Below are positions 1 to 64,000 of a DNA stretch of 64,000 bases, piece after piece (position 1 is the first letter of the stretch; every line of letters begins with the position of its first letter). The DNA comes from Sphingopyxis flava (GTDB taxonomy: Bacteria; Pseudomonadota; Alphaproteobacteria; Sphingomonadales; Sphingomonadaceae): the NCBI RefSeq assembly GCF_900168005.1, contig NZ_FUYP01000005.1:124001-188000 (forward strand), read 5' to 3'. A program made the position numbers and the translations under genes. Under the pieces are notes generated by a model. The model ran no database searches. It was not told where the DNA came from and saw only the letters and a list, made by a program, of their open reading frames with translations.

Positions 1-346
1 GGAAGAGCGTACCGCCCTCGCTCGCTTCGAAATGGCCGATGCGGCGCGCAGTGGCGCCGGTGAAGCTGCCCTTTTCATGGCCGAAAAGTTCGGATTCGAT
101 GAGGTCGGCGGGGATCGCACCGCAGTTGATCGCCGAGAATGCCTGGCCGGCGCGGGCGCCTTCGTCGTGGATTGCGCGAGCAACAAGTTCCTTGCCCGAT
201 CCCGAGGGGCCGCAGAGCATCACCGAAGCGTTCGACCGCGCCACCCGACGGATCATCTCGCGCAGCTGACGGATCGCCGGACTGTGGCCGATGATCGCCG
301 CTTCGAGCCCCGCATGGCTGCTGTCGTTCTGCCCCACCTTGTTCAT
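1..346 (-). CDS. Sigma-54-dependent transcriptional activator, FleQ/FlbD-like (partial, runs off the left edge)
   Basis: This is the first 115 codons of an enhancer-binding protein whose AAA+ ATPase remodels sigma-54 RNA polymerase at flagellar promoters. The AAA+ domain begins about residue 18, with a Walker A motif GPSGSGKE at residues 46-53 and the sigma-54 contact loop GSFTGA at 93-98 (usual form GAFTGA). Only about 18 residues precede the ATPase, so there is no receiver or other sensory domain at the N-terminus, as in PspF. The ATG at 344-346 follows a purine-rich GGAGATTGAAG leader. It lies downstream of motB on the same strand. Sigma-54 promoters before flgB, flgA and the flhA operon are its likely targets; that link is inferred from position. 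The C-terminal DNA-binding domain is outside the window. Confidence 0.9.
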   Translation of the reverse strand, partial: MNKVGQNDSSHAGLEAAIIGHSPAIRQLREMIRRVARSNASVMLCGPSGSGKELVARAIHDEGARAGQAFSAINCGAIPADLIESELFGHEKGSFTGATARRIGHFEASEGGTLF

Positions 347-410
347 CTTCAATCTCCATCGCACCCTTTCGAGGCGCCCCCCTTCGATGGAGCGATGAAT
401 TGAGGAAAAT

Positions 411-429
411 GGTAAACAACATCTTTACC
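411..429. repeat. Inverted repeat upstream of the sigma-54 activator gene
   Basis: GGTAAA and TTTACC form a perfect 6-bp inverted repeat with a 7-base spacer, about 65 bases before the activator start codon. It could be an operator for this gene. I see no good sigma-54 or sigma-28 promoter in the 183-base gap after motB. Confidence 0.4.
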
Positions 430-529
430 GGATATTGCCAACCCCCTCAAAAATAAGGATTATCGCCATAGTGGCAGTAATGACCGCGCGATTGCGTTGT
501 TAGGATTTCCCACTAGAGCCATTCTGGCA

Positions 530-1390
530 CTAATTATCCCCCACCCCCGCCCAGCCGAGGGTGACCGAGATGCGGCGGTTGCGCGGATCAAAACGATTCG
601 AGGGGACATAAGGTTCCCGGTCAGCGACCCCCTCGATGCGCGAAAAGCGGTTCGAGGCGATGCCGCGATATTCGAGATACTGGCGCGCCACCTCGGCGCG
701 CTCCACCGACAGGCGCCAGTTGTTGGTTCCCGCCTTCGCCGACCAGGGCGCCGCATCGGTATGGCCGCGGATCATCAGCTGGTTCGGAATCCCCGCGACC
801 AATTCGGCAATCTGGGCGAAGAGGCGCGAGGCATCGGGGGTAAGCTGGTTGGTGCCAAGCACGAACATCGAAAAGTCGGCGTCGTCGACGATGTCGATAC
901 GCATCCCCTCGCGCGTTTCAGTGAAACGTATGTTTCGCGCCAGCCGGCGAAGCTCGGCCTTCGCCTGCACCTCACGCATCAGATCCTTGGCGATTTGCTG
1001 GAACCTCGCGCGCTCGCTCTGGCGCCCCATCGCCTCGCGCGGGCCGCCGACGGCATCGCGCGGGATGGTCATCGCCTTGGTGCCCGTCTGCCCCGCTTCG
1101 TGCGGATATTTGTCGACATCGACGAGCGACGAACCGCCGAACAGCCCGGTCGAGCCCGCGGTGTCCTGCTTGGCCTGGACGATCGTCGGCGCGAAATAGT
1201 CGGCAAGCGCCTTTCGCTGCTTCTCCGTCGTCGCGCCGAGCAGCCACATCAGCAGGAAGAAGGCCATCATCGCGGTGACGAAGTCGGCATAGGCGACTTT
1301 CCACGCCCCGCCATGATGCGCGGCGTGGCCGGACTCGACCACCTTCTTGACGATGATCGGGCGCAGCGGCGTATTCGGGCGCGCCGCCAT
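530..1390 (-). CDS. motB: Flagellar motor stator protein MotB
   Basis: MotB is the stator subunit that anchors the MotA/MotB ion channel to peptidoglycan. The 286-residue protein has a short cytoplasmic N-terminus, one membrane segment at about residues 34-53 (YADFVTAMMAFFLLMWLL) containing the conserved ion-carrying aspartate, and a C-terminal OmpA-like peptidoglycan-binding domain from about residue 150 to 280 (with LMIRGHTDA and RAEVARQYL). Length and layout match the family. Its ATG overlaps the motA stop codon by one base, so the two genes are translationally coupled. Transcription probably starts at the sigma-28-type promoter before motA. Confidence 0.96.
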   Translation of the reverse strand: MAARPNTPLRPIIVKKVVESGHAAHHGGAWKVAYADFVTAMMAFFLLMWLLGATTEKQRKALADYFAPTIVQAKQDTAGSTGLFGGSSLVDVDKYPHEAGQTGTKAMTIPRDAVGGPREAMGRQSERARFQQIAKDLMREVQAKAELRRLARNIRFTETREGMRIDIVDDADFSMFVLGTNQLTPDASRLFAQIAELVAGIPNQLMIRGHTDAAPWSAKAGTNNWRLSVERAEVARQYLEYRGIASNRFSRIEGVADREPYVPSNRFDPRNRRISVTLGWAGVGDN

Positions 1391-2253
1391 CAGCGACCGC
1401 GCATTCCGTCGAAGACCTCGGCAAAGCTCGGCTGGTTGCTATGATCGACCCCCGAACGCGCCGCCTCGATCACCAGCGGCTGCGGATGGCCGTGGAGCGA
1501 GGCGATGATCAGCTGCTTCACCGTATGATAGATCGCGGCATCGCTTTCGATCACCGCGCGCGCGCGCGCCGCGAACGGACCGACCAGGCCATAGGCGAGC
1601 AGAACGCCCAGGAAGGTGCCGACGAGCGCCGAGCCGATCATCGCGCCCAGAATTTCGGGCGGCTTGTCGATCGAGCCCATCGTCTTGACCACCCCGAGGA
1701 CCGCCGCGACAATTCCGAGCGCAGGGAGCGCGTCGGCGAGGCTCTGAAGCCCGTCGGCGGGCTTGATTGCGTGGTGGTGATGGTTCTTTACCGCATTGTC
1801 CATCACCTCTTCGACCGCATGCGGGTCGAGAGTACCGGATGAGACAACAACGAGGCGCAACGTGTCGCAGATCAGATGAACGAGCGTCTGGTCCTTGAGC
1901 AGCTTGGGATATTGCTGGAAAAGCGGAGAGTTTGCGGGATCTTCGATGTGCGGCTCGACCGCGACCGGCCCCTCGGTCCGCATCATCTTCATCAACGTCG
2001 AGACGAGCAGGATGCAGTCGAGGTAATCGGCTTTCTTGTAGGAGGGCCCCTTGAATACCTTGCCGAGCCCGCCGGCGAGCGCCTTGAGGTCGCGGCCGGA
2101 ATTGCCGATGATCAGCGAGCCGACCGCGGCGCCGCCGATGATCAACATCTCGTGCGGGAGCGCATGCAGAACGGGTTCAAGATTGCCCCCGGTCAGCGCG
2201 AATCCCCCGAAGACCAGCAGGATCAGAACGACGATGCCGATGACGGGAAACAT
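1390..2253 (-). CDS. motA: Flagellar motor stator protein MotA
   Basis: MotA is the four-pass membrane subunit of the stator; its cytoplasmic loop pushes on FliG. At 287 residues it is the long E. coli-type MotA. Membrane segments are visible at the N-terminus (GIVVLILLVFGGFAL and MLIIGGAAVGSLII) and in the C-terminal third (LGIVAAVLGVVKTMG and IGSALVGTFLGVLLAYGLVG), with a charged cytoplasmic region between them. The start codon follows a GGAGTG ribosome-binding site. The 90-base gap to flgL contains a sigma-28-like promoter, so motAB can be expressed later than the hook operon. Confidence 0.96.
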   Translation of the reverse strand: MFPVIGIVVLILLVFGGFALTGGNLEPVLHALPHEMLIIGGAAVGSLIIGNSGRDLKALAGGLGKVFKGPSYKKADYLDCILLVSTLMKMMRTEGPVAVEPHIEDPANSPLFQQYPKLLKDQTLVHLICDTLRLVVVSSGTLDPHAVEEVMDNAVKNHHHHAIKPADGLQSLADALPALGIVAAVLGVVKTMGSIDKPPEILGAMIGSALVGTFLGVLLAYGLVGPFAARARAVIESDAAIYHTVKQLIIASLHGHPQPLVIEAARSGVDHSNQPSFAEVFDGMRGR

Positions 2254-2271
2254 GCAGGCTTCACTCCAGTC

Positions 2272-2285
2272 GGGGTCCGGACCCC
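2272..2285. repeat. 14-bp perfect palindrome in the motA leader
   Basis: GGGGTCCGGACCCC is a perfect palindrome between the predicted motA transcription start and its start codon. In the minus direction a run of eight T comes before the hairpin, not after it, so this is not a normal intrinsic terminator for the upstream operon. Confidence 0.5.
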
Positions 2286-2310
2286 AAAAAAAAGGCAGGC
2301 GTTTCGATGA

Positions 2311-2337
2311 TTAACGGCAGCACGCGCGAAAACTTGA
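2311..2337 (-). promoter_or_regulatory. Sigma-28 (FliA)-type promoter for motAB
   Basis: Read on the minus strand this is TCAA-N15-GCCGTTAA. The enteric FliA consensus is TAAA-N15-GCCGATAA, so the spacing is exact and each element has one mismatch. It lies about 60 bases before the motA start. The same GCCGTTAA element stands before flgM. Confidence 0.65.
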
Positions 2338-2343
2338 GACCCA

Positions 2344-3174
2344 TCAGCCCAAAATATCGAACAAGGTCTGGCGGTTGATCCGCGCAAAGGAGGCCTGGGC
2401 TGCCTCGAGCGTCAGATTCGTCGCGTGCAGCTGGGCAATAGCGACGGACAGGTCGGTGTCCTCGATCGTCGAGCGCTCGTCGGCAAGCACGATGTCGCGG
2501 GCTGCGAGCCCGTCGCCGATCCGCTCGAGCCGCCCGCCGGCAAGGCCCACCGCGGCGCGCTGATCCGCAACATGCGTGATGCCGGCCGCGAGCGTAACGA
2601 GCGCGGCGTTGATCGCGGCCGCATCCCCCGAAGAGATCGCCGCCGCGGCATCGCGCAGCCCGGTGGAGAGCGGGTTCCCGCCGACGACGAAGGCGTCGGC
2701 GGCCGAGGGCACCGGCGCGAAGCTGATGTCAGTGTCGAAGCGCACGACCTTCGCCGTCCCGGAGGCAAACAGCGGCTCACCGTTCGCGTCGCGGCGTGCG
2801 GCGATGCCGTCGATCTCGTCGGCAATTCCCGCAAGCTCGGCAGCGACGCTGGCGCGGTCGGAAGCATTCATCGTGTCGCTCGCGGCCGAGAGCGCGAGCT
2901 CGCGCGCGCGGACGAGCAGATTGCTGATCGAGCCCAGCGCGGCGTCGGCCTGCGACACCTGCGCACTCGCGCTCGCCACATTGGCGGCCCAGGTCGCCCC
3001 GCTCGCCTGCGCGATGCCGATCGTCGCGATGCGGCGCGCCGCGACGGGATCGTCCGAGGCGCGCTGGAGGCGCTTGCCACTCGAAACCTGGATCTGAAGA
3101 TCGTTGATCCTGTCGGCAAGTTGCGACTGGCGCGCAATTTCGCGCGTCATACGATTGCCCGTGGCGTTGATCAT
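2344..3174 (-). CDS. flgL: Flagellar hook-filament junction protein FlgL (HAP3)
   Basis: FlgL is the second junction protein linking the hook to the filament; it is exported by the flagellar type III system. The 276-residue protein has the flagellin-type N-terminal helix (RMTREIARQSQLADRINDLQ, then SSGKRLQRASDDPVAARRI) and the matching C-terminal helix (DTDLSVAIAQLHATNLTLEAA). The variable middle is short, so it is a compact member of the family. No signal peptide is expected or seen. It is the last gene of the flgB-flgL run, 16 bases after flgK. Confidence 0.95.
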   Translation of the reverse strand: MINATGNRMTREIARQSQLADRINDLQIQVSSGKRLQRASDDPVAARRIATIGIAQASGATWAANVASASAQVSQADAALGSISNLLVRARELALSAASDTMNASDRASVAAELAGIADEIDGIAARRDANGEPLFASGTAKVVRFDTDISFAPVPSAADAFVVGGNPLSTGLRDAAAAISSGDAAAINAALVTLAAGITHVADQRAAVGLAGGRLERIGDGLAARDIVLADERSTIEDTDLSVAIAQLHATNLTLEAAQASFARINRQTLFDILG

Positions 3175-3190
3175 GGGAGTCGCCTTTCCT

Positions 3191-4522
3191 TTAGATCGCG
3201 TTCAGCAGGGTCTGCACGGCCTCGCGCGCCACCTGGATCGTACGTGCCGCGGCTGAATAGGCTTGCTGAAAGCGGAGCAGGTCGCCCGCTTCGCGATCGA
3301 GATCGATCTCGCTAACCGCCGAGCGCGCGGCGTTTGCAGCATCGGCGCGTGTCGCGGCGGCGGAATCCTGCGCCCGCGCCGAGGCGGTCGCCTGCGCCTG
3401 CGAGGCCAGGAAACCCGACCATTTGGCCTCGGGGTCGTTCGCCCCCCGCATCGCGCCCAGCGCAAGCATATTGCCGTTGCTGCCTGCCGCGTCGGCGGCT
3501 GCCACCTGATCGGGGGTCAGCGCCGTCGCGGTCAGCGTCGCGGCGGTGGTGCCGGTAAAGAGCGGCGAGCCGGCGTTGCCGTTCGCGTCGATCCCCGCCT
3601 GATGCGCAGCATTGAGCTGCCCCGCAAAATCGGCGGCCGTCGCGTCGAGTGCAGCGCGCTGGTCCGCGACATGATTCGCCGCCTCGCTGAGCCCCGCAAG
3701 CGACCCTGAGGCAGTGTCGAAGGGTGCGCCGCCCGCGACGCTGAACGAGAGGCGACCGTCAGCGCCGCTGGCCACCGCAACCCGGTGCACCTCGCCGCCT
3801 CCGACCAAGAGCTCGCCGCTCCCCGAGACGCGCAGTGTCGCCGCGCCGCGGTCGTCGAAGCTTGCCGACACGCCGGCGTGGGCCGAGAGGGTGTCGAGCA
3901 GCCGGTCACGTTCGTCGAGCAGGCTCGCCTCACCGGTCGAGCCAGGGCGGGCCTTGCGTAAACCGATATTGACCGCCTCCAGCGCGTCCAGGTTGGCGTT
4001 GAAAGTCTCGACTTCGCTTGCTGCAGCTCCGGCGATACCGTCCGCCATATCGGAAAGCTGGCCCGCCGCCGTGCGAAAGCCCGACGCGATATCGTCGGCG
4101 GCCTGTAGGAACTGGCTGCGCAGCGTACGGTTGGCGGGGTCTGCCGTCAGCTGGTCGGCGGTCGTGAAAAGACTGGTCAGCCCCGAAGCGATGCCGTTGG
4201 TATCATCGCTGAGCGCGCTCTCGACCCGATCCATCCATGCGAGCCGCGTCGCTGTTCGCTCCGCGCCGCCTGAAGAAATCCGCGCATCCTCGATCAGCCA
4301 TGCGTCGACCGATCGACTGATGCCGTTGATGTCCACTCCGCCGGGGCGGATGTTCCCGCGAACGAAAGGGGTGTCGCCGCCGGCCGCCTGCGCCGCGCGC
4401 AGTTGCAGCGTGCGCCGCGCATAGCCCGGCGATTGCGCATTGGCGATATTGTCGCCGATCGTCGCGAGTGCTGCCGAATAGGCGCGCAGCCCGCTGGCGC
4501 CGATGCCGAGCAGGTCGCTCAT
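3191..4522 (-). CDS. flgK: Flagellar hook-associated protein FlgK (HAP1)
   Basis: FlgK is the first hook-filament junction protein, polymerised on the hook tip after export. The N-terminus carries the rod/hook signature (GLRAYSAALATIGDNIANAQSP, about residues 11-32) and the C-terminus the partner helix (LRFQQAYSAAARTIQVAREA). At 443 residues it is shorter than the enteric protein (about 550), with the loss in the variable middle domains. Its ATG overlaps the flgJ stop as ATGA, so the pair is translationally coupled. Confidence 0.95.
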   Translation of the reverse strand: MSDLLGIGASGLRAYSAALATIGDNIANAQSPGYARRTLQLRAAQAAGGDTPFVRGNIRPGGVDINGISRSVDAWLIEDARISSGGAERTATRLAWMDRVESALSDDTNGIASGLTSLFTTADQLTADPANRTLRSQFLQAADDIASGFRTAAGQLSDMADGIAGAAASEVETFNANLDALEAVNIGLRKARPGSTGEASLLDERDRLLDTLSAHAGVSASFDDRGAATLRVSGSGELLVGGGEVHRVAVASGADGRLSFSVAGGAPFDTASGSLAGLSEAANHVADQRAALDATAADFAGQLNAAHQAGIDANGNAGSPLFTGTTAATLTATALTPDQVAAADAAGSNGNMLALGAMRGANDPEAKWSGFLASQAQATASARAQDSAAATRADAANAARSAVSEIDLDREAGDLLRFQQAYSAAARTIQVAREAVQTLLNAI

Positions 4523-4857
4523 TGCACGCCTCCGCCGGGACCATCCGCACCGCTCGCCGCGACCCGGGCGCGGAACTGCGCCTCAACCATCGAGGCGATT
4601 CCGAACTGGCGCATCGACGCGATCGAATCGGCAGTGCGGGCATCGGCCATTTCACGAAAATTGTCGGTCGCGCTCGAGCCAAAGATATCCTCCCCGAGCT
4701 TCGCCTGGCGCATCGACGCCATCAGCTGGCGCAGGATCACCGCCTCAAAGGCTTCGGCCGCCTTGCGCAGGCCGTCACCGCCGCCGCCGGCAAGCTTGGG
4801 TGTCGCCGCAGCCGGAACCGCGGAACGCACGGGCTGGGAAAGCGAGGTCGTCATCAT
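4519..4857 (-). CDS. flgJ: Rod-binding protein, FlgJ N-terminal type
   Basis: FlgJ caps the growing flagellar rod. This 112-residue protein contains only the rod-binding domain (LRKAAEAFEAVILRQLMASM, about residues 30-49). It lacks the muramidase domain found in gamma-proteobacterial FlgJ, which is common in alphaproteobacteria. The lytic transglycosylase gene at 11833-12660 probably supplies the missing wall-cutting activity. It overlaps flgI upstream and flgK downstream by four bases each (ATGA). Confidence 0.88.
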   Translation of the reverse strand: MMTTSLSQPVRSAVPAAATPKLAGGGGDGLRKAAEAFEAVILRQLMASMRQAKLGEDIFGSSATDNFREMADARTADSIASMRQFGIASMVEAQFRARVAASGADGPGGGVQ

Positions 4858-5966
4858 ATGATCACCAGTTCGGCTGTGAGCGCGCCCGCCTGGGACAGCG
4901 CTTCGAGGATTGCGACGAGGTCGCCCGGCGGCACGCCCATGCGGTTGATCGCATCGACGAGCTCGGCAAGCGAGGCGGTGGGCTTCATCAGGAAGGCAGG
5001 GCGATATTCCTCCGACGCCCGGATGTCGCTCGACGGTTCGACCGCCGTCTGGCCGCGGCTGAAGGGCGCAGGCTGTACCACCGCCGGCGATTCCTTGATC
5101 GACACCGTGAGCTTGCCCTGCGTGACCGCGGCAGTGCCGACGCGGACCGCGCCATTGATCACGACGGTGCCGGTGCGAGCGTTGACGATCACGCGCGCAG
5201 GCGGTTCGGCCCGCACGACGTCGAGATTTTCAACGAGCGAGATCAGCCGCATGCGGTCGTCGCCGCTGCCGCCGGCGCGGATCGAAATGCTCGCGCCATC
5301 GACCATCGACGCGGCGCCCGGCCCCAGCGCGCCGTTGATCGCGTCGGTGACGCGCTTCGCATTGGTCGCGTCGAACTGATGAAGGTTGAAGATCAGCCGG
5401 TCGCCATAGGCAAAGCCGGTGTCGACCGCGCGCTCGATCGTCGCACCATTTGCAATGCGGCCGCTCGAGGGGACGTTGACGGTCAGCTTCGACCCGTCGG
5501 CTGCGTCGACGCCGAGCCCGCCGATGACGAGATTGCCCTGCGCCATCGCGTAGATCTGTCCGTCAGCGCCATAAAGCGGCGCGAGGACGAGCGTGCCGCC
5601 GCGCAGGCTCTTTGCCTTGCCGATCGCCGAAACGGTGACGTCAAGCCGTTGGCCGGGCTTTGCGAAGGCCGGAAGCTCTGCAGTGATCATCACCGCCGCC
5701 GCATTCTTGAGGGCAGGATTGACCCCCGGCGGCAGCGTCAGGCCAAAGCGCGACACCGCGCCCTTCATGCCCAGCGTCGAATAGTCGAGGCTGTCGTCGC
5801 CCGTCCCCGCAAGTCCGACGACGATGCCATAGCCCGTAAGCTGGTTCGAGCGCATGCCCTGGAACTGGCCCATGTCCTTGATCCGCGCCGCGGATGCAGG
5901 CGAAGCAACGCCGAGGCTGGCGACCAGCAGGGCGAGGAAGGCGAAAAGGAAGGAACGCTGGATCAC
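4854..5966 (-). CDS. flgI: Flagellar P-ring protein FlgI
   Basis: FlgI forms the P-ring around the rod in the peptidoglycan layer. I place the start at the GTG of 5964-5966: it has GAGGA eight bases upstream and gives a clean Sec signal peptide (about residues 1-26, ending SPASA). An upstream in-frame ATG at 6026 would add 20 residues inside flgH and spoil the signal. The mature part begins with ARIKDMGQFQGMRSNQLTGY, the usual start of mature FlgI, and carries GLAGTGD shortly after. The protein is 370 residues, the family size. Confidence 0.94.
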   Translation of the reverse strand: MIQRSFLFAFLALLVASLGVASPASAARIKDMGQFQGMRSNQLTGYGIVVGLAGTGDDSLDYSTLGMKGAVSRFGLTLPPGVNPALKNAAAVMITAELPAFAKPGQRLDVTVSAIGKAKSLRGGTLVLAPLYGADGQIYAMAQGNLVIGGLGVDAADGSKLTVNVPSSGRIANGATIERAVDTGFAYGDRLIFNLHQFDATNAKRVTDAINGALGPGAASMVDGASISIRAGGSGDDRMRLISLVENLDVVRAEPPARVIVNARTGTVVINGAVRVGTAAVTQGKLTVSIKESPAVVQPAPFSRGQTAVEPSSDIRASEEYRPAFLMKPTASLAELVDAINRMGVPPGDLVAILEALSQAGALTAELVII

Positions 5967-5986
5967 GATATCGGTCCTCGAAAGCG

Positions 5987-6646
5987 TCAGAAGGGGCTGA
6001 TCATGGAAAAGAAGCGCTGCAGCCAACCCTGGCGGCTGGCACGGGCGATCTCGCCCTTGCCGACGTATCGGATGTTGGCGTCGGCGACGCGCGTCGAGGC
6101 GATCCGGTTGTCGGGGCCGATGTCGATCGCGCGGATCAACCCCGAGATCTGGACGCGCTCGTCGCCGCGGTTGAGGGTGAGCAGCTTCTCACCCTTCACC
6201 AGCATCGTGCCATTCGGATAAACTTCGGCGATCGTCACGCTGATCTCGCCAGCGAGCTGGTTCGACTGCGAGGCTTCGCCCTTGCCCTTGAACTGGTTGC
6301 TGCCGCCCATCGCGATGTCGCTGGGCGAAAAGAGCGAGAGCGGGCCGGTGCTCGGCGGCGTGAGACCGAGGCTGCCCCCGCGCTGGGTGCCAGCCGCATT
6401 GCTCTTCGATGCGACGGTGCGCTCGACGAGCTGGATGGTGACGATGTCGCCGACCCGCCCGGCGCGGCCGCCCGAGGTGAGCGCGACATAGCCGCCCTGA
6501 AAGATCGCGCCATTCGGCGGCGGCGGCGCCTGCGGAGCGGGCGCGGTCGCGGCGAAGGCGTCCTCGGGGATCTTGTCCTTCGCGGCGGCACCGTGCGGCG
6601 CAGCGGCGAGCGCGAAGATCAGCGCGCTAGAGAGTCTGGGTCGCAT
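5987..6646 (-). CDS. flgH: Flagellar L-ring protein FlgH
   Basis: FlgH forms the outer-membrane L-ring bushing. The 219-residue protein has the conserved body (GDIVTIQLVERTVASKSN about residues 66-83; GEISVTIAEVYPNGTMLVKG; ISGLIRAIDIGPDN; ANIRYVGKG). The N-terminus is signal-like (SSALIFALAAAPHGAAA), but I find no cysteine, so the usual lipobox and lipid anchor are missing. Its start lies 20 bases inside the end of flgG. The missing cysteine could also reflect a mis-set start, but no alternative start with a lipobox is visible. Confidence 0.92.
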   Translation of the reverse strand: MRPRLSSALIFALAAAPHGAAAKDKIPEDAFAATAPAPQAPPPPNGAIFQGGYVALTSGGRAGRVGDIVTIQLVERTVASKSNAAGTQRGGSLGLTPPSTGPLSLFSPSDIAMGGSNQFKGKGEASQSNQLAGEISVTIAEVYPNGTMLVKGEKLLTLNRGDERVQISGLIRAIDIGPDNRIASTRVADANIRYVGKGEIARASRQGWLQRFFSMISPF

Positions 6647-7415
6647 TTTTCATCATCTCGTCAGTGGCCTGGATCATCTTCGAATTGACCTCATAGGCGC
6701 GCTGGGTCTCGATCATGTCGACGAGCTCTTCGACGACATTGACGTTCGATCCCTCGAGCATCCCGCCGCGCAAGGAGCCGCGCCCCTCCTCACCCGCGGC
6801 GCCAACCTGCGGCGCGCCCGAGGCGGCGGTCTCGACGAGCAGATTGTCGCCGATCGCCTGCATCCCCGACGGGTTGGCGAAGCGGGCAAGTTCGATGCGG
6901 CCCAGTTCGACCGCGTCGGCCTGACCCGGCACCATCGCCGAGACGGTGCCGTCGGTGCCGACCGACAGGCCGGTCGCATCCTCGGGAACCTGGATCTGCG
7001 GGATCAGCGGCTTGCCGTCGGAAGTCACGATCGTCCCGTCGGGCGCGCGGTTGAAATTGCCCGCCCGGGTGTAGCCGATGCGCCCGTCGGGCATCTGAAC
7101 CTGAAAGAAACCCGCGCCGTCGATCGCCATGTCGAGCGCGCCTCCGGTCGTGGCGAAACTGCCCTGCGTGTCGACGCGCGACGTGCCGGCGAGCTCGACG
7201 CCCGTGCCGAGATTGAGCCCCGTGGCATAGCGGTTGTCGGCGGCCGAGGTCGCGCCCGGCTGGGTCATCATCTGATACGAGAGGGTTTCGAAATTGGCGC
7301 GGTCGCGCTTGAAGCCCGTGGTATTCACGTTGGCGAGGTTGTTCGCGATCACCTGCATTCGGAAGCTCTGGGCATCCAGTCCGGTTCGCGCGACGTGCAA
7401 GGCACCAAAGCTCAT
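6627..7415 (-). CDS. flgG: Flagellar distal rod protein FlgG
   Basis: FlgG builds the distal rod. The 262-residue protein starts with MSFGALHVARTGLDAQSFRM and has the rod signature VIANNLANVNTTGFKRDRA at about residues 23-41. The central block GALDMAIDGAGFFQVQMPDG and the C-terminal helix (SNVNVVEELVDMIETQRAYE) are canonical, and the length matches enteric FlgG. It sits between flgF and flgH, as in most flg operons. Confidence 0.96.
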   Translation of the reverse strand: MSFGALHVARTGLDAQSFRMQVIANNLANVNTTGFKRDRANFETLSYQMMTQPGATSAADNRYATGLNLGTGVELAGTSRVDTQGSFATTGGALDMAIDGAGFFQVQMPDGRIGYTRAGNFNRAPDGTIVTSDGKPLIPQIQVPEDATGLSVGTDGTVSAMVPGQADAVELGRIELARFANPSGMQAIGDNLLVETAASGAPQVGAAGEEGRGSLRGGMLEGSNVNVVEELVDMIETQRAYEVNSKMIQATDEMMKNATQTL

Positions 7416-7426
7416 TGATTATCTCC

Positions 7427-8170
7427 TTAACGCGGCAGCTGCATCAAATTGGCGGTCGCGCTGTCCATGTCGCGCGCGTCGCTGATCAATTTGAGCTGTG
7501 AATCCCAGCTTTTGCTCGCCTCGATCATCTCGACGAGCGCGGTGGTCGCGGTGACGTTCGAGCCTTCGAGCGAGCGGGTAACGAGCCGCGCTTCGGGATC
7601 ATCGGGCAGGATGCCGCCGTTCCGCACGCGAAACAGCCCGTCGAGCCCCTTGACGATATCCGAGCCCGCGGGGCTCGCGATGCGCAGCCGGTCGACCTGC
7701 TGCGGATTTTCGGGATCGCCGCCGGCGGGCACGACCCAGACGCGCCCCTCTTCGTCGATCTTGATCGCATCGGCGGCGGGAATGGTGATCGGCCCCTGCG
7801 TCCCCTGAACCGGGTGGCCGTCGCCGGTGGTGAGAAGGCCCGACGCCCCGATCATCAGATCGCCGCGCCGCGTATAGCCTTCCTCTCCGTTCGGAGCCTG
7901 GACGACCAGCATCGCATCGCCGCGTAGCGCAACGTCGAGGTCGCGCCCGGTCGCGGCGACGGTGCCGGCGCGCATGTCGGCGCCGATCACTTCCTCCGAC
8001 GACACCGCACGCCCGCCGACGCCGCTGCCCTGAAGCCAGATCGTCTGCGCCTCCGCAATTTCGCCGCGGAAGCCTGGCGTGTTGACGTTGGCGAGGTTGT
8101 TGGCGATCGCCGTCTGCCGGGCCATGCTGCCCCGCATTGCGGTGAGGCTGGTATAGATGACGCGGTCCAT
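7427..8170 (-). CDS. flgF: Flagellar proximal rod protein FlgF
   Basis: FlgF is a proximal rod component. The 247-residue protein opens with MDRVIYTSLTAMRGSMARQT and the rod signature AIANNLANVNTPGFRGE, followed by the central domain (DLDVALRGDAMLVVQAPNGE) and the C-terminal helix (SNVTATTALVEMIEASKSWD). It is close in size to enteric FlgF (251). It lies 11 bases before flgG. Confidence 0.95.
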   Translation of the reverse strand: MDRVIYTSLTAMRGSMARQTAIANNLANVNTPGFRGEIAEAQTIWLQGSGVGGRAVSSEEVIGADMRAGTVAATGRDLDVALRGDAMLVVQAPNGEEGYTRRGDLMIGASGLLTTGDGHPVQGTQGPITIPAADAIKIDEEGRVWVVPAGGDPENPQQVDRLRIASPAGSDIVKGLDGLFRVRNGGILPDDPEARLVTRSLEGSNVTATTALVEMIEASKSWDSQLKLISDARDMDSATANLMQLPR

Positions 8171-8202
8171 GATGTCGCTCCGGGCAGACGGCTAAACGCC
8201 GG

Positions 8203-9030
8203 TCAGTTCATGTTGATGACGGTCTGGGTCAGCGTCGAAGCGCCTTCGATCGCCTTGGCATTGGCCTGGAAATTGCGCTGCGCGGCGATCAGCATCACCA
8301 GTTCCTCGGTAATGTCGACGTTCGACCGCTCGATCGCGCCCGAGCGCACGGCGCCCATAGAGCCGCTGCCCGGCGAATCGATCACCGGCTGGCCGCTTTC
8401 GCCCGTCGACTGCCAATGCGCGTCGCCGATGGGGCGCAGCCCTTCGGTCGCCGGGAAGGACGCCATCGCGACCTTGCCCAGCGTCTGCTCGGACCCGTCG
8501 GCGAAGGTCGCGGTGACGAGGCCGTCGGTGCCGACCGAGACGTTGACGAGCGCGGCGTCAGGATTATCGGGCGATGCCTTCGGGATCACCAGGTCATAGG
8601 CGGCGCCGAGCGTGCGGTCGGTGACATTGCCATCGGCGTCGACCGGCAGCAGTTGCAGCGTCGACCCGATCGTGTCGACGACGCGGCCATCCTCGAGCGG
8701 CGTAAAAGCGCCGTTGCGCGAATAGGTGACCGCGTTCGAGGGCGGGGCGCCCTTGACCACGAAAAAGCCCTCGCCGACGATCGCCATGTCGAGCGTCTTC
8801 TCGCTCGTTTCATACGAGCCCTGCGTGAACTGCTGGGTGATGCCGTTGAGGCGCGTGCCCTGTCCCGCAACCGTGCGGGTCGACTGGTTCGGCGACGAGG
8901 CAAAGATGTCGCCGAACTGTGCAGCGCTGCGCTTGAAGCCGATCGAGCCGGCGTTGGCGATATTGTTCGAGATGACCGACATTTCGGTCTGGGCGCCCTT
9001 GAGGCCCGAAAGCGACGTATAGAATGACAT
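8203..9030 (-). CDS. flgE: Flagellar hook protein FlgE, unusually short form
   Basis: FlgE polymerises into the hook. I start it at the ATG of 9028-9030 (MSFYTSLSGLKGAQTEMSVI); a longer reading frame upstream is arginine/proline-rich read-through of flgD. Hook-family markers are NNIANAGSIGFKRS, the FlgE-typical stretch FGDIFASSPNQ (about residues 40-50), KTLDMAIVGEGFFVV, and the C-terminal SNVDITEELVMLIAAQRNFQ. It is only 275 residues, against about 400 in enteric FlgE, so the outer domain is largely missing. Position after flgD and the FGDIFASS stretch argue that it is FlgE and not an extra rod protein. Confidence 0.9.
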   Translation of the reverse strand: MSFYTSLSGLKGAQTEMSVISNNIANAGSIGFKRSAAQFGDIFASSPNQSTRTVAGQGTRLNGITQQFTQGSYETSEKTLDMAIVGEGFFVVKGAPPSNAVTYSRNGAFTPLEDGRVVDTIGSTLQLLPVDADGNVTDRTLGAAYDLVIPKASPDNPDAALVNVSVGTDGLVTATFADGSEQTLGKVAMASFPATEGLRPIGDAHWQSTGESGQPVIDSPGSGSMGAVRSGAIERSNVDITEELVMLIAAQRNFQANAKAIEGASTLTQTVINMN

Positions 9031-9034
9031 GGAC

Positions 9035-9340
9035 TTATCCTTCCTGGGTGGATGCGGGGGCCGGCGAGGCCGGGGTATTGGCGCGAATTTCCTCAAGCAG
9101 CGCAGTCTGCGCCTTGAGCTGGTCGGAAATCTGCTGAAGCGTCGCGTTGGTCTCCGAAATGCCGGCAAGGCTGGAGAATTGCGCCATCTGGGCGACCATC
9201 TGCTGGTTATCGACCGGGTTGAACGGGTCCTGCTGCGACAGCTGCGCCGTCATCAGGCGCAGGAAATCACTCTGCCCCATCTGCTGCACACTCGTGGTCG
9301 TCGGGGCGGTCGAGCCGCCAGTTATCGCATTGATTGCCAT
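9035..9340 (-). CDS. flgD: Hook-capping scaffold protein FlgD, minimal form
   Basis: FlgD is the cap under which hook subunits assemble. The 101-residue protein has the conserved N-terminal part (DFLRLMTAQLSQQDPFNPVD about residues 25-44, then QMVAQMAQFSSLAGI) and stops after a predicted coiled stretch (LQQISDQLKAQTALLEEI). The C-terminal tudor-like and Ig-like domains of full FlgD (about 230 residues) are absent. It ends four bases before flgE starts. The reading frame is clean at both ends, so I read it as a genuine short FlgD. Confidence 0.9.
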   Translation of the reverse strand: MAINAITGGSTAPTTTSVQQMGQSDFLRLMTAQLSQQDPFNPVDNQQMVAQMAQFSSLAGISETNATLQQISDQLKAQTALLEEIRANTPASPAPASTQEG

Positions 9341-9342
9341 GA

Positions 9343-9744
9343 TTATTGCCCCAACCGCAGCGTTTCGTTGATCAGGCTCTTTGCGGTGTCGAGGACCTGA
9401 ACATTGTTCTGATACTGGCGCGACGTTTCGACCATCTCGACCAGTTCGGCGGCGCTATCGACGGCGGCTTCCCAGACGTTGCCGTCGGCATCGGCCAGCG
9501 GATTGTCGGGGTCGTGCCGCTTTGACGGCGCCATTTTCGATGTGACGACCTGGTCGACCGCGACCGTCGCGTGGCCGGCGCTGTCCATCACGGTACGGAA
9601 CACGGGTTTCATCGAGCGATAGGCGCCCGCCTCGCTCCCCGCGACGGTGCCTGCGTTGGCAAGATTCGACGCCGTGGTGTTGAGGCGGACGAGCTGCGCC
9701 GACATGGCGCGCCCGCTGATGTCGAAGATCGAGAGGTTCGCCAT
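9343..9744 (-). CDS. flgC: Flagellar proximal rod protein FlgC
   Basis: FlgC is a proximal rod protein. From the ATG at 9742-9744 it has 133 residues, the family size, beginning MANLSIFDISGRAMSAQLVR. It carries the rod signature (TTASNLANAGTVAG) and the C-terminal FlgC block (AAELVEMVETSRQYQNNVQV). Upstream in-frame read-through runs across flgB and is not coding. It starts two bases after flgB ends and ends two bases before flgD starts. Confidence 0.95.
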   Translation of the reverse strand: MANLSIFDISGRAMSAQLVRLNTTASNLANAGTVAGSEAGAYRSMKPVFRTVMDSAGHATVAVDQVVTSKMAPSKRHDPDNPLADADGNVWEAAVDSAAELVEMVETSRQYQNNVQVLDTAKSLINETLRLGQ

Positions 9745-9746
9745 CG

Positions 9747-10085
9747 TCACTCTCCCTTGAGCGCGCGCGTCAGCGTGCCGATCCGGCCCTGCAGAAAGGC
9801 AAGGCTGGAACGGTAGGCGAGCGCATTTTCCGCAAAGGCAGTCTGTTCGGTCGCCATTTCGACCGTATTGCCGTCGAGCGACGACTGGACGGGGACACGA
9901 TATTCGATCGCGGCCTCGGTCGAGGCGCCATTCTGCGCCAGATCGAGCGCCTTCGAGAAGTCGAGGTCGCGGGCCTTGTAATGGGGCGTGGCGGCATTGG
10001 CGATGTTCGAGGCGAGCATCATCATGCGCTGGCTGCGCAGCTGGAGCGCCGTCGCGTGCAGGCCGAAGAGCTTTTCGGATGCCAT
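9747..10085 (-). CDS. flgB: Flagellar basal-body rod protein FlgB
   Basis: FlgB is the proximal rod protein next to the MS-ring and the first gene of the flgBCDEFGHIJKL operon. The 112-residue protein has the rod signature MLASNIANAATPHYKARDLD at about residues 23-42 and the C-terminal block ENALAYRSSLAFLQGRIGT. Its 5' leader contains a sigma-54 promoter 82-97 bases upstream, so the whole operon is expected to depend on sigma-54. Confidence 0.95.
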   Translation of the reverse strand: MASEKLFGLHATALQLRSQRMMMLASNIANAATPHYKARDLDFSKALDLAQNGASTEAAIEYRVPVQSSLDGNTVEMATEQTAFAENALAYRSSLAFLQGRIGTLTRALKGE

Positions 10086-10166
10086 TGTCCATTCCTTCCT
10101 TTCGCCGCAGCTCCGGCCGGCAGCCGGCCGGCGCGATGCACGCGGTAAATTTCACGACGGACATGA

Positions 10167-10182
10167 TGCAATCGCCATGCCA
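10167..10182 (-). promoter_or_regulatory. Sigma-54 promoter for the flgB-flgL operon
   Basis: On the minus strand the sequence is TGGCATGGCGATTGCA. The consensus is TGGCACG-N4-TTGCW; GG and GC are exactly placed and only one consensus base differs. Transcription would start near 10156, giving a leader of about 70 bases before flgB. Confidence 0.85.
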
Positions 10183-10256
10183 AATCGGCTTGGCGTCGGA
10201 TTTCCAAGGCTTTTTCCCGTAAGCGCGGCGGAGCATTGTGATGCCTGGCGCGCCCT

Positions 10257-10272
10257 CGTCAAAAGATTGACG
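10257..10272. promoter_or_regulatory. FleQ-like enhancer box between divergent flgB and flgA promoters
   Basis: CGTCAA-AAGA-TTGACG is a perfect 16-bp interrupted palindrome between the two divergent sigma-54 promoters. Its core GTCAA-N4-TTGAC matches the Pseudomonas FleQ box (GTCAATNNATTGAC) except at one inner base. It is about 42 bases from the flgA promoter and 74 from the flgB promoter. Confidence 0.6.
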
Positions 10273-10314
10273 ATGCCCCGCGATCAGTCACACCAAGCCG
10301 CCCGAAACAGGGCT

Positions 10315-10330
10315 TGGCACGCATCCTGCA
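10315..10330 (+). promoter_or_regulatory. Sigma-54 promoter for flgA
   Basis: TGGCACGCATCCTGCA has a full TGGCACG -24 element and a -12 element CTGCA with one mismatch, at exact spacing. Transcription would begin near 10341, leaving a 27-base leader with an AGGAGACGG ribosome-binding site before flgA. Confidence 0.88.
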
Positions 10331-10367
10331 CACTGGCCTGCGACCCTTTTGGACAGGAGACGGAACC

Positions 10368-10871
10368 ATGACGATCAGGCTCATCGCCGGCCTTGCCGGC
10401 ATCGCGCTCTGCATGCCTTCGGCGCACGCCCAGCAAGCCACCGAGGATTGGCAGGCGATCGACGCGCTGACCGCGACGGTGGCAACCGCGATGGGGCGCA
10501 CCGCGACGCCGATCGACCGCCGCATCAAGCTTCAGCGTTGCCCCGAGCAAGCGTCGATCACCGCGATCGACGCACAAACGCTCGCGGTCCGTTGCGCCTC
10601 GCTCGGCTGGCGCGTGCGCGTGGCGATGACGCTCGGCGAGGGCGCCGCACCCGGGCTCCTCCCCGCTGGCTATGCGAGGCCCGCCGCCCCCGTCATCCGC
10701 CGCGGCGACAATGTCCGCGTCTCGATCGAGACCGAAAGTTTCACGATCCACTATAGCGCCGTCGCGGCCGAAGACGGCCGTGTCGGTGACACGATAGCGC
10801 TGCGGGGCGACGCCAACCGCAGCCTGAGCGCAACCGTCACCGGCCCCGGCCGCGCCTTGCTTCAGGATTGA
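10368..10871 (+). CDS. flgA: Flagellar P-ring assembly chaperone FlgA
   Basis: FlgA is a periplasmic chaperone for P-ring (FlgI) assembly. The 167-residue protein has a Sec signal peptide (about residues 1-21, ending SAHA) and the SAF-type C-terminal half (VIRRGDNVRVSIETESFTIHYSA, then AAEDGRVGDTIALR). I use the ATG at 10368 with AGGAGACGG upstream. An earlier in-frame ATG at 10314 lies at the promoter itself and cannot be used from that transcript. It is transcribed away from flgB. Confidence 0.92.
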   Translation: MTIRLIAGLAGIALCMPSAHAQQATEDWQAIDALTATVATAMGRTATPIDRRIKLQRCPEQASITAIDAQTLAVRCASLGWRVRVAMTLGEGAAPGLLPAGYARPAAPVIRRGDNVRVSIETESFTIHYSAVAAEDGRVGDTIALRGDANRSLSATVTGPGRALLQD

Positions 10872-11001
10872 GACCTCACCCCTTTCCCCGGGCGGGGAGA
10901 GGGCGCGGTGCAACCGTCCTCAAGGAAAATGACCGCGCCCTTCCGCTGCGAGCTGGGAGGGCGCTCCGAACCATTGCCGCCTCACCCATCCCCGATGAGG
11001 A

Positions 11002-11019
11002 GCCGACGATGCTGTCGGC
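11002..11019. repeat. Short inverted repeat in the flgA-flgM gap
   Basis: GCCGAC-GATGCT-GTCGGC is a perfect 6-bp inverted repeat followed by a few T. It may be a weak terminator after flgA. The rest of the 277-base flgA-flgM gap shows no gene; it contains the flgM promoter further right. Confidence 0.35.
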
Positions 11020-11067
11020 TTTCCGACGTCTCCTTTACCTTCTGCCAAAATTTTCGGCATCCGCCGC

Positions 11068-11094
11068 TTAATCGCCGCGCCGCGCCGCCGTTAA
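11068..11094 (+). promoter_or_regulatory. Sigma-28 (FliA)-type promoter for flgM
   Basis: TTAA-N15-GCCGTTAA has exact sigma-28 spacing and one mismatch in each element relative to TAAA-N15-GCCGATAA. It lies 55 bases before flgM. The -10 element is identical to the one before motA, which supports both. Confidence 0.65.
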
Positions 11095-11148
11095 ACCCCA
11101 CCATAGGCGCCCGTCGCTTTTCTGACGGCGCGAGGATGGAGGCCCAGG

Positions 11149-11454
11149 ATGGCGGGTGACAGCAAGATCGGACCGCAGGTCGCAGGCGTGATGCGCCCAG
11201 CAGCCATGCGCAAGATCGGCGCCGGTTCGGCGAGCGCTGCGCGCGCAGCCGCGGTGACGTCGCCTGTCAGCGAAGCCGAGCCCGCCGGACAACTGATCAG
11301 CCTGACCCGCGCGATCGCCGAGGACGGGCCGCCCGTCGATACGGCGCGCGTCGCAAACCTGCGCGCTGCAATCGCGACGGGAAGCTACCGCGTCGACGCG
11401 GACGCCACGGCGCGCGCGATGCTCGCCTTCCACCGGGGAAGCCCCGCATGCTGA
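11149..11454 (+). CDS. flgM: Anti-sigma-28 factor FlgM
   Basis: FlgM binds FliA and holds it inactive until it is exported through the finished hook. The 101-residue protein has a disordered, alanine-rich N-terminal half and the conserved sigma-binding C-terminal half (DTARVANLRAAIATGSYRVD at about residues 63-82, then ADATARAMLAF), which is the clearest family marker. It sits behind a sigma-28-type promoter, so FlgM and FliA would form the usual feedback loop. The next gene starts inside its last codons. Confidence 0.88.
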   Translation: MAGDSKIGPQVAGVMRPAAMRKIGAGSASAARAAAVTSPVSEAEPAGQLISLTRAIAEDGPPVDTARVANLRAAIATGSYRVDADATARAMLAFHRGSPAC

Positions 11455-11753
11455 TGCACATCGACGAGATGCAGGCGCGGCTCGACGCGCTCGTCACCGC
11501 GCTCGACGGGCAGGACGCCGGGGCGATCATCGCGGCGTCCGAAGCACTGGCGACCGCGGTCATCCTGTTCCGCGGCGCCCCCATCCCGGTGGGCCGCGAG
11601 GCGCGCGCGCGCGTGTTGATCGGAGACGTGCTGAAACAGCTCGAAGCCGCCGCGATCCGCGTCAACGTCCTCAAGGACTGGACGCGTCAGCGGATTGACA
11701 GGAACCATGCGCTGCGCGGCATGGCGCCGCGCGGTGCTGCTTTAACTTACTGA
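11448..11753 (+). CDS. Probable FlgN-like export chaperone
   Basis: This 101-residue helical protein overlaps the end of flgM by seven bases. FlgN is the type III chaperone for FlgK and FlgL and is usually encoded next to flgM. The sequence is low in recognisable motifs, but a C-terminal helix (AAAIRVNVLKDWTRQRIDRN, about residues 68-87) and the size fit FlgN. The assignment rests mainly on position. A second ATG two codons on (11454) is an equally good start. Its 3' end contains a FleQ-like box for the next operon. Confidence 0.55.
   Translation: MLMHIDEMQARLDALVTALDGQDAGAIIAASEALATAVILFRGAPIPVGREARARVLIGDVLKQLEAAAIRVNVLKDWTRQRIDRNHALRGMAPRGAALTY
11686..11699. promoter_or_regulatory. Second FleQ-like box, upstream of the transglycosylase-flhA-fliA promoter
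   Basis: GTCAGCGGATTGAC resembles the box at 10257-10272 (GTCAAAAGATTGAC) with one arm mismatch. It lies about 87 bases upstream of a perfect sigma-54 promoter, a normal enhancer distance, and inside the end of the flgN-like gene. Confidence 0.45.
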
Positions 11754-11785
11754 TAAATACAGCTTAAAATCATTCTTTCTGAAAG

Positions 11786-11801
11786 TGGCACGATGGTTGC
11801 T
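11786..11801 (+). promoter_or_regulatory. Sigma-54 promoter for the transglycosylase-flhA-fliA operon
   Basis: TGGCACGATGGTTGCT matches TGGCACG-N4-TTGCW at every fixed position. Transcription should start near 11812, 21 bases before the ATG at 11833, which rules out the in-frame GTG at 11785. Confidence 0.92.
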
Positions 11802-11832
11802 TCTGGTTTCGCGAACCAGCGGAACCAGGAAT

Positions 11833-12660
11833 ATGACGTCGATCAACCCTCTCGTGTCCCAAGCCTCCGGCGCCACCCCCATATTGGCGGCGGTGCAGGA
11901 TGCGTCGACGCGCACGGGTATTGATTTCGACTATCTGGTCGACGTCGCACGCGTCGAAAGCCGCTTCAATCCCACCGCGCAGGCACCGACATCGTCGGCG
12001 CGCGGCCTGTTCCAGTTCACCCGTCAGACCTGGCTTGCGACCCTGCAGCGCCACGGCGCGGCGCACGGGTTCGGCTGGGCCGCGGATGCGATCGGCCGCG
12101 ACCCATCGGGCCGGCTATCGGTCGCAGACCCGGCGCTGCGCGCCCAGATCCTCGCGCTTCGCGACGATCCCGCCGCGGCGTCGAGCATGGCGGCGGCGCT
12201 GACCGCCGATAATCGTGCGACGCTCGAGAGCCGTTTTGGCCGGGCGATGGAACCGGTCGACCTTTATCTCGCGCATTTCCTCGGGAGCAGCGGCGCGACG
12301 CGCTTCCTCTCCGCGTGGGAGGCGAACCCCGACCAGCCCGGCGCGGCGATGCTCCCCGAGGCGGCCGCCGCGAATCGTTCGATCTTCTACGCCGCCGACG
12401 GCAGCATGCGCAGCCTCGGCGAAATCCGTGCGCGCTTTGCCGCCAAGCTTTCAGCGGAAGGCGGCGCGATCGAGGTCCCTCCCTACCAGCCCACCGCCGA
12501 AAGCCGCTGGCAAGCCCAGACCGCCAGCGCCTCTGCGGCGGGCGGCGGCGGGCGCCCACCGCTCCAGATGATGGACATTCAGCCGATGCCGAAGAAACTG
12601 TCGATGGGCTTCGCCGCCCAGGCTTATCAGCGGCTCGCGTCGCTGGGAGGCGGCGCATGA
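11833..12660 (+). CDS. Flagellar lytic transglycosylase (SLT family)
   Basis: This 275-residue protein has a soluble-lytic-transglycosylase-like domain in its N-terminal half. The catalytic glutamate is probably residue 42 (VARVESRFNPTAQA), followed by ARGLFQFTRQTWLATL. It would cleave glycan strands to let the rod through the wall. I see no Sec signal peptide, so it may be exported by the flagellar apparatus or another route. The C-terminal third is low-complexity, ending near MDIQPMPKKLSMGFAAQAYQ. FlgJ in this locus has no muramidase domain, and this enzyme likely replaces it. It overlaps flhA by four bases (ATGA). Confidence 0.85.
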   Translation: MTSINPLVSQASGATPILAAVQDASTRTGIDFDYLVDVARVESRFNPTAQAPTSSARGLFQFTRQTWLATLQRHGAAHGFGWAADAIGRDPSGRLSVADPALRAQILALRDDPAAASSMAAALTADNRATLESRFGRAMEPVDLYLAHFLGSSGATRFLSAWEANPDQPGAAMLPEAAAANRSIFYAADGSMRSLGEIRARFAAKLSAEGGAIEVPPYQPTAESRWQAQTASASAAGGGGRPPLQMMDIQPMPKKLSMGFAAQAYQRLASLGGGA

Positions 12661-14780
12661 CGCCGTCGCTCGACCTCCGCCAGATCGGCCGCAGCGCCGG
12701 CGCCGCAGCGCTGCCCGTGGGGATGCTGATCCTCGTCGGGCTGATGGTGATTCCGGTTTCGCCGACGATTCTCGACATCAGCTTCGTCGGCAACATCATG
12801 ATCAGCCTCGCGATCCTGATGGTCGCGCTGTCGGCGTCGAAGCCGCTCGACTTTTCGGCCTTCCCGACCGTGCTGCTTCTCGCGACGCTCTTCCGCCTCG
12901 CGCTCAATGTCGCTTCGACGCGCGTCGTCCTTGTCCACGGTCACGAAGGCACGGCGTCGGCGGGCCATATCATCGAGGCGTTCGGCCAGGTGCTGATCGG
13001 CGGCGACTATGTCGTTGGCCTGTTCGTCTTCGTCGTACTGATGATCATCAACCTCGTCGTCATCACCAAGGGCGCCGGGCGCGTTTCCGAAGTGTCGGCG
13101 CGCTTCACGCTCGACGCCCTGCCGGGCAAGCAGATGGCGATCGACGCCGATCTCAATGCCGGCCTGCTGACCCCTGAGGAAGCAAAGGCACGGCGGCAGG
13201 AAGTCGCGACCGAAGCCGATTTCTATGGCTCGATGGACGGTGCCTCGAAGTTCGTGAAGGGCGATGCGGTCGCGGGCCTCTTGATTCTGTTCGTCAACAT
13301 CGTGGGCGGGCTGATTCTGGGTATGGCGAGCCACGGCCTCTCCTTCTCCGAGGCCGGGAGCACCTATGTGACGCTCGCGATCGGCGACGCGCTCGTCGCG
13401 CAGATCCCTGCGCTGCTGCTGTCGATCGCCGCGGCTGCGATCGTCACCCGGGTCAATTCCCCGCTCGATCTCTCGGGCCAGATCGGCAGCCAGTTCGCCT
13501 CCCCCCAGGTATGGATGGCGGTGGGCGGCATTCTCTTTATCTTTGGCCTCGTCCCGGCGATGCCGCAGATGTTGATCCTGCCCGCTGCTGCGCTGGCGCT
13601 CGCGCTCGGCTGGCAGATGCGGCGGGCGGCCGCCCTAGCGGACGCGGCTCCGCCGCCCGCCCTTCCCGCCGCCGATCCGCACCATATCGAATGGGCCGAC
13701 GTCAGCGAAGCGAGCCCGTGCCAGCTCGAGATCGGTTATGCGCTCGTCGCACTGGTCGACGAACGCAAGGGCGCGCCGCTGATGGGGCGCATCACCGGCA
13801 TTCGCAAGCAACTGTCGAAGGAACTCGGTTTCGTCATTTCTGCGGTCAAGGTCTCGGACGATCTGTCGCTGCCCGGCAATAGCTATCGTATCTCGGTCGC
13901 CGGAGTGATCGTCGGTGAGGACGAAATTTTCCCGAACGAACTGCTTGCACTCGACTCGGGCGATCTCGTCACCCAGGTCAGCGGACGTCCGTGCAAGGAC
14001 CCGACCTTCGGTCTCGACGCGCTATGGATTCCGAAAAGCAGCCAGAATGACGCGATCGCGGCAGGCTACACCGTCGTCGATCCCGCGACAGTGGTGGCCA
14101 CACACCTCAACAACAGCATCATCGCCTCGGCGTCCGAACTGTTCGGGCTCGACGATGCGCAGGCGCTGATCGATCATTTGAAGCTCCACTATCCCCAGCT
14201 TGCGCAGAATCTCAGCCCGCAGAGCTATGCGCTGCCGCGCGTCGCGGGACTATGCCGGGCCCTGCTCGAAGAGCGGGTGCCGCTGCGCGATTTCCGCAAG
14301 ATCGCCGAGGCCATGGTGACGCTCTCAGGGCAGCAACTCGGCGACGTCGAACTGGTCGAGGCGGTGCGCCAGCGCATCGGCGCGCTGATCATCCAGACGA
14401 TCGTGCCCGCGCGCATGCCGCTTCCCGTCGTCACCTTCAATCCCGAGGTCGAGATGCTGCTCAATCAGGCGGTGCGCGCCAATCCAGGCGCCGAGTGGCC
14501 GTTCGAACACGGCATGGCCATGAAGATACTCGGCGAGATCGGACAGGCGGTTGAACCCTTGCTGCTCTCGACGCGCAGCTTTGCTCTCGTTGCCTCACCG
14601 ATCTGCCGCTCGGCCCTGTCACGGCTTGTGCGCGCGACTTTCCCCGATGTCGCGGTGATCTCCTATCTCGAGATCCCCGCCAACAAGGCCACCGAAATCG
14701 TCGCGACGATCGGCGCCGAGCCCGCGCGCCTGGGCCATGACGACACCGATGAGATGAAGGATGAACCTCATGAGATTTGA
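12657..14780 (+). CDS. flhA: Flagellar type III export gate protein FlhA
   Basis: FlhA is the large export-gate protein of the flagellar type III system. I start it at the ATG of 12657, which overlaps the transglycosylase stop; the frame is open further upstream but out of place there. The 707-residue protein has about eight N-terminal membrane segments (such as LPVGMLILVGLMVIPVSP and YVVGLFVFVVLMIINLVVI), the FHIPEP-region equivalent (VSEVSARFTLDALPGKQMAI), and a C-terminal cytoplasmic domain that docks substrates and chaperones. The length is typical. No other export-gate genes (flhB, fliP, fliQ, fliR) are in the window. Confidence 0.96.
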   Translation: MTPSLDLRQIGRSAGAAALPVGMLILVGLMVIPVSPTILDISFVGNIMISLAILMVALSASKPLDFSAFPTVLLLATLFRLALNVASTRVVLVHGHEGTASAGHIIEAFGQVLIGGDYVVGLFVFVVLMIINLVVITKGAGRVSEVSARFTLDALPGKQMAIDADLNAGLLTPEEAKARRQEVATEADFYGSMDGASKFVKGDAVAGLLILFVNIVGGLILGMASHGLSFSEAGSTYVTLAIGDALVAQIPALLLSIAAAAIVTRVNSPLDLSGQIGSQFASPQVWMAVGGILFIFGLVPAMPQMLILPAAALALALGWQMRRAAALADAAPPPALPAADPHHIEWADVSEASPCQLEIGYALVALVDERKGAPLMGRITGIRKQLSKELGFVISAVKVSDDLSLPGNSYRISVAGVIVGEDEIFPNELLALDSGDLVTQVSGRPCKDPTFGLDALWIPKSSQNDAIAAGYTVVDPATVVATHLNNSIIASASELFGLDDAQALIDHLKLHYPQLAQNLSPQSYALPRVAGLCRALLEERVPLRDFRKIAEAMVTLSGQQLGDVELVEAVRQRIGALIIQTIVPARMPLPVVTFNPEVEMLLNQAVRANPGAEWPFEHGMAMKILGEIGQAVEPLLLSTRSFALVASPICRSALSRLVRATFPDVAVISYLEIPANKATEIVATIGAEPARLGHDDTDEMKDEPHEI

Positions 14781-15528
14781 GCCCGCCGAACAATTCGGCG
14801 CGGGGGCGGCCGCCCTTCACACCTCGCAGGCCCTGAAGACGCACGGCTATGGTGAGAGCGTCGAGTCGCTGGTCGAGGAATATGCGCCGCTGGTCCGCAA
14901 GATCGCGTGGCAGATATTTTCGCGCGTGGCGCGGACGAACGAGCTAGACGACCTGATCCAGATCGGTCTGATCGCGCTGATCGAGGCGAGCCGTCACTAT
15001 GAAGAGCGCGGATACGCCTTTGCCACTTATGCCTCGACACGGATTCGCGGCGCGATGATCGACCAGCTGCGGCGCGAAGCCGACGTCGGTCGCTCGGCGA
15101 TTGCGGCAGGCAAGCGGCTGCAATCGGTGCGCCGCACGCTTGAGCAGCAGTTGATGCGCGCGCCGACCACCGCCGAAATGGCCGAAGCCTTCGACATGTC
15201 GGCCGAGGAATATTTTGCCTTCGAAAGAAGCGCGACCCATGGCCGCTCGGCCTCGCTGGACGCGTTGACGGAGGGCGGCGCCTTCCTGATCGCCGACGAA
15301 GCGAACGCGAGCGACGCGTGCGAGCAGGAAAGCACGCTCGCAGCGCTGCGAGCCTGCATCACCGCGCTTCCCGAACGCGAGCAGCTCGTGCTCCAGCTCT
15401 ATTTTTTCGAGGAACTCAATCTGCAGGAGATCGGCGTCACCCTCGATGTCAGTGCGGCGCGCGTGTGCCAGATCAAGCGCGACGCCATGGCGCGCATTGA
15501 AGGAATGATGCGCGCGATGACCGAATGA
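14770..15528 (+). CDS. fliA: Flagellar sigma factor FliA (sigma-28)
   Basis: FliA directs RNA polymerase to late flagellar promoters. Regions 2, 3 and 4 are visible: ELDDLIQIGLIALIEASRHY, YAFATYASTRIRGAMIDQLR, then region 3 with APTTAEMAEAFDMS, and region 4 (LPEREQLVLQLYFFEELNLQ with an HTH ending VCQIKRDAMARI). I favour the ATG at 14770, with GAAGG nine bases upstream, over the ATG at 14761, which has the same GAAGG directly against it. Either way it overlaps the end of flhA, so it is made from the sigma-54 transcript. Likely targets in this window are flgM and motAB. Confidence 0.95.
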   Translation: MRFEPAEQFGAGAAALHTSQALKTHGYGESVESLVEEYAPLVRKIAWQIFSRVARTNELDDLIQIGLIALIEASRHYEERGYAFATYASTRIRGAMIDQLRREADVGRSAIAAGKRLQSVRRTLEQQLMRAPTTAEMAEAFDMSAEEYFAFERSATHGRSASLDALTEGGAFLIADEANASDACEQESTLAALRACITALPEREQLVLQLYFFEELNLQEIGVTLDVSAARVCQIKRDAMARIEGMMRAMTE

Positions 15529-15538
15529 AGGTGCGCGG

Positions 15539-16021
15539 TTACGCCGCGCGGCGCTGCCGATCGAGCCAGGCGTTGGCTACGGCATCGAAAAAGGCCGTCA
15601 TCCGCGAGACGCCCTCTTCGGTCAGCCGCACGATCGAGCGTCGGCGATCCTTCTCGTCAAGCGTACGCTGGACATAGCCTTGTTGCTCGAGAGCCGCGAT
15701 CATGCGGAGACCTGAGGACAGGGGAACCTCGGCGCCCGTCGAGAGGTCGCTTGCGCTGAGCCGGCGCCCGTTGGCGCGAGCGAGCATCAAGTCCAGCATC
15801 ATACCCCAGCTCGCGCCCCCCATTTGAGCGCCAGGGAAATGGCTTCGGCGCATTCGCCGCACCTCTATGTTGAACGCGATCCGTTCGACCATGTCGGGGG
15901 GCGTAGGGATGGCGCCGGGATCGCGCTCGGCTGGCGCCGCGGTGCGGCTGACAAGCAATTGCTGGATTTGGTCGATTCGCGACTTGATCTCGGAAATCTC
16001 GAGATTCGAAAATTGCTGCAT
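15539..16021 (-). CDS. MarR-type winged-helix transcriptional regulator
   Basis: This 160-residue protein has a winged-helix domain: a helix region (SWGMMLDLMLARANGRRLSA), a recognition helix (LSSGLRMIAALEQQGYVQRT) and a wing (EKDRRRSIVRLTEEG) in the usual MarR order. An N-terminal coiled stretch (LEISEIKSRIDQIQQLLV) may add a dimer contact. I start at the ATG of 16019-16021 because the upstream frame looks non-coding. It converges on fliA and its target is unknown. Two palindromes in the upstream gap may be its operators. Confidence 0.75.
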   Translation of the reverse strand: MQQFSNLEISEIKSRIDQIQQLLVSRTAAPAERDPGAIPTPPDMVERIAFNIEVRRMRRSHFPGAQMGGASWGMMLDLMLARANGRRLSASDLSTGAEVPLSSGLRMIAALEQQGYVQRTLDEKDRRRSIVRLTEEGVSRMTAFFDAVANAWLDRQRRAA

Positions 16022-16474
16022 ATATGACCCCTCAGGCGCGATGGATTCCGCTCCAGCGCCGCCCCCCATTGCCCCACCGAATGCGATCCATAGAGGATAG
16101 CGCGCCCGATTGTGAAAGAAATATGCATTACGATGAATGCATAGCTTCAATCCAATATTTTTCTCCGTCAGTCCTGAGAGTCATCTCACGATGACGAAGA
16201 TCTGCTGGCCGGAGATCGATAGGCGCAGAAGTGCTAAGGCCGAAACGCATTGCGCCCCCTCGACAAGCGCGCGCCTCTATCGATTGATCGGCGCGGCGCG
16301 AATAATCCGGAACCCATTGTGAGGATCGCCCGTGCGCGCGGCACCGGCTATCAAGGTCAAGGCAGGTGACGTGATTCGAGAGCAAAGAATGCTGGCAGCA
16401 AGGCCTAAGACCGGCGCGCGGAGCGGCATATTGCGGCACCCCGAGGCCATGTCTTTCGCCATGGCCCGGTTCGC
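16022..16474. other. Intergenic region between the MarR gene and mobA, with two palindromes
   Basis: No convincing gene is visible in these 453 bases; short open frames on both strands lack family features and ribosome-binding sites. It contains two palindromes, ATGCATT-N6-AATGCAT at 16123-16142 and GTCATC-N4-GATGAC at 16180-16195, and is more AT-rich around 16110-16170, as expected for a control region. Confidence 0.6.
16123..16142. promoter_or_regulatory. Candidate operator, 20-bp inverted repeat
   Basis: ATGCATT-ACGATG-AATGCAT is a perfect 7-bp inverted repeat about 100 bases before the MarR gene. MarR proteins often bind such repeats and repress themselves. The link to this regulator is inference. 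Confidence 0.4.
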
Positions 16475-17005
16475 GTGACGCGCCTTGCCGCGATTCTCGC
16501 CGGCGGACAATCGCGCCGCTTTGGCAGCGACAAGGCGCTCGCGGTCTGGGAGGGACAGCCGCTGATCGTCCATGCCGCGGCCGTCCTTGCCCGGCATAGC
16601 GACGAAGTGATCGTTTGTGGCCGCAGCGAAAGCCCCTTGACGCTGCCCCATCTGCCCGACCGTCCGGCGCCGGGACTGGGTCCGCTCGGCGGCCTCTGTG
16701 CTGCGCTTCACTACGCTGCAAAGGCCGGACATGAGGCCGTGCTGTCGCTGGGCTGTGACATGCCGCGACTGGAGGCCTGGCTGCTCGATCGTCTCTGTCG
16801 TCCGGGTCCTGGCCGCTATTTGATTGAAGCGCCCATCATCGGCTGCTGGCCCGCATCGCTCGCTGAGCCCCTGGCCGCCTATCTGCTTGAGGGTCGCGAC
16901 CGGGCCGTCCGGCGCTGGGCGGCCCAGGCAGGGATGGAAGGCATTGAAGCAGGCGCGCCGCTCGCCAACCTCAACACGCCGGCCGACCTTGCGGCGCTTC
17001 GATGA
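16475..17005 (+). CDS. mobA: Molybdenum cofactor guanylyltransferase MobA
   Basis: MobA adds GMP to molybdopterin to make the bis-MGD cofactor. The 176-residue protein has the nucleotidyltransferase signature LAGGQSRRFGSDKA at about residues 8-21, GPLGGLCAALHYA in the middle, and the metal-binding SLGCDMPRLE. It is slightly shorter than E. coli MobA (194). The start is a GTG. No mobB or molybdoenzyme gene is adjacent. It converges with the TetR gene at 17013. Confidence 0.92.
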   Translation: MTRLAAILAGGQSRRFGSDKALAVWEGQPLIVHAAAVLARHSDEVIVCGRSESPLTLPHLPDRPAPGLGPLGGLCAALHYAAKAGHEAVLSLGCDMPRLEAWLLDRLCRPGPGRYLIEAPIIGCWPASLAEPLAAYLLEGRDRAVRRWAAQAGMEGIEAGAPLANLNTPADLAALR

Positions 17006-17012
17006 AGGCTGA

Positions 17013-17651
17013 TCAGCTTTCCGGTCCCCAGGCGCGATAGAAGGTGTCGAGCGCCGCGTCGATCTCAGCCTCGATCCGGTCGCGGCCGATGCGGCGCGCC
17101 TCGGCGAGGTTGAGCAGCGTAAACTGAAAAAGCCCTGCCTGGCAAAGTCCGGCGAGGTGATAGACCGCTTGCAGAGGGTCCCCGCGACGCAGCTCGCCGC
17201 GGTCCATTTTCGCGGTGATCCACACAGCGAGCCGGGCCTTTCCGCGCCGCGGGCCTCTGTCATAGAAGGTCTGGGCCAAATGCGGGAATCGCCGCGCCTC
17301 GCCAATGACAAGCTGGTAGAGCGCGAGCAGCGGATCCGAGGTCAGCGTCGTGACGAGCACCCTGCAAAAGCGGCGAAGAACGGGAAGCACCTCTTCGTCG
17401 ACCGGCAAATCGACCTGAAGCGCCGCGCCATAATATTGGACGATATCATCGACGACCGCTTCGAACAGCGCCTCCTTTGAGGGGAAGTAGGTCCATAATG
17501 TTGTCTTCGACCCACCGACCTTTCCTGCGATCGACGACATGGTGGTCCCCGCGTAGCCGTTCGCAAAAAATGCCTCGCGGGCCGCGTCGACAAAGGCCTT
17601 GCGCCGCGCTGCAGCCGCACCGTCACCCGAAACCGTACTGGCTGGTATCAT
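17013..17651 (-). CDS. TetR-family repressor of the adjacent efflux operon
   Basis: The 212-residue protein has a TetR HTH near the N-terminus (AREAFFANGYAGTTMSSIAG then SKTTLWTYFPSKEALFEAVV, about residues 24-68) and an all-helical ligand domain resembling AcrR-type C-terminal domains. I choose the ATG at 17649-17651 because the longer frame, from 17690, would run over the promoter region. It is divergent from the efflux operon, with an operator-like repeat in the gap, so repression of that operon is the likely job. Confidence 0.85.
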   Translation of the reverse strand: MIPASTVSGDGAAAARRKAFVDAAREAFFANGYAGTTMSSIAGKVGGSKTTLWTYFPSKEALFEAVVDDIVQYYGAALQVDLPVDEEVLPVLRRFCRVLVTTLTSDPLLALYQLVIGEARRFPHLAQTFYDRGPRRGKARLAVWITAKMDRGELRRGDPLQAVYHLAGLCQAGLFQFTLLNLAEARRIGRDRIEAEIDAALDTFYRAWGPES

Positions 17652-17690
17652 TTTGATTGACAACCTCACTCCTGCCGTTAATGGGCTCAT

Positions 17691-17706
17691 GATACCAGCT
17701 AGTATC
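17691..17706. promoter_or_regulatory. Operator-like repeat between the TetR gene and the efflux operon
   Basis: GATAC-CAGCTA-GTATC is a 16-bp interrupted palindrome 10 bases before the outer-membrane factor ATG. A second half-site GGTATCA overlaps the TetR start at 17645-17651. A TTGACA at 17658-17663 could be the -35 of the efflux promoter. Confidence 0.5.
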
Positions 17707-17716
17707 GTTGGATGCC

Positions 17717-19138
17717 ATGCCTCGTTTCATTTTGACGACAACCGCGCTTTTCGGCCTGCTTGCAGGCTGCACAGCGCCCGACCTTGGCCCGAGGCCGGTA
17801 CCGGCAGCGCCCGAGTCGCTCACATCCGATGCGTCCTTTGCCGATGCAGCGGGCGCGTGGCCAGTGGAGGGCTGGTGGCAAGACTGGGGCGATAGCCAGC
17901 TCGACACGCTGATCGCGGAAGGGCTCGCGGGTTCGCCCGACATCGCAGCAGCCGCCGCGCGCGTTCGCGCCGCCGATGCGCTCGCGCAGCAGGCGGGCGC
18001 TGCGCTCATGCCGCGCCTGGGCGCCGAAGCGAGCGCGGGGGGCACCCAGCAGAGCAAGACGATGGGTATTCCGCCGCAATTTGTCCCTGACGGCATTCAG
18101 GATACGGGTCACGTCGCTGCGACCTTTGCCTTCGATCTCGACCTTTGGGGCCGGAACCGGGCCGCGCTCGCCGCGGCAACCTCCGAGGCTGAGGCGGCGC
18201 GCGTCGATGCGGCGCAGGCACGCCTGATCCTGACGACCGGCGTCGCCGCCGCCTATGCTGACCTTCAAGGACAATATGCAGCGCTCGACGTTGCGCGCGA
18301 GGCGCTGCGCGTGCGCAGTGCAAGCGCGCAGCTGTCCGCCGACCGCGCGCGCGCGGGGCTCGACAATCAGGCAAGCGCCAGCCTGGCCGACAGCCGCGCG
18401 GCTTCGGCGCGCGCCGACATCGCTGCGCTTGAGGAAGCAATCGCGCTGACCCGCAACCGGATCGCCGCGCTCGTTGGTGCCGGACCCGACCGCGGCCGGA
18501 CGATCGCCCGCCCGAAGCTCGCCACCCCATCGGCGGGCTTGCCCGCCGGCGCGGGGATCGAGCTGATCGGGCGGCGTCCCGATATCGCCGCAGCGCGGCT
18601 GCGTGCCGAAGCCGCAGCACAGCGTATCGATGTCGCGCGCGCCGATTTCTACCCGAATATCAGCCTCTCGGCGCTCGTCGGCTTTCAATCGCTCGGACTC
18701 AGCAACCTGTTCGCCGCGGGATCCAAATATGGCAACGGCGGTGCCGCGATCACGCTCCCGGTCTTCGAGGGCGGGCGTATCGAGGGTCGCTATCGCGGCG
18801 CGCGCGCCGACTATGACGCCGCCGTTGCGCGGTATGACGGCACGCTTGTCGCGGCCCTGCGCGAGGTCGCCGACATCGTCGCGAGCCGAGCCGCGACAGC
18901 ACGGCAACTTGACGAACGCCGCGCCGCGCTCGCGGCCGCCGCAACCGCCGCGAAACTCGCCGGACTTCGCTATGGTGCGGGTCTCGACAATCAGCTCGCT
19001 CGGCTGACCGCCGAGGATAGCATGGTTGCGCTGAGTCGCTCGGTCGCCGAGCTCGAAGCGCGCCAGCGGACGCTCGACATCGCCCTCATCCGCGCCCTTG
19101 GCGGCGGATACCGGGCCCCAACCGCAACAGGAGAATGA
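17717..19138 (+). CDS. NodT/TolC-type outer-membrane efflux lipoprotein
   Basis: This is the outer-membrane channel of a tripartite efflux pump. From the ATG at 17717 it has a lipoprotein signal with lipobox LLAGC (cysteine at about residue 18) and two repeated OEP-type helical-barrel domains, with the family features WWQDWGD, GRRPDIAAARLRAEAAAQRI, ADFYPNISLSALVGFQS and a final repeat SRSVAELEARQRTLDIALIR. The 473-residue length fits. A TTG nine bases upstream is a less likely start. It is the first gene of the operon and overlaps the adaptor gene region by a few bases. Confidence 0.93.
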   Translation: MPRFILTTTALFGLLAGCTAPDLGPRPVPAAPESLTSDASFADAAGAWPVEGWWQDWGDSQLDTLIAEGLAGSPDIAAAAARVRAADALAQQAGAALMPRLGAEASAGGTQQSKTMGIPPQFVPDGIQDTGHVAATFAFDLDLWGRNRAALAAATSEAEAARVDAAQARLILTTGVAAAYADLQGQYAALDVAREALRVRSASAQLSADRARAGLDNQASASLADSRAASARADIAALEEAIALTRNRIAALVGAGPDRGRTIARPKLATPSAGLPAGAGIELIGRRPDIAAARLRAEAAAQRIDVARADFYPNISLSALVGFQSLGLSNLFAAGSKYGNGGAAITLPVFEGGRIEGRYRGARADYDAAVARYDGTLVAALREVADIVASRAATARQLDERRAALAAAATAAKLAGLRYGAGLDNQLARLTAEDSMVALSRSVAELEARQRTLDIALIRALGGGYRAPTATGE

Positions 19139-19140
19139 CG

Positions 19141-20307
19141 ATGGCCGACGGCACGGCTACGGCCGCCCCCGCTCCCCTCCCCCAGGTCGGTGAAAATGAC
19201 GAGGCGAAGGAAGCGAGGCTGGCGAAGCGCAGGAAGCTGCTGCGCATCCTTGCCATCGCCGTCGTCACGATCGCGGCGCTGTGGGGTCTGTGGTACTTTC
19301 TGACCCAGGCCGGCCGCGTGTCGACCGACAACGCCTATGTCGGAGCCGACAGTGCGACGGTTACGGCCCTCGTCTCCGGGCCCGTCAAGGAGGTCCGCGT
19401 CAGCGGCACCCAGACGGTGCGCAAGGGCGACATCCTCGTCATTCTCGACGACGCGGATCAGCGCATCGCGCTAGCCGATGCCGAAGCGACGCTGCGCCAA
19501 GCGCGCCAGCGCTACGGTCAAGCCGACGCGACGGCTGACGCTGCGCGTTCGCGGGTCGCAGCGCGCGGCGCAGAAATCGTGCAGGCGCAGGCGCGGCTGC
19601 GCGACGCCGAGGCGACGGTCGAACGTACGCGCGCCGAACTGGCGCGGCGCGAGAGCATCGCGGGGACGGGCGCGGTATCGACCGAAGAGCTGACCGCGGC
19701 GCGTGCGGCACTTAAGCAGGCTCAGGCGGCCCGCGATCTCGCAGCAGCGGGCGTCACCTCGGCGCAGGCGACGCGCGGCTCCGCGGCGGGTGACCTCGGT
19801 GCAGCGGAGGCAGTCGTGCGCGGTACTACGATCGACACCGCCCCGGACGTCGCGGCGGCACAGGCGCGGGTCGAGAAGGCGAAGCTCGACCTTGCGCGGA
19901 CCGTAATCCGCGCGCCGGTGAACGGCATCGTCACGAACAAGCAAGTGCAGGTCGGCCAGCGGATCGCGGCGGGTGCGCCGATCATGGTGATCGTGCCGAT
20001 CGACGCCGCCTATGTCGACGCCAATTACAAGGAAAGCCAGTTCAAGAAGATCCGGATCGGCCAACCGGCCGAACTTACCTCCGACTATTATGGCGGCGAC
20101 GTCGTCTATCACGGCAAGGTCGTGGGCATCGCCGGCGGAACCGGCGCCGCCTTCTCCCTTATCCCGGCCCAGAATGCGACGGGCAACTGGGTGAAGGTGG
20201 TGCAACGGCTGCCGGTGCGCATTGCGCTCGACCCCAAGGAATTGAAGGCGCATCCGCTGCGCGTCGGCCTGTCGATGGAAGCAACCATCGACACGCGCGG
20301 CCGGTAA
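19141..20307 (+). CDS. EmrA-like HlyD-family membrane fusion protein
   Basis: This adaptor connects the inner-membrane permease with the outer-membrane channel. It has a cytoplasmic N-terminus, one membrane segment (about residues 36-58, LLRILAIAVVTIAALWGLWYF), a barrel-sandwich motif (STDNAYVGADSATVTALVSG), a long alpha-hairpin (about residues 100-235), and the returning lipoyl half (IRAPVNGIVTNKQVQVGQRI). The length is about 388 residues. I prefer the ATG at 19141, which has AGGAG seven bases upstream; the ATG at 19135 overlaps the previous stop and has the same AGGAG only one base away. Confidence 0.93.
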   Translation: MADGTATAAPAPLPQVGENDEAKEARLAKRRKLLRILAIAVVTIAALWGLWYFLTQAGRVSTDNAYVGADSATVTALVSGPVKEVRVSGTQTVRKGDILVILDDADQRIALADAEATLRQARQRYGQADATADAARSRVAARGAEIVQAQARLRDAEATVERTRAELARRESIAGTGAVSTEELTAARAALKQAQAARDLAAAGVTSAQATRGSAAGDLGAAEAVVRGTTIDTAPDVAAAQARVEKAKLDLARTVIRAPVNGIVTNKQVQVGQRIAAGAPIMVIVPIDAAYVDANYKESQFKKIRIGQPAELTSDYYGGDVVYHGKVVGIAGGTGAAFSLIPAQNATGNWVKVVQRLPVRIALDPKELKAHPLRVGLSMEATIDTRGR

Positions 20308-20313
20308 CACCCA

Positions 20314-21858
20314 ATGTCCAGCACCGCCGCCCCGACCCTTCCGGCGGAGCCGCAGCCGCTCTCGGGCGTACGGCTGATCGCCGCGGCCGTCGCGCTCGCG
20401 CTCGCCAATTTCGTCGTGGTGCTCGACACGACCATTGCGAATGTGTCGGTGCCTCACATCGCGGGAGGTCTTGCGGTGTCGCCGACGCAGGGAACGTGGG
20501 TTATTACGAGCTATGCCGTCGCCGATGCCATCAGCGTCCCGCTTACCGGCTGGCTCGCCGCGCGCTTTGGCATGGTTCGCTGGTTCCTGATCTCGATCGC
20601 AGGTTTCGGCCTCTTCTCCTTTCTCTGCGGCGTGTCGCGCACGCTCGATGCGCTGATTCTGTTCCGCGTCCTCCAGGGCCTGTCTGGCGGACCGCTGATG
20701 CCGCTATCGCAGATCCTGCTTCTGCGCATCTTTCCCAAGGAAAAGGCCGGTGTCGGCCTTGCAATCTGGGCCATGACCACGACCACAGCGCCTATACTCG
20801 GGCCGATTCTGGGCGGCGTGATCAGCGACAATTGGAGCTGGCCCTGGATCTTCTTCATCAACCTCCCGGTCGTTGCAATCTGCGCCTTTGGCGTAGGCAG
20901 CATGCTCGGCGGGTTCGAGACCAGGCGGGTCAAGGCACGCATCGACACCGTCGGCCTCATCCTCCTCGTCCTCTCGGTTGGCGCCTTTCAGATCATGCTC
21001 GACACCGGGCGTGAGCACGACTGGTTCGATTCAACCTGGATCGTCGGCCTCGCGATCGTCGCCGCGATCAGCTTCATTGCCTTCGTCATCTGGGAACTGA
21101 CCGACGCCAATCCGGTCGTCGATCTGCGCGTCTTCCGCTTCCGCGGCTTCAGCTTCGCGACGATCGCGATATCGCTCGGCTTCGGCGCTTTCTTTGCGCA
21201 GGTCGTGCTGACCCCTTTGTGGCTGCAGCAGGTCGCAGGTTATACGGCGACCGACACCGGCTTCGTCGTCGCCTGGCTCGGGGTATTCGCCGTGCTCTTG
21301 TCACCCGTTGCGGCGGGCTCGATCGGCAAGATCGACATTCGCATCACGATCAGCGCCGGCATATTGTGGATGGCCTTCATCTCGACCCTGCGCGCGGGCT
21401 GGACCGCCGATGTCGATTACTGGACGCTCGCTTGGCCGCACATATTGCAGGGGATTGGAATGCCCTTTTTCTTCGTCGGGCTGACCGCGCTTGCGCTATC
21501 GAGCGTGCCGATGAAGGACCAGACCAGCGCGGCGGGACTGATGAGCTTTCTGCGGACCCTGAGCGGCGCGATCGGCACCGCTATCGCGACGACCGCTTGG
21601 GACGATTCGACCGCCAGCGCGCGTGCGCAGCTCGTCGCGACCATGAACGACGCCGGCGGCGCGATCTACCAGCTCCAGCAGGCGGGGCTGACGCTCGAAC
21701 AGGCACGCGCCGCAGTTACCCGTATCGTCGAGGTCCAGGCCTCGACGCTGGGAGTCCTTCATCTCTTCCTCGCCGCAGGAGCGGTCTTCCTCATTGCCGC
21801 GGCCGCCGTATGGTGTGCGCCGCGTCCCAAGCAGATATCGATGGGCGCTGCACATTAA
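20314..21858 (+). CDS. EmrB/QacA-type MFS multidrug permease (DHA2 family)
   Basis: This inner-membrane drug/proton antiporter has 514 residues and about 14 predicted membrane segments, the DHA2 layout. Family motifs include FVVVLDTTIANVSVPHIAGG at the end of helix 1, the A-loop region LTGWLAARFGMVRW, and motif C in helix 5 (APILGPILGGVISDNWSW). With the EmrA-like and NodT-like genes it forms a complete EmrAB-TolC-type pump. Substrate cannot be told from the sequence. It begins six bases after the adaptor gene. Confidence 0.94.
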   Translation: MSSTAAPTLPAEPQPLSGVRLIAAAVALALANFVVVLDTTIANVSVPHIAGGLAVSPTQGTWVITSYAVADAISVPLTGWLAARFGMVRWFLISIAGFGLFSFLCGVSRTLDALILFRVLQGLSGGPLMPLSQILLLRIFPKEKAGVGLAIWAMTTTTAPILGPILGGVISDNWSWPWIFFINLPVVAICAFGVGSMLGGFETRRVKARIDTVGLILLVLSVGAFQIMLDTGREHDWFDSTWIVGLAIVAAISFIAFVIWELTDANPVVDLRVFRFRGFSFATIAISLGFGAFFAQVVLTPLWLQQVAGYTATDTGFVVAWLGVFAVLLSPVAAGSIGKIDIRITISAGILWMAFISTLRAGWTADVDYWTLAWPHILQGIGMPFFFVGLTALALSSVPMKDQTSAAGLMSFLRTLSGAIGTAIATTAWDDSTASARAQLVATMNDAGGAIYQLQQAGLTLEQARAAVTRIVEVQASTLGVLHLFLAAGAVFLIAAAAVWCAPRPKQISMGAAH

Positions 21859-21864
21859 GGCTTT

Positions 21865-21889
21865 GGGACGGACGGACGCCGTCCGTCCC
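21865..21889. terminator. Strong hairpin between convergent efflux and TonB-receptor genes
   Basis: GGGACGGACGG-ACG-CCGTCCGTCCC is a perfect 11-bp stem with a 3-base loop, between two convergent stop codons. It lacks a T tract on either side, so it may stop transcription only weakly or protect RNA ends. Confidence 0.5.
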
Positions 21890-21895
21890 AGGCGT

Positions 21896-24361
21896 TCAGA
21901 AGTTGAATTTCGCCGTCACGCCGTAGCTCGGGCTGCGGCCCGGGAAGCGTACGGCGGCGTTCGCATTGGTCGCCGCCGACATCCAGTAATAGGTGTCAGT
22001 GATATTCTTGCCCCAGATCGACACGTCCCATTTTCGGTCCTGGCTGTAGAGGCCGAGGCGGGCGTTGAGAATGCCATAGCCCTTGATCTGGAGGGGTTCG
22101 AAATCCTCGATCGTGCTGCCGGTCTTTGACTGGTAGCGGCCGTTGAGGATCGCGCGGATCCCGAGCCTGTCGCCAACCGGCGCGTCATAGGTGATCGTCG
22201 CCGCGCCCGAGAATTTGGGGCTGTAAGGAAAGGCGAAACCGTCGAAGTCGAACGGCTGGCCGGCTGCGTTGATCCCGACATAGCCCTGGATCTCGGTCTT
22301 GAGCCAGGTCGCTGCGACGCTGAGGTTCAGGCTGTCGGTGACATCGATGCTGAGATCGCCGTCGAGGCCATAGGCGCGCGACTTGGGAATATTATCGAGG
22401 CGAAGCAGCGTCGTGTAGATTGGGTCGGCGAAATAGACCGCAAGCTGCTTGTCGCGATAATCATAATAGAAGGCAGCGAGATTGAGGTGCATACGCTGGC
22501 CGGCAAGACCGAGCTTGGTGCCCACTTCATAGGCTGTGAGCTGCTCCTGGCGCGCCGGGCGGTTCTGCGTTGCTATATTGGCCGCGTTGACCGGGGTCGA
22601 GCCCGATTTGTAGCCGCGCGATACCGAGGCATAGAGCATCGCATCGTCCCCTGCATCTCAGGTCAGCGCGCCGCGCCACGCGACATTATCCTCCTTGAGC
22701 GTCGAGGTGACCGCCCCGAAAGTCCCGGTATCGACATCGAAGGTGTTGCATTGGTTCGCGGTGATGGGAGGCGTGAAGACGCCGTAGACCTGGAAGAAGA
22801 AGGCGCGGTTGAACAGGTTGACGTTGGGCAGCATCGAATCGCCAATCGAGCGCGAGCATCCCTCATACTCCTGCCGGTCCTTCGTGTAGCGGATTCCCGT
22901 GGTGAGCTTCAGCGTCTCTGTGAGCTGCCAGTCGGCGCTTGCGAACAGGCTCCACGTCTCGGTGTCGAACGCCGCCTGGTCGCGATAGGTGCGGAAGGAT
23001 TGCGCAACGTCAAGAGCAGTGTAGCCTGGCGAGTTGAACGGTGTGTTCAGAAGGCCGAGCTGGAGGATCAGCGCGCGGATCGCACCGACATTGGCATTCT
23101 GGCCGAGAAGCGTCTGGTTGGTGTCGGTCAGCGTATCGCTGGCGTAATAGCCGCCGATCACCCATTCGGCGGGACCGGTTGCCCCCTGGAAGCGAAGCTC
23201 CTGCGAGATACTCTCGATCCGGCCTTCGGCGTGCTGGATCAGTATCTCGTAGGGAGCGCCGCTCCAGTCATATTTGGCGTTGCGCTTCACGCGGTTGTAG
23301 CCGGTGAGTGAAATGAAACTCAAATCGTCGGCGAGATCGAACTGGATGAGCCCGCGCAACCCGACGAAATCGCTGTCCTCCTTCAAGGGTCCGTCGATGC
23401 CGGGGCCGATGCCGATATCGGCACCCCGCACCGAGCGCGGCGCCCAGTCGGCGCTGTTCGAATCCCAGCGGCCCGCGTTGTCCGCGACATATTGCGGCAG
23501 GCCCGGGGCATTGAAGAGGCTGAAGATCGTGCCGTTAGCGGGATCGGTGTTGGGCGTGAAGCCCACCGCCTGCCCCGCAAGCGTGTCGGACTTGTTGACC
23601 CACACATTCGCCCCAATCTCGATTCTCATGCCGTCGGTGGGTTCGGCGGCGAGCGTCAGCCGCCCGCCGTAGCGATGCACCTCGCCCAGCTTTTCGTCAC
23701 GCGAAATGCTGTGCTGCCACCCCTGCCAACTGTCTTCGGTGCGCCATGCAAAGCGCGCTGCGACTGCGTCGCCGAGCGGTAGATTGAGGAAGACCTCGCT
23801 GTTGAGCGTTTGCTGGCTGCCGCCCTCGACCGTGGCGCCGCCGGAAAATTCGCCGAACTTTGGCTTGGCCGTGATGAAGTTGACGAGTCCGCCGGTGGTG
23901 TTGCGACCGTAGAGCGTGCCCTGCGGTCCTTTGAGCACCTCGACGCGTTCAAGGTCGTAGACAGGACCGCTGTTCATGAACGGATAGGCGAGCGCGACCT
24001 CGTCCTGATAGGTGCCGACCGTCGAGGTCGCCGAAAGGTTGATCGTGTTGAAGCCGATCCCGCGCAGCGTATAAATGGGAATCCCCTGATAGCCGCGCGA
24101 GACGTTGAGGCTGGGCACCACGGCCTGGAGATCCTCGGTCGAGGTTACGCGCAGATTTTCAAGCGTGTCGCCTGAGAAGGCCTGGATTGCGAGGCCGATG
24201 TCGTTGATCGCCTCGGCGCGGCGCTGCGCGGTGACGACGATCACGCCGTCGTCCGCGGTCACAGTCTCGCTTCTTTCCGCATCCTGCGCCCGGGCGGGCA
24301 CCGTCGCAAGCGCTGCAATCCCGATTCCCGCCAACAGAAGCGACCGTCCCGTCATGCTCAT
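21896..24361 (-). pseudogene. TonB-dependent receptor interrupted by one in-frame TGA
   Basis: The frame encodes an outer-membrane TonB-dependent receptor of 821 codons. It starts at the ATG of 24361, with GGGAGGG upstream, and has a signal peptide ending VPARA. The plug domain is clear (VIVVTAQRRAEAINDIGLAI, later GVDL-type block DLERVEVLKGPQGTLYGRNT), and the barrel ends in the expected aromatic residue (KFNF). Codon 568 is TGA (22658-22660) where relatives would be expected to have tryptophan (ALT-stop-DAGDDAMLYASVSRGYKSG); the frame continues intact for 253 more codons. So it is either a recent nonsense pseudogene or a sequence error. It diverges from a TetR gene with double operators between. 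Confidence 0.85.
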
Positions 24362-24380
24362 CAAACCCTCCCATTGCGAA

Positions 24381-24412
24381 TTATCAGGCGTGATAGTTAT
24401 CATTGCTGATAG
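24381..24412. promoter_or_regulatory. Tandem operators TTATCA-N4-TGATAR between receptor and TetR gene
   Basis: Two 16-bp palindromes stand edge to edge: TTATCAGGCGTGATAG (24381-24396) and TTATCATTGCTGATAG (24397-24412). They fill the gap between the divergent TonB receptor and TetR genes. The same motif recurs at 25110 and 27648. Confidence 0.75.
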
Positions 24413-24474
24413 AGATTGCAACAGCAATTGCATTTTCGGGCAAGGGATGGTCTTTCGGGCCCCAAGGAGCTGAG

Positions 24475-25122
24475 ATGGCAAGCGCAAGCGAGAAAACCGA
24501 AAGCCGGACGCGGGGATCGATCCGCGAAGGCCTGCTCGATGCGGCGAGCGCCCTGATGCGCGAACAGGACAAGATTGATGTCGGCATTGTCGACATCGCG
24601 GCGCGCGCGGGCGTGAATCACGGGATGATCCGCTATTATTTCGGTGACAAGGAAGGGATGCTCGCCGCCCTGCTCGACCGCGATGTTTTGCGGGCGATCC
24701 GTCAGCTCGACGCCCTGTTCCGGCTGAATGTGACCGCGACCGAACGCATGCGCATTCACCTCGAGGGCATCCTCGACACCTATTACCGCATTCCCTACCT
24801 CAATCGGCTGATCCAATATATGGTCCGCGACGCCGAGCCCGATCGCGTGCGGCACATTGGCGACGAACTGCTCAAGAAGATTGCGGGCGCACAGGCAAGG
24901 ATCATCGAGGAAGGCATCGCCGCAGGGGAATTTCGCGACGTCGACCCCAAACTCTTCTACTTCAATACGATCGGCGCGGCCGACGGCCTCTATTCGAACC
25001 GGCTGACGCTGCAGGTGGTGTTCGAGGGCAAGCCCCACGCCGACGATGACTTGCACGCACGCTACCGAAAACACACGGTCGAGACGCTGCTCGCCGGACT
25101 GGTGAAAAATTATCAGACTTGA
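24475..25122 (+). CDS. TetR-family regulator of the acyl-CoA dehydrogenase/oxygenase block
   Basis: The 215-residue protein has a TetR HTH at about residues 18-64 (GLLDAASALMREQDKIDVGI, then AARAGVNHGMIRYYFGDKEG) and a helical C-terminal ligand domain. I start it at the ATG of 24475, preceded by AAGGAG; the longer frame begins inside the operator. Its own gene has double operators in front, and the same palindrome overlaps its stop codon and lies before the neighbouring catabolic genes. It therefore most likely represses itself, the receptor, both acyl-CoA dehydrogenases and the MpaB-type gene. The ligand is unknown. Confidence 0.88.
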   Translation: MASASEKTESRTRGSIREGLLDAASALMREQDKIDVGIVDIAARAGVNHGMIRYYFGDKEGMLAALLDRDVLRAIRQLDALFRLNVTATERMRIHLEGILDTYYRIPYLNRLIQYMVRDAEPDRVRHIGDELLKKIAGAQARIIEEGIAAGEFRDVDPKLFYFNTIGAADGLYSNRLTLQVVFEGKPHADDDLHARYRKHTVETLLAGLVKNYQT

Positions 25123-25125
25123 TAA
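25110..25125. promoter_or_regulatory. TetR operator copy before the first acyl-CoA dehydrogenase
   Basis: TTATCA-GACT-TGATAA is a perfect copy of the palindrome. It overlaps the tetR stop codon (25120-25122) and ends 28 bases before the acyl-CoA dehydrogenase start. Confidence 0.75.
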
Positions 25126-25153
25126 ACTATTTCCATGCCCGCATAGGCGTGGA

Positions 25154-26251
25154 ATGGATCTGGAATTTAAGGAGGAAGAGCGACTGCTGCGCGATTCGCT
25201 CGCGCGCTTCCTGTCGCAGCGGTTCCCCTTCGAGAAGCGGCGACATTTGCGCAGCGCCGAGGCGCAGCTCGCCGCGTGGCGCGAAGTCGATGCAGCCATC
25301 GGCGTCGGCGCCGCACCGCTTCCCGAGCATGTCGGCGGCGTCGGCGGCGGACGCGTCGCCGCGATGATCATCGCCGAGGAGCTGGGCGCCGCACTTGCCG
25401 TCACACCCTTCATCGACTGCCATATCCTGTCGGCGACGCTGCTGCTCGCGCTGGGCGAGGACGCGCGCGTGGGAGCGATCGCGCGCGGCGATGCGCTGGT
25501 GATTACCGCAATCGAAGAGCCGCAAACCCGCGGCGATATTGCCGCAATCCGTGCGCGCGCCACAGCTGCGCCGGGCGGCTGGACACTCACCGGCCAGAAG
25601 ATCGCGGTTCCCTTTGCCGCCGAGGCGAGCGACATCTTGCTTCCCGCACGCGACGAGGGCGGGCAGCTGCGTCTTTTCCAGCTTCCCACAGCGTCGCTGT
25701 GTGGCAAGCTCCACCCCTATCGGACGATCGACGATGCGCCCGCCGCCGACCTGCTGCTCGAGGGCGAGCCGATCGATGCGGCGCGCGAGATCGGACGCGG
25801 GCGCGACGCCGAGGCGGCCCTCCATGCCGCGGTCGAGGCCGCGATTTCTGCGCTGTGCGCCGAGGCAGCGGGGCTCGCGCGGGTTCTTCTCGAGGATACG
25901 CTCTCCTATACCCGCCAGCGCCGACAGTTCGGACAGCCGCTCTCGAGCTTCCAGGCGCTCCAGCACCGCATGGTCGACATGCTGCTGCGGCGCGAGGAGA
26001 TCTCGGCAGCCGCGCTGCTTGCGGCTCTGAAGCCTCACGACGCGCGCGCCAGCGCTGGAGCCAAGGCGACCGTGAATGAAGCGATCCGCAAGATGGCGCA
26101 GGAAGCGGTGCAGCTGCATGGCGCGATGGGGATGACCGAAGAGCTGCGCGTGGGCCATTATTTCAAGCGCGCGACCGCGATCGAACAGCGGCTGGGGACA
26201 AGCGATGCGCATGTCGCACGTTATGCGGCGGCGATGCAGCGCGCAGGCTAA
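25154..26251 (+). CDS. Acyl-CoA dehydrogenase family protein (short partner)
   Basis: This 365-residue FAD enzyme of the acyl-CoA dehydrogenase superfamily would introduce a 2,3 double bond into an acyl-CoA. The N-terminal helical domain opens MDLEFKEEERLLRDSLARFL; the C-terminal domain has YTRQRRQFGQPLSSFQALQH (about residues 253-272) and ends QLHGAMGMTEELRVGHYFKR. The ends resemble the small subunit of pimeloyl-CoA dehydrogenase-type enzymes, which work as heteromers with a second, longer subunit. That partner is probably the convergent gene at 26397-27626. A good ribosome-binding site (AAGGAGG) lies inside its first codons' leader. Confidence 0.88.
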   Translation: MDLEFKEEERLLRDSLARFLSQRFPFEKRRHLRSAEAQLAAWREVDAAIGVGAAPLPEHVGGVGGGRVAAMIIAEELGAALAVTPFIDCHILSATLLLALGEDARVGAIARGDALVITAIEEPQTRGDIAAIRARATAAPGGWTLTGQKIAVPFAAEASDILLPARDEGGQLRLFQLPTASLCGKLHPYRTIDDAPAADLLLEGEPIDAAREIGRGRDAEAALHAAVEAAISALCAEAAGLARVLLEDTLSYTRQRRQFGQPLSSFQALQHRMVDMLLRREEISAAALLAALKPHDARASAGAKATVNEAIRKMAQEAVQLHGAMGMTEELRVGHYFKRATAIEQRLGTSDAHVARYAAAMQRAG

Positions 26252-26396
26252 TGCCCTCGGGGAGTGGGCGCAGCGGGCAAGCCAGGATGGAGGGCTGGGC
26301 GCGATGGCGCCGCCCAGGCGAGGCGGTGATCTCGCCGCTTCTCCGCAACGCGAGAGCAAGCTCCCGGCCCTCACAGCCCCGCCTAAGGCGATGGCT

Positions 26397-27626
26397 TCAG
26401 AGACCCAGCACCGCCTTGGCCAGAATATTGCGCTGTATTTCATTCGATCCGGCGTAGATCGATCCCGCGCGCTCGTTGAAGTAGCGCAGCGGAGCAATGG
26501 CCTGCCAGGGTTCGCCGGTCAGATGGCTGTCGGCGGGCGGGACATGCGAGGGAACAGCGGCGCCCGGATGCCCTGCATGCGGCTGAAAGGCCGTACCCGC
26601 GGGACCCGCAGCCTCATAGTCGAGCTCGGTGATATGCTGCGCAAGTTCGGTCGCCATGATCTTCAGCAGCGACGCCATGACCCCGACGCTCGCCCCCTGC
26701 CCTGCCGAGGACAGGAGGCGCAGCTCGATCATTTCCAATATGTCGACGCGGATGCGCGCGCGCGCGATCTTATGTGCAAAGACGGGATCGTCGCCCAGCA
26801 TAGCGTTGTTCGCTGGGGTTTCGGCGGCGCGGCACGCGAGAGCATCGACTCGCATCGCGAGCGCCGGGGCGTGCGCGGACCCGCCTCGCTCGAACTCGAG
26901 CAGATATTTGGCGACGGTCCAGCCCCGATCCACCGCGCCGATCACATTGGCCTTCGATGACCGCGCATTATCGAAGAAGATCTCGGTCTGGATCGTTTCG
27001 CCTGAGATCATCGTCAGGGGGCGAACCGTCACCCCCGGCTGATCCATGGGAACGAGCAGAAAGGTGATCCCCTGTTGGGGCCGATCGCCCTTCGAGGTCC
27101 GGACGAGGCAGAAAATCCAGTTGGCCTCGCTCGCGTGCGTGGTCCAGATTTTCGATCCGTTGAGCACGAAATCGTCACCATCGGCAACCGCGCTCATCTG
27201 AAGTGCCGCGAGATCGGACCCCGCGCCCGGTTCTGAATAACCCTGACAGAAGAAGACCTCGCCCGACAGGATACGCGGCAGGAACCAGGCTTTCTGCTCC
27301 TCGGTTCCGAAGGCCGCGATGACATGGGCGACCATGTGAATCCCCATCGGCGAGAGCGGAGGTGCACCGGAGCGCGCGCGCTCGCGCGCCCATAGGTAGA
27401 ATTGGGCCGCACTCCAGTCGCGCCCGCCGTGCTCGGGCTGCCAGTGCGGCGCGGCAAGACCCTGCGCATGGAGCTTCGACTGCCAGGCCATCGACACGCC
27501 ATGATCAGCGTAGACGCTGGTCATACCCGCCGCGCCGGCACGGAGGTCCGCCGTCAGTTCGCGCTCGAGCAGCGCTCGCATCTCGCGCGCGAATTCGGCT
27601 TCGGCATCGCTCCATTCGAGGTTCAT
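26397..27626 (-). CDS. Acyl-CoA dehydrogenase family protein (long partner)
   Basis: This 409-residue acyl-CoA dehydrogenase starts MNLEWSDAEAEFAREMRALL and has the FAD/substrate blocks CQGYSEPGAGSDLAALQMSA and DDFVLNGSKIWTTHASEANW. Near the C-terminus it reads YAGSNEIQRNILAKAVLGL, where single-chain short-chain enzymes carry the catalytic glutamate (YEG); here it is alanine. That fits the two-subunit class seen in steroid and dicarboxylate oxidation. The start could also be the ATG at 27629 or 27647. It converges with its likely partner at 25154 and has its own copy of the TetR operator. Confidence 0.88.
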   Translation of the reverse strand: MNLEWSDAEAEFAREMRALLERELTADLRAGAAGMTSVYADHGVSMAWQSKLHAQGLAAPHWQPEHGGRDWSAAQFYLWARERARSGAPPLSPMGIHMVAHVIAAFGTEEQKAWFLPRILSGEVFFCQGYSEPGAGSDLAALQMSAVADGDDFVLNGSKIWTTHASEANWIFCLVRTSKGDRPQQGITFLLVPMDQPGVTVRPLTMISGETIQTEIFFDNARSSKANVIGAVDRGWTVAKYLLEFERGGSAHAPALAMRVDALACRAAETPANNAMLGDDPVFAHKIARARIRVDILEMIELRLLSSAGQGASVGVMASLLKIMATELAQHITELDYEAAGPAGTAFQPHAGHPGAAVPSHVPPADSHLTGEPWQAIAPLRYFNERAGSIYAGSNEIQRNILAKAVLGL

Positions 27627-27647
27627 CATTCCACCCGTTGCCATCAA

Positions 27648-27663
27648 TTATCACATCTGATAA
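27648..27663. promoter_or_regulatory. TetR operator copy between the long dehydrogenase and the MpaB-type gene
   Basis: TTATCA-CATC-TGATAA is a perfect copy in the control region shared by two divergent genes. One site here could control both. Confidence 0.75.
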
Positions 27664-27703
27664 CGATTAAATCCCGAAGGTCAATCGCCACACGGAGGCG
27701 CCC

Positions 27704-28561
27704 ATGAAGCCGATTCTCCGTCGTCCCGCCGCAATGGCGATCGATTTTACCAGCCCCGAGGGAGAACCCGCGCTTGTCGCGCCCGATTCGGTGCAGTGGA
27801 GGGTATTCAAAAATCCCGTCGCGCTCGCCATCGGCGGGGTTGCGGCAGTGCTGCTCGAATTTGCCGACGCCCGCATCCGGTCGGGGGTCTGGGATCATTC
27901 GACTTACAAGGCCGACCCGATCGGCCGCTCGCAGCGCACGGGCATGGCGGCGATGGCCGGCGTCTATGCACCCGCCAGCGCGGCGCGGCGGGTGATCGGG
28001 GGCGTGGGGCGCATGCACGCCAAGGTGTCGGGAACCACGCCGGGAGGCGAGACCTATTCGGCGCTCGACACCGAGTTGCTCAATTGGGTCTATGCAACCG
28101 CGCAATATGGCTTTCTCAATGCCTATCATCGCTTCGTGGCGCCGCTCTCGGCCGCCGACCAGGCGCGCTTCTGGCGCGAGGGCGAACCCGTCGCGCTACT
28201 CTATGGCGTGACCCGAACACCAAGGTCAGAGGCCGACTTTCTGGAAATGATGGAAGAATTGCTGCCGCGTTTCGAGCCGCACCCGATCGTCACCGAATTT
28301 CTCGACATCATCGGGTCGGGCCGCGCCGCGCCCTCGGTGCCGTCTTTTCTGCACAAGTCGCTCGCGCGCGCTGCAGTCTCGCTATTGCCTCCCGCAGTGC
28401 GCGCGCGGCTCGAACTCGGCCCGCGCTACGATCTTGGCCGGCGCGACCGACTGATGGTCGGCGCGATGGCAAAGCTTGCCGATCGCATCAAGGATCGCGG
28501 ATCCCCGGCGTGGCAGGCAGCCGAGCGGCTCGGCCTTCCCGGCGACACCGCCTGGCGATGA
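27704..28561 (+). CDS. MpaB/rubber-oxygenase family protein (DUF2236)
   Basis: The 285-residue protein belongs to the DUF2236 family, which includes the heme oxygenase MpaB and latex-clearing proteins. Visible family blocks are VALAIGGVAAVLLEFADARI (about residues 39-58), HSTYKADPIGRSQRTGMAAM and LLNWVYATAQYGFLNAYHRF, with the histidines and arginines typical of the heme pocket. Biochemical roles in the family are oxidative cleavage of isoprenoid chains, but most members are uncharacterised. Its place beside acyl-CoA dehydrogenases and the shared operator suggest a step in breakdown of a hydrophobic compound; that is inference. Confidence 0.82.
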   Translation: MKPILRRPAAMAIDFTSPEGEPALVAPDSVQWRVFKNPVALAIGGVAAVLLEFADARIRSGVWDHSTYKADPIGRSQRTGMAAMAGVYAPASAARRVIGGVGRMHAKVSGTTPGGETYSALDTELLNWVYATAQYGFLNAYHRFVAPLSAADQARFWREGEPVALLYGVTRTPRSEADFLEMMEELLPRFEPHPIVTEFLDIIGSGRAAPSVPSFLHKSLARAAVSLLPPAVRARLELGPRYDLGRRDRLMVGAMAKLADRIKDRGSPAWQAAERLGLPGDTAWR

Positions 28562-28621
28562 GGCTTGCCCCCACCGAGGGAGCGTGAGAGATTTGCGCGG
28601 GGCCGCAGCAGGAGAAAAAGC

Positions 28622-29005
28622 ATGGCCATGGGCACCGCACGTATCGGCAAGGACCGCTATCGTACCGAGATCGAGGTCGGCGGCCACAAGCTGGTATCCG
28701 ACGAGCCTCCCGGCCTCGGGGGAGGCGCCGCCGGCCCCGCCCCCTATGACCTGCTTCTCGCCAGCCTCGGCGCATGCACCGCGATTACGCTGCGCATGTA
28801 CGCGGACCGCAAGCAATGGCCGCTTCAATCGGTCGAGGTTGGCCTTCGCCTCTCGGGCGGACCCGGTGCGATGCACATCGATCGCACACTTTCCATTGCA
28901 GGTCTCGACGATGTGCAAAAATCCCGTCTCGCTGACATCGCCGAGCGCACCCCGGTCACCCGGACGCTGAAAGACGGACTGCCCATCACGACGACGCTCG
29001 TCTGA
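28622..29005 (+). CDS. OsmC-family protein lacking the resolving cysteine
   Basis: OsmC/Ohr proteins are thiol peroxidases that reduce organic hydroperoxides. This 127-residue member keeps the first cysteine in LLLASLGACTAITLRMYADR (about residues 44-63). The second, in the usual position CPVHRTL, reads TPVTRTL, so both resolving cysteine and the following histidine are replaced. It could work as a one-cysteine enzyme or have lost the activity. It follows the MpaB-type gene by 60 bases on the same strand and may share its transcript. Confidence 0.85.
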   Translation: MAMGTARIGKDRYRTEIEVGGHKLVSDEPPGLGGGAAGPAPYDLLLASLGACTAITLRMYADRKQWPLQSVEVGLRLSGGPGAMHIDRTLSIAGLDDVQKSRLADIAERTPVTRTLKDGLPITTTLV

Positions 29006-29134
29006 TTCGCCGCCAAGGCAAGCCGTCTTCCGACAGCGAGGCGCTCGGCATCGCATGGATCGCCGGCAGACGCATATTTGTCCGTCTGCGCTTGCAGCTG
29101 CGGCCCGGACCCTGGCGCCTTGCCGCGCCACGGG

Positions 29135-29395
29135 TCAGACGGGCGCCGAAACGAGATGAGATGCTGCCGTCCTCGTGTCGCTCGCATTTGCGGGTTGTGC
29201 TGACGAGCTTGCAGCGATCAGCCACGCCATCGCCGCGAAGGATAGGCAGGCCGAAACCAGCCAGCCGCGCCAGTTGCGTTCGGTGAATGCGAACATGAGG
29301 CTGTAAAGGCCCACGATCCCCGCAACGAGAACAAGCCCCAATATCTCTTCAAGCGTATAGGTCCAGCTCAACGACAGACCCGCCAGATTGGACAT
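29135..29395 (-). CDS. Small two-pass membrane protein of unknown function
   Basis: I do not recognise this 86-residue protein. It has two hydrophobic segments (ILGLVLVAGIVGLYSLMFAF at about 18-37, and WLVSACLSFAAMAWLIAASS at about 44-63) and a short polar tail. The ATG at 29395 has GGAG seven bases upstream. An upstream ATG at 29416 overlaps the previous gene's stop as ATGA and would add seven residues. It is the last of four small co-directional genes. Confidence 0.6.
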   Translation of the reverse strand: MSNLAGLSLSWTYTLEEILGLVLVAGIVGLYSLMFAFTERNWRGWLVSACLSFAAMAWLIAASSSAQPANASDTRTAASHLVSAPV

Positions 29396-29412
29396 TTTCA
29401 AACTCCATCCTT

Positions 29413-29559
29413 TCATGGTGCGGCCCTCAATATTGTCCCCACGAGCCAGCACGTGGCTGCGAAAATCACGCTAAAGGCGATGATAAGAAGGAACCTGCTA
29501 CGACATCGAAGGTTGAAGGGCCGGGCTTCCGGCCGCGGCCTCTGCGGAATGCGACTCAT
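29413..29559 (-). CDS. 48-residue single-pass membrane microprotein
   Basis: This small gene encodes a basic, proline-rich N-terminus (MSRIPQRPRPEARPF) followed by one membrane segment (FLLIIAFSVIFAATCWLVGT, about residues 23-42). Its ATG overlaps the upstream gene's stop as ATGA and has AGGAG eight bases before it. These two signals make it a likely real gene despite its size. I do not recognise a family. Confidence 0.6.
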   Translation of the reverse strand: MSRIPQRPRPEARPFNLRCRSRFLLIIAFSVIFAATCWLVGTILRAAP

Positions 29560-30116
29560 GGGTCCATCTCCTGCCTCTCGGCTGCTCTTGTGCGAGCACA
29601 GCGCTCATGGAGGGCGTTCACAAGCGCGAGCATCTCGCGTCGGACGGTGACGGGCGCCGCAATCCTGGGATCACACCACAGATCGCTGTAAAGATCCGCA
29701 TAGGCTTCGAGAGTCTCGAGGGACCTGTCTGCTTCCCGCTCGAGACGTTCTTCGATTGCCTCGGCAATCTTGCAGGCGGGTCCGAGCGCGAGCGGCTGCC
29801 CCTTCCCATTTTGGAAGACGGCGCGTCGCTGCGCCTCCACCGCGAGCCGGCCAGGAGGGGTCGCAAAGAAATTATCAAGCGCAGCCTCGATCGCGGACGG
29901 CGCCGCCGGCCCAGCGATCAGCCGCAGGGCGACAGCCAGCAGTTGGTCCTCGGCAAGGACCGAATGTTCCAGCCGTTCGATTTCGGTCATCCCGCAATCC
30001 GATGGGGTCCGCAAGCGCGGGGCATCCACGGGATCGGCGAGCATCGCGCTTGCACGCGATGCAGCCTTTCGGATCAAAAGGCCAAACAGCGACTGCTGCG
30101 CCAAAAATATGTTCAC
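29556..30116 (-). CDS. Hypothetical helical protein, GTG start
   Basis: I do not recognise this 186-residue protein. It is soluble and helical, rich in Ala, Glu and Arg, with a first hydrophobic stretch (FLAQQSLFGLLI) and a long helix region from about residue 100 (KIAEAIEERLEREADRSLET). The GTG at 30114-30116 has GGAG seven bases upstream. A longer frame extends upstream but its arginine/serine-rich translation looks non-coding. It is coupled to the 48-residue gene by ATGA. Confidence 0.6.
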   Translation of the reverse strand: MNIFLAQQSLFGLLIRKAASRASAMLADPVDAPRLRTPSDCGMTEIERLEHSVLAEDQLLAVALRLIAGPAAPSAIEAALDNFFATPPGRLAVEAQRRAVFQNGKGQPLALGPACKIAEAIEERLEREADRSLETLEAYADLYSDLWCDPRIAAPVTVRREMLALVNALHERCARTRAAERQEMDP

Positions 30117-30336
30117 GCAATATCTCCTTGTCAGGTGGCGGCCGGCCTCTCCTGAAAGACGGCCGAACCCGTACGAAAAAGGGCGAAGCTTTTGGGGGCT
30201 GAGCCCAGTGCGGCGGGGCCCTTCGATCGGATCGACGCCGCCTTCGGCCCCGATCCACGTCGATCCCTCTTCCGGCTTGCTCTTCAGGACGCGGCGCCGA
30301 AGCGATGCGGTCCGGCTCCGGTGATCGGCTTGGACG

Positions 30337-30675
30337 TCAGGCTGGCTCGAGCACCGACGCGGCGCTCCGCCAATAGGCGTCGACGCAGCGCGAGAGAAAA
30401 CCGACGGGCGGTTCACCGACAATGTCCTTGAGCAGCGGCACAAGATTGTCGCCGAAGACGATAAAGGCCTTGCGCGGCAGCGCCTCGACCCCGCTGGAGG
30501 GGGCTTGCGAGCCTTCGTAGGCGGCGATCATCATTTCCAGCAATGTTGCGGCGGTTTGCGCGGCATCGTCGGGGGAAACCACCCCGGCCAATGCCGAGGC
30601 AGCCGCCTTGACGAGTTGCGCGCGGCGCGCTTGCAAAATGCCGAAGGCTTCAGCCTCAGACACCAAATGGCTCAT
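30337..30675 (-). CDS. Hypothetical helical protein
   Basis: I do not recognise this 112-residue protein. It starts MSHLVSEAEAFGILQARRAQ with GGAG six bases before the ATG, and ends LSRCVDAYWRSAASVLEPA. It is predicted to be all helical with no membrane segment. It is the first of four minus-strand genes, separated from the next by 220 bases that hold no gene. The universal stress protein gene diverges from it. Confidence 0.55.
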   Translation of the reverse strand: MSHLVSEAEAFGILQARRAQLVKAAASALAGVVSPDDAAQTAATLLEMMIAAYEGSQAPSSGVEALPRKAFIVFGDNLVPLLKDIVGEPPVGFLSRCVDAYWRSAASVLEPA

Positions 30676-31150
30676 GGAAAACTCCGGGCGCACAGGCGCC
30701 ATTTCCGACCCGCTGGGCTGCGGGCCGCAATCTATCGAATGTGCGAAAGGCCGGGAGAACAGCCCGGCGAGAGCCTCGGGGTCGGCGTAGCCCTGCGCCT
30801 CAGGCAGGGCGCCGCCGCGCCGAGGCCACGCCACGCGTGAGCAGGCTGCCAGCATGAGCCAGGAAACGAAGTGCCGAAAAACACATCATAGAATTTCCTA
30901 TAGCATGCGCCGGCGAAACGACCAAATTGCACGCGATGTCACATAGCGGCGCGGTACATGCGTTTGACTTCCGGCCAACCGGCCCCCAACGTGTCGGCAT
31001 GCAAGCCCCTTTTCCCCTGCTCTGCGTCGCTTGCGACCCAAGATTTTCCGGACACCGCCTTCGATTGCGTCGCAGGTCGGCGCAACGCCGTGCTATGCGG
31101 AGGGCGAACGTCACCGCGCCGCAAGAGATGGGCGCGCAGAAGGAAGAAGA
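30676..31150. other. Divergent intergenic region between hypothetical gene and universal stress protein
   Basis: I see no supported gene in these 475 bases. The stretch around 30880-30960 is more AT-rich than its surroundings and is the likely promoter zone for both directions. Open frames across it are arginine-rich and lack ribosome-binding sites. Confidence 0.5.
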
Positions 31151-32023
31151 ATGACGAACATGAACGATCATTCCGGGGAACAGCCGAAGGTCATTCTTCT
31201 CGCCACCGACCTCAGTTGCCGATGCGACCGCGCCCTCGACCGCGCGATTGCGATGGCGGGCGAATGGAACGCCCGTTTGATTGCGGCGACAATCGTCGAA
31301 CCCGGCCCCGAGCATATGCTCGAGCCGAGGGGACGAAGGCGCCCCGTGTCACCGGCCCGGCGCGCGCGCCGGACACTGGAGTCGCATCTGGCAGCCAGCG
31401 GCGTCGCGGCGGACATCCTTGTAGCGAGCGGCGACCCAGCCGCCGAACTGCAGTCGATTGCAGTGAAAGAAGGCTGCGATCTGGTCATTGTAGGTGTCGG
31501 CCGGAGCGCCATCCTGGGTAGCCTCCTGCTCGGGGGCACCGCAAAGCGGTTGATCCGGACCCTTTCGGTTCCCCTGCTGGTCGTGCACGATCGACCCGCT
31601 GGTCCTTACCGCAACATCATCGTTGCAACCGACCGCTCGCCTGGGGCGCGGGAGGCGCTGCTTGCCTCGGCAAGCTTGTTCCCGCGCGCGCGCCTTACGC
31701 TGTTCCACGCCCACGATGTTCCCTCTGCGGCAGCTCCCGCAGACCTCGAAACCGATTATGATCTGCGCTCTCACATGCTCGCGGAGATCGTCGCGGATCC
31801 GCGCATAAGCGACGATCTTGCAGCGCGCCTCGATCTCGTGGTGGAGACCGGCGCTGTCGAACGCCTCATCAGCGAGTTTGCCGAAGACCATTTCGCGGAT
31901 CTCACGGTCGTTGGAAGCCATGGCCACGGCGTTCTCTTTGAAGCGATCATCGGCAGCACCGAAAGGAAGCTGCTCGAGAACCATTCGGGCGACCTTCTCA
32001 TCGTCGGCAGCGCTGACAAATAG
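31151..32023 (+). CDS. Tandem-domain universal stress protein
   Basis: This 290-residue cytoplasmic protein has two UspA domains. Domain 1 opens VILLATDLSCRCDRALDRAI and ends with the ATP-binding pattern GVGRSAILGSLLLGGTAKRL. Domain 2 opens NIIVATDRSPGAREALLASA and ends GSHGHGVLFEAIIGSTERKL. Both keep the G-x2-G-x9-G-S/T pattern, so both may bind ATP. The ATG at 31151 follows GAAGGAAGAAG; the frame upstream is not coding. It is 109 bases before the Mrp antiporter operon on the same strand and might share its response to stress or pH. Confidence 0.88.
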   Translation: MTNMNDHSGEQPKVILLATDLSCRCDRALDRAIAMAGEWNARLIAATIVEPGPEHMLEPRGRRRPVSPARRARRTLESHLAASGVAADILVASGDPAAELQSIAVKEGCDLVIVGVGRSAILGSLLLGGTAKRLIRTLSVPLLVVHDRPAGPYRNIIVATDRSPGAREALLASASLFPRARLTLFHAHDVPSAAAPADLETDYDLRSHMLAEIVADPRISDDLAARLDLVVETGAVERLISEFAEDHFADLTVVGSHGHGVLFEAIIGSTERKLLENHSGDLLIVGSADK

Positions 32024-32132
32024 CAAACCGCGGCCGTGCCCCGCACGCAGGCCACTCGCGGTCTTGCCTTGACGCGGTGCGCCTCTCTAAGACGAAAATT
32101 ATCTCGCGAGCCGCAGGAGCCTGTCACACCCG

Positions 32133-35060
32133 ATGAATGACCCGCGCTACCTTTTGGCGGTGGTGAGCCTTCCCTTTTTAGGCAGCATGATTGCGGCTGC
32201 CCTGCCGCAGGCGGGGCGGAATTGGGCTTCTGCCCTCGCCGGCACCATCGCTCTTGCCGGAGTCGGGCTGCTTGCTGCCTTCTACCCCGCTATCGCGGGA
32301 GGCGAGATCGTGCGTCTCGAAGCCGCCTGGCTTCCCTCGCTCGGCCTCCAGTTCACGCTGAGGCTCGACGGTTTTACGTGGCTCTTCGCCTTGCTGGTGC
32401 TCAGCATGGGCGCGCTGGTGATCCTCTATGCCCGCTACTACATGTCGCCGAAGGATCCCGTTCCGCGCTTCTTCGCCTTCCTCCAGGCTTTCATGGGCGC
32501 GATGCTCGGCATCGTCCTCTCGGGCAATCTGATCCAGCTCGCTTTTTTCTGGGAGCTGACCAGCCTCTTTTCCTTCTTGCTCATCGGCTATTGGCATCAC
32601 AATCAGGCCGCTCGCGACGGCGCCCGAATGGCCCTGATCGTGACCAGCCTCGGCGGCGTCTGTATGCTCATCGGCTTCCTGCTGCTCGGCCGGATCACGG
32701 GCAGTTACGACGTCGACACCGTGCTAGCGGCGGGATCGACCGTCCGGGCGCACGGCGCCTATCTGCCGGTGCTGATCCTTATCCTGCTCGGCGCATTTAC
32801 GAAAAGCGCGCAGGTTCCGTTCCACTTCTGGCTGCCGCACGCGATGGCCGCGCCGACGCCGGTGTCGGCCTATCTTCACTCCGCGACGATGGTGAAGGCG
32901 GGCATTTTTCTTCTCATCCTCCTGTGGCCCGTCCTTTCGGGAACCGAAAGCTGGTACCTCATTGTCACAACCGCAGGCCTTGCGACCTTGCTCGTGGGAG
33001 CATGGTCCGCGATCTTTCAGCAGGATCTCAAAGGCCTCCTCGCCTATTCGACGATCAGTCATCTCGGGCTCATCACCCTTCTTCTGGGATTGGGCAGCCC
33101 GCTCGCCGCGGTCGCTGCCATTTTCCACACGCTCAATCACGCGACCTTCAAGGCTTCGCTATTCATGGCAGCCGGCATCATCGACCACGAAACCGGGACG
33201 CGCGACCTGAGGCGCCTCAGCGGTCTCGCCCGGTTCATGCCGATCACCGCAACGCTCGCGATGGTCGCCGCGGCTGCCATGGCCGGTGTCCCGCTACTCA
33301 ACGGATTTCTGTCGAAGGAGATGTTTCTTGCCGAAGCTCTCGAGGCGCACAGCGGGACGATACTCGATGCCGCCCTTCCCATTTTGGCTACCCTCGCAAG
33401 CGCGTTCAGCGTCTTTTATTCGATCCGCTTCATTCACCAGTCATTCTTCGGACCGCCGCCCGTGGACCTTCCCCATTCCCCCCGCGAGGCGCCGCACTGG
33501 ATGCGCTTTCCGATCGAGATACTCGTGCTTGCATGCCTGCTCGTGGGTATCCTGCCCGGCCTCACGATCGGGCCCCTTCTCGCGCTCGCCGTGGGTGCCG
33601 TCTTGGGTGAACAAACGCCGGCTTACAGCCTCGCGGTCTGGCACGGGTTCAACCCGCCGCTGCTCATGAGCCTCATCGCACTGGTCGGGGGAGCGCTTGC
33701 TTATGGGCGCTACGGCGCGCGCCTTAATGCTGTGGAGCGCTCGCCGCTCATCGGCCGCCTGAAAGCCCGGCGCACCTTCGAAGCGGCGCTGGCGGCCATC
33801 ATCGACTGGGCGCGAACGCTTCAGGACCTGCTCGGTACGACCAAATTGCAAGTCCAGTTGCGGCTTCTGATCGGAACGGCGATCCTGGTTGGAACCTTGC
33901 CGTTTCTTTTCCTCGACTACCGCCCGGGCTCGCAACCGGTGGCCTTGATCGATCCGGTGTTTGCCCTGCTGTGGACCATCGGCTCGCTCTGCGCCGTCGG
34001 CGCGGCATGGCAGGCCAAATTCCACCGTCTCGTCGCGTTGTCGTTGATCGGCGGGGCAGGCCTCGCCACCTGCATCAGCTTCATCTGGCTTTCCGCGCCC
34101 GACCTTGGTCTTACGCAGTTGCTTGTCGAGATCATCACCCTCGTGCTCCTCTTGCTCGGTCTTCGATGGCTGCCGCTGCGCCAGCCCGATATCTGGCCCG
34201 AGGCGCGCACACCCTGGAGCGTTCGCCTGCGCCGCAGCCGCGACCTGCTGCTTGCAGTTTCGGGCGGCATCGGAATGGCCGCACTCTCCTATGCGATGAT
34301 GACGCGGCCGAGCGCCCCGAGCATTTCGCGCTATTTTGTCGAGAATGCGTACCCGGGCGGCGGCGGAGCCAATGTGGTCAACGTCATTCTCGTCGATTTT
34401 CGCGGCTTCGATACGCTCGGCGAAATCACCGTGCTCGCCATCGTCGCGCTGACGGTGTTCACGCTGCTCAGGCGTTTCCGGCCGGCACCCGAGAGCGTCG
34501 AGCTGCCGCATCAGCAGCAGCGCCAGAACGACTTCGACCGCGACGACGAGGAGCGCTCGCACGGCGACACGCTCATCCATTATCTCTTCGTTCCGCGGAT
34601 CATCATGCAATGGCTGTTCCCCGTGATCCTGACCTTTGCCATCTATCTGCTGATGCGCGGGCACGACCTGCCGGGCGGCGGCTTTGCAGGCGGGGTGACC
34701 GCCTCGATCGCCATTCTCCTCCTCTATATGGCAGGGGGGACGCGATGGGTCGAAGCCCACCTCGATATCCGTCCGCTTCGCTGGATCAGCCTCGGCTTGC
34801 TGCTCGCGGTCGGAACCGGCATCGCGGCATGGATCGGCGGCTACCCCTTCCTCACCAGCCATTTCAGCTATCTTAGGATCCCACTCATCGGCGACATCCC
34901 CATCGCCAGCGCGCTGCTTTTCGACATCGGCGTTTTCGCCGTCGTCGTCGGTACGACCGTGCTGATCTTGATCGCGCTCGCGCACCAGTCGATCCGGTCT
35001 CCGCTCAAGAGAAAGGGGGAGGCCGAGAGACACCCCTCGCCTGCGGATGGGACGGCCTGA
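32133..35060 (+). CDS. mrpA: Na+/H+ antiporter subunit A with fused subunit B domain (MrpA/MnhA-MnhB)
   Basis: This is the large proton-channel subunit of the multi-subunit Mrp antiporter. The 975-residue protein has an NADH-dehydrogenase ND5-like N-terminal part (with FHFWLPHAMAAPTPVSAYLH and KGLLAYSTISHLGLITLLLG), a DUF4040-type middle part, and an MnhB-like C-terminus (from about residue 825, IIMQWLFPVILTFAIYLLMR then GHDLPGGGFAGGVTASIAIL). In the seven-gene systems A and B are separate; here they are one chain, as in group 2 Mrp operons of Gram-negative bacteria. The operon continues C to G with overlaps throughout. Confidence 0.95.
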   Translation: MNDPRYLLAVVSLPFLGSMIAAALPQAGRNWASALAGTIALAGVGLLAAFYPAIAGGEIVRLEAAWLPSLGLQFTLRLDGFTWLFALLVLSMGALVILYARYYMSPKDPVPRFFAFLQAFMGAMLGIVLSGNLIQLAFFWELTSLFSFLLIGYWHHNQAARDGARMALIVTSLGGVCMLIGFLLLGRITGSYDVDTVLAAGSTVRAHGAYLPVLILILLGAFTKSAQVPFHFWLPHAMAAPTPVSAYLHSATMVKAGIFLLILLWPVLSGTESWYLIVTTAGLATLLVGAWSAIFQQDLKGLLAYSTISHLGLITLLLGLGSPLAAVAAIFHTLNHATFKASLFMAAGIIDHETGTRDLRRLSGLARFMPITATLAMVAAAAMAGVPLLNGFLSKEMFLAEALEAHSGTILDAALPILATLASAFSVFYSIRFIHQSFFGPPPVDLPHSPREAPHWMRFPIEILVLACLLVGILPGLTIGPLLALAVGAVLGEQTPAYSLAVWHGFNPPLLMSLIALVGGALAYGRYGARLNAVERSPLIGRLKARRTFEAALAAIIDWARTLQDLLGTTKLQVQLRLLIGTAILVGTLPFLFLDYRPGSQPVALIDPVFALLWTIGSLCAVGAAWQAKFHRLVALSLIGGAGLATCISFIWLSAPDLGLTQLLVEIITLVLLLLGLRWLPLRQPDIWPEARTPWSVRLRRSRDLLLAVSGGIGMAALSYAMMTRPSAPSISRYFVENAYPGGGGANVVNVILVDFRGFDTLGEITVLAIVALTVFTLLRRFRPAPESVELPHQQQRQNDFDRDDEERSHGDTLIHYLFVPRIIMQWLFPVILTFAIYLLMRGHDLPGGGFAGGVTASIAILLLYMAGGTRWVEAHLDIRPLRWISLGLLLAVGTGIAAWIGGYPFLTSHFSYLRIPLIGDIPIASALLFDIGVFAVVVGTTVLILIALAHQSIRSPLKRKGEAERHPSPADGTA

Positions 35061-35401
35061 TGGAAATCGTCCTCTCGCTTGCCATCGGCATCCTCACCGC
35101 GTCGGGGCTCTGGCTCTTGTTCCGCCCGCGCACCTTCCAGGTGATCCTTGGACTCTCGCTGCTCTCCTATGCCGTCAATCTCTTCATCATAGCGGCTGGA
35201 CGCCTGCGCACCGACGCCCCCCCGATCGTGGGCAAAGGCGCGGCGGATCCGGCGGCCTATGCCGATCCCGTGCCTCAAGCGCTGGTGCTGACCGCCATCG
35301 TCATCTCGTTCGCCACGACCGCGCTGCTTCTCGTCGTGCTGATGGCCTCGCGCGGTTTGACGGGTACCGACCATGTCGATGGGGAGGATGGGGAGGCGTG
35401 A
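35060..35401 (+). CDS. mrpC: Na+/H+ antiporter subunit C (MrpC/MnhC)
   Basis: MrpC resembles NuoK of complex I. The 113-residue protein has three membrane segments (IVLSLAIGILTASGLWLLF, FQVILGLSLLSYAVNLFII and ALVLTAIVISFATTALLLVV). The block GLSLLSYAVNLFIIAAGRL is characteristic. The start ATG shares one base with the previous stop (TGATG). Confidence 0.94.
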   Translation: MEIVLSLAIGILTASGLWLLFRPRTFQVILGLSLLSYAVNLFIIAAGRLRTDAPPIVGKGAADPAAYADPVPQALVLTAIVISFATTALLLVVLMASRGLTGTDHVDGEDGEA

Positions 35402-36996
35402 CGGGCTGGCTTGCACATCTGGTCATCGTCCCCATCCTGCTGCCGCTGGTGGCGAGCGCGTTCATGCTCTCGATGGACGAGCGCCGCCGAACCGCCAAGC
35501 GGATCTTGAGCCTCGGCGTCTCCGCGCTTCTGGTCGGGGCTGCCGCCCTCCTCTTATGGTCGGCGCGCGAAAGCGGGCCTGTCGCCTACCGGATCGGTGA
35601 TTGGCCGTCGCCCTTCGCCATCACGCTGGTCGCGGATCGCCTGTCGGCGATGATGTTGCTGCTGACCAGCATCCTCGGCTTTACGTCTCTTTTCTATGCC
35701 ACCGCGCGCTGGGATCGATCGGGGCCGCGTTTCCACGCGCTGTTCCTGCTGCTCTTGATGGGAATCAACGGCGCTTTCCTCACCGGCGACATCTTCAATC
35801 TTTTCGTCTTTTTCGAAGTCCTGCTCGCGGCCTCCTATGGGCTCATCCTGCATGGATCGGGCACCGAGCGGACCAGCGCCAGTCTTCATTATATCGCCAT
35901 CAATATCGCCGCCTCGCTGCTGTTCCTCGTTGGCGTTGCGCTCCTTTATTCGGTCACCGGTACCCTCAATATGGCTGATCTTGCGGTCAGCCTCAGTTCG
36001 GCGGCCGACGAGAATCTGGCCCTCCTGGAGGCCGGCGCCGCAATCCTCGGCGTGGCCTTTCTGGTCAAAGCGGGCATCTGGCCCCTCTGCTTCTGGCTGC
36101 CGCGGACCTATGCGGCCGCCTCGCCTCCGGTCGCGGCGGTATTCGCTATCATGACCAAGGTTGGCATCTACGTCATCCTGCGCCTGTCGTTCCTGCTCTT
36201 CGGGAAGGATTCGGGAGGCGCTGCAGGCTTTGCCAACGACGCACTGCTCTACGCGGGGCTCGCGACGATGGTATTCGGCATCGTCGGTATCCTTGCCGCG
36301 CGTCATTTGACCCGCATTGCAGGTCATTATGTTCTCGTATCGTCGGGCATATTGCTATCCGCGATCGGAATCGGCGGCGAAGCGCTTACAGCCGCGCTGC
36401 TCTTCTATCTCGTCAGTTCAACGCTCGCGGTCAGCGCGCTCTACCTCCTTATCGAACCCGTGGAGCGTCACGCCGACGAAGCGGATATAATCGAGGGCAT
36501 CTCCGAGCCGGTCTTCGACGACGAATATGTCGGTGCCATCGAGGAGGAGGAAACCGAAGAGGGCGTCATCATACCGGGAACGATCGCGATTTTGGGTGGC
36601 GGGTTCATTTTCTGCGCCTTGCTTCTTGCCGGGCTTCCCCCCTTGTCGGGCTTCATCGCAAAATTCGCGCTCATCGATGCGCTGTTCCGCCACGTCTCCA
36701 TTGCTCTCTCGCATTGGGCATTAATTGCCCTCATCATCCTGTCAGGACTGGCGACGACGATTGCCATGACGCGTGCCGGGATCGATCGCCTCTGGACGCC
36801 CGGGGAGGATTCTCCGTCGCGCCTCAGTCTTGTCGAGGTGACGCCGATCGGTCTCCTTCTCACAGTATGCCTGACGTTGATGCTCGCGGCCGGCCCCGCC
36901 ATGGATTTCATGCAAGCCACTGCCGGCGCGCTTCATGACCCCGGCAGCTATATCGAAGCGGCGGGGCCTGCCGTGCAGGGAGGCGGCGCACGATGA
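35398..36996 (+). CDS. mrpD: Na+/H+ antiporter subunit D (MrpD/MnhD)
   Basis: MrpD resembles the NuoM/NuoN antiporter-like subunits. I start it at the GTG of 35398, which overlaps the mrpC stop (GTGA) and has GGGGAGG just upstream; the longer open frame is not coding. The 532-residue protein has about 14 membrane segments, with the conserved glutamate in GDIFNLFVFFEVLLAASYGL (about residues 130-149) and a conserved lysine in VKAGIWPLCFWLPRTYAAAS. An acidic loop (DEYVGAIEEEETEEG) around residue 378 is longer than usual. Confidence 0.95.
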   Translation: MTGWLAHLVIVPILLPLVASAFMLSMDERRRTAKRILSLGVSALLVGAAALLLWSARESGPVAYRIGDWPSPFAITLVADRLSAMMLLLTSILGFTSLFYATARWDRSGPRFHALFLLLLMGINGAFLTGDIFNLFVFFEVLLAASYGLILHGSGTERTSASLHYIAINIAASLLFLVGVALLYSVTGTLNMADLAVSLSSAADENLALLEAGAAILGVAFLVKAGIWPLCFWLPRTYAAASPPVAAVFAIMTKVGIYVILRLSFLLFGKDSGGAAGFANDALLYAGLATMVFGIVGILAARHLTRIAGHYVLVSSGILLSAIGIGGEALTAALLFYLVSSTLAVSALYLLIEPVERHADEADIIEGISEPVFDDEYVGAIEEEETEEGVIIPGTIAILGGGFIFCALLLAGLPPLSGFIAKFALIDALFRHVSIALSHWALIALIILSGLATTIAMTRAGIDRLWTPGEDSPSRLSLVEVTPIGLLLTVCLTLMLAAGPAMDFMQATAGALHDPGSYIEAAGPAVQGGGAR

Positions 36997-37475
36997 ACCG
37001 CCTCTTTCCATATCCTGTGCTGACCCTGGCGCTCTTCGTCATGTGGATCCTGCTCACCGGCTTTTCGCCGGGCCACGTGCTCCTCGGCGGCCTGGTCGCG
37101 GCGTTAGTCTCGCGCACGATGCTCTCGCTTAAGCCCGAACCCACCGGCTTCCGGCCGAGTTTGGCGATATTCCGTCTTGCAGGCCTGGTCCTGGCGGATA
37201 TCGTGCGGTCCAACTTTGCGGTTGCCCGGATCATATTGTTCAAGCCTGCCGAGCGCCACTCGGGCTTTCTTCACCTGCCGGTGGAGCTTCGCAATCCTTA
37301 TGCTCTCGCCGTACTGGCGGTCATTATCACGGCAACACCCGGGACGCTCTGGGTGCAGCATGACGCGCGGCGGCACGTCATCCTTATCCATGTGCTTGAT
37401 CTGATCGACGAGGAGACATGGATAAGGTTCATCAAGGATCGTTACGAACGGCTTCTTCTGGAGATTTTCGAATGA
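36993..37475 (+). CDS. mrpE: Na+/H+ antiporter subunit E (MrpE/MnhE)
   Basis: MrpE is a small accessory membrane subunit. The 160-residue protein has two or three N-terminal membrane segments (FPYPVLTLALFVMWILLTGF) and the conserved C-terminal part (AVLAVIITATPGTLWVQHD then VILIHVLDLIDEETWIRFIK). It overlaps mrpD and mrpF by four bases each. Confidence 0.93.
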   Translation: MNRLFPYPVLTLALFVMWILLTGFSPGHVLLGGLVAALVSRTMLSLKPEPTGFRPSLAIFRLAGLVLADIVRSNFAVARIILFKPAERHSGFLHLPVELRNPYALAVLAVIITATPGTLWVQHDARRHVILIHVLDLIDEETWIRFIKDRYERLLLEIFE

Positions 37476-37753
37476 GCACGTTGTTTCTCGCGCTCGTCAT
37501 CACCTCCTCGCAGATCCTCCTTGGACTTTCGATGCTGTGCGCCACCTATCGCATGGCGCGCGGACCGCGAGCACAAGACCGTGTGCTCGGCCTCGATGCG
37601 CTTTATCTGGGGGCGACGCTGCTTCTCGTTACTTACGGGATCCAGACCGGGAGAAGCCTCTATTTCGAAGCAGCGCTGGCCATTGGCCTCCTGGGATTTG
37701 CAGGAACGGTCGCGCTCGCCAAGTTTCTGATGCGGGGAGAAGTGATCGAATGA
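37472..37753 (+). CDS. mrpF: Na+/H+ antiporter subunit F (MrpF/MnhF)
   Basis: This 93-residue subunit has three membrane segments, with the family block RMARGPRAQDRVLGLDALYL at about residues 27-46. The start ATG overlaps the mrpE stop as ATGA; an open frame begins 54 bases earlier but lies within mrpE. Confidence 0.92.
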   Translation: MSTLFLALVITSSQILLGLSMLCATYRMARGPRAQDRVLGLDALYLGATLLLVTYGIQTGRSLYFEAALAIGLLGFAGTVALAKFLMRGEVIE

Positions 37754-38115
37754 TTCAGGGACCGGACCTTCCGACCTGGGCAGCAGTGATCGTCGGCCTC
37801 CTCCTGCTGACAGGAGCCACGACGACACTCATCGGAACCTTGGGCTTGCTTCAGCTGAAGAGCTTTTATGAGCGGGTGCACGCTCCGACACTGGGGACCA
37901 CGCTCGGCGCCGCCCTGATCCTCGCCGCATCGATGGTGAGTTTCTCGGTCCTTCAATCGCGCCCCGTCATTCATGAAATCCTGATTGGCGTTTTCGTCAC
38001 GCTGACAACGCCTGTCACGCTCATGCTTCTGGCACGAGCTGCGATCTACCGAGATAGAAGCGAGGGGGCCTCGCGCGTGCCCACGGACGGGCCACGCAGA
38101 ACACCGCCCGCATAA
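37750..38115 (+). CDS. mrpG: Na+/H+ antiporter subunit G (MrpG/MnhG)
   Basis: The last Mrp subunit, 121 residues, has three membrane segments and the family signature LQLKSFYERVHAPTLGTTLG at about residues 35-54. It overlaps mrpF by four bases. The last 20 residues are polar and may be a local extension. No terminator-like hairpin with a T tract was seen directly after it. Confidence 0.92.
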   Translation: MIQGPDLPTWAAVIVGLLLLTGATTTLIGTLGLLQLKSFYERVHAPTLGTTLGAALILAASMVSFSVLQSRPVIHEILIGVFVTLTTPVTLMLLARAAIYRDRSEGASRVPTDGPRRTPPA

Positions 38116-39059
38116 CAGCATGTGCCCGCGGCCAGAACGCCAACAAGCATCACCTTGCACCTGCTCACCGAATCCCCAATTGGCGGCGTGACCAGGTCCG
38201 ACGGGATCGGCGGGACTGGTTTTCAAGAAGAATGACAGCGATACCAATATTGTCCATCTCTCGACCAGACCGGTCATCCACGGGCTCATCGCGTCGGACC
38301 CTTTGGGTGCGCACCGAGTTCGCGCTGCGGCTCCGACGGTAACTGCGAATGCGCGGCGATACCCAGTGCAAAGCCGGACAGCACTGCGGCAGAATCGATC
38401 CCCATTTCAGGATCGTCCGATTCCGGTGCTCGCGAAGCCCCGGCAGGAAGAAGCCCCGCTACTCGACATGCTCCTGTTCCGGCGCGCTAGCGGTGTCTCG
38501 CTCTTCCTCAAGGGGAAGCAGCACGACGTTGTCGCGCTTTCGCTCGCGAGCGCGATCGATCAGCAGATTCTGTGCGGCGCGGCGAAGGAAACCGCCGGGA
38601 TTGAGGCTCGCACCGCCTTCTGACGGACCGCACACGCTCGCTCCTTCGGCGACGGCGCCCGGCGCATTGTGGCAAGCTGACGAAACCGACAACGGCGGAC
38701 GCCCGGTCCCGTCAATCGAAGGAAGAAATGGACACAATGATGATCCGCACGGCACGACCAACAGTGCCGGTCGAAACCAGCCTGTGTCGTCATCCAGCGC
38801 TGCGCCGCCGTTCAGGCGCCGCATTGGGCTCCCTCGTCCGGTTCGACCGCCCGTCCTGCACGGACTGGCGTTCATAATGCCTGGCAGGGTCTCCACGCGG
38901 CGGCTGCCAGTTGCGCGCCACGCAACGGAAATCATGTCAATATCGAAATAAAGAGACAAGCCGAACGCTGCAATCGACGGCTGAGCATTGCAATCACCGG
39001 CGTGAAGACCAGACCGAGTCATTCGCTCGATAAATCAATCGGCCCTCTCACTGCGGGCG
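38116..39059. other. Long degenerate region between mrpG and parE
   Basis: These 944 bases hold no intact gene that I can support. Frames on both strands are broken and compositionally odd. The one recognisable piece is a sigma-factor fragment at 38459-38605. The region looks like an insertion/decay zone next to a toxin-antitoxin pair and a tRNA gene. Confidence 0.6.
38459..38605 (-). pseudogene. Relic of an ECF sigma factor (end of region 2)
   Basis: The translation NPGGFLRRAAQNLLIDRARE closely resembles the end of region 2 in FecI-type ECF sigma factors, followed by RKRDNVVLLPLEEE, as in their linkers. The frame stops soon after (38459), and I find no region 4 in any frame downstream and no region 2.1-2.3 upstream. 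It is best read as a fragment of a lost gene. Confidence 0.5.
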
Positions 39060-39437
39060 TCAGTCGCTCGGCGGAAATGTGATTGCCGGATCGATGTGAC
39101 GATGCAACTCCATCGCATCGTGCAACACGCGGAGGATACCGACCACATCGTCGCCGATGAGCGCATAGAGCAGAAGATGCCGAGGCCGCCGCACCGCGAG
39201 GCCGTCCACCTTGGCGCGCTCGCGGCTTAGCCGGAGATGCCAGGAACGAATGTCGTCGCCAAGTTCGCGCCGCGCCGCGCTTCCGGGTCGGGTAGGACTT
39301 TCGGCGAGATCGCGCAGCGCAGACCGCATCAACCTGTCATAGCGTTCGCGCGCCGCGGGTCCGAACTCGCGTTCCGAATGTTCCAGAATCTCGATTATGT
39401 CGGCTTCAGCGGCGGCGGTAAGGCGGATAGTCCGCAT
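39060..39437 (-). CDS. parE: ParE-type toxin (RelE/ParE superfamily)
   Basis: ParE toxins poison DNA gyrase. The 125-residue protein starts MRTIRLTAAAEADIIEILEH, then REFGPAARERYDRLMRSALR, and has the family's C-terminal strand region (HLLLYALIGDDVVGILRVLH about residues 88-107). It is longer than typical ParE (about 100). Its start shares one base with the parD stop (TGATG), so toxin synthesis is coupled to antitoxin translation. Confidence 0.9.
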   Translation of the reverse strand: MRTIRLTAAAEADIIEILEHSEREFGPAARERYDRLMRSALRDLAESPTRPGSAARRELGDDIRSWHLRLSRERAKVDGLAVRRPRHLLLYALIGDDVVGILRVLHDAMELHRHIDPAITFPPSD

Positions 39438-39721
39438 CAGACGCGCGCGCGCCGGCCTGCCTCGTCGCTCAACCTCGCCATCAGCGCGTCGATGCCGTGA
39501 GGCTCGATATCGGTGAAGCGGCCCGTCGCCAGATCGGCTAGGCCGACTTGTGCGGCTTGGCGCAAGGCTTCAAGTTTGATTTCATCCTCGCGCTCGCGCT
39601 GCTCGACGAGCCGCAGACCTTCGCGCAGCACTTCGCTCGCATTCTGATAACGACCGGACTCGACCAGCGTTTCGATCACGTCCTGCTGGTGATCAGTCAG
39701 AACCACGTTTCGCGTCGGCAT
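39437..39721 (-). CDS. parD: ParD-type antitoxin
   Basis: The 94-residue antitoxin has an N-terminal ribbon-helix-helix DNA-binding domain (RNVVLTDHQQDVIETLVESG then RYQNASEVLREGLRLVEQRE) and a charged C-terminal tail that would wrap around ParE. It is first in the operon, and a perfect palindrome 40-60 bases upstream is its probable operator. Confidence 0.92.
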   Translation of the reverse strand: MPTRNVVLTDHQQDVIETLVESGRYQNASEVLREGLRLVEQREREDEIKLEALRQAAQVGLADLATGRFTDIEPHGIDALMARLSDEAGRRARV

Positions 39722-39757
39722 AGCTGAACCTCTCTCGATTGCGCTGGAGCTTTCATA

Positions 39758-39781
39758 GCATAATTGGCATATTATGCCAAT
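39758..39781. promoter_or_regulatory. parDE operator, overlapping palindromes
   Basis: ATTGGCATA-T-TATGCCAAT (39763-39781) is a perfect 19-bp palindrome. It overlaps a second perfect repeat, GCATAAT-TGGCAT-ATTATGC (39758-39777). Overlapping sites like this suit cooperative binding of several ParD dimers. Confidence 0.7.
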
Positions 39782-39793
39782 GAGCTGCGCCGC

Positions 39794-39901
39794 TCACTTC
39801 TTTCGTTCATCGAAGATAGCGTTGAGATAGGCCGCGATGCCCGCCGTCCCTTCGGGCGGAAACTCGGACATCTGCGGCCATTTCGGCACGAAACGGGTGT
39901 T
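39794..39901 (-). pseudogene. Possible C-terminal gene fragment next to tRNA-Arg
   Basis: A short minus-strand frame reads RFVPKWPQMSEFPPEGTAGI then AAYLNAIFDERKK and stop. It looks like the tail of a real protein but has no start or upstream part. I cannot name a family. Confidence 0.25.
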
Positions 39902-39933
39902 TCAGCTTGAAGAAACAGTAGCGGAGAGCAGTC

Positions 39934-39970
39934 AAATCTACCATGAGCCACTGATTTTATTGGTAGATTT
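39934..39970. repeat. 10-bp inverted repeat touching the tRNA-Arg 3' end
   Basis: AAATCTACCA (39934-39943) and TGGTAGATTT (39961-39970) form a perfect 10-bp stem with a 17-base loop, directly after the CCA end of the tRNA. It may terminate the tRNA transcript, though no clear T run follows on the minus strand. Confidence 0.5.
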
Positions 39971-40047
39971 TGGCGCACCCGACAGGATTCGAACCTGTGG
40001 CCTTCGCCTTCGGAGGGCGACGCTCTATCCAGCTGAGCTACGGGTGC
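39971..40047 (-). tRNA. tRNA-Arg, anticodon CCG
   Basis: The minus strand folds as a tRNA: acceptor stem GCACCCG/CGGGTGC, D-arm AGCTCAGCTGGATAGAGC, anticodon loop CCTCCGAA with anticodon CCG (reads CGG), T-arm with GGTTCGAATCC, and an encoded CCA end. It is 77 bases long including CCA. Confidence 0.95.
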
Positions 40048-40171
40048 CGGTAGAGCGCGCCCTTAGCAAGCCAGGATCGCGCCAGCAATCGAATAACGAT
40101 CCCGATTGCGCATTGCGTATCGGTAGCAGGATGTGCAAAACGCGGCTGCGCCGAACCCTGGGGGACTGTGC

Positions 40172-41236
40172 GTGGCAATTTCCGAACAGCGCTGGCCGAT
40201 GGCAGCCGACCTCTATGGAGAGTTGCAGCTCGAGACGGCGCACCCTGCCACGCGGCGTTGGCGCGACTATCTGCCCGGCGGGCTCGTCACCGCGATTGCT
40301 GCGCTTGCCGCCGCATGGCTCGCCGATCATTATGCCGTGCCAATCGTCCTGATGGGCCTTCTCATAGGCCTTGCACTCTCCTTCCTGTCGCAGGATCGTC
40401 GTACGCACGCGGGGCTCGATCTGATGTCGCAGACCGCGCTGCGCGTCGGCATCGTCCTTGTCGGCGCGAGGATTACCGCCTTGCAGCTCTCCGAGCTCGG
40501 CCCGCGCCCCTTCGCATTGCTCCTCCTCATCATGCTCGCCGTCATTGTGACCACCGTCGTGAGCGCACGATGGTTCCACCAGGACCGCCACGCCGCGCTG
40601 CTCGCTGGCGGAGCGACCGCGATCTGCGGTGCCTCGGCCGCACTTGCCCTCTATTCGCTGGTCGGGGACAAGCGCGTCGATCAGGCGCGCTTCACACTGA
40701 CTCTTGTCGGCATCACGGTCGCGAGCGCGCTCGCGATGACGCTTTACCCCGTGCTCGCGGCGCAGTTCGGCCTTTCCGACACACAGGCAGGCTTCCTGAT
40801 CGGCGCATCGATCCACGACGTCGCGCAAGCAATCGGCGGCGGCTTCTCTTTCTCGCAGCAGGCTGGAGAGGTTGCGACGATCGTCAAGCTCACGCGCGTC
40901 GCGCTGCTGGCGCCGATGCTGATGCTCGTCGGTCTCTGGCTCGGCCGCAGCGGCGTTACGGCCACAGCCAAAGCGCGCATTCCGCTGCGTCTGCCCTGGT
41001 TCATCCTCGGCTTCCTCGCGCTTGCCGCTTTCAATTCGCTCATGCCCCTCCCCGGGCCACTGCGGGACGGGGCCGCGACCATGGCGCACGCCCTGCTGCT
41101 CCTCGCAATCGTCGCCACAGCGATGAAGGCGCGGCTGCATCTGCTTCTTGATCAAGGCTGGCGCAGCTTCGCGCCAATCATCACCGCGACGGTGACCAGC
41201 TTTGCGCTGTCCCTCGCTGCCGCATTGAGCCTGTGA
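40172..41236 (+). CDS. YeiH-family putative sulfate/anion exporter (UPF0324)
   Basis: This 354-residue membrane protein has about ten hydrophobic segments. Family blocks are YAVPIVLMGLLIGLALSFLS, TALRVGIVLVGARITALQLS, the signature AGGATAICGASAALALYSLV (about residues 147-166), and FLIGASIHDVAQAIGGGFSF. I use the GTG at 40172, with GGGGGA six bases upstream; the ATG at 40199 is possible. No LysR gene is adjacent, unlike E. coli yeiH. The transported substrate is uncertain. Confidence 0.85.
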   Translation: MAISEQRWPMAADLYGELQLETAHPATRRWRDYLPGGLVTAIAALAAAWLADHYAVPIVLMGLLIGLALSFLSQDRRTHAGLDLMSQTALRVGIVLVGARITALQLSELGPRPFALLLLIMLAVIVTTVVSARWFHQDRHAALLAGGATAICGASAALALYSLVGDKRVDQARFTLTLVGITVASALAMTLYPVLAAQFGLSDTQAGFLIGASIHDVAQAIGGGFSFSQQAGEVATIVKLTRVALLAPMLMLVGLWLGRSGVTATAKARIPLRLPWFILGFLALAAFNSLMPLPGPLRDGAATMAHALLLLAIVATAMKARLHLLLDQGWRSFAPIITATVTSFALSLAAALSL

Positions 41237-41267
41237 CGCCGTGACGTCACGATAACGCCGCGAATGT

Positions 41268-42092
41268 TCAGCCTTTTGGCAGCGCCCAGCTCACCGTCAG
41301 CTGGGTCGCTCGGCGGGGGATATCGAGCTTGGCTTCGCTGAAATTGACTTTCTCGTTTGGCGGCAATGTCCGCACGGGCGGCTTGATCGTCCAGCTATAG
41401 ACGATCGTCCCCTGCGCGTCGCGCAGCTCAGCAAGGATTGGCGGTACGCGCTGCTCGCGGTCGGTCGGGTTGATGATCACCCCCGACGCTGCGAAATAGA
41501 TGGTGCCGTCGGCGAGTTCGCGATGGTCCTGATTGGGGGGAAGCTCAATGACAAGGTCGGGCTCATCGATCGCGCCGGGCAGCCCGAGCCCCTGCGCCCA
41601 GCTCGGCAAACCGAAGTAGAGGAGCGCACCCGTCGCGCTGACCATCAGCACAGCCGCGCTCGCGGCGATCATCGTCCATCGTTTGGCCGGGTTGCGGCGC
41701 GGCCGGCGAAAGGGCAGCGGTTCGTCGGAAGGAAAGGCGGGCGCCGGCCTCGACGCCGGTTCCGCCGCTGCGGCGAAGGCTTCAGGCGGAGGGGGCGGCG
41801 AGGCGACGACCTCGTCGATGGCCTCTGCAGCGGGCGGCATCGGAGGCGGTGCGACCGGCGCCGGCGACGGCCCGTCATCCGTTCCTCGCACCGGATCGGG
41901 GCTTGGTGACGGGGAGCGGGCAGCGTCCGCGTCTTGCGCGCGTGGACCGGGCGAAACGGCCGGAGCGGCTGCTGCAGGCTCCTGGAACCAGCTGTGGCGG
42001 CAATTGGCACAGCGTACGGTGCGGCCATTGGGTCCAATCGCCGTATCGGGCACAACATAGCGGGTATGGCAGGACGGACAGGCGAGGATCAT
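41268..42092 (-). CDS. Zinc-ribbon membrane protein (MJ0042-type finger, DUF3426-like)
   Basis: The 274-residue protein begins with a zinc ribbon of two CxxC pairs ([12 protein letters not shown] then CANCRHSW, residues 4-32). A long Pro/Ala-rich linker follows, then a membrane segment ([20 protein letters not shown] about residues 150-170) and a beta-rich C-terminal domain ending in [14 protein letters not shown] before the ATG fixes the start. Such proteins are common in alphaproteobacteria beside ftsE but their function is unknown. It diverges from ftsE. Confidence 0.85.
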
Positions 42093-42260
42093 GACCTCCT
42101 CTAAACACGCTGCGCCCCGCGCTGGCAAGCGCCGCGTCACTCTCCCGCGGGCGGATAGGCGCTTGTCCTCGCTGAAGAGCCGTGTAACAGCCAAGGACAT
42201 GAGCGTGGAGGCTCCCCTGTATTTCCGGCCAGCAGCGCGTCGCTGCATGTGGTTGACGCC

Positions 42261-42989
42261 ATGACGGACGCAGCAGCTCCCCGTCCGGGCGGGCCGATGG
42301 TCGAGTTCGACAGCGTCGGCCTGCGCTACGGCCCCGATGCCGAGATTCTGTCCGACATCAGCTTCAACCTGCAGCCGGGAAGCTTCTACTTTCTCACAGG
42401 GCCGTCAGGTGCAGGGAAAACGTCGCTCCTCAAGATGCTCTATCTGGCGCAGCGGCCGAGCCGCGGGATCGTGCGGCTGTTCGGCGAAGACCTCGTCTCC
42501 ATGCCGCGTCACCGCCTCCCCGGATTTCGGCGGCGCATCGGCGTCGTCTTTCAGGATTTCCGTCTGATCCCCCACCTGTCGGCGCGCGACAATATCGCGC
42601 TGCCGCTGCGCATCGCCGGGGTGAGCGAAGAGGATCTCGCCGGCCCGGTCGGCGAGATGCTGAGCTGGATCGGGCTCAGCGAGCGGGCCGAGGCGCGCCC
42701 CGCGACGCTATCGGGCGGCGAGCAGCAGCGCGTCGCAATCGCCCGCGCGGTGATCGCGCGCCCCCAATTGCTCGTGGCCGACGAGCCTACGGGTAACGTG
42801 GACCCTGATATGGCAATGCGACTTTTGGGACTGTTCGAGGCCCTCAACCGACTTGGCACTACCGTCGTCGTCGCAACGCACGACATCCACCTGATCAGCC
42901 GTATCGACAATGCGCAGATGATGCGGCTCGAAAAGGGGCGGCTCGCTGATCCGACTGGCGCGCTGCGCTATCCGCCAAATCGGGCGTGA
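42261..42989 (+). CDS. ftsE: Cell-division ABC transporter ATPase FtsE
   Basis: FtsE is the ATPase of the FtsEX complex, which controls peptidoglycan hydrolases at the septum. The protein has Walker [10 protein letters not shown], the ABC signature [16 protein letters not shown] and Walker [18 protein letters not shown]. From the ATG at 42261 it has 242 residues; a later ATG at 42297 gives a form nearer the E. coli length (222). It is four bases before ftsX. Confidence 0.95.
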
Positions 42990-42993
42990 CGTC

Positions 42994-43899
42994 ATGATCA
43001 TCCCGCGCGTTCCAATCCAGCACCGCCGCCTGCTCCCAGACCGCCGCCTGTCAGGACCGACCCCGTGGGTCATCGCGATCCTGATGATGCTGACGCTGCT
43101 CGCAGCTGCGGCCGGCATCGGGCTTGCCCGTTCGGCCAATGCGATCGGCGACGCGATCGCGGGGCGGGTAACGGTGCAGATCGTCACCCCCAATCCGGTC
43201 ACCCGCGCCGAGCAGGCCTTGGCGCTGCGTCGCGCCGCCGCCACCGAGCCCTACGTTCGCGCCGCACGGGCAGTCGAGCCGGCCGAACTGCTTGCAACGC
43301 TTGGCCAATGGTTTGGCGGCGAGAATGGCGACGACCCCGTGCTCAAGTCGTTGCCCCTGCCCGCCCTGGTCGACGTCGATTTCGTGGGCGGCGAGCGTGC
43401 CCGACAGCTTGAGCAGTTGCGCGCGCTGGTCGCCGAGATCGCGCCAGGCGCCCGGATCATTCCGCACGCCGAGTGGCTAGGCCCGGTCGCGCGGCTAATC
43501 CGTTCGCTCGCCTGGGTCGCGGGCGCGCTGGTGGTACTGATGGTTCTTGCCAGCGCGGCAGTGGTCATCATGACCGCGCGCGCGGCGCTCGGCACCCACT
43601 ATGCAACGATTGAGATGTTGCACCTGATCGGCGCAACCGACCGTCAGATCGCGCGACTTTTCCAGCGCCGCATCGCGATCGACACCGCCTATGGCATCGC
43701 GCTCGGCACTGCGGTTGCAGCAGCGATATTGCTGCTCATCGGCTGGCAATGGGCGAGGGTGACCGCGGGGCTTGCCGCCACCGCGTCCCTGGGCGCCACA
43801 GGCTGGGCGCTCTTGCTGGCGCTGCCGCTATTGGCTATCGCGCTGGCTGCTTTGACGGCGCGCCAGACGCTGCTCGCCGCGCTCAAGAAGATTTTATGA
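42994..43899 (+). CDS. ftsX: Cell-division ABC transporter permease FtsX
   Basis: FtsX is the membrane partner of FtsE. The 301-residue protein has an N-terminal membrane segment (WVIAILMMLTLLAAAAGIGL), a periplasmic domain of about 120 residues, and three C-terminal segments with the FtsX motif (GTHYATIEMLHLIGATDRQI). The last codons overlap the next gene (ATGA). Confidence 0.94.
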   Translation: MIIPRVPIQHRRLLPDRRLSGPTPWVIAILMMLTLLAAAAGIGLARSANAIGDAIAGRVTVQIVTPNPVTRAEQALALRRAAATEPYVRAARAVEPAELLATLGQWFGGENGDDPVLKSLPLPALVDVDFVGGERARQLEQLRALVAEIAPGARIIPHAEWLGPVARLIRSLAWVAGALVVLMVLASAAVVIMTARAALGTHYATIEMLHLIGATDRQIARLFQRRIAIDTAYGIALGTAVAAAILLLIGWQWARVTAGLAATASLGATGWALLLALPLLAIALAALTARQTLLAALKKIL

Positions 43900-44426
43900 T
43901 CAAGCGCCTGATTTCCCTCCTCTTCCTGGTCTGGGTGCTCGGCTTCGCCTGGTTCGCGCTGCTGCCGCCGATGCCGGCGCCGCCGCAGACGACCGATGCG
44001 ATTGTCGTGCTGACCGGCGGACCTGGGCGGATCGACCGCGCACTCGAGCTTCTGGAGAAGGGACAGGCGAAGCGGCTCTTGATCAGCGGTGTCGCCCGCG
44101 AGGTGAAGCCGCGCGAACTCGCCGCGGAATATGAACGGCCGCAAAAGCTGTTCGATTGCTGCATCGCGCTCGGCTTTGAGGCCGAGGATACGCGCTCGAA
44201 CGCAACCGAGGTCGCAAGCTGGGTTGCGCGGCGCAACTACAGGACGGTACGCCTGGTGACCACCGACTGGCACATGCGCCGCGCCGAATATGAGATCGGC
44301 CGCGCGGTGGGCGATACGGTGACGATTATCCCCGACGCGGTACGCAGCCGTCCGACCTTCTCGACGCTGTTCCGCGAATATCACAAATATCTGGCGGGAC
44401 TGGCGGGCGGCCTCCTCGGGCTGTAA
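43896..44426 (+). CDS. YdcF/SanA-type DUF218 envelope protein
   Basis: The 176-residue protein has an N-terminal membrane anchor (LISLLFLVWVLGFAWFALL) and a DUF218 domain with the family motifs DAIVVLTGGPGRIDRALELL, SNATEVASWV and VTTDWHMRRAEYEI. DUF218 proteins act in envelope biogenesis in enteric bacteria (ElyC, SanA); the reaction is not settled. The ATG overlaps the ftsX stop, so it is in the ftsEX operon. Confidence 0.88.
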   Translation: MIKRLISLLFLVWVLGFAWFALLPPMPAPPQTTDAIVVLTGGPGRIDRALELLEKGQAKRLLISGVAREVKPRELAAEYERPQKLFDCCIALGFEAEDTRSNATEVASWVARRNYRTVRLVTTDWHMRRAEYEIGRAVGDTVTIIPDAVRSRPTFSTLFREYHKYLAGLAGGLLGL

Positions 44427-44435
44427 GCCCCGCCC

Positions 44436-45164
44436 GTGAACTATACTATCGCCCTTCTCCGCTCGATCCTGTTCTGGCTCGCCTTCGTCCTCGCCAGTAC
44501 CATCTGCTCGATCGGCGCGGTCGTCGCGCTGCCGATATCGCATCACGCGACGCGTGCATTCGTGCGCGGTTGGGCCGCTTTCCATCGGCTGATATGCCGG
44601 GGTATCCTCGGGCACCGGATCAATGTCGAAGGCGCGATGCCTGACACACCCGTCCTCTATGTCTTCAAGCATGAGGGGGCGTTCGAAACAATCGAACAGC
44701 CCTTGCTGTTCCGCTGGCCCGCGGTCTTCGCAAAAGAGGAGCTCTTCTCGATACCGGTCTGGGGACAAGCGGCGCGCTTCTACGGCCTCATCCCGGTCGA
44801 CCGCGACGGCGGGGGCAAGGCGATGCGCGCGATGCTCTCCGCCGCAAAGGCAGCGCTCGACGCGGGCCGCCCGCTCGTGCTCTTCGCGGAAGGCACGCGC
44901 GTCCCGCATGGGCTCGCGCCGCCGCTCCGCGCCGGCTTTGCCGGTATGTACCGCTTGCTCGGCGTGCCCGTGATCCCGGTCGCGGTGAACAGCGGGATCG
45001 CCTACCCGCCCCACCGCTGGGTCAAATGGCCCGGCACGATCACCTACAAGATCGGCGAAACGATCCCTGCGGGTCTTCCTCGCGAAGAGGCCGAGGCGCG
45101 CGTCTGGCGCGCGATCAATGCGCTCAATCCGCCCGAGGCGCTGGAGCAGCCAGCCTCATCATAA
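44436..45164 (+). CDS. plsC: 1-acyl-sn-glycerol-3-phosphate acyltransferase (PlsC family)
   Basis: PlsC makes phosphatidic acid from lysophosphatidic acid. The 242-residue protein has an N-terminal membrane segment and the acyltransferase motifs: H-x4-E in FKHEGAFETIEQ (the HQSAWE-type form seen in alphaproteobacteria), GLIPVDRDGGGKAMRAML, and LFAEGTRVPHG, where the usual FPEGTR proline is alanine. The start is a GTG ten bases after the DUF218 gene. An intrinsic terminator follows. Confidence 0.9.
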   Translation: MNYTIALLRSILFWLAFVLASTICSIGAVVALPISHHATRAFVRGWAAFHRLICRGILGHRINVEGAMPDTPVLYVFKHEGAFETIEQPLLFRWPAVFAKEELFSIPVWGQAARFYGLIPVDRDGGGKAMRAMLSAAKAALDAGRPLVLFAEGTRVPHGLAPPLRAGFAGMYRLLGVPVIPVAVNSGIAYPPHRWVKWPGTITYKIGETIPAGLPREEAEARVWRAINALNPPEALEQPASS

Positions 45165-45205
45165 CTCCGTTCGCGTTGAAAAGGCGGGAAGCCCGCACGG
45201 TTCCC

Positions 45206-45235
45206 GGCGCCCTCTGCTCGGCGGGCGCCTTTTTT
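45206..45235 (+). terminator. Intrinsic terminator after plsC
   Basis: GGCGCCC-N10-GGGCGCC forms a 7-bp GC stem followed by TTTTTT. It closes the ftsE-ftsX-DUF218-plsC unit. Confidence 0.9.
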
Positions 45236-45243
45236 GTTTCGTC

Positions 45244-46146
45244 CTAATGCTTCCGGCCGAAGTCGGGCGCCGGATCATCCTGACCTTCGGCGATGATGGA
45301 GCGACGGATCGCACGGGTCCGCGTAAACCACGCCTCAAGCTTGTCGCCGTCGCCGCGGCGGATGGCCTGCTGGAGCACCGTTAGATCTTCGTTGAAGCGC
45401 TGCAGCGTTGCAAGCACCGCGTCCTTATTCGCGAGGAAGACGTCGCGCCACATCACAGGGTCACTCGCCGCGATGCGCGTGAAATCGCGAAAGCCCCCCG
45501 CGGAATATTTGATCACTTCGCTCTCGGTCACTTCCTCAAGTTCGCTTGCGGTGCCGACGATCGTATAGGCGATCAGGTGCGGCAAATGGCTCGTCACCGC
45601 AAGCACCATGTCGTGATGCTCGGCGTCCATCGTGTCGACGGTCGCGCCGAGCGCTTGCCAGAAGCCGGTCAGCGCGGTGACAGCATCCCCCGGCGCATCG
45701 GGGGCGGGAGTGATAATGCACCAGCGCCCTTCGAACAGCGTCGCAAAGCCCGCGGCCGGACCGCTGTTCTCGGTCCCCGCCACCGGGTGCGCCGGGATGA
45801 CGAGGTGACCGGGCAGCGCCGCGCGCAGCGCCGCGCCCACTCCGGCCTTCGAAGAGCCGACGTCAGAGATGATCGTGTGCTGCGCAAGCCCCGGCGCCAT
45901 GGCGCGTGCCGCATCGGCCATACCGCCGACAGGCACGGCCAGAATAACAAGGTCCGCGTCCCTCACCGCATCTGCTGCATCGTCTGCTAGGCGGTCACAA
46001 AAGCCGAGCAAGCGCGCCTCGTCCCGCACGTCGGCGCTGACATCGTAGCCGGTCACTGCCACGTCCGGCAACCGAGCCTTGACCGCGCGTGCGATCGAGG
46101 AGCCGATCAGCCCGAGCCCGATGACCGCAAGACGTTCGATCGCCAT
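45244..46146 (-). CDS. tyrA: Prephenate/arogenate dehydrogenase
   Basis: This NAD(P)-dependent enzyme makes the tyrosine precursor. The 300-residue protein has the Rossmann motif VIGLGLIGSSIARAVK at about residues 8-23, the active-site region HPVAGTENSGPAA, and the histidine of the family in VTSHLPHLIAYTIV. There is no chorismate-mutase or ACT domain. Whether it prefers prephenate or arogenate cannot be told. It is nine bases downstream of hisC, and co-transcription with hisC is typical of alphaproteobacteria. Confidence 0.92.
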   Translation of the reverse strand: MAIERLAVIGLGLIGSSIARAVKARLPDVAVTGYDVSADVRDEARLLGFCDRLADDAADAVRDADLVILAVPVGGMADAARAMAPGLAQHTIISDVGSSKAGVGAALRAALPGHLVIPAHPVAGTENSGPAAGFATLFEGRWCIITPAPDAPGDAVTALTGFWQALGATVDTMDAEHHDMVLAVTSHLPHLIAYTIVGTASELEEVTESEVIKYSAGGFRDFTRIAASDPVMWRDVFLANKDAVLATLQRFNEDLTVLQQAIRRGDGDKLEAWFTRTRAIRRSIIAEGQDDPAPDFGRKH

Positions 46147-46154
46147 CGCCGCAG

Positions 46155-47270
46155 TCAGCCCGCAAGCGCGGCGCGGATCGCCGCGGCCAGCCCCCGCGTC
46201 TCTTCCTCGGTGCCGATCGTCATGCGCAGCGCATGCGGCAGCCCCTGCCCCGGCAGCCAGCGAACGATATAGCCGGCGTCCATCAAGCGGTTATACACCG
46301 TCTCGGCGCTCACGCTGCCCTCGAAGAGCACAAGCAGGAAATTTGTCGCCGACGGCACAACGCGCAGGCCGTGATTCCCCAGCCCCTCGATCTCCCGCGC
46401 AAGCCAGGCGCGCCAGCTGGCATTATGCTCGCGGCTGCGGGTTACAAAATCGTCATCGCCGAGCGCTGCAACCGCCGCAGCCTGTCCGGCGCGCGTGACG
46501 TTGAAGGGCAGGCGTATGCGGTGCAGTGCCGAAATCACATCCGAAGCGGCATAGCCCCACCCGATCCGCTCGGCGGCGAGACCGTGAATCTTCGAAAATG
46601 TCCGGGTGACGAAGACATTCGGCTCGGTCTTTGCCAGTTCAAGACCGCCGTCATCTTCGTCGGGCGCCAGATATTCCGCATAGGCCTGATCGATCACGAA
46701 CAGCACATCCTTGGGCAAGCCTGCATGAAGCCGCGTCACCTCCTCGCGCGTCGCGAGCGTCCCGGTCGGGTTGTTCGGATTGGCAAGATAGACGACGCGC
46801 GTCTTGTCGGTCACCGCGGCGAGCAGCGCGTCGACGTCGGTCGCATAGTCTCGATCGTCGGCCTCTACGGGCGTTGCGCCGACCCGCCGGGCCGCGATCT
46901 CGTACACCGCAAAGCCATAGCGAACATAGAGAATCTCGTCGCCCGCGCCCGCGTAGGTTCCGGCGGCAAGGTGCAGCAGTTCGTCCGACCCGTTGCCGCA
47001 GATGACGCGCGCCGGATCGAGCCCGAACCTGGCGGCAATCGCCTCGCGCAAAAGGTTGGATCCCGGGTCGGGATAGCGCGATAATGCGTCGGCGGCGTCC
47101 TGCGCTGCGGTGAAGGCTGCGCGCGCCGCATCGCTGGTGCCGAGCGGGTTTTCGTTTGCGCTGAGCTTGATCAACGCCCGCCCGTCGGCGCCCGCGGACT
47201 TGCCAGGAACATAGGGGGCGATGCCGCTGATCCACGGCTTCGGTGTCAGGGTCGGGGTCACGTTGGTCAT
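46155..47270 (-). CDS. hisC: Histidinol-phosphate aminotransferase (also likely aromatic transaminase)
   Basis: This PLP enzyme converts imidazole-acetol phosphate to histidinol phosphate. The 371-residue protein has the fold type I pattern: [16 protein letters not shown] near the N-terminus, [18 protein letters not shown] in the middle, and the PLP lysine in [20 protein letters not shown]. The start ATG at 47270 is divergent from metX by 79 bases. Because it is paired with tyrA, it may also act in tyrosine or phenylalanine synthesis; that is inference. Confidence 0.93.
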
Positions 47271-47349
47271 GCCGCGCCGTTTAGCGGCTGCATCGCCCGA
47301 GTCCAGCACGTTGACAGCGCCCCACTGCGCGCTTAGCCCCGCGCGAGCG

Positions 47350-48474
47350 ATGGCGAGCCTGCTTCACCAGATCCAGCATCACAGCGTGACGATCAGCGCA
47401 CCGCTGGCGCTCGACGGTGGCCAATCGCTGCCCTCTGTAACGATTGCCTATCAAAGTTACGGCGCGCTCGCGTCCGACAAATCGAACGCAGTGCTGGTGT
47501 GCCATGCGCTCACCGGCGATCAGTATGTCGCGGGCAATCATCCCGCGACCGGCAAGCCCGGCTGGTGGGCGCGCATGGTTGGGCCGGGAAAGCCCATCGA
47601 CACGGACCGCTTTTTCGTAATCTGCGCCAATGTGCTCGGCAGTTGTATGGGGTCGAGCGGCCCGGCAAGCCCTGACGCTCTGACCGGAGCGCCGCTCGGC
47701 ATGACCTTTCCGGTAATCACGATCGGCGACATGGTGCGTGCGCAGGCGATGCTGCTCGACCATCTCGGTATCGCGCGGCTTCATGCCGTCATCGGCGGTT
47801 CGATGGGCGGAATGCAGACGCTTGCCTGGGCGTCGGCCTATCCCGAACGGCTTGCCTCGGCGATCGTTATCGCCAGCGCAGCGCGACATTCAGCGCAGAA
47901 TATCGCGTTTCACGAGGTAGGACGGCAGGCCATCATGGCCGATCCCGACTGGCAGGACGGCCAATATTATGGCGGCGCGCGCGGGCCGACGAAGGGCCTT
48001 GCTGTCGCGCGGATGGCAGCGCACATCACCTATTTGTCCGAAGCGGGACTGACCGAGAAGTTCGGCCGCCGCCTGCAGGCGCGCGATGCGAAAAGCTTCG
48101 GCTTCGACGCGGATTTCCAGATCGAATCCTACCTCAGGCACCAAGGGCTCGCCTTTACCGACCGCTTCGACGCCAACGCCTATCTCTACATCACCCGCGC
48201 GATGGATTATTTCGACCTCGCGGAGGCGCATGATGGCCAGCTGGCGAACGCCTTTGCGCGCGCGAAAGATGTGCGCTTCACGCTCGTCAGCTTCGACACC
48301 GACTGGCTCTACCCGACCGCCGAATCGCGCCGCATCGTCCAGGCGCTGCAAAGCGTCGGCGCGGCGGCGAGCTTCGTTGAGTTGTCGGCGCCCTTCGGCC
48401 ATGACAGCTTCCTTCTCGAGGTTCCCGCGCTCGACTCGATTGTGGCGGGGTCTCTTGCGGCGAGCCTCGCATGA
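47350..48474 (+). CDS. metX: Homoserine O-acyltransferase MetX
   Basis: MetX activates homoserine for methionine synthesis. The 374-residue alpha/beta hydrolase has the nucleophile elbow [10 protein letters not shown] (serine about residue 151), plus [17 protein letters not shown] and the C-terminal histidine in [11 protein letters not shown]. It begins with [15 protein letters not shown]; longer in-frame sequence upstream overlaps hisC. I looked for a SAM riboswitch in the 79-base leader and did not see one. Confidence 0.94.
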
Positions 48475-48908
48475 CCGACAGCTGGCACCTGTCCTTCGAA
48501 GCTGCGGACATGCAGGTTGATGCAATCCATGCCTTTCTGGCGCAAAGCTATTGGGCCGAGAATATCAGCCGCGCGACCGTCGAACGTGCCATCGCCGGTT
48601 CGCTCTGCGTCGGGGCCTTTGCACCGGCGGGCGGGCAGATCGGTTTTGCCCGCGTCATCACCGACCGGGCGACTTTCGCTTATCTCGCCGATGTCTATGT
48701 GCTCGAGACGCATCGCGGGCGCGGTCTCGCGGCGCACATGGTGACAGCGCTCCACGATCACCCCGAACTCCAGGGGTTGCGGCGCTGGATGCTTTCTACC
48801 CGGGACGCTCACTCTCTTTATTCGTCGCTTGGTTGGACGGCTCTTGAGGATAGCAAGCCCTTCATGCAGCGCCATTTCCCCGACGTTTACAAGCGGGCAG
48901 ACCGATGA
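48471..48908 (+). CDS. GNAT-family N-acetyltransferase
   Basis: The 145-residue protein has the GNAT acetyl-CoA-binding motif ([20 protein letters not shown], about residues 74-93) and the C-terminal [20 protein letters not shown]. Its substrate is unknown. It overlaps metX and metW by four bases on each side, which places it inside the metX-metW operon. A role linked to methionine or S-adenosylmethionine is possible but not shown. Confidence 0.9.
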
Positions 48909-49492
48909 AACTTCGTCCCGACCTTGCCATCATCGCAGACGCGGTCCCCGCAGCGTCGCGCGCGCTCGACGTTGGCTGCGGCGACGGCGAACTCATGGCC
49001 GCGCTCCGCGAAAAGGGCGTCGATGCGCGCGGGCTGGAGATCGATCCCGCCAATGTCACAGCAGCAATCGCGCGCGGCCAGTCCGTCGTTCAAGGCGACG
49101 CCAATCATGACCTCGCCGACTATCCCGACAACGCCTTCGACTATGCGATTCTCTCGCAGACTCTCCAGACAACCGAACGGCCCGATCGCGTTGTGGACCA
49201 ACTGCTGCGCATCGCGCCGCGCGCATTTGTCAGTTTTCCCAATTTTGCGCACTGGCGCGTGCGGCTTGCCTTGCTGTGGAGCGGCCGGATGCCGGTCACC
49301 CGGCTGCTGCCCGTCGCTTGGTACGAAACCCCGAACATCCATCATGTGACGGTGAGCGATTTTCGGGATCTGGTGCGCACCCGCGGCATTGCAGTGGAGC
49401 GCGCCTGGTATCTCTCGGGCGATCGCCCGACGAGCGACGCGGCGGCGAGCTGGCGCGCCGAACACGCGATCTTCTTGATTTCGCGGGGTTGA
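48905..49492 (+). CDS. metW: Methionine biosynthesis protein MetW
   Basis: MetW partners MetX in methionine synthesis. The 195-residue protein has a methyltransferase-like fold with motif I (ALDVGCGDGELMAALREKGV, about residues 21-40), GLEIDPANVTAAIARGQSVV, and the MetW-typical end region (LPVAWYETPNIHHVTVSDFR). It is the last gene of the metX-GNAT-metW operon. Confidence 0.94.
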   Translation: MKLRPDLAIIADAVPAASRALDVGCGDGELMAALREKGVDARGLEIDPANVTAAIARGQSVVQGDANHDLADYPDNAFDYAILSQTLQTTERPDRVVDQLLRIAPRAFVSFPNFAHWRVRLALLWSGRMPVTRLLPVAWYETPNIHHVTVSDFRDLVRTRGIAVERAWYLSGDRPTSDAAASWRAEHAIFLISRG

Positions 49493-49504
49493 TGCCCTCG
49501 CCGT

Positions 49505-50155
49505 CTAGCGATCGCTCGGGCTCAATCCGTTCGCCAGCAGATCATTCGCGATCTGCGCCACCTTACCGATGTCGGCGTCGGCGTCCCACAAGCCGTAGCG
49601 CATGCCCAGGAAAACGTTCATGCCGGCAATAGCCCAGGCGTGAATCTCACCGACGTCGGAGCGGATTTCGCCGCGCGCCGCACCCGCTTCGAGCCGCTGG
49701 CGAATGCGCTCGACGGTCGTTTCATAGTGGCGGCGATAACTCGCATAATCGACGAACTCCGCCTCGTCGATGATCCGGTAAATTTCGCGGTGCTCGCGCA
49801 CGAAGCCCAGAAAGGATTCAAGGCCAATGCGCTCGGCTGCTATTTCGTTGGGCGCGGCCTGGACGATCGGCGTCACATGGTCGCGCAGTTGCTCGCTCAT
49901 ATAGCGAACAAGCGCCTGGAAGATTTCCTCCTTGGAATCGAAATAGGTATAAAAGCTGCCGAGCGCCGTGCCGGCGCGGCGCGTGATTGCGCTGATTGAA
50001 GCGTCGTGAAAGCCGCACTCACCAAATTCGACGGCCGCAGCGTCGAGGAGCTTGCGCAAGGTCCGCCGCCCGCGCTCGGTACGCGGAGTCTTGTCACGGC
50101 TCCCGACATCCCCTGCCGATCGCTCTTCTGCCGCCGCTCTGTCCGGCTGATCCAT
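49505..50155 (-). CDS. TetR-family regulator, divergent from a TonB receptor
   Basis: The 216-residue protein has a TetR HTH after a 35-residue polar N-terminus (LLDAAAVEFGECGFHDASIS, then RRAGTALGSFYTYFDSKEEI, about residues 37-76) and a helical C-terminal ligand domain. I start at the ATG of 50153-50155. It diverges from the TonB receptor at 50366, and a long inverted repeat lies between them, so control of the receptor is likely. Confidence 0.85.
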   Translation of the reverse strand: MDQPDRAAAEERSAGDVGSRDKTPRTERGRRTLRKLLDAAAVEFGECGFHDASISAITRRAGTALGSFYTYFDSKEEIFQALVRYMSEQLRDHVTPIVQAAPNEIAAERIGLESFLGFVREHREIYRIIDEAEFVDYASYRRHYETTVERIRQRLEAGAARGEIRSDVGEIHAWAIAGMNVFLGMRYGLWDADADIGKVAQIANDLLANGLSPSDR

Positions 50156-50230
50156 CGCGCTATTCCCTCTTGCGGCCCCCTGCTTCAATCGTGGCATTTT
50201 CGCACCACTGGCAAGCAAAAAGCGCTGGAG

Positions 50231-50253
50231 CCAAGTTCGAAGTTGAAACTTGG
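50231..50253. promoter_or_regulatory. Candidate operator between TetR and TonB-receptor genes
   Basis: CCAAGTT-N9-AACTTGG is a perfect 7-bp inverted repeat in the divergent gap. It differs from the TTATCA-N4-TGATAA site of the other TetR/receptor pair. Confidence 0.5.
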
Positions 50254-50365
50254 TTCACCTTTCATTATTGACGCTGCCGCGGCTTGGCAAGACCGGGCTC
50301 GCGAAAAGATGGTGCCAGCAATGGCAAATGGGGTGGCGAAGGGTCACCCGTGACTTGGGAGATTC

Positions 50366-52693
50366 ATGATGCGTCCTTTCGCCCGCCAGATGCGCCGCGC
50401 GATTCTCGCCACCACAACGATTTCGATGCTTACATTCGCGCCCGCTGCCTTCGCACAGGAGGAACCAGGCGCGATCAGCGAGGACGCAGGCGAGATCATC
50501 GTCACGGCTCGGCGCCGCGACGAGAGGCTGGTGGACGTACCGATCGCGGTGACCGCCATCTCAGGCGACACACTCGCCAAGGCCGGCGCCCTCGACATCA
50601 CCGACGTCGCCAACATGGCGCCCAATACGACGCTTGAGAATTCTCGCGGCACCAACTCAACCCTCACCGCCTTCATCCGTGGCGTAGGCCAGCAGGATCC
50701 GGTGCCGGGCTTTGAGGCCGGAATCGGCATCTACCTCGACGACGTCTATCTCAATCGTCCGCAGGCAGCGGTGCTCGACATCTACGACGTCGAACGAATT
50801 GAGGTCCTGCGCGGACCGCAGGGCACGCTTTATGGGCGCAATACGATCGGCGGCGCGGTCAAATATGTGACGCGCCGCCTCGACCCCGACGCAGCCGAGC
50901 TGCGCATCCGTGGTACGCTGGGCACCTACAAACAGGCCGACCTTGTGGTGACGGCCAGCGCGCCGGTCAGCGACCTGATCCGCGTCGGCGGCTCGATCGC
51001 GCGCCTGTCCCGCGGTGGCTTCGGCGATAATCTCAATATTCCGGGGCTTGAGAACTACAATAAGGACGTATGGGCGGGCCGCGCCTCGATTGAAATGGGG
51101 GGCCACGGGGCGCCCGTCTTCATTCGCATTTCGGGCGACTATACGCGCGACAAGTCGGATCCGCGCAACGGGCACCGCCTGATCCCCGGTCTTGTGTCTG
51201 GCGCGCCCGTCCTCGACAATGTCTACGACACCCGTGCCGGGCTCAACGACCCGAAGCAGGATGTGAAGGCCTATGGCCTCGCCATGAACGTCTCTGCCGA
51301 GCTGAGCGACAGTCTGACGCTGCGTTCGATCAGCGCCTGGCGCAAGGATACGAGCTTCACGCCGATCGACTTCGATGCGCTGCCTGCCGTCGACGTCGAC
51401 GTGCCCGCGGTCTATCGCAACGAGCAGCTCAGTCAGGAATTTCAGCTCCTCTACGACAGTGACCGACTACACGGCCTCGTCGGCTTCTATTATCTCGATG
51501 CCCGCGCGGCGACGTCGTTCGACGTGCTTCTGGGACTGACCGGCGCGACGATCGGCCTTCCGGGACTGAACGGCTATACAGCGGGCGACGTGCGGACCGA
51601 CACCTGGTCGGTGTTCGGCGATTTTACCTTCGATTTCACGGACCAGTTCAGCCTGTCGATCGGAGGCCGCTATACGAACGACAAGCGCGACGCCTTCGTG
51701 TACAAGGCGAACCGGATCACGGGTCTATCGCCCGAATTCGGCGGCACGCTCGATCCCATCGCTATTGCCGTTGCGACCGATTTTCGGGGTCGGCGCACCT
51801 TCAAGGAATTCACCCCGCGCGCATCGCTGAGCTTCAAGCCCGATGCCCACAATTTGATCTATGCCTCCTTTTCAAAGGGGTTCAAGGGCGGTGGCTTCGA
51901 CCCTCGCGGCTCGGGAACCTCCGCCCCGATCAGCGATCCAAGTGTCGGTCGGACCTATGCGGATATCTACAACTTCCTGGCTTTCGACCCGGAAAAGGTC
52001 GACAGCTACGAGATCGGCTACAAGGGATCGCTGCTTGATCGCCGGCTGACGCTCAGCCTCGCCGGCTTCTATATGGACTATAAGGACGTGCAGATTCCAG
52101 GCTCCGTCGGGTGCGTGGTCGGCGGGGTTCAAAGCTTCTGCGGTATCACCACCAACGCTGCAAAGGCACGTCTCCAGGGCTTCGAAGCCGAAGCCAATGC
52201 CGTGCTCGCCCGCAATTTCGCCGGCGCGGGGTCGGCGGTCCGGTTCAACGGATCGGTCGGCTTCATCGACGCAAAATACAAGCGCTTCATCGGTCCGACG
52301 GGCGTCGATGTTTCGGATGTGCGAACCTTCCAGAACACGCCCAAATGGACCGCCGCCGGCACAATCGCCGCGACCATCCCGGCAATGGGAGGCATGGTCG
52401 ACGCCTCGACCGGTATCACCTATCGCAGCAAGACCCACCAGTTCGAAGTGCCGATCCCGGCACTCGACCAGCCGGGCTATGTACTGTGGGAAGCAAGCCT
52501 CGTCTGGACCGCCGACAGCGGAGACTATTCGATCGGCCTCCACGGCAAGAACCTAACGAACAAGCAATATATTACGTCGGGCTATAATTATCAGAATGCC
52601 GCGGGTGGCTCGACACTCGGTCTGGAGGGCGTGCTCACCGCATTCTACGGCAACCCGCGTCAGGTCTTCGTGACAGGTACTGTGAAGTTCTAG
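50366..52693 (+). CDS. TonB-dependent outer-membrane receptor
   Basis: This intact 775-residue receptor has a signal peptide (about residues 1-30, ending PAAFA), a likely TonB box region (GEIIVTARRRDERLVDVPIA), the plug domain (YDVERIEVLRGPQGTLYGRN at about residues 138-157), and a barrel ending in an aromatic residue (VTGTVKF). Its substrate is unknown. No FecI/FecR-type regulator is next to it; the divergent TetR is the likely regulator. An intrinsic terminator follows. Confidence 0.94.
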   Translation: MMRPFARQMRRAILATTTISMLTFAPAAFAQEEPGAISEDAGEIIVTARRRDERLVDVPIAVTAISGDTLAKAGALDITDVANMAPNTTLENSRGTNSTLTAFIRGVGQQDPVPGFEAGIGIYLDDVYLNRPQAAVLDIYDVERIEVLRGPQGTLYGRNTIGGAVKYVTRRLDPDAAELRIRGTLGTYKQADLVVTASAPVSDLIRVGGSIARLSRGGFGDNLNIPGLENYNKDVWAGRASIEMGGHGAPVFIRISGDYTRDKSDPRNGHRLIPGLVSGAPVLDNVYDTRAGLNDPKQDVKAYGLAMNVSAELSDSLTLRSISAWRKDTSFTPIDFDALPAVDVDVPAVYRNEQLSQEFQLLYDSDRLHGLVGFYYLDARAATSFDVLLGLTGATIGLPGLNGYTAGDVRTDTWSVFGDFTFDFTDQFSLSIGGRYTNDKRDAFVYKANRITGLSPEFGGTLDPIAIAVATDFRGRRTFKEFTPRASLSFKPDAHNLIYASFSKGFKGGGFDPRGSGTSAPISDPSVGRTYADIYNFLAFDPEKVDSYEIGYKGSLLDRRLTLSLAGFYMDYKDVQIPGSVGCVVGGVQSFCGITTNAAKARLQGFEAEANAVLARNFAGAGSAVRFNGSVGFIDAKYKRFIGPTGVDVSDVRTFQNTPKWTAAGTIAATIPAMGGMVDASTGITYRSKTHQFEVPIPALDQPGYVLWEASLVWTADSGDYSIGLHGKNLTNKQYITSGYNYQNAAGGSTLGLEGVLTAFYGNPRQVFVTGTVKF

Positions 52694-52720
52694 GGACCGG
52701 CATCTCGAAAAAGGGGCGAA

Positions 52721-52747
52721 GGGGCGCCGGTTGTGCGCCCCTTTTAT
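52721..52747 (+). terminator. Intrinsic terminator after the TonB receptor
   Basis: GGGGCGC-N7-GCGCCCC forms a 7-bp stem followed by TTTTATT. It overlaps the end of the convergent CoA-transferase gene by four bases. Confidence 0.88.
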
Positions 52748-53877
52748 TCCCCGAGCGGCGGAGCCCCGCGTGCGGCGATCATCCGCTCGCCGTCGATGAC
52801 GATCGGACTCGCGACTGCGTCGATCGCCGCGCCATCGGGGCGAAAGCGCATACCGCGCGCCACCACTTGCGGATCGGCGAAGACGCCGGCGAGGTCGTTG
52901 ATCGGGCCCGCCGGCACGCCCTCGGCCTCAAGCGCGAGCGATAGTGCCTGCGCGTCCCAAGCAGCGATCTTTGCTGCAAGCAGCGGGATCAGGGTGGAGC
53001 GGTTTTCAAGGCGCGCCGCATTCGTCGCAAAACGCGGGTCCGTGCCCCAGTCGGGCTCGCCCAGAATCGCGCACAGCTTGCGGTACTGGCCGTCATTGCC
53101 CACCGCAATCACAAGCTGTCCGTCGGCCGTCGCAAAGACCTGATAGGGGACGACATTGGAATGGCCGCTGCCCATCCGCTTCGGCACGACCCCGCTTGCC
53201 AGATAGTTCGCGGCCTGATTGGCGAGCACCGCGACCTGGCTGTCGAGAAGCGCCATATCGATATGGGCCCCTGCCCCCATGACGCCACGACGTCGCAACG
53301 CAGCAAGGATTGCAACAGCCGAATAGAGGCCGGTGAAGATGTCGGCATAAGCGATACCGGCCTTCTGCGGCGGCCCATCGGGTTCGCCCGTCAGCGACAT
53401 GAAGCCGCTCATCGCCTGGATGATATAGTCGTAACCTGCACGGTGCGCATAGGGGCCGGTCTGACCGAAGCCCGTAACCGAACAGACAATCAGCTGCGGA
53501 AAGTCGGCGCGTAGCCGCGCGGGGTCGAGTCCATATTTCGCAAGCCCGCCCACCTTGTAATTTTCGATAACGACGTCGGCATCTGCGAGCAGCGCGCGCA
53601 GCGCGGTCTGGCCCGCGTTCGTCGCGATGTCGATCGCGACGCTTCGCTTGCCGCGGTTGCAGCTGTGATAATAGGCGGCGCCCAGATCTTCGCCATCGGC
53701 GCCCGTGACAAAGGGCGGGCCCCATTGGCGCGTGTCGTCGCCGACCCCCGGCCGCTCGATCTTGATCACCTCGGCGCCGAGGTCAGCGAGCAATTGTCCG
53801 CACCAGGGCCCTGCGAGGACGCGGGCAAGTTCAATGACGCGCAGACCCTCGAGCGGCCGCTTATTGGACTGCTTCAT
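52744..53877 (-). CDS. Family III CoA-transferase (CaiB/BaiF), likely glutarate CoA-transferase
   Basis: Family III enzymes move CoA between carboxylic acids. The 377-residue protein opens with RPLEGLRVIELARVLAGPWC, has GAEVIKIERPGVGDDTRQWG, and the probable catalytic aspartate in AGIAYADIFTGLYSAVAILA (about residues 167-186). It starts one base after gcdH ends. That pairing suggests it makes glutaryl-CoA for GcdH, like the succinyl-CoA:glutarate transferase of mitochondria; this is inference from context. Confidence 0.9.
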   Translation of the reverse strand: MKQSNKRPLEGLRVIELARVLAGPWCGQLLADLGAEVIKIERPGVGDDTRQWGPPFVTGADGEDLGAAYYHSCNRGKRSVAIDIATNAGQTALRALLADADVVIENYKVGGLAKYGLDPARLRADFPQLIVCSVTGFGQTGPYAHRAGYDYIIQAMSGFMSLTGEPDGPPQKAGIAYADIFTGLYSAVAILAALRRRGVMGAGAHIDMALLDSQVAVLANQAANYLASGVVPKRMGSGHSNVVPYQVFATADGQLVIAVGNDGQYRKLCAILGEPDWGTDPRFATNAARLENRSTLIPLLAAKIAAWDAQALSLALEAEGVPAGPINDLAGVFADPQVVARGMRFRPDGAAIDAVASPIVIDGERMIAARGAPPLGE

Positions 53878-53878
53878 T

Positions 53879-55081
53879 TCAGGAAAAGGCGCTGATGCCG
53901 GTGATCGCGCGGCCGAGGATCAGCGCGTGGACGTCGTGCGTGCCCTCATAGGTGTTCACTGTCTCGAGATTCACCGCGTGGCGGATCACATGATATTCGG
54001 CCGCGATGCCGTTGCCGCCATGCATGTCGCGCGCGACCCGCGCGATATCGAGGGCCTTGCCGCAATTGTTGCGCTTCAAAAGGCTGATCCGATCGGGGGC
54101 GAGTCGCCCCTCGTCGATCAACCGTCCCACGCGAAGCGCGGCCTCGGTGCCGAGCGCGATCTCGGTGAGCATGTTCGCAAGCTTGAGCTGCACAATCTGG
54201 TTCGCCGCAAGCGGCCGCCCGAACTGCTTGCGCTCAAGCGTATAACTGCGCGCCGCTTCGTAGCAGAATTCTGCGGCGCCCATCGCGCCCCAGCCGATAC
54301 CGTAGCGCGCGCGATTGAGGCACCCGAACGGGCCCTTCAACCCCGACACCTTTGGGAGCAAGGCGTCTTCACCGACCTCAACCCCGTCCATCACGATTTC
54401 ACCGGTGATCGATGCCCGCAACGAGACCTTCCCCTCGATCTTTGGTGCGGACAGCCCCTTCATTCCCTTCTCGAGGAGGAAGCCGCGGATCGCGCCATCA
54501 TGTGCGTCGGATTTCGCCCAGACGACAAAAACGTCCGCGATCGGCGAATTGGTGATCCACATCTTCGCGCCCTTGAGGCGATAGCCGCTTTCAATTTTCT
54601 CGGCGCGCGTTCGCATCCCCGCGGGATCGCTTCCCGCATCGGGCTCGGTGAGACCAAAGCAGCCGATCAGTTCGCCCGAAGCGAGACCCGGCAGGAAGCG
54701 ACGTTTCTGCGCCTCGCTGCCATAGGCATTGATCGGGTGCATAACGAGGCTGCTTTGCACCGAGCAGGCCGAGCGATAACCTGAATCGACGCGCTCAACC
54801 TCGCGCGCGATCAACCCATAGCTGACATAGTTGAGCCCGGCTCCGCCATATTCAGGATCGATGGTCGCTCCGAGCAGCCCAAGCTGCCCCATTTCGCGCA
54901 TGATTTCCCGGTCAAAGCGTTCCTCGAGGAAGGCCGAGGTGACGCGGGGAAGGAGGGCGCTTTGCGCATATCCGCGCGCCGTGTCCCGCACCATCCGCTC
55001 TTCGTCAGAGAGCTCGGCGTCGAGCACCAGCGGGTCGAACGGGTCGAGCGCCTCGATGCGCTGTGGATCGGCGAGGGCCAT
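53879..55081 (-). CDS. gcdH: Glutaryl-CoA dehydrogenase
   Basis: GcdH oxidises and decarboxylates glutaryl-CoA to crotonyl-CoA in lysine and tryptophan breakdown. The 400-residue protein has the acyl-CoA dehydrogenase blocks [20 protein letters not shown] and [20 protein letters not shown], and the GcdH-type C-terminus [20 protein letters not shown] with the catalytic glutamate (YEG). I start at the ATG of 55081; an in-frame TTG at 55099 is less likely. Confidence 0.93.
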
Positions 55082-55123
55082 CGGATCGGCTTTCTTCAAA
55101 AGCGCGGCCCGGCGATCGGGCTG

Positions 55124-56029
55124 CTAGGGAGTCGTCGCGCCCTTTCGGGCGATCGCGGCAGCCGAGCTGTCGCGCGGTTCCAGTATCGCTGCGGTCTCGA
55201 TGAGGTCAAGCGCGCGCCGCGCCTCATGGTAGCGGCGCGCATCGATCAACCAGTCGCTCGCTGCTTCCGCCCCGGGGAGCGCCTGAACCTCCTCGATCGC
55301 CTTGTCGACCTGACCTGCTCCGAGATAGCGGCGTGCGCGCTCGATCCGCTCGGACGCGCGCGGCGACGGTGCGCCCGCCGGGCGAACGACGAACAATTCG
55401 CTAAGTTCGCGCCTGAAACCCGTCCACAAGCTGCCGCTGGTCTCGCCATTTCGGCCGACGAGCTGCGGGGCGAGCGCGTCGAGTTCGCTGCGCAATTGCT
55501 CGAGGGTAATTGGGTCGCGCGAGGTATCGATGATCGTCTTTACGGCATTTGGCTGGTCATCGCCAAAGCGCAGCCGCAGCTGCGCTTCAAGATAGCCGAG
55601 GGACAGGCCCCGGTCGAGCGCCCGGCGCGCAGCGAAGGCGATCAGCAGCCCCTCGGCACGCGTCGCATTCCCGGATGCCGATGCAGCTTCAAGCGTGATG
55701 CGCGACAACCGCGCTTCAAGGTCCGCCACCCGTGCCGACAGGGCGCTCGCGCTATCCACGGGCGCCGCCACCATTGCGGGCTCGGCGGGGCGCGCTATCG
55801 GTGCCGCGCCTTCTTCGGGTGACGCAGCTGCGCCCGGCAGCGGCGCGGGTGCCACCTTAATGGCCGGTGCCTGTCCGCTACCAGGCAGAAGGCGCGTCAT
55901 CGCCCACCCGCCACCGACTATGCCGATCACCAGGACCAGCAAGGCGCCGATCGCTAAACTACGGAACGAAGGGCTCTTTTGGCGAACGCCCTCATCACTG
56001 CGGACGCTTTTGTCGCTGTCGATTGCCAT
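55124..56029 (-). CDS. Mitofilin/Mic60-like membrane protein
   Basis: The 301-residue protein has one N-terminal membrane segment (SLAIGALLVLVIGIVGGGWA, about residues 24-43), a Pro/Ala linker, a coiled-coil (ALSARVADLEARLSRITLEA, about residues 96-115) and a C-terminal helical domain with ADSDWLIDARRYHEA-like sequence (AASDWLIDARRYHEARRALD), which corresponds to the mitofilin domain. Alphaproteobacterial Mic60 genes sit in the heme gene cluster, as here, downstream of hemD. The family shapes inner-membrane folds and contacts the outer membrane. Confidence 0.82.
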   Translation of the reverse strand: MAIDSDKSVRSDEGVRQKSPSFRSLAIGALLVLVIGIVGGGWAMTRLLPGSGQAPAIKVAPAPLPGAAASPEEGAAPIARPAEPAMVAAPVDSASALSARVADLEARLSRITLEAASASGNATRAEGLLIAFAARRALDRGLSLGYLEAQLRLRFGDDQPNAVKTIIDTSRDPITLEQLRSELDALAPQLVGRNGETSGSLWTGFRRELSELFVVRPAGAPSPRASERIERARRYLGAGQVDKAIEEVQALPGAEAASDWLIDARRYHEARRALDLIETAAILEPRDSSAAAIARKGATTP

Positions 56030-56055
56030 ATCTCTCTTTCGAACGACCCCATTTT

Positions 56056-56739
56056 TCAGCCTTTGTGGCACAAAGCGCGGGCGAGTGCCAACATTGCCGC
56101 GTCATCGGGTCGCTCCGCAACTGCGACTTTGGCCCATCCTGCCCCCGCCGCGGACGCCGCTTTCACGCTGATTGCGCCAAGCGCCAGATGCCCGCGACTG
56201 CCCGGCACGAGCTCGGCAATCCGCTCGGCAGCGCGTCGGCTGTGGGCGAGAAGGACCGCTGGCGCGTCTATCAGCGCCGGCCAGTCGGCGGGCGGCGCTA
56301 TGGCATCGGCCGCGTAGCAGGCTATCGCGCTGATCGCCGCACCGCGCGCGTCGAAGCGCGTCCTGTCGCGCGCGCAGAGCCAAAGAATCCGCTTTATTCC
56401 GCGTGACGTCATGGCGCCGATCAATGTCTGCCCGTCGGCTGCGCCAACTTCCACGACATTGAGACCCGCCGCGCACGCGGCATCAGCTGTCGCCGGGCCG
56501 ACTGCGTGGACGGGCAGCGCCGCCAGCCGTGCGAGCCCCTCGCCCCCGAGCCGTGCCGCCTGCGCGCTTGTCAGCAAGAGCGCGTCGAATTGAACGGGAT
56601 CGGGCACGGTCCAGGCGAGCGGGTGCACCGCAAAAAGCGGACAATGCCGCGCGTCGAGCCCGACCTTGCGCGCCCGCAGCACCGTCGTGGCTCCACCCGG
56701 GTCGGGGCGCGTGACAATGAGCGGCAGCCCCTTGCTCAT
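56056..56739 (-). CDS. hemD: Uroporphyrinogen-III synthase
   Basis: HemD closes hydroxymethylbilane into uroporphyrinogen III for heme and related tetrapyrroles. The 227-residue protein is weakly conserved, as usual for the family, but has the start LPLIVTRPDPGGATTVLRAR, the hinge DALLLTSAQAARLGGEGLAR, and AVGPATADAACAAGLNVVEV. It overlaps hemC by four bases (ATGA), which fits the hemCD pathway order. Confidence 0.9.
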   Translation of the reverse strand: MSKGLPLIVTRPDPGGATTVLRARKVGLDARHCPLFAVHPLAWTVPDPVQFDALLLTSAQAARLGGEGLARLAALPVHAVGPATADAACAAGLNVVEVGAADGQTLIGAMTSRGIKRILWLCARDRTRFDARGAAISAIACYAADAIAPPADWPALIDAPAVLLAHSRRAAERIAELVPGSRGHLALGAISVKAASAAGAGWAKVAVAERPDDAAMLALARALCHKG

Positions 56740-57683
56740 GGCGCAAACAGGCGCCGCACTGTTTCGGGCGCGTCGGCAAGGAGGCGGCGCGCCAGCGCCG
56801 CCGCAGCCTCGCTGTCGCCGATCAGCGCATGGCCTGCCACATGATCTGCGCCTTCGACCGAGAAAATCTCGGCATCGAGCCGCAACGCACCGTCATTCAG
56901 ATAATGTGCATGCGCCGCGACCGGCGAGCGGCAGTCACCGCCGAGCGCGGTGAGAAAGGCGCGCTCCGCCATCACAGCGGCGTGCGTCGGCGCGTTGTCC
57001 ACCGCCGCGACCAGCGCGTGCACCCGCGCATCGTCCGAGCGGCATTCGATTCCGATCGCTCCTTGCGATGCAGCGGGAAGCAGCAGCGCCGCGTCCTGCA
57101 CCACGCCGATGTCGTGCATCCCGAGCCGCTCGAGCCCCGCTGCCGCGAGAAGCGTCGCATCGACCTCGCCCGCCGCGAGCTTGGCTAGCCGCGTCGCGAC
57201 ATTGCCGCGCAGCAGCACTGTCTCGAGGTCAGCGCGCAGCCGCTTGACCTGTGCGGCGCGGCGCGGACTGCTCGTTCCCAATTTCGCGCCGGTGGGCAGG
57301 TCCGCGATCGTCGCCGCCACGAGCCCCTCGCGCACCACGAGTCGGTCGCGCGGGTCGGCGCGGGGCAGCATCGCCGCGAGGCTGAAGCGCGCGTCGCGGA
57401 GCGTTTCGACATCCTTCAGGCTATGCACCGCGACATCGATGGTGCCGGCATCAAGCATCACGTCGAGCTCGCGGGTCCACAAGGCTTTGCCACCGAGCTC
57501 GGCCAGCGCGCGGTCCTGAATCCTGTCGCCAGTCGCTGTGATCGGTACGATGACGAGCGCCGCGGGATCGAGCCCGTGCGCTGCGCGAAGCGCCGCCGCC
57601 GCCATGGTTGCCTGCGCCATCGCAAGCGGCGAGGCGCGCGTGCCGATGCGCAGCGGCGCGTCGGGGGTTGGAATCTCGGTCAT
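56736..57683 (-). CDS. hemC: Hydroxymethylbilane synthase (porphobilinogen deaminase)
   Basis: HemC links four porphobilinogens into hydroxymethylbilane. The 315-residue protein has LRIGTRASPLAMAQATMAAA at the N-terminus, VHSLKDVETLRDARFSLAAM, the aspartate/arginine region GTSSPRRAAQVKRLRADLET, and the cofactor-binding cysteine in LGGDCRSPVAAHAHYLNDGA. The start is divergent from tsaD by 97 bases, a likely two-way promoter. Confidence 0.96.
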   Translation of the reverse strand: MTEIPTPDAPLRIGTRASPLAMAQATMAAAALRAAHGLDPAALVIVPITATGDRIQDRALAELGGKALWTRELDVMLDAGTIDVAVHSLKDVETLRDARFSLAAMLPRADPRDRLVVREGLVAATIADLPTGAKLGTSSPRRAAQVKRLRADLETVLLRGNVATRLAKLAAGEVDATLLAAAGLERLGMHDIGVVQDAALLLPAASQGAIGIECRSDDARVHALVAAVDNAPTHAAVMAERAFLTALGGDCRSPVAAHAHYLNDGALRLDAEIFSVEGADHVAGHALIGDSEAAAALARRLLADAPETVRRLFAP

Positions 57684-57780
57684 GCGCCGCTGCTAGGCGC
57701 TGCGCTGACGAAAGGGAAGATGGCGCACATGCAAGCCCGCTTGCTCCCCTGCACTCCGCGCGCGTAAGGGGGCAGAGCAA

Positions 57781-58815
57781 ATGACCTTGATCCTCGGCCT
57801 GGAATCGAGCTGCGACGAAACCGCGGCAGCGCTCGTCGACAGCGAGCGGCGCGTCCTGGCGCACCGCGTCGCAGGACAGGAGGCCGAGCACAGGCCTTAT
57901 GGGGGCGTCGTCCCCGAGATTGCGGCGCGCGCCCATGTCGACCGCCTCGTACCGATCATCGAGGACGTGCTCACCGAGGCAGGTGTTTCGCTCGCCGATG
58001 TGGACGCGATTGCGGCGACGGCGGGGCCCGGACTGATCGGGGGAGTGATGGTCGGTCTCGTCACCGGCAAGGCGCTCGCCCACGCGGCGGGCAAGCCCTT
58101 GGTCGCGGTCAATCATCTCGAGGGGCACGCGCTTTCGCCGCGTCTCACCGACGCCAGCCTCGCCTTTCCCTATCTCCTGCTGCTCGTCTCGGGCGGACAT
58201 TGCCAGCTTCTTCTCGTTCGAGGCGTCAGCAATTACCGCCGCCTCGCAACGACGATCGACGATGCAGCGGGCGAGGCATTCGACAAGACGGCCAAACTGC
58301 TTGGGCTCGGCTATCCCGGCGGACCGGCGGTCGAGCGCGTTGCGGCGGGCGGCGACCCGCGCGGGGTGGCGTTGCCGCGCCCCCTCGTCGGCAGCAGTGA
58401 GCCCCATTTCTCCTTTGCCGGGCTCAAGAGCGCGGTTGCGCGCGCCGCTGCATCGGGCGAGCACAGCGTCCCCGACCTTGCCGCCTCCTTCCAGCAGGCC
58501 GTGGTCGACTGCCTCGTCGATCGTACGCGCATCGCTCTCGCCGCCTGCCCGGAAGCGAGCGCATTCGTCGTCGCAGGCGGAGTTGCGGCCAATGGCGCGA
58601 TCCGCTCGGCGCTGACTGGCGTTGCTGCGCGCTTCGGCAAACCCTTTATCGCACCGCCGCTTTGGCTTTGCACCGATAATGGCGCGATGATTGCCTGGGC
58701 GGGTGCCGAGCGCCTTGCCGCGGGGCTCACCGATCCCTTGTCGATCGCAGCACGGCCGCGCTGGCCGCTCGACGAAAGAGCCGAGGCGGTTCGCGGCGCG
58801 GGAGTGAAGGCATGA
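57781..58815 (+). CDS. tsaD: tRNA N6-threonylcarbamoyladenosine transferase TsaD
   Basis: TsaD transfers the threonylcarbamoyl group to A37 of tRNAs that read ANN codons. The 344-residue ASKHA-fold protein starts [20 protein letters not shown], and has the metal-binding histidines in [16 protein letters not shown] and the signature [20 protein letters not shown]. The length is typical. It is coupled to gpsA by ATGA. Confidence 0.96.
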
Positions 58816-59807
58816 CGTCAGACTTTGTTCGCTTCGGCGTGGTCGGCGGCGGCGCCTGGGGTACCGCGCTTGCCCAGCTCCTCGCCGCAGACGGCGCGCC
58901 GGTTCGGCTCTGGGCGCGCGAGGAAGAGGTCGTCTTAGCGATCAATACGCAGCACCGAAATCCGCTGTTCCTGCCCGACGCGCCGCTCGCGCCGTCGCTG
59001 ACCGCGTCGTCGGATCTCGCCGATCTGGCAGGTCTGGACGCGCTGCTCGTTGTCGTTCCCGTTCCCTATTTGCGCGCAGTACTCGAGGGGCTGCCCTCGG
59101 ATAATTCGCCGCTGATTTTTTGCAGCAAGGGAATGGAGGCAGAGAGCTTCGCCTTCCCCGTCGACATAGCACGTGACGCCTTCCCGGCACGCCCGCGCGC
59201 GGTGTTGTCGGGGCCGACCTTTGCGCACGAAGTTGCGGCGGGTCTACCAACCGCGATCACTCTCGCCGCTGACGATCTCGCACTTGCCGAGGCGCTCGCC
59301 CGCGCGCTCGCGCGACCGCATTTTCGGCCCTATGCTTCGACCGACGTTATCGGCGCCGAGATCGGCGGAGCGGTCAAGAATATCCTCGCAATCGCCTGCG
59401 GCATCGTCGACGGGGCGAGATTGGGGCTCAACGCGCGCGCGGCCCTGATCAGCCGCGGTTTCGCTGAAATGACGCGCTTCGGCCTCGCCCGCGGCGCGCA
59501 GGCCGAAACGCTTGCCGGACTGGCGGGGCTCGGCGACCTCGTGCTCACCTGCACCTCGTCCAACTCGCGCAACTTCGCGCTCGGCCAGGGCCTCGGACGC
59601 GGCCAGTCCGCGGCAGAGCTCATGGCAGATCGTCGCACTGTTGCCGAGGGCGCGTTCAGCGCCCCAGTTGTGGCTGCAGCGGCGCGCGCTGAGGGCATCG
59701 ACATGCCGATCACCGATGCGGTCGCGCACCTCGTCGCAGGCGATGCAAGCGTTGCCGATGCGGTTCAGGCACTGCTCAGCCGGCCGCTGCGACGCGAAGG
59801 CGCGTGA
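58812..59807 (+). CDS. gpsA: Glycerol-3-phosphate dehydrogenase [NAD(P)+]
   Basis: GpsA makes sn-glycerol 3-phosphate for phospholipids. The 331-residue protein has the Rossmann motif [20 protein letters not shown] (about residues 9-28), [20 protein letters not shown], and the catalytic lysine region [20 protein letters not shown] (about residues 186-205). It shares an operon with tsaD, an arrangement frequent in alphaproteobacteria. Confidence 0.95.
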
Positions 59808-59901
59808 GACGTACCGCTTCCTCGACCGCGCGCGCGCGATTGCCTGCATCGCCCGGGCGCGCTAGACTCTGCTGCGAGGATGAGCAGAAGGGGCGCGAGG
59901 C

Positions 59902-61443
59902 TTGAGCCAGACGGACAGCGCAGCCGCGCCCCCGCCCTCCCATTCCGCGCCCGATCAGCCCATGCACGACGCTGATGCGGCCGCGCTCGCCAAGGGCGGG
60001 CGCACCAACTTCTTGGGTTTCGTTCTGCGTCTCGTCGCGCGCCTTCCCTTCCTTTACGTCGCGGGCCGCTGGTACGGCGCCGACCTGGTGGGCCGCTTCG
60101 CCTTTGCGGTTCTCGTCATCGAGCTGGTCGCGCAGGTCGCGACGCTCGGTCTCAAACGGGGACTTGCAGAGCAATTGAGCGCCCCCGGCGCCGACCCCCG
60201 TATCGTCGTGTGGGACGGAATGTTCGTCGCTTTTCTCGCCTCGGCGCTCGGTTCGGCGATCCTCTTCCTCCTGCCGCAACTTATGTATCCTGCAGGCAAC
60301 GTCAGCGAGACCGACCGCTGGATGGCGCTGCTCGTCTTTGCGATCGCGGGCACCGAAATCGCACTCGCCGCCTGCGCCTATCGCTTCGACATCGGCGCGA
60401 CGGTGCGCGCGCGCGCGATCGTCGAGCCTTGGGCGATCAGCATCGCGGCGGTCGGTTTCTGGTTCGTGACCATGCACGACGGGCTGATGCTCTCCTACGC
60501 CGCGGCAATGGTCGCGGCCTTTCTGACCGCTCTGTGGCCGATGATCCGCCACTATGGCGGTCCCGGGGTCTGGCGCCCGCATCCTGCACATCTGATCCGG
60601 CTGGCACGCCGCAATGCGCCGCTCGCCGGCGCCGATGCGATCGAGTGGGGAACGCGCCGCCTCGACCTCTTCATCCTCGGCCAATTCACCTCACCGACCA
60701 TCTATGGCATCTATTATATGGCGCAGCAGGTCGCCTCGCTGCCGCAAAAGCTCAAGACGAGCTTCGAGCCGATCCTCGGCCCCGTCATCACCCGCAGCCT
60801 CGCCGAGAAGCGCTTCGCCGCGGTCGCCGCGCAGGTCAGCCAGGTCGGTTTCTGGATCATAGCGGCGCAGGCCGGGGTTGCGCTTGCGCTCGGCATTCCC
60901 GGCGAAGCGGTGATGGGGCTTGTCGGGCCCGAATTCGTCATCGGCACCGGCGCGCTTGCCTTCCTGCTCGCCGCCGAAGTCGTCGCCGCGACCGCGGTGG
61001 TGAGCGAAGCTGCGCTCGTCTATGTCGCGCGCCACCGGAACCTTCTGATCAGCCTTGCAACCCTTGCACTGCAGGCAGTTCTCAGCGTCGGCCTGATTCT
61101 GGTTGCGCGGTCGATGGGGCTGCCACCGATCTATTATGCAGGCGCAGTAGCGCTCGCCCTCATGCTGGCGCTGGGCTTTGCTTCGGTTGCGAAAGCCTGG
61201 CTTCTCGCGCGTATCCTGAAAGCGCCGGTAAACAGCCTGCGCTGGGCCCTCGTCTGGGCGACTTCCGGGGCCGCGGTCCTCGGTTGGGGTGCGACGCAGC
61301 TTCCCGAATGGGCCGAGTTGCTGCTTGGCGTACCCTTCATACTTGGTGTCTACGCCTGGTTGATCTGGACACGCGGGTTCGGTCCCGCCGACCGCGCACT
61401 GTTCCGAAAGCACCCTGAAGCGGCCCAGAGCGCCGCCGGCTGA
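59902..61443 (+). CDS. Polysaccharide/lipid flippase-like membrane protein (MOP superfamily)
   Basis: The 513-residue protein has about 12-14 membrane segments and resembles Wzx-type flippases, with an N-terminal block FLGFVLRLVARLPFLYVAGR and GRFAFAVLVIELVAQVATLG. It would flip a lipid-linked saccharide or similar substrate; no glycosyltransferases are nearby to tell which. The first possible start is a TTG at 59902; an ATG at 59962 is the main alternative, but has a poor ribosome-binding site. Confidence 0.82.
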   Translation: MSQTDSAAAPPPSHSAPDQPMHDADAAALAKGGRTNFLGFVLRLVARLPFLYVAGRWYGADLVGRFAFAVLVIELVAQVATLGLKRGLAEQLSAPGADPRIVVWDGMFVAFLASALGSAILFLLPQLMYPAGNVSETDRWMALLVFAIAGTEIALAACAYRFDIGATVRARAIVEPWAISIAAVGFWFVTMHDGLMLSYAAAMVAAFLTALWPMIRHYGGPGVWRPHPAHLIRLARRNAPLAGADAIEWGTRRLDLFILGQFTSPTIYGIYYMAQQVASLPQKLKTSFEPILGPVITRSLAEKRFAAVAAQVSQVGFWIIAAQAGVALALGIPGEAVMGLVGPEFVIGTGALAFLLAAEVVAATAVVSEAALVYVARHRNLLISLATLALQAVLSVGLILVARSMGLPPIYYAGAVALALMLALGFASVAKAWLLARILKAPVNSLRWALVWATSGAAVLGWGATQLPEWAELLLGVPFILGVYAWLIWTRGFGPADRALFRKHPEAAQSAAG

Positions 61444-61707
61444 TTATCTGCCGTCTAGCGCGTCCGACGCGGCATCGCCGACATTTTGCGCGGCATCACC
61501 CACTTTGTGGGCCGCATCGGTGATCGCGTCGGTTTCGGCCCGTTCGTTGCCCAGAAATTGAAAGGCGACGAACGCTGCGACCACAATCGCGACGAGCAGG
61601 ATGAGCATCATCCCGAAACCACCGCCGCGTCGCGGCTCGTGATCGACGATCGTCGTGGTGTGCGTCGTCCCGTCGGGGTCGCGCGTGGTGTGGATTTCAT
61701 CGGTCAT
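61444..61707 (-). CDS. Small membrane-anchored protein of unknown function
   Basis: I do not recognise this 87-residue protein. It has a polar, threonine-rich N-terminus (MTDEIHTTRDPDGTTHTTT), one membrane segment (GMMLILLVAIVVAAFVAFQF, about residues 32-51), and an amphipathic tail with the repeat DAAHKVGDAAQNVGDAASDA. A run like this often marks apolipoprotein-like surface helices. Its stop is directly against the end of the flippase gene on the other strand. Confidence 0.75.
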   Translation of the reverse strand: MTDEIHTTRDPDGTTHTTTIVDHEPRRGGGFGMMLILLVAIVVAAFVAFQFLGNERAETDAITDAAHKVGDAAQNVGDAASDALDGR

Positions 61708-61762
61708 TTCATTCTCCTCGTGCCGTTTGCGGCATAGGACGCGCGAAGGCCGGGCCGGGTTC

Positions 61763-62761
61763 CTATCCGAGGCGTGCGGCGACCTCCGCCTTGAGGTCGC
61801 TTTGAGCGCGCGGACCGACCTGCGCGATAATCTCGCGCGCGCATACCGCGCCCATAGTCAGACAATTGGCGATACTGCGTCCCTCGGCCTGTCCCGCAAG
61901 GAAGCCCGCAGCAAACAGGTCACCGGCGCCGGTCGTGTCGACCACCGTGTCGATCGGCTCGGCGCCGACCTCGGTGCGAACCCCGTCCATGATGGCGATC
62001 GCACCCTTTTCGCTTCGCGTCACAACGAGCAGGGGGACCTCGGCAGCAACCTTGGCGACCGCAGCCTCGAAATCCTCCTCGGCGGCGAGCGCCTTGATCT
62101 CGACTTCATTCGCAAAAAGTATGTCGAACAGACCCTCGCGGATCAACGCGCGGAAGTCCTCACCGTGCCGGTCGATGATGAAGGCGTCGGAAAGCGTGAA
62201 GGCGACCTTGCGTCCCGCCCCGCGTGCGACCTCGATCGCGCGGCGCATGGCGGCTCGCGACAGCGGCGGATCCCAAAGATAGCCCTCAAGATAGAGGATG
62301 TCAGAATCGGCAATCACCGCCTCATCGATCATCGCCTGGTCGAGCAGGTGGCTCGCGCCGAGAAAAGTGTTCATCGTCCGCTGTCCATCGGGCGTGACCA
62401 GAATCAGGCAGCGCGCAGTCGGGGCACCGCTGCTGAGCGGTGGCGTCTCATAGGCGACGCCGAGCGCGCGCAGGTCGTGCGTGAAGACATGACCGAGCTG
62501 ATCGTCCGCGACCTGTCCGATGAAAGCGCAGCGGCGGCCGAGCGCGGCCATTCCCGCAAGCGTATTCGCCGCCGAGCCGCCGGACATTTCGACCGCCGGA
62601 CCCATTGCGGCATAAAGACGGGTTGCCTCCGCCGCGTCGATCAGCCGCATCGAACCTTTGGTGAGACCCTCGGCCTCGATCAGCGCATCCTCGGCGCGGG
62701 CGATGACGTCGACGATAGCATTGCCGATGGCAACGACGTCGAAACGGGCGGTGGATGCCAT
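61763..62761 (-). CDS. PfkB-family kinase, probably adenosine kinase
   Basis: The 332-residue protein has the two PfkB signatures, GGSAANTLAGMAALGRRCAF (about residues 58-77) and VDTTGAGDLFAAGFLAGQAE (about residues 272-291, with the catalytic aspartate in GAGD). The start MASTARFDVVAIGNAIVDVI is typical of the adenosine-kinase-like branch common in alphaproteobacteria. A sugar kinase cannot be ruled out. Downstream-to-upstream reading beyond 62761 is non-coding. Confidence 0.88.
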   Translation of the reverse strand: MASTARFDVVAIGNAIVDVIARAEDALIEAEGLTKGSMRLIDAAEATRLYAAMGPAVEMSGGSAANTLAGMAALGRRCAFIGQVADDQLGHVFTHDLRALGVAYETPPLSSGAPTARCLILVTPDGQRTMNTFLGASHLLDQAMIDEAVIADSDILYLEGYLWDPPLSRAAMRRAIEVARGAGRKVAFTLSDAFIIDRHGEDFRALIREGLFDILFANEVEIKALAAEEDFEAAVAKVAAEVPLLVVTRSEKGAIAIMDGVRTEVGAEPIDTVVDTTGAGDLFAAGFLAGQAEGRSIANCLTMGAVCAREIIAQVGPRAQSDLKAEVAARLG

Positions 62762-62869
62762 GAAAATTCCTGTGATGTTGGGAAAAGCTGCCGCGCGCCT
62801 TAATCGGCGGCGCGCGCCAAGGCAAGCGCAGCGCTTGACGCGCGCCATGGTACCCCGCATCCCTGCGCC

Positions 62870-63550
62870 ATGGCCCGCGCCGTTCACGCCTTGCTGCTCG
62901 CGCTTCGCGACCTGCGAAGCCCGGGGGTCCTTCGCATCCTTGCCGCGAGCCTCGCGCTCACCCTCTTGATCCTTCTTGCCGTCGGAGCGGCGCTCTTCTT
63001 CGCTGCGCGCTGGGCGCTCTCGCATGCGCAATGGCTTGCCGGCGCAAGTCTCGACATGGCCGGGATCGTCATTCTCCTCGCACTGATCGGCGCAAGTTGG
63101 CTTCTGTTTCGCGCGGCCGCGATCGCTGTCATCGGTCTTTTTGCAGACGCTTTTGTCGCCGATATCGAGACGCGCCACTATCCCGCCGCGGCGCGGCGCG
63201 CGGTCGATGTCGGCTGGCGGCGCGGCGCCGCCCTTGCGTTCGCCTCGCTGACGCGGCTGATCCTGGGCAATCTCGCTGCACTGCCCTTCTACATTCTGCT
63301 TCTCGTCACCGGTATCGGCGCGCCGATCCTCGCACTGGCGGTCAACGCGATGCTGCTCGGGCGCGATCTCGAAGCGATGGTCCTCGCACGCCACCCCGAC
63401 CAGCCGCGGTTCGACCAGAAGGCGCGCTGGTCGCTCGGACTGCTGTCCGCCGCAGCTTTCCTGATACCTGTCGTCAATTTCTTGGCCCCCATCATCGGCG
63501 CCGCTATGGCCGTGCACATGCTTCACCTCGGGGAAAAGGACGACAAATGA
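62870..63550 (+). CDS. EI24-domain membrane protein (CysZ-like)
   Basis: The 226-residue protein has four or five membrane segments and the EI24/CysZ pattern: an N-terminal amphipathic block (LLLALRDLRSPGVLRILAAS), LFADAFVADIETRHYPAAA, and LGNLAALPFYILLLVTGIGA. CysZ imports sulfate in enteric bacteria, but most members of the family have no known role. It overlaps the following lipoprotein gene by four bases. Confidence 0.85.
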   Translation: MARAVHALLLALRDLRSPGVLRILAASLALTLLILLAVGAALFFAARWALSHAQWLAGASLDMAGIVILLALIGASWLLFRAAAIAVIGLFADAFVADIETRHYPAAARRAVDVGWRRGAALAFASLTRLILGNLAALPFYILLLVTGIGAPILALAVNAMLLGRDLEAMVLARHPDQPRFDQKARWSLGLLSAAAFLIPVVNFLAPIIGAAMAVHMLHLGEKDDK

Positions 63551-63951
63551 TCCGGCACGAGCATCTGGGACTTGCCGCCGCAATCGCACTGTTGCTTGCT
63601 GGCTGCGCCGGCCCCGCGATACCGCGCCCGGCGCCCCCGGGCGCGGCCGCCACCCGGCCAGCCCCGCAAGGGCCCGTGCCAGCGCCGATTACGGCGCCGC
63701 GCGTTGTGCAGCACAACAGTCTGATCGGTCACGACGTCGGCGCTGCAATCTCTCTGTTCGGCAAGCCGCGGCTCGACGTCACCGAAGGTGCCGGGCGGAA
63801 ACTTCAGTTCGCGGGTGAAGCCTGTATCCTCGACGTCTATTATTATGCCCCCAGGCAGGGCGCAAAGCCGCTCGCCACCCATGTCGATGCCCGGGCGGCA
63901 GACGGCCGCGACGCGAATATCGACGGCTGCATTTCAGCGCTGAAGCGCTGA
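63547..63951 (+). CDS. Putative outer-membrane lipoprotein
   Basis: The 134-residue protein has a lipoprotein signal with lipobox LLLAGC (cysteine about residue 19), a proline-rich linker, and a small C-terminal domain (LIGHDVGAAISLFGKPRLDV then GEACILDVYYYAPRQGAKPL). The pattern resembles SmpA/OmlA-like domains, but I cannot name it with confidence. It is coupled to the EI24 gene (ATGA). Confidence 0.78.
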   Translation: MIRHEHLGLAAAIALLLAGCAGPAIPRPAPPGAAATRPAPQGPVPAPITAPRVVQHNSLIGHDVGAAISLFGKPRLDVTEGAGRKLQFAGEACILDVYYYAPRQGAKPLATHVDARAADGRDANIDGCISALKR

Positions 63952-63974
63952 GGCGCCCCCTCGAGAGAGGCGCC
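63952..63974 (+). terminator. Hairpin after the lipoprotein gene
   Basis: GGCGCC-N11-GGCGCC is a perfect 6-bp inverted repeat directly after the stop codon, followed by CTTGTG. The T tract is weak, so it is only a likely terminator. Confidence 0.5.
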
Positions 63975-64000
63975 CTTGTGACGTCATTCCGCCAGCTGGG

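Follow-up and report, generated by a model that had tools for sequence, protein, structure and literature searches.

The regulators FadR of Bacillus, PsrA and KstR, all of the TetR family, control fatty-acid or cholesterol catabolism, and Tcur3481-Tcur3483 (6wy8) and 4x28 (presumably ChsE4-ChsE5, FadE26-FadE27) are α2β2 acyl-CoA dehydrogenases of steroid side chains. The closest described arrangement in a sphingomonad is the bsd I cluster of Caenibius tardaugens for the bile-salt side chain (PMC12882949), which, in the parts of the text considered here, combines a TetR regulator, the two-subunit acyl-CoA dehydrogenase Scd4AB, a monooxygenase, a CoA ligase and, at its edge, a gene related to transporters that may encode a TonB receptor, with palindromes beside the TetR gene (ATAGGGCCATTG and GCATGCGGGATGC) proposed as operators. 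The block described here, found in a window of 64 kb (the whole stretch of DNA that was analysed), is also a TetR-associated set of catabolic genes with palindromes. However, its palindromes are unlike those proposed for bsd I, and it includes an MpaB-type gene, whereas MpaB has 0 occurrences in those parts of the bsd I text (PMC12882949). The type of switch is ordinary, while this TetR with its operator, and this gene set, seem undescribed: among the matches listed in the open-access literature, no title or abstract start concerned this block or operator. The features are:

21896 to 24361, minus strand: gene of a TonB-dependent receptor, with an in-frame TGA (22658-22660) that interrupts it
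24381 to 24396, no strand: putative operator 1, TTATCAGGCGTGATAG, one mismatch, in the receptor/TetR divergent region
24397 to 24412, no strand: putative operator 2, TTATCATTGCTGATAG, one mismatch, abutting operator 1
24475 to 25122, plus strand: TetR-family regulator of 215 residues, with TetR_N and TetR_C_9
25110 to 25125, no strand: putative operator 3, TTATCAGACTTGATAA, exact, before ACAD1
25154 to 26251, plus strand: ACAD1, an acyl-CoA dehydrogenase that is probably the non-catalytic partner subunit
26397 to 27626, minus strand: ACAD2, acyl-CoA dehydrogenase, probable catalytic subunit
27648 to 27663, no strand: putative operator 4, TTATCACATCTGATAA, exact, between the divergent ACAD2 and MpaB-type genes
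27704 to 28561, plus strand: predicted MpaB/Lcp-family oxygenase (PF09995)

Palindromes of the block and their conservation

An earlier note had placed four copies of one palindrome at 24381, 24397, 25110 and 27648. The positions are correct, but the copies are not all identical: TTATCA-N4-TGATAA is exact only at 25110 and 27648 (n=2), while the sites at 24381 and 24397 have a TGATAG end, one mismatch apiece. As that note also stated, the first two sites abut in tandem, all three control regions of the block are occupied (the receptor/TetR divergent region, the one preceding ACAD1 and that between the divergent ACAD2 and MpaB-type genes), and a scan of the 64 kb at up to two mismatches yields none beyond these four, to be compared with a chance expectation of 0.24 on average, and 2 at most, in 100 dinucleotide shuffles of the window. 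The TetR stop codon (25120-25122) falls within operator 3. The genome-wide search that had been proposed, covering 4.16 Mb in 119 contigs, found six places at up to one mismatch, four being those of the block, with 2 for a reversed-pattern control. At up to two mismatches there are 34 places versus 16 with the control and, therefore, sites of this quality are unreliable. One site of the same genome, on contig C51, finds no explanation in a TetR regulon and was counted against it.

Comparison of orthologous blocks, which had likewise been suggested, placed sites in the same three control regions of the named relatives. Upstream of TetR, at least one site at up to one mismatch is found in 16 of 21 named loci, and the tandem pair in 10 of 21. 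All 17 named loci having ACAD1 after TetR carry a site at up to one mismatch before ACAD1, and the divergent ACAD2/MpaB pair is accompanied by an exact site wherever it occurs (16/16 named loci, leaving out L104, the pieces of which are in a different order). In these sets L092 and L103 are two copies within one genome, and L084-L089, L100, L101 and L104 duplicate entries of the G genome set. The block of G111 is split in two with sites retained in both halves. Two loci count against the reading of the palindromes as operators of the TetR, namely L091 (74% identity, same recognition helix), with a two-mismatch site only, and Pacificimonas (62% identity), where TetR and receptor are present and the site is absent. 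The frequency of two-mismatch sites across the genome would be in keeping with chance matches, but the outcome of the shuffles, the genome-wide scarcity of the palindrome and the recurrence of sites at matching positions across 16 to 17 named loci leave chance hardly credible as the origin of the block palindromes.

The regulator and sites outside the block

The regulator combines a TetR_N helix-turn-helix with a TetR-type ligand domain. Its best fold matches, 2qtq and 2rha, correspond to Saro_1072 of Novosphingobium aromaticivorans, the nearest solved structure (about 40% identity), and weaker ones include the acyl-CoA-binding FadR of Bacillus, with stearoyl-CoA. It scores far below the NCBIfam curated cut-offs of FadR (37.8 of 200 bits), PsrA (28.2 of 300 bits) and KstR (20.8 of 280 bits), and also misses that of the BetI equivalog.

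Among 80 genomes of the genus, exact sites are present in 10/10 carriers of a TetR orthologue, all 24 of them at the block, and in only 1/70 genomes without it, where a 500-codon open frame encloses the site (Fisher p 6.7e-12, relatedness uncorrected). G101/L104, with a TetR fragment, was removed before the Fisher test at the family level. In G370 and G223, the exact site is enclosed by an open frame (500 and 512 codons, respectively) that contains the motif IITDDNPR and that we take to be murE-like.

The description of the regulon as local does not hold, since variant sites of the form TTATCA-N4-TGAGAA are found at an unlinked acyl-CoA ligase and at a second TonB receptor of the relatives. 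The former precedes the ligase in 9/9 evaluable carriers versus 1/14 non-carriers, the latter being a chosen part of the 70 (p 1.2e-5, relatedness uncorrected; G366 was dropped because its contig begins inside the gene), and the second receptor is preceded by the site in 7/7 carriers versus 0/3 non-carriers. Most carriers belong to one of two ligase clades, so that the co-occurrence counts are not independent. The TGAGAA end is found in 16/16 ligase and second-receptor sites of the genus carriers versus 0/71 sites across 22 block loci (two of the 71, in L097 and L102, falling outside the block). Three carriers outside the genus weigh on the other side: G111 lacks the ligase site, which counts against the regulon, and G264 and G078 have differing one-mismatch variants, also counted against it, that of G264 lying 114 bases upstream of a 48% homologue. 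Shared sites outside the block number at least those among the matches listed. A search of the own genome at 1e-20, which proves little, did not find a relative of the ligase that adjoins the receptor in other genera. Two further sequences were kept out of the regulon, namely TTATCGCCGGTGATAA, which recurs near a NUDIX-like gene, and TGATCAAGCCTGATAA, present in two genomes.

The ligase site of G304 raises the question of whether another regulator, serving the catabolic genes, binds the palindrome. This genome has no TetR match at 1e-12 in a profile search, which counts against the TetR as the binding protein, and yet its site persists, preceded at 17 nt by the hexamer seen in the carriers. 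Several observations make such a regulator very unlikely. Site presence tracks TetR presence. In Pseudopontixanthobacter (L101) the site remains beside TetR where the dehydrogenases and the oxygenase were not found. The module of receptor, ACAD1, ACAD2 and MpaB-type gene recurs without this TetR in other genomes of the genus, and the six such loci fetched (four mapped gene by gene) have no site at up to one mismatch, with two sites at two mismatches; one tested locus has a LuxR-type regulator. Finally, no site at up to one mismatch lies within 500 bp of homologues below 45% identity (31 distinct loci, 38 rows), the recognition helix of which is mostly NSALVKYYF, as in Saro_1072, versus NHxMIRYxF in carriers. 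Thus, as judged from conservation and co-occurrence, the palindromes most likely serve the adjacent TetR as operators, both at the promoter of its gene and at its targets.

Receptor, dehydrogenase and oxygenase

The receptor gene of this genome is interrupted, with Pfam Plug and barrel matches divided between its two parts, and its reading frame is open at the stop position in 8/8 relatives checked. The interruption counts against the regulon.

Two acyl-CoA dehydrogenase genes had been noted, and both are present, but rather than separate enzymes ACAD1 and ACAD2 are probably two subunits of a single one, because they match two chains of heteromeric dehydrogenases: ACAD2 is closest to 4x28_A and 6wy9_A/6wy8_B, and the matches of ACAD1 include 6wy8_A (second) and 4x28_D. 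No Glu was seen by eye at the usual C-terminal position of ACAD1, while a HMMER alignment pairs Glu246 of ACAD2, within ERGG, with the Glu in an ER of 4x28_A. At the sequence level, the unlike subunits expected of an α2β2 acyl-CoA dehydrogenase are found. Differences from Tcur3481-Tcur3483 and 4x28 are that the best match of ACAD1 is an ordinary dehydrogenase (3nf4_A) and that the ACAD1 and ACAD2 genes are convergent. The NCBIfam curated scores for pimeloyl-CoA dehydrogenase are not reached (278 of 623.85 bits for pimC_large; 195 of 652.7 bits for pimD_small).

The label 'heme-oxygenase-like' does not fit the MpaB-type protein, which resembles latex clearing protein (Lcp) and t-anethole oxygenase. 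Its PF09995 match scores 162.4 bits (gathering cut-off 23). There was no Foldseek match with E below 0.001, and a PDB sequence search gave only two chance-level ones; only a second-look aligner set t-anethole oxygenase (8s1j, Z 14.9) and Lcp (5o1l, Z 13.3; 5o1m, Z 13.0) apart from other folds, at Z values of 13 to 15 that are near the level common for helical bundles. The likeness is one of predicted fold, with 10-11% identity over the structural alignment. R75, T79 and H105 are invariant in 16/16 MpaB-type sequences, that of the window included, and Arg164, Thr168 and His198 are given as conserved in Lcp in the part of the source considered (PMC5522427). The Arg-Thr spacing, read from sequence, is 4 in both, and the Thr-His spacing 26 here versus 30 in Lcp.

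A model of the regulon and its meaning

In the earlier note receptor, CoA-ester oxidation and oxygenase formed one system; one regulon is upheld by sites that track the TetR, its confinement to the locus is not. In the model that we regard as likely, on the strength of sequence comparison, a TetR dimer would, when inducer is lacking, occupy the four local operators and repress its own gene, the receptor, the ACAD1+ACAD2 dehydrogenase and the MpaB/Lcp-type oxygenase, and would also occupy a fifth, variant operator (TTATCA-N4-TGAGAA) before the unlinked acyl-CoA ligase. A carboxylic acid that is hydrophobic and probably bulky would enter through the receptor and be converted by the ligase to a CoA ester, which (or a product of which) would release the TetR from its operators, so that dehydrogenase and oxygenase may then shorten or cleave the molecule. 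We infer repression as the sign of control, the acyl-CoA inducer (from fold likeness and gene content only), the substrate class and the order of the enzymes.

Some TetR-family members activate and, by analogy, this one might be an activator, or its repression might be confined to its own gene, with weak action at the other sites; the restriction of the TGAGAA end to the remote sites indeed suggests unequal site strength. Promoter geometry favours occlusion. A TTG(T/C)CA hexamer is spaced 17 nt from the ligase operator in all evaluable carriers (9/9), and in 12/18 loci, the window among those counted, the ACAD2 strand has a TTGACC hexamer 15 nt outside the ACAD2 operator (absent in 6/18); at these distances both operators would overlie the -10 region. 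A promoter scan gave one match versus 0.8 expected, which alone is no evidence. By taking into account these spacings, activation or control of its own gene only is considered unlikely, and repression of the whole set is preferred.

A wider, tentative reading is that receptor, Lcp-fold oxygenase and two-subunit acyl-CoA dehydrogenase may form an undescribed sphingomonad route that breaks a C=C bond in an acid of bulky, hydrophobic type (terpenoid- or steroid-like), and that the route exists in two mutually exclusive regulator versions (TetR with this operator or LuxR-type without it). The TetR version would grade its response through operators of two classes, the symmetric ones of the block and those ending in TGAGAA elsewhere.

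More generally, the regulator and its sites, which a set of bacteria from soil and water have in common, appear to switch on genes for the uptake and breakdown of a greasy compound. For a sphingomonad uptake-and-degradation module that is uncharacterised, this points to a likely regulator, to unlinked targets and to an operator that can be used in searches, and the presence in the regulon of the CoA ligase and of the relatives' second receptor narrows the search for the substrate. The TetR and its operators could act as a sensor for identifying the compound, and the module without this TetR provides a test case for regulator replacement.

The palindrome in the genome and its conserved positions

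A pattern scan of the window places TTATCA-N4-TGATAA at 24381, 24397, 25110 and 27648 (operators 1 to 4), in a block formed by a TonB receptor, a TetR regulator (24475-25122), two acyl-CoA dehydrogenases (ACAD1 and ACAD2) and an MpaB-type oxygenase. The earlier note had described four copies of the same palindrome; the four sites are present, but those at 24381 and 24397 depart from it by one mismatch each, ending in TGATAG. Its remark that the motif does not recur in the window was borne out, no further match being found in the 64 kb with up to two mismatches allowed (expectation from shuffling, 0.24). The genome-wide scan that it proposed also yielded few copies: in 4.16 Mb, six places match with at most one mismatch, four of which are the block sites, and the reversed pattern, used as the control, gives two matches. 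One off-block place (C51:3948-3963, locus L005, one mismatch) has neighbours that by eye resemble genes for a radical SAM protein and an HlyD-type protein.

Twenty-one named loci of Sphingopyxis, Tsuneonella, Qipengyuania, Altererythrobacter, Erythrobacter, Novosphingobium, Sphingorhabdus and others were compared. With at most one mismatch, a site precedes ACAD1 in all 17 named loci having ACAD1 after TetR, occupies the divergent ACAD2/MpaB interval in 16/16, and lies upstream of TetR in 16 of the 21, in tandem in 10. In genome G111, ACAD2 and MpaB are separate from the TetR locus, at another place with two sites, and in locus L101 a site is kept between TetR and a different receptor gene, with ACAD1, ACAD2 and MpaB not found there at more than 40% identity. 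Across 71 sites from 22 loci, themselves selected by the threshold of one mismatch or fewer, the core is near-invariant save for the last base, and the N4 spacer is free to vary. The TGA of operator 3 is also the TetR stop codon (25120-25122), as it is, judged by position, in L084-L088. Four Novosphingobium loci (L093, L097, L098 and L102) by eye carry a second, shorter imperfect palindrome (TTATCA...GATA) beside the receptor-side operator.

Co-occurrence of site and regulator, within and beyond the block

Within the genus, taken as Sphingopyxis from the coincidence of named loci with genomes of the group, a TetR match at 1e-40 is found in 16 of 80 genomes, 10 of which have orthologues (89-100% identity). 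All 10 carriers of the orthologue have exact sites, two or three per genome and all 24 of them at the block, versus one of the remaining 70 genomes (G370), where the site is located within an open frame of 500 codons (Fisher p = 6.7e-12, a value that ignores the kinship of the genomes). At the family level, exact sites occur in 28 of 298 genomes, which include five of the six with a TetR orthologue of at least 60% identity; the other 23, accounting for most of the family's exact sites, are without such a TetR, as expected of chance matches across many genomes. For TetR homologues below 45% identity (38 rows, 31 distinct loci), no site with at most one mismatch lies within 500 bp; the recognition helix in this group is mostly NSALVKYYF as opposed to NHxMIRYxF in carriers. 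The Pacificimonas TetR is 62% identical with helix NHAMVKYHF, yet no site was found; L091 (TetR 74% identical) genuinely departs from the rule, its site matching at no better than two mismatches, and L104 holds a TetR fragment and no site. The comparison of orthologous blocks in other sphingomonads, as earlier suggested, shows sites recurring with TetR and at the same control regions.

The regulon had been regarded as local, a view that needs to be revised, since variant sites (TTATCA-N4-TGAGAA) are also found at an unlinked ligase and at a second TonB receptor. In S. flava, the site at C64:137596, TTATCAAAACTGAGAA, lies 28 bases ahead of an AMP-binding acyl-CoA ligase, and the variant precedes this ligase in 9/9 evaluable carriers versus 1/14 tested non-carriers (p = 1.2e-5). 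The ligase is matched in all 27 genomes asked. Judged by matching upstream DNA, the ligase sits in one and the same neighbourhood in S. flava, in carriers G320, G331, G353 and G329, and in each of the 14 non-carriers; a different one is common to carriers G321, G325, G330 and G335. The single non-carrier with the ligase operator (G304, locus L139) gave no TetR match at 1e-12 in a profile search, and its site may, as a guess, be a relic left after block loss. Carriers from other genera support this less well: the ligase sites of G078 and G264 are other one-mismatch variants, and G111 has no site ahead of the ligase. The second TonB receptor has the variant site in all seven carriers having this receptor versus none of three such non-carriers; S. 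flava has only a 51% paralogue, with no site there. The TGAGAA ending characterizes 16/16 ligase and second-receptor sites of genus carriers versus 0/71 sites of block loci. In five of the carriers, a NUDIX-like gene (L172-L176) has a TTATCGCCGGTGATAA-like site close by.

The oxygenase, the dehydrogenases and the receptor

The MpaB-type protein has a PF09995 domain. Its model (mean pLDDT 85.4) matches t-anethole oxygenase at Z 14.9 and latex clearing protein at Z 13.3, with the next row at 7.7; Z values up to about 13 are common among helical bundles with this aligner. R75, T79 and H105 are invariant across 16 sequences. The R75-T79 spacing of four equals that of Arg164-Thr168 in Lcp, whereas H105 is 26 residues beyond T79 versus 30 for His198 beyond Thr168.

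The best PDB matches of ACAD2 are 4x28_A and Tcur3483, while for ACAD1 the ordinary dehydrogenase 3nf4 is best, the partner chain Tcur3481 (6wy8_A) second and 4x28_D lower; similarity between ACAD1 and ACAD2 is confined to short stretches. The 4x28 entry is ChsE4-ChsE5, and the Tcur3481/Tcur3483 pair acts on steroids. In PMC11153573, the catalytic Glu of such two-subunit dehydrogenases is placed in the alpha subunit, which Glu246 of ACAD2 fits.

The receptor gene is interrupted in the window:

22658-22660, minus strand: in-frame TGA that splits the TonB receptor gene

The gene is open at this position in 8/8 relatives checked, including G320 (TetR 98% identical), and the TGA may reflect either a pseudogene or a sequencing error. 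The receptor copy of L099 is broken at another place. Genes at 17708-21858 resemble an outer-membrane efflux factor, an HlyD-type adaptor and an EmrB-type pump, the last also seen at L084, the sole locus showing it among the named loci compared. Another acyl-CoA ligase adjoins the receptor in the Tsuneonella, Qipengyuania, Altererythrobacter, Erythrobacter and Sphingorhabdus loci, its place being taken in Novosphingobium L093 by a gene that by eye is Baeyer-Villiger oxygenase-like.

Proposed control and the module without TetR

TetR would occlude promoters at the predicted operators. Such control is likely from the spacing of promoter-like motifs: TTG(T/C)CA lies 17 nt from the ligase operator in 9/9 evaluable carriers and in G304, and TTGACC 15 nt from the ACAD2 operator in 12 of 18 loci, being absent in Tsuneonella and in the four Novosphingobium loci. 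Below Saro_1072, the fold matches of the TetR model include FadR with stearoyl-CoA, making an acyl-CoA inducer plausible. No description of this regulon was found among the open-access literature matches listed; a TetR autorepressor that also governs a block for uptake and CoA oxidation belongs to a kind already described, and the bsd I cluster of C. tardaugens is a near analogue.

MpaB homologues at 1e-50 are present in 43 of the 80 genus genomes, namely the 10 carriers (79-100% identity) and 33 non-carriers (60-65%), and no genome has both versions (chance 0.003 if independent). The six TetR-less module loci fetched have no site with at most one mismatch. In L238, the one locus tested, the receptor gene and a LuxR-family gene are divergently oriented; an amidohydrolase gene lies past MpaB on the opposite strand. 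Nine of the ten non-carrier loci sampled have the MpaB homologue after a receptor homologue, and homologues of ACAD1 and ACAD2 adjoin the two in all four mapped loci (L237, L238, L241 and L242) of the six fetched, giving a paralogous ACAD1-ACAD2-receptor-MpaB module. This recurrence of the module without the window TetR suggests that receptor, ACAD1, ACAD2 and MpaB form a functional unit under whichever regulator.
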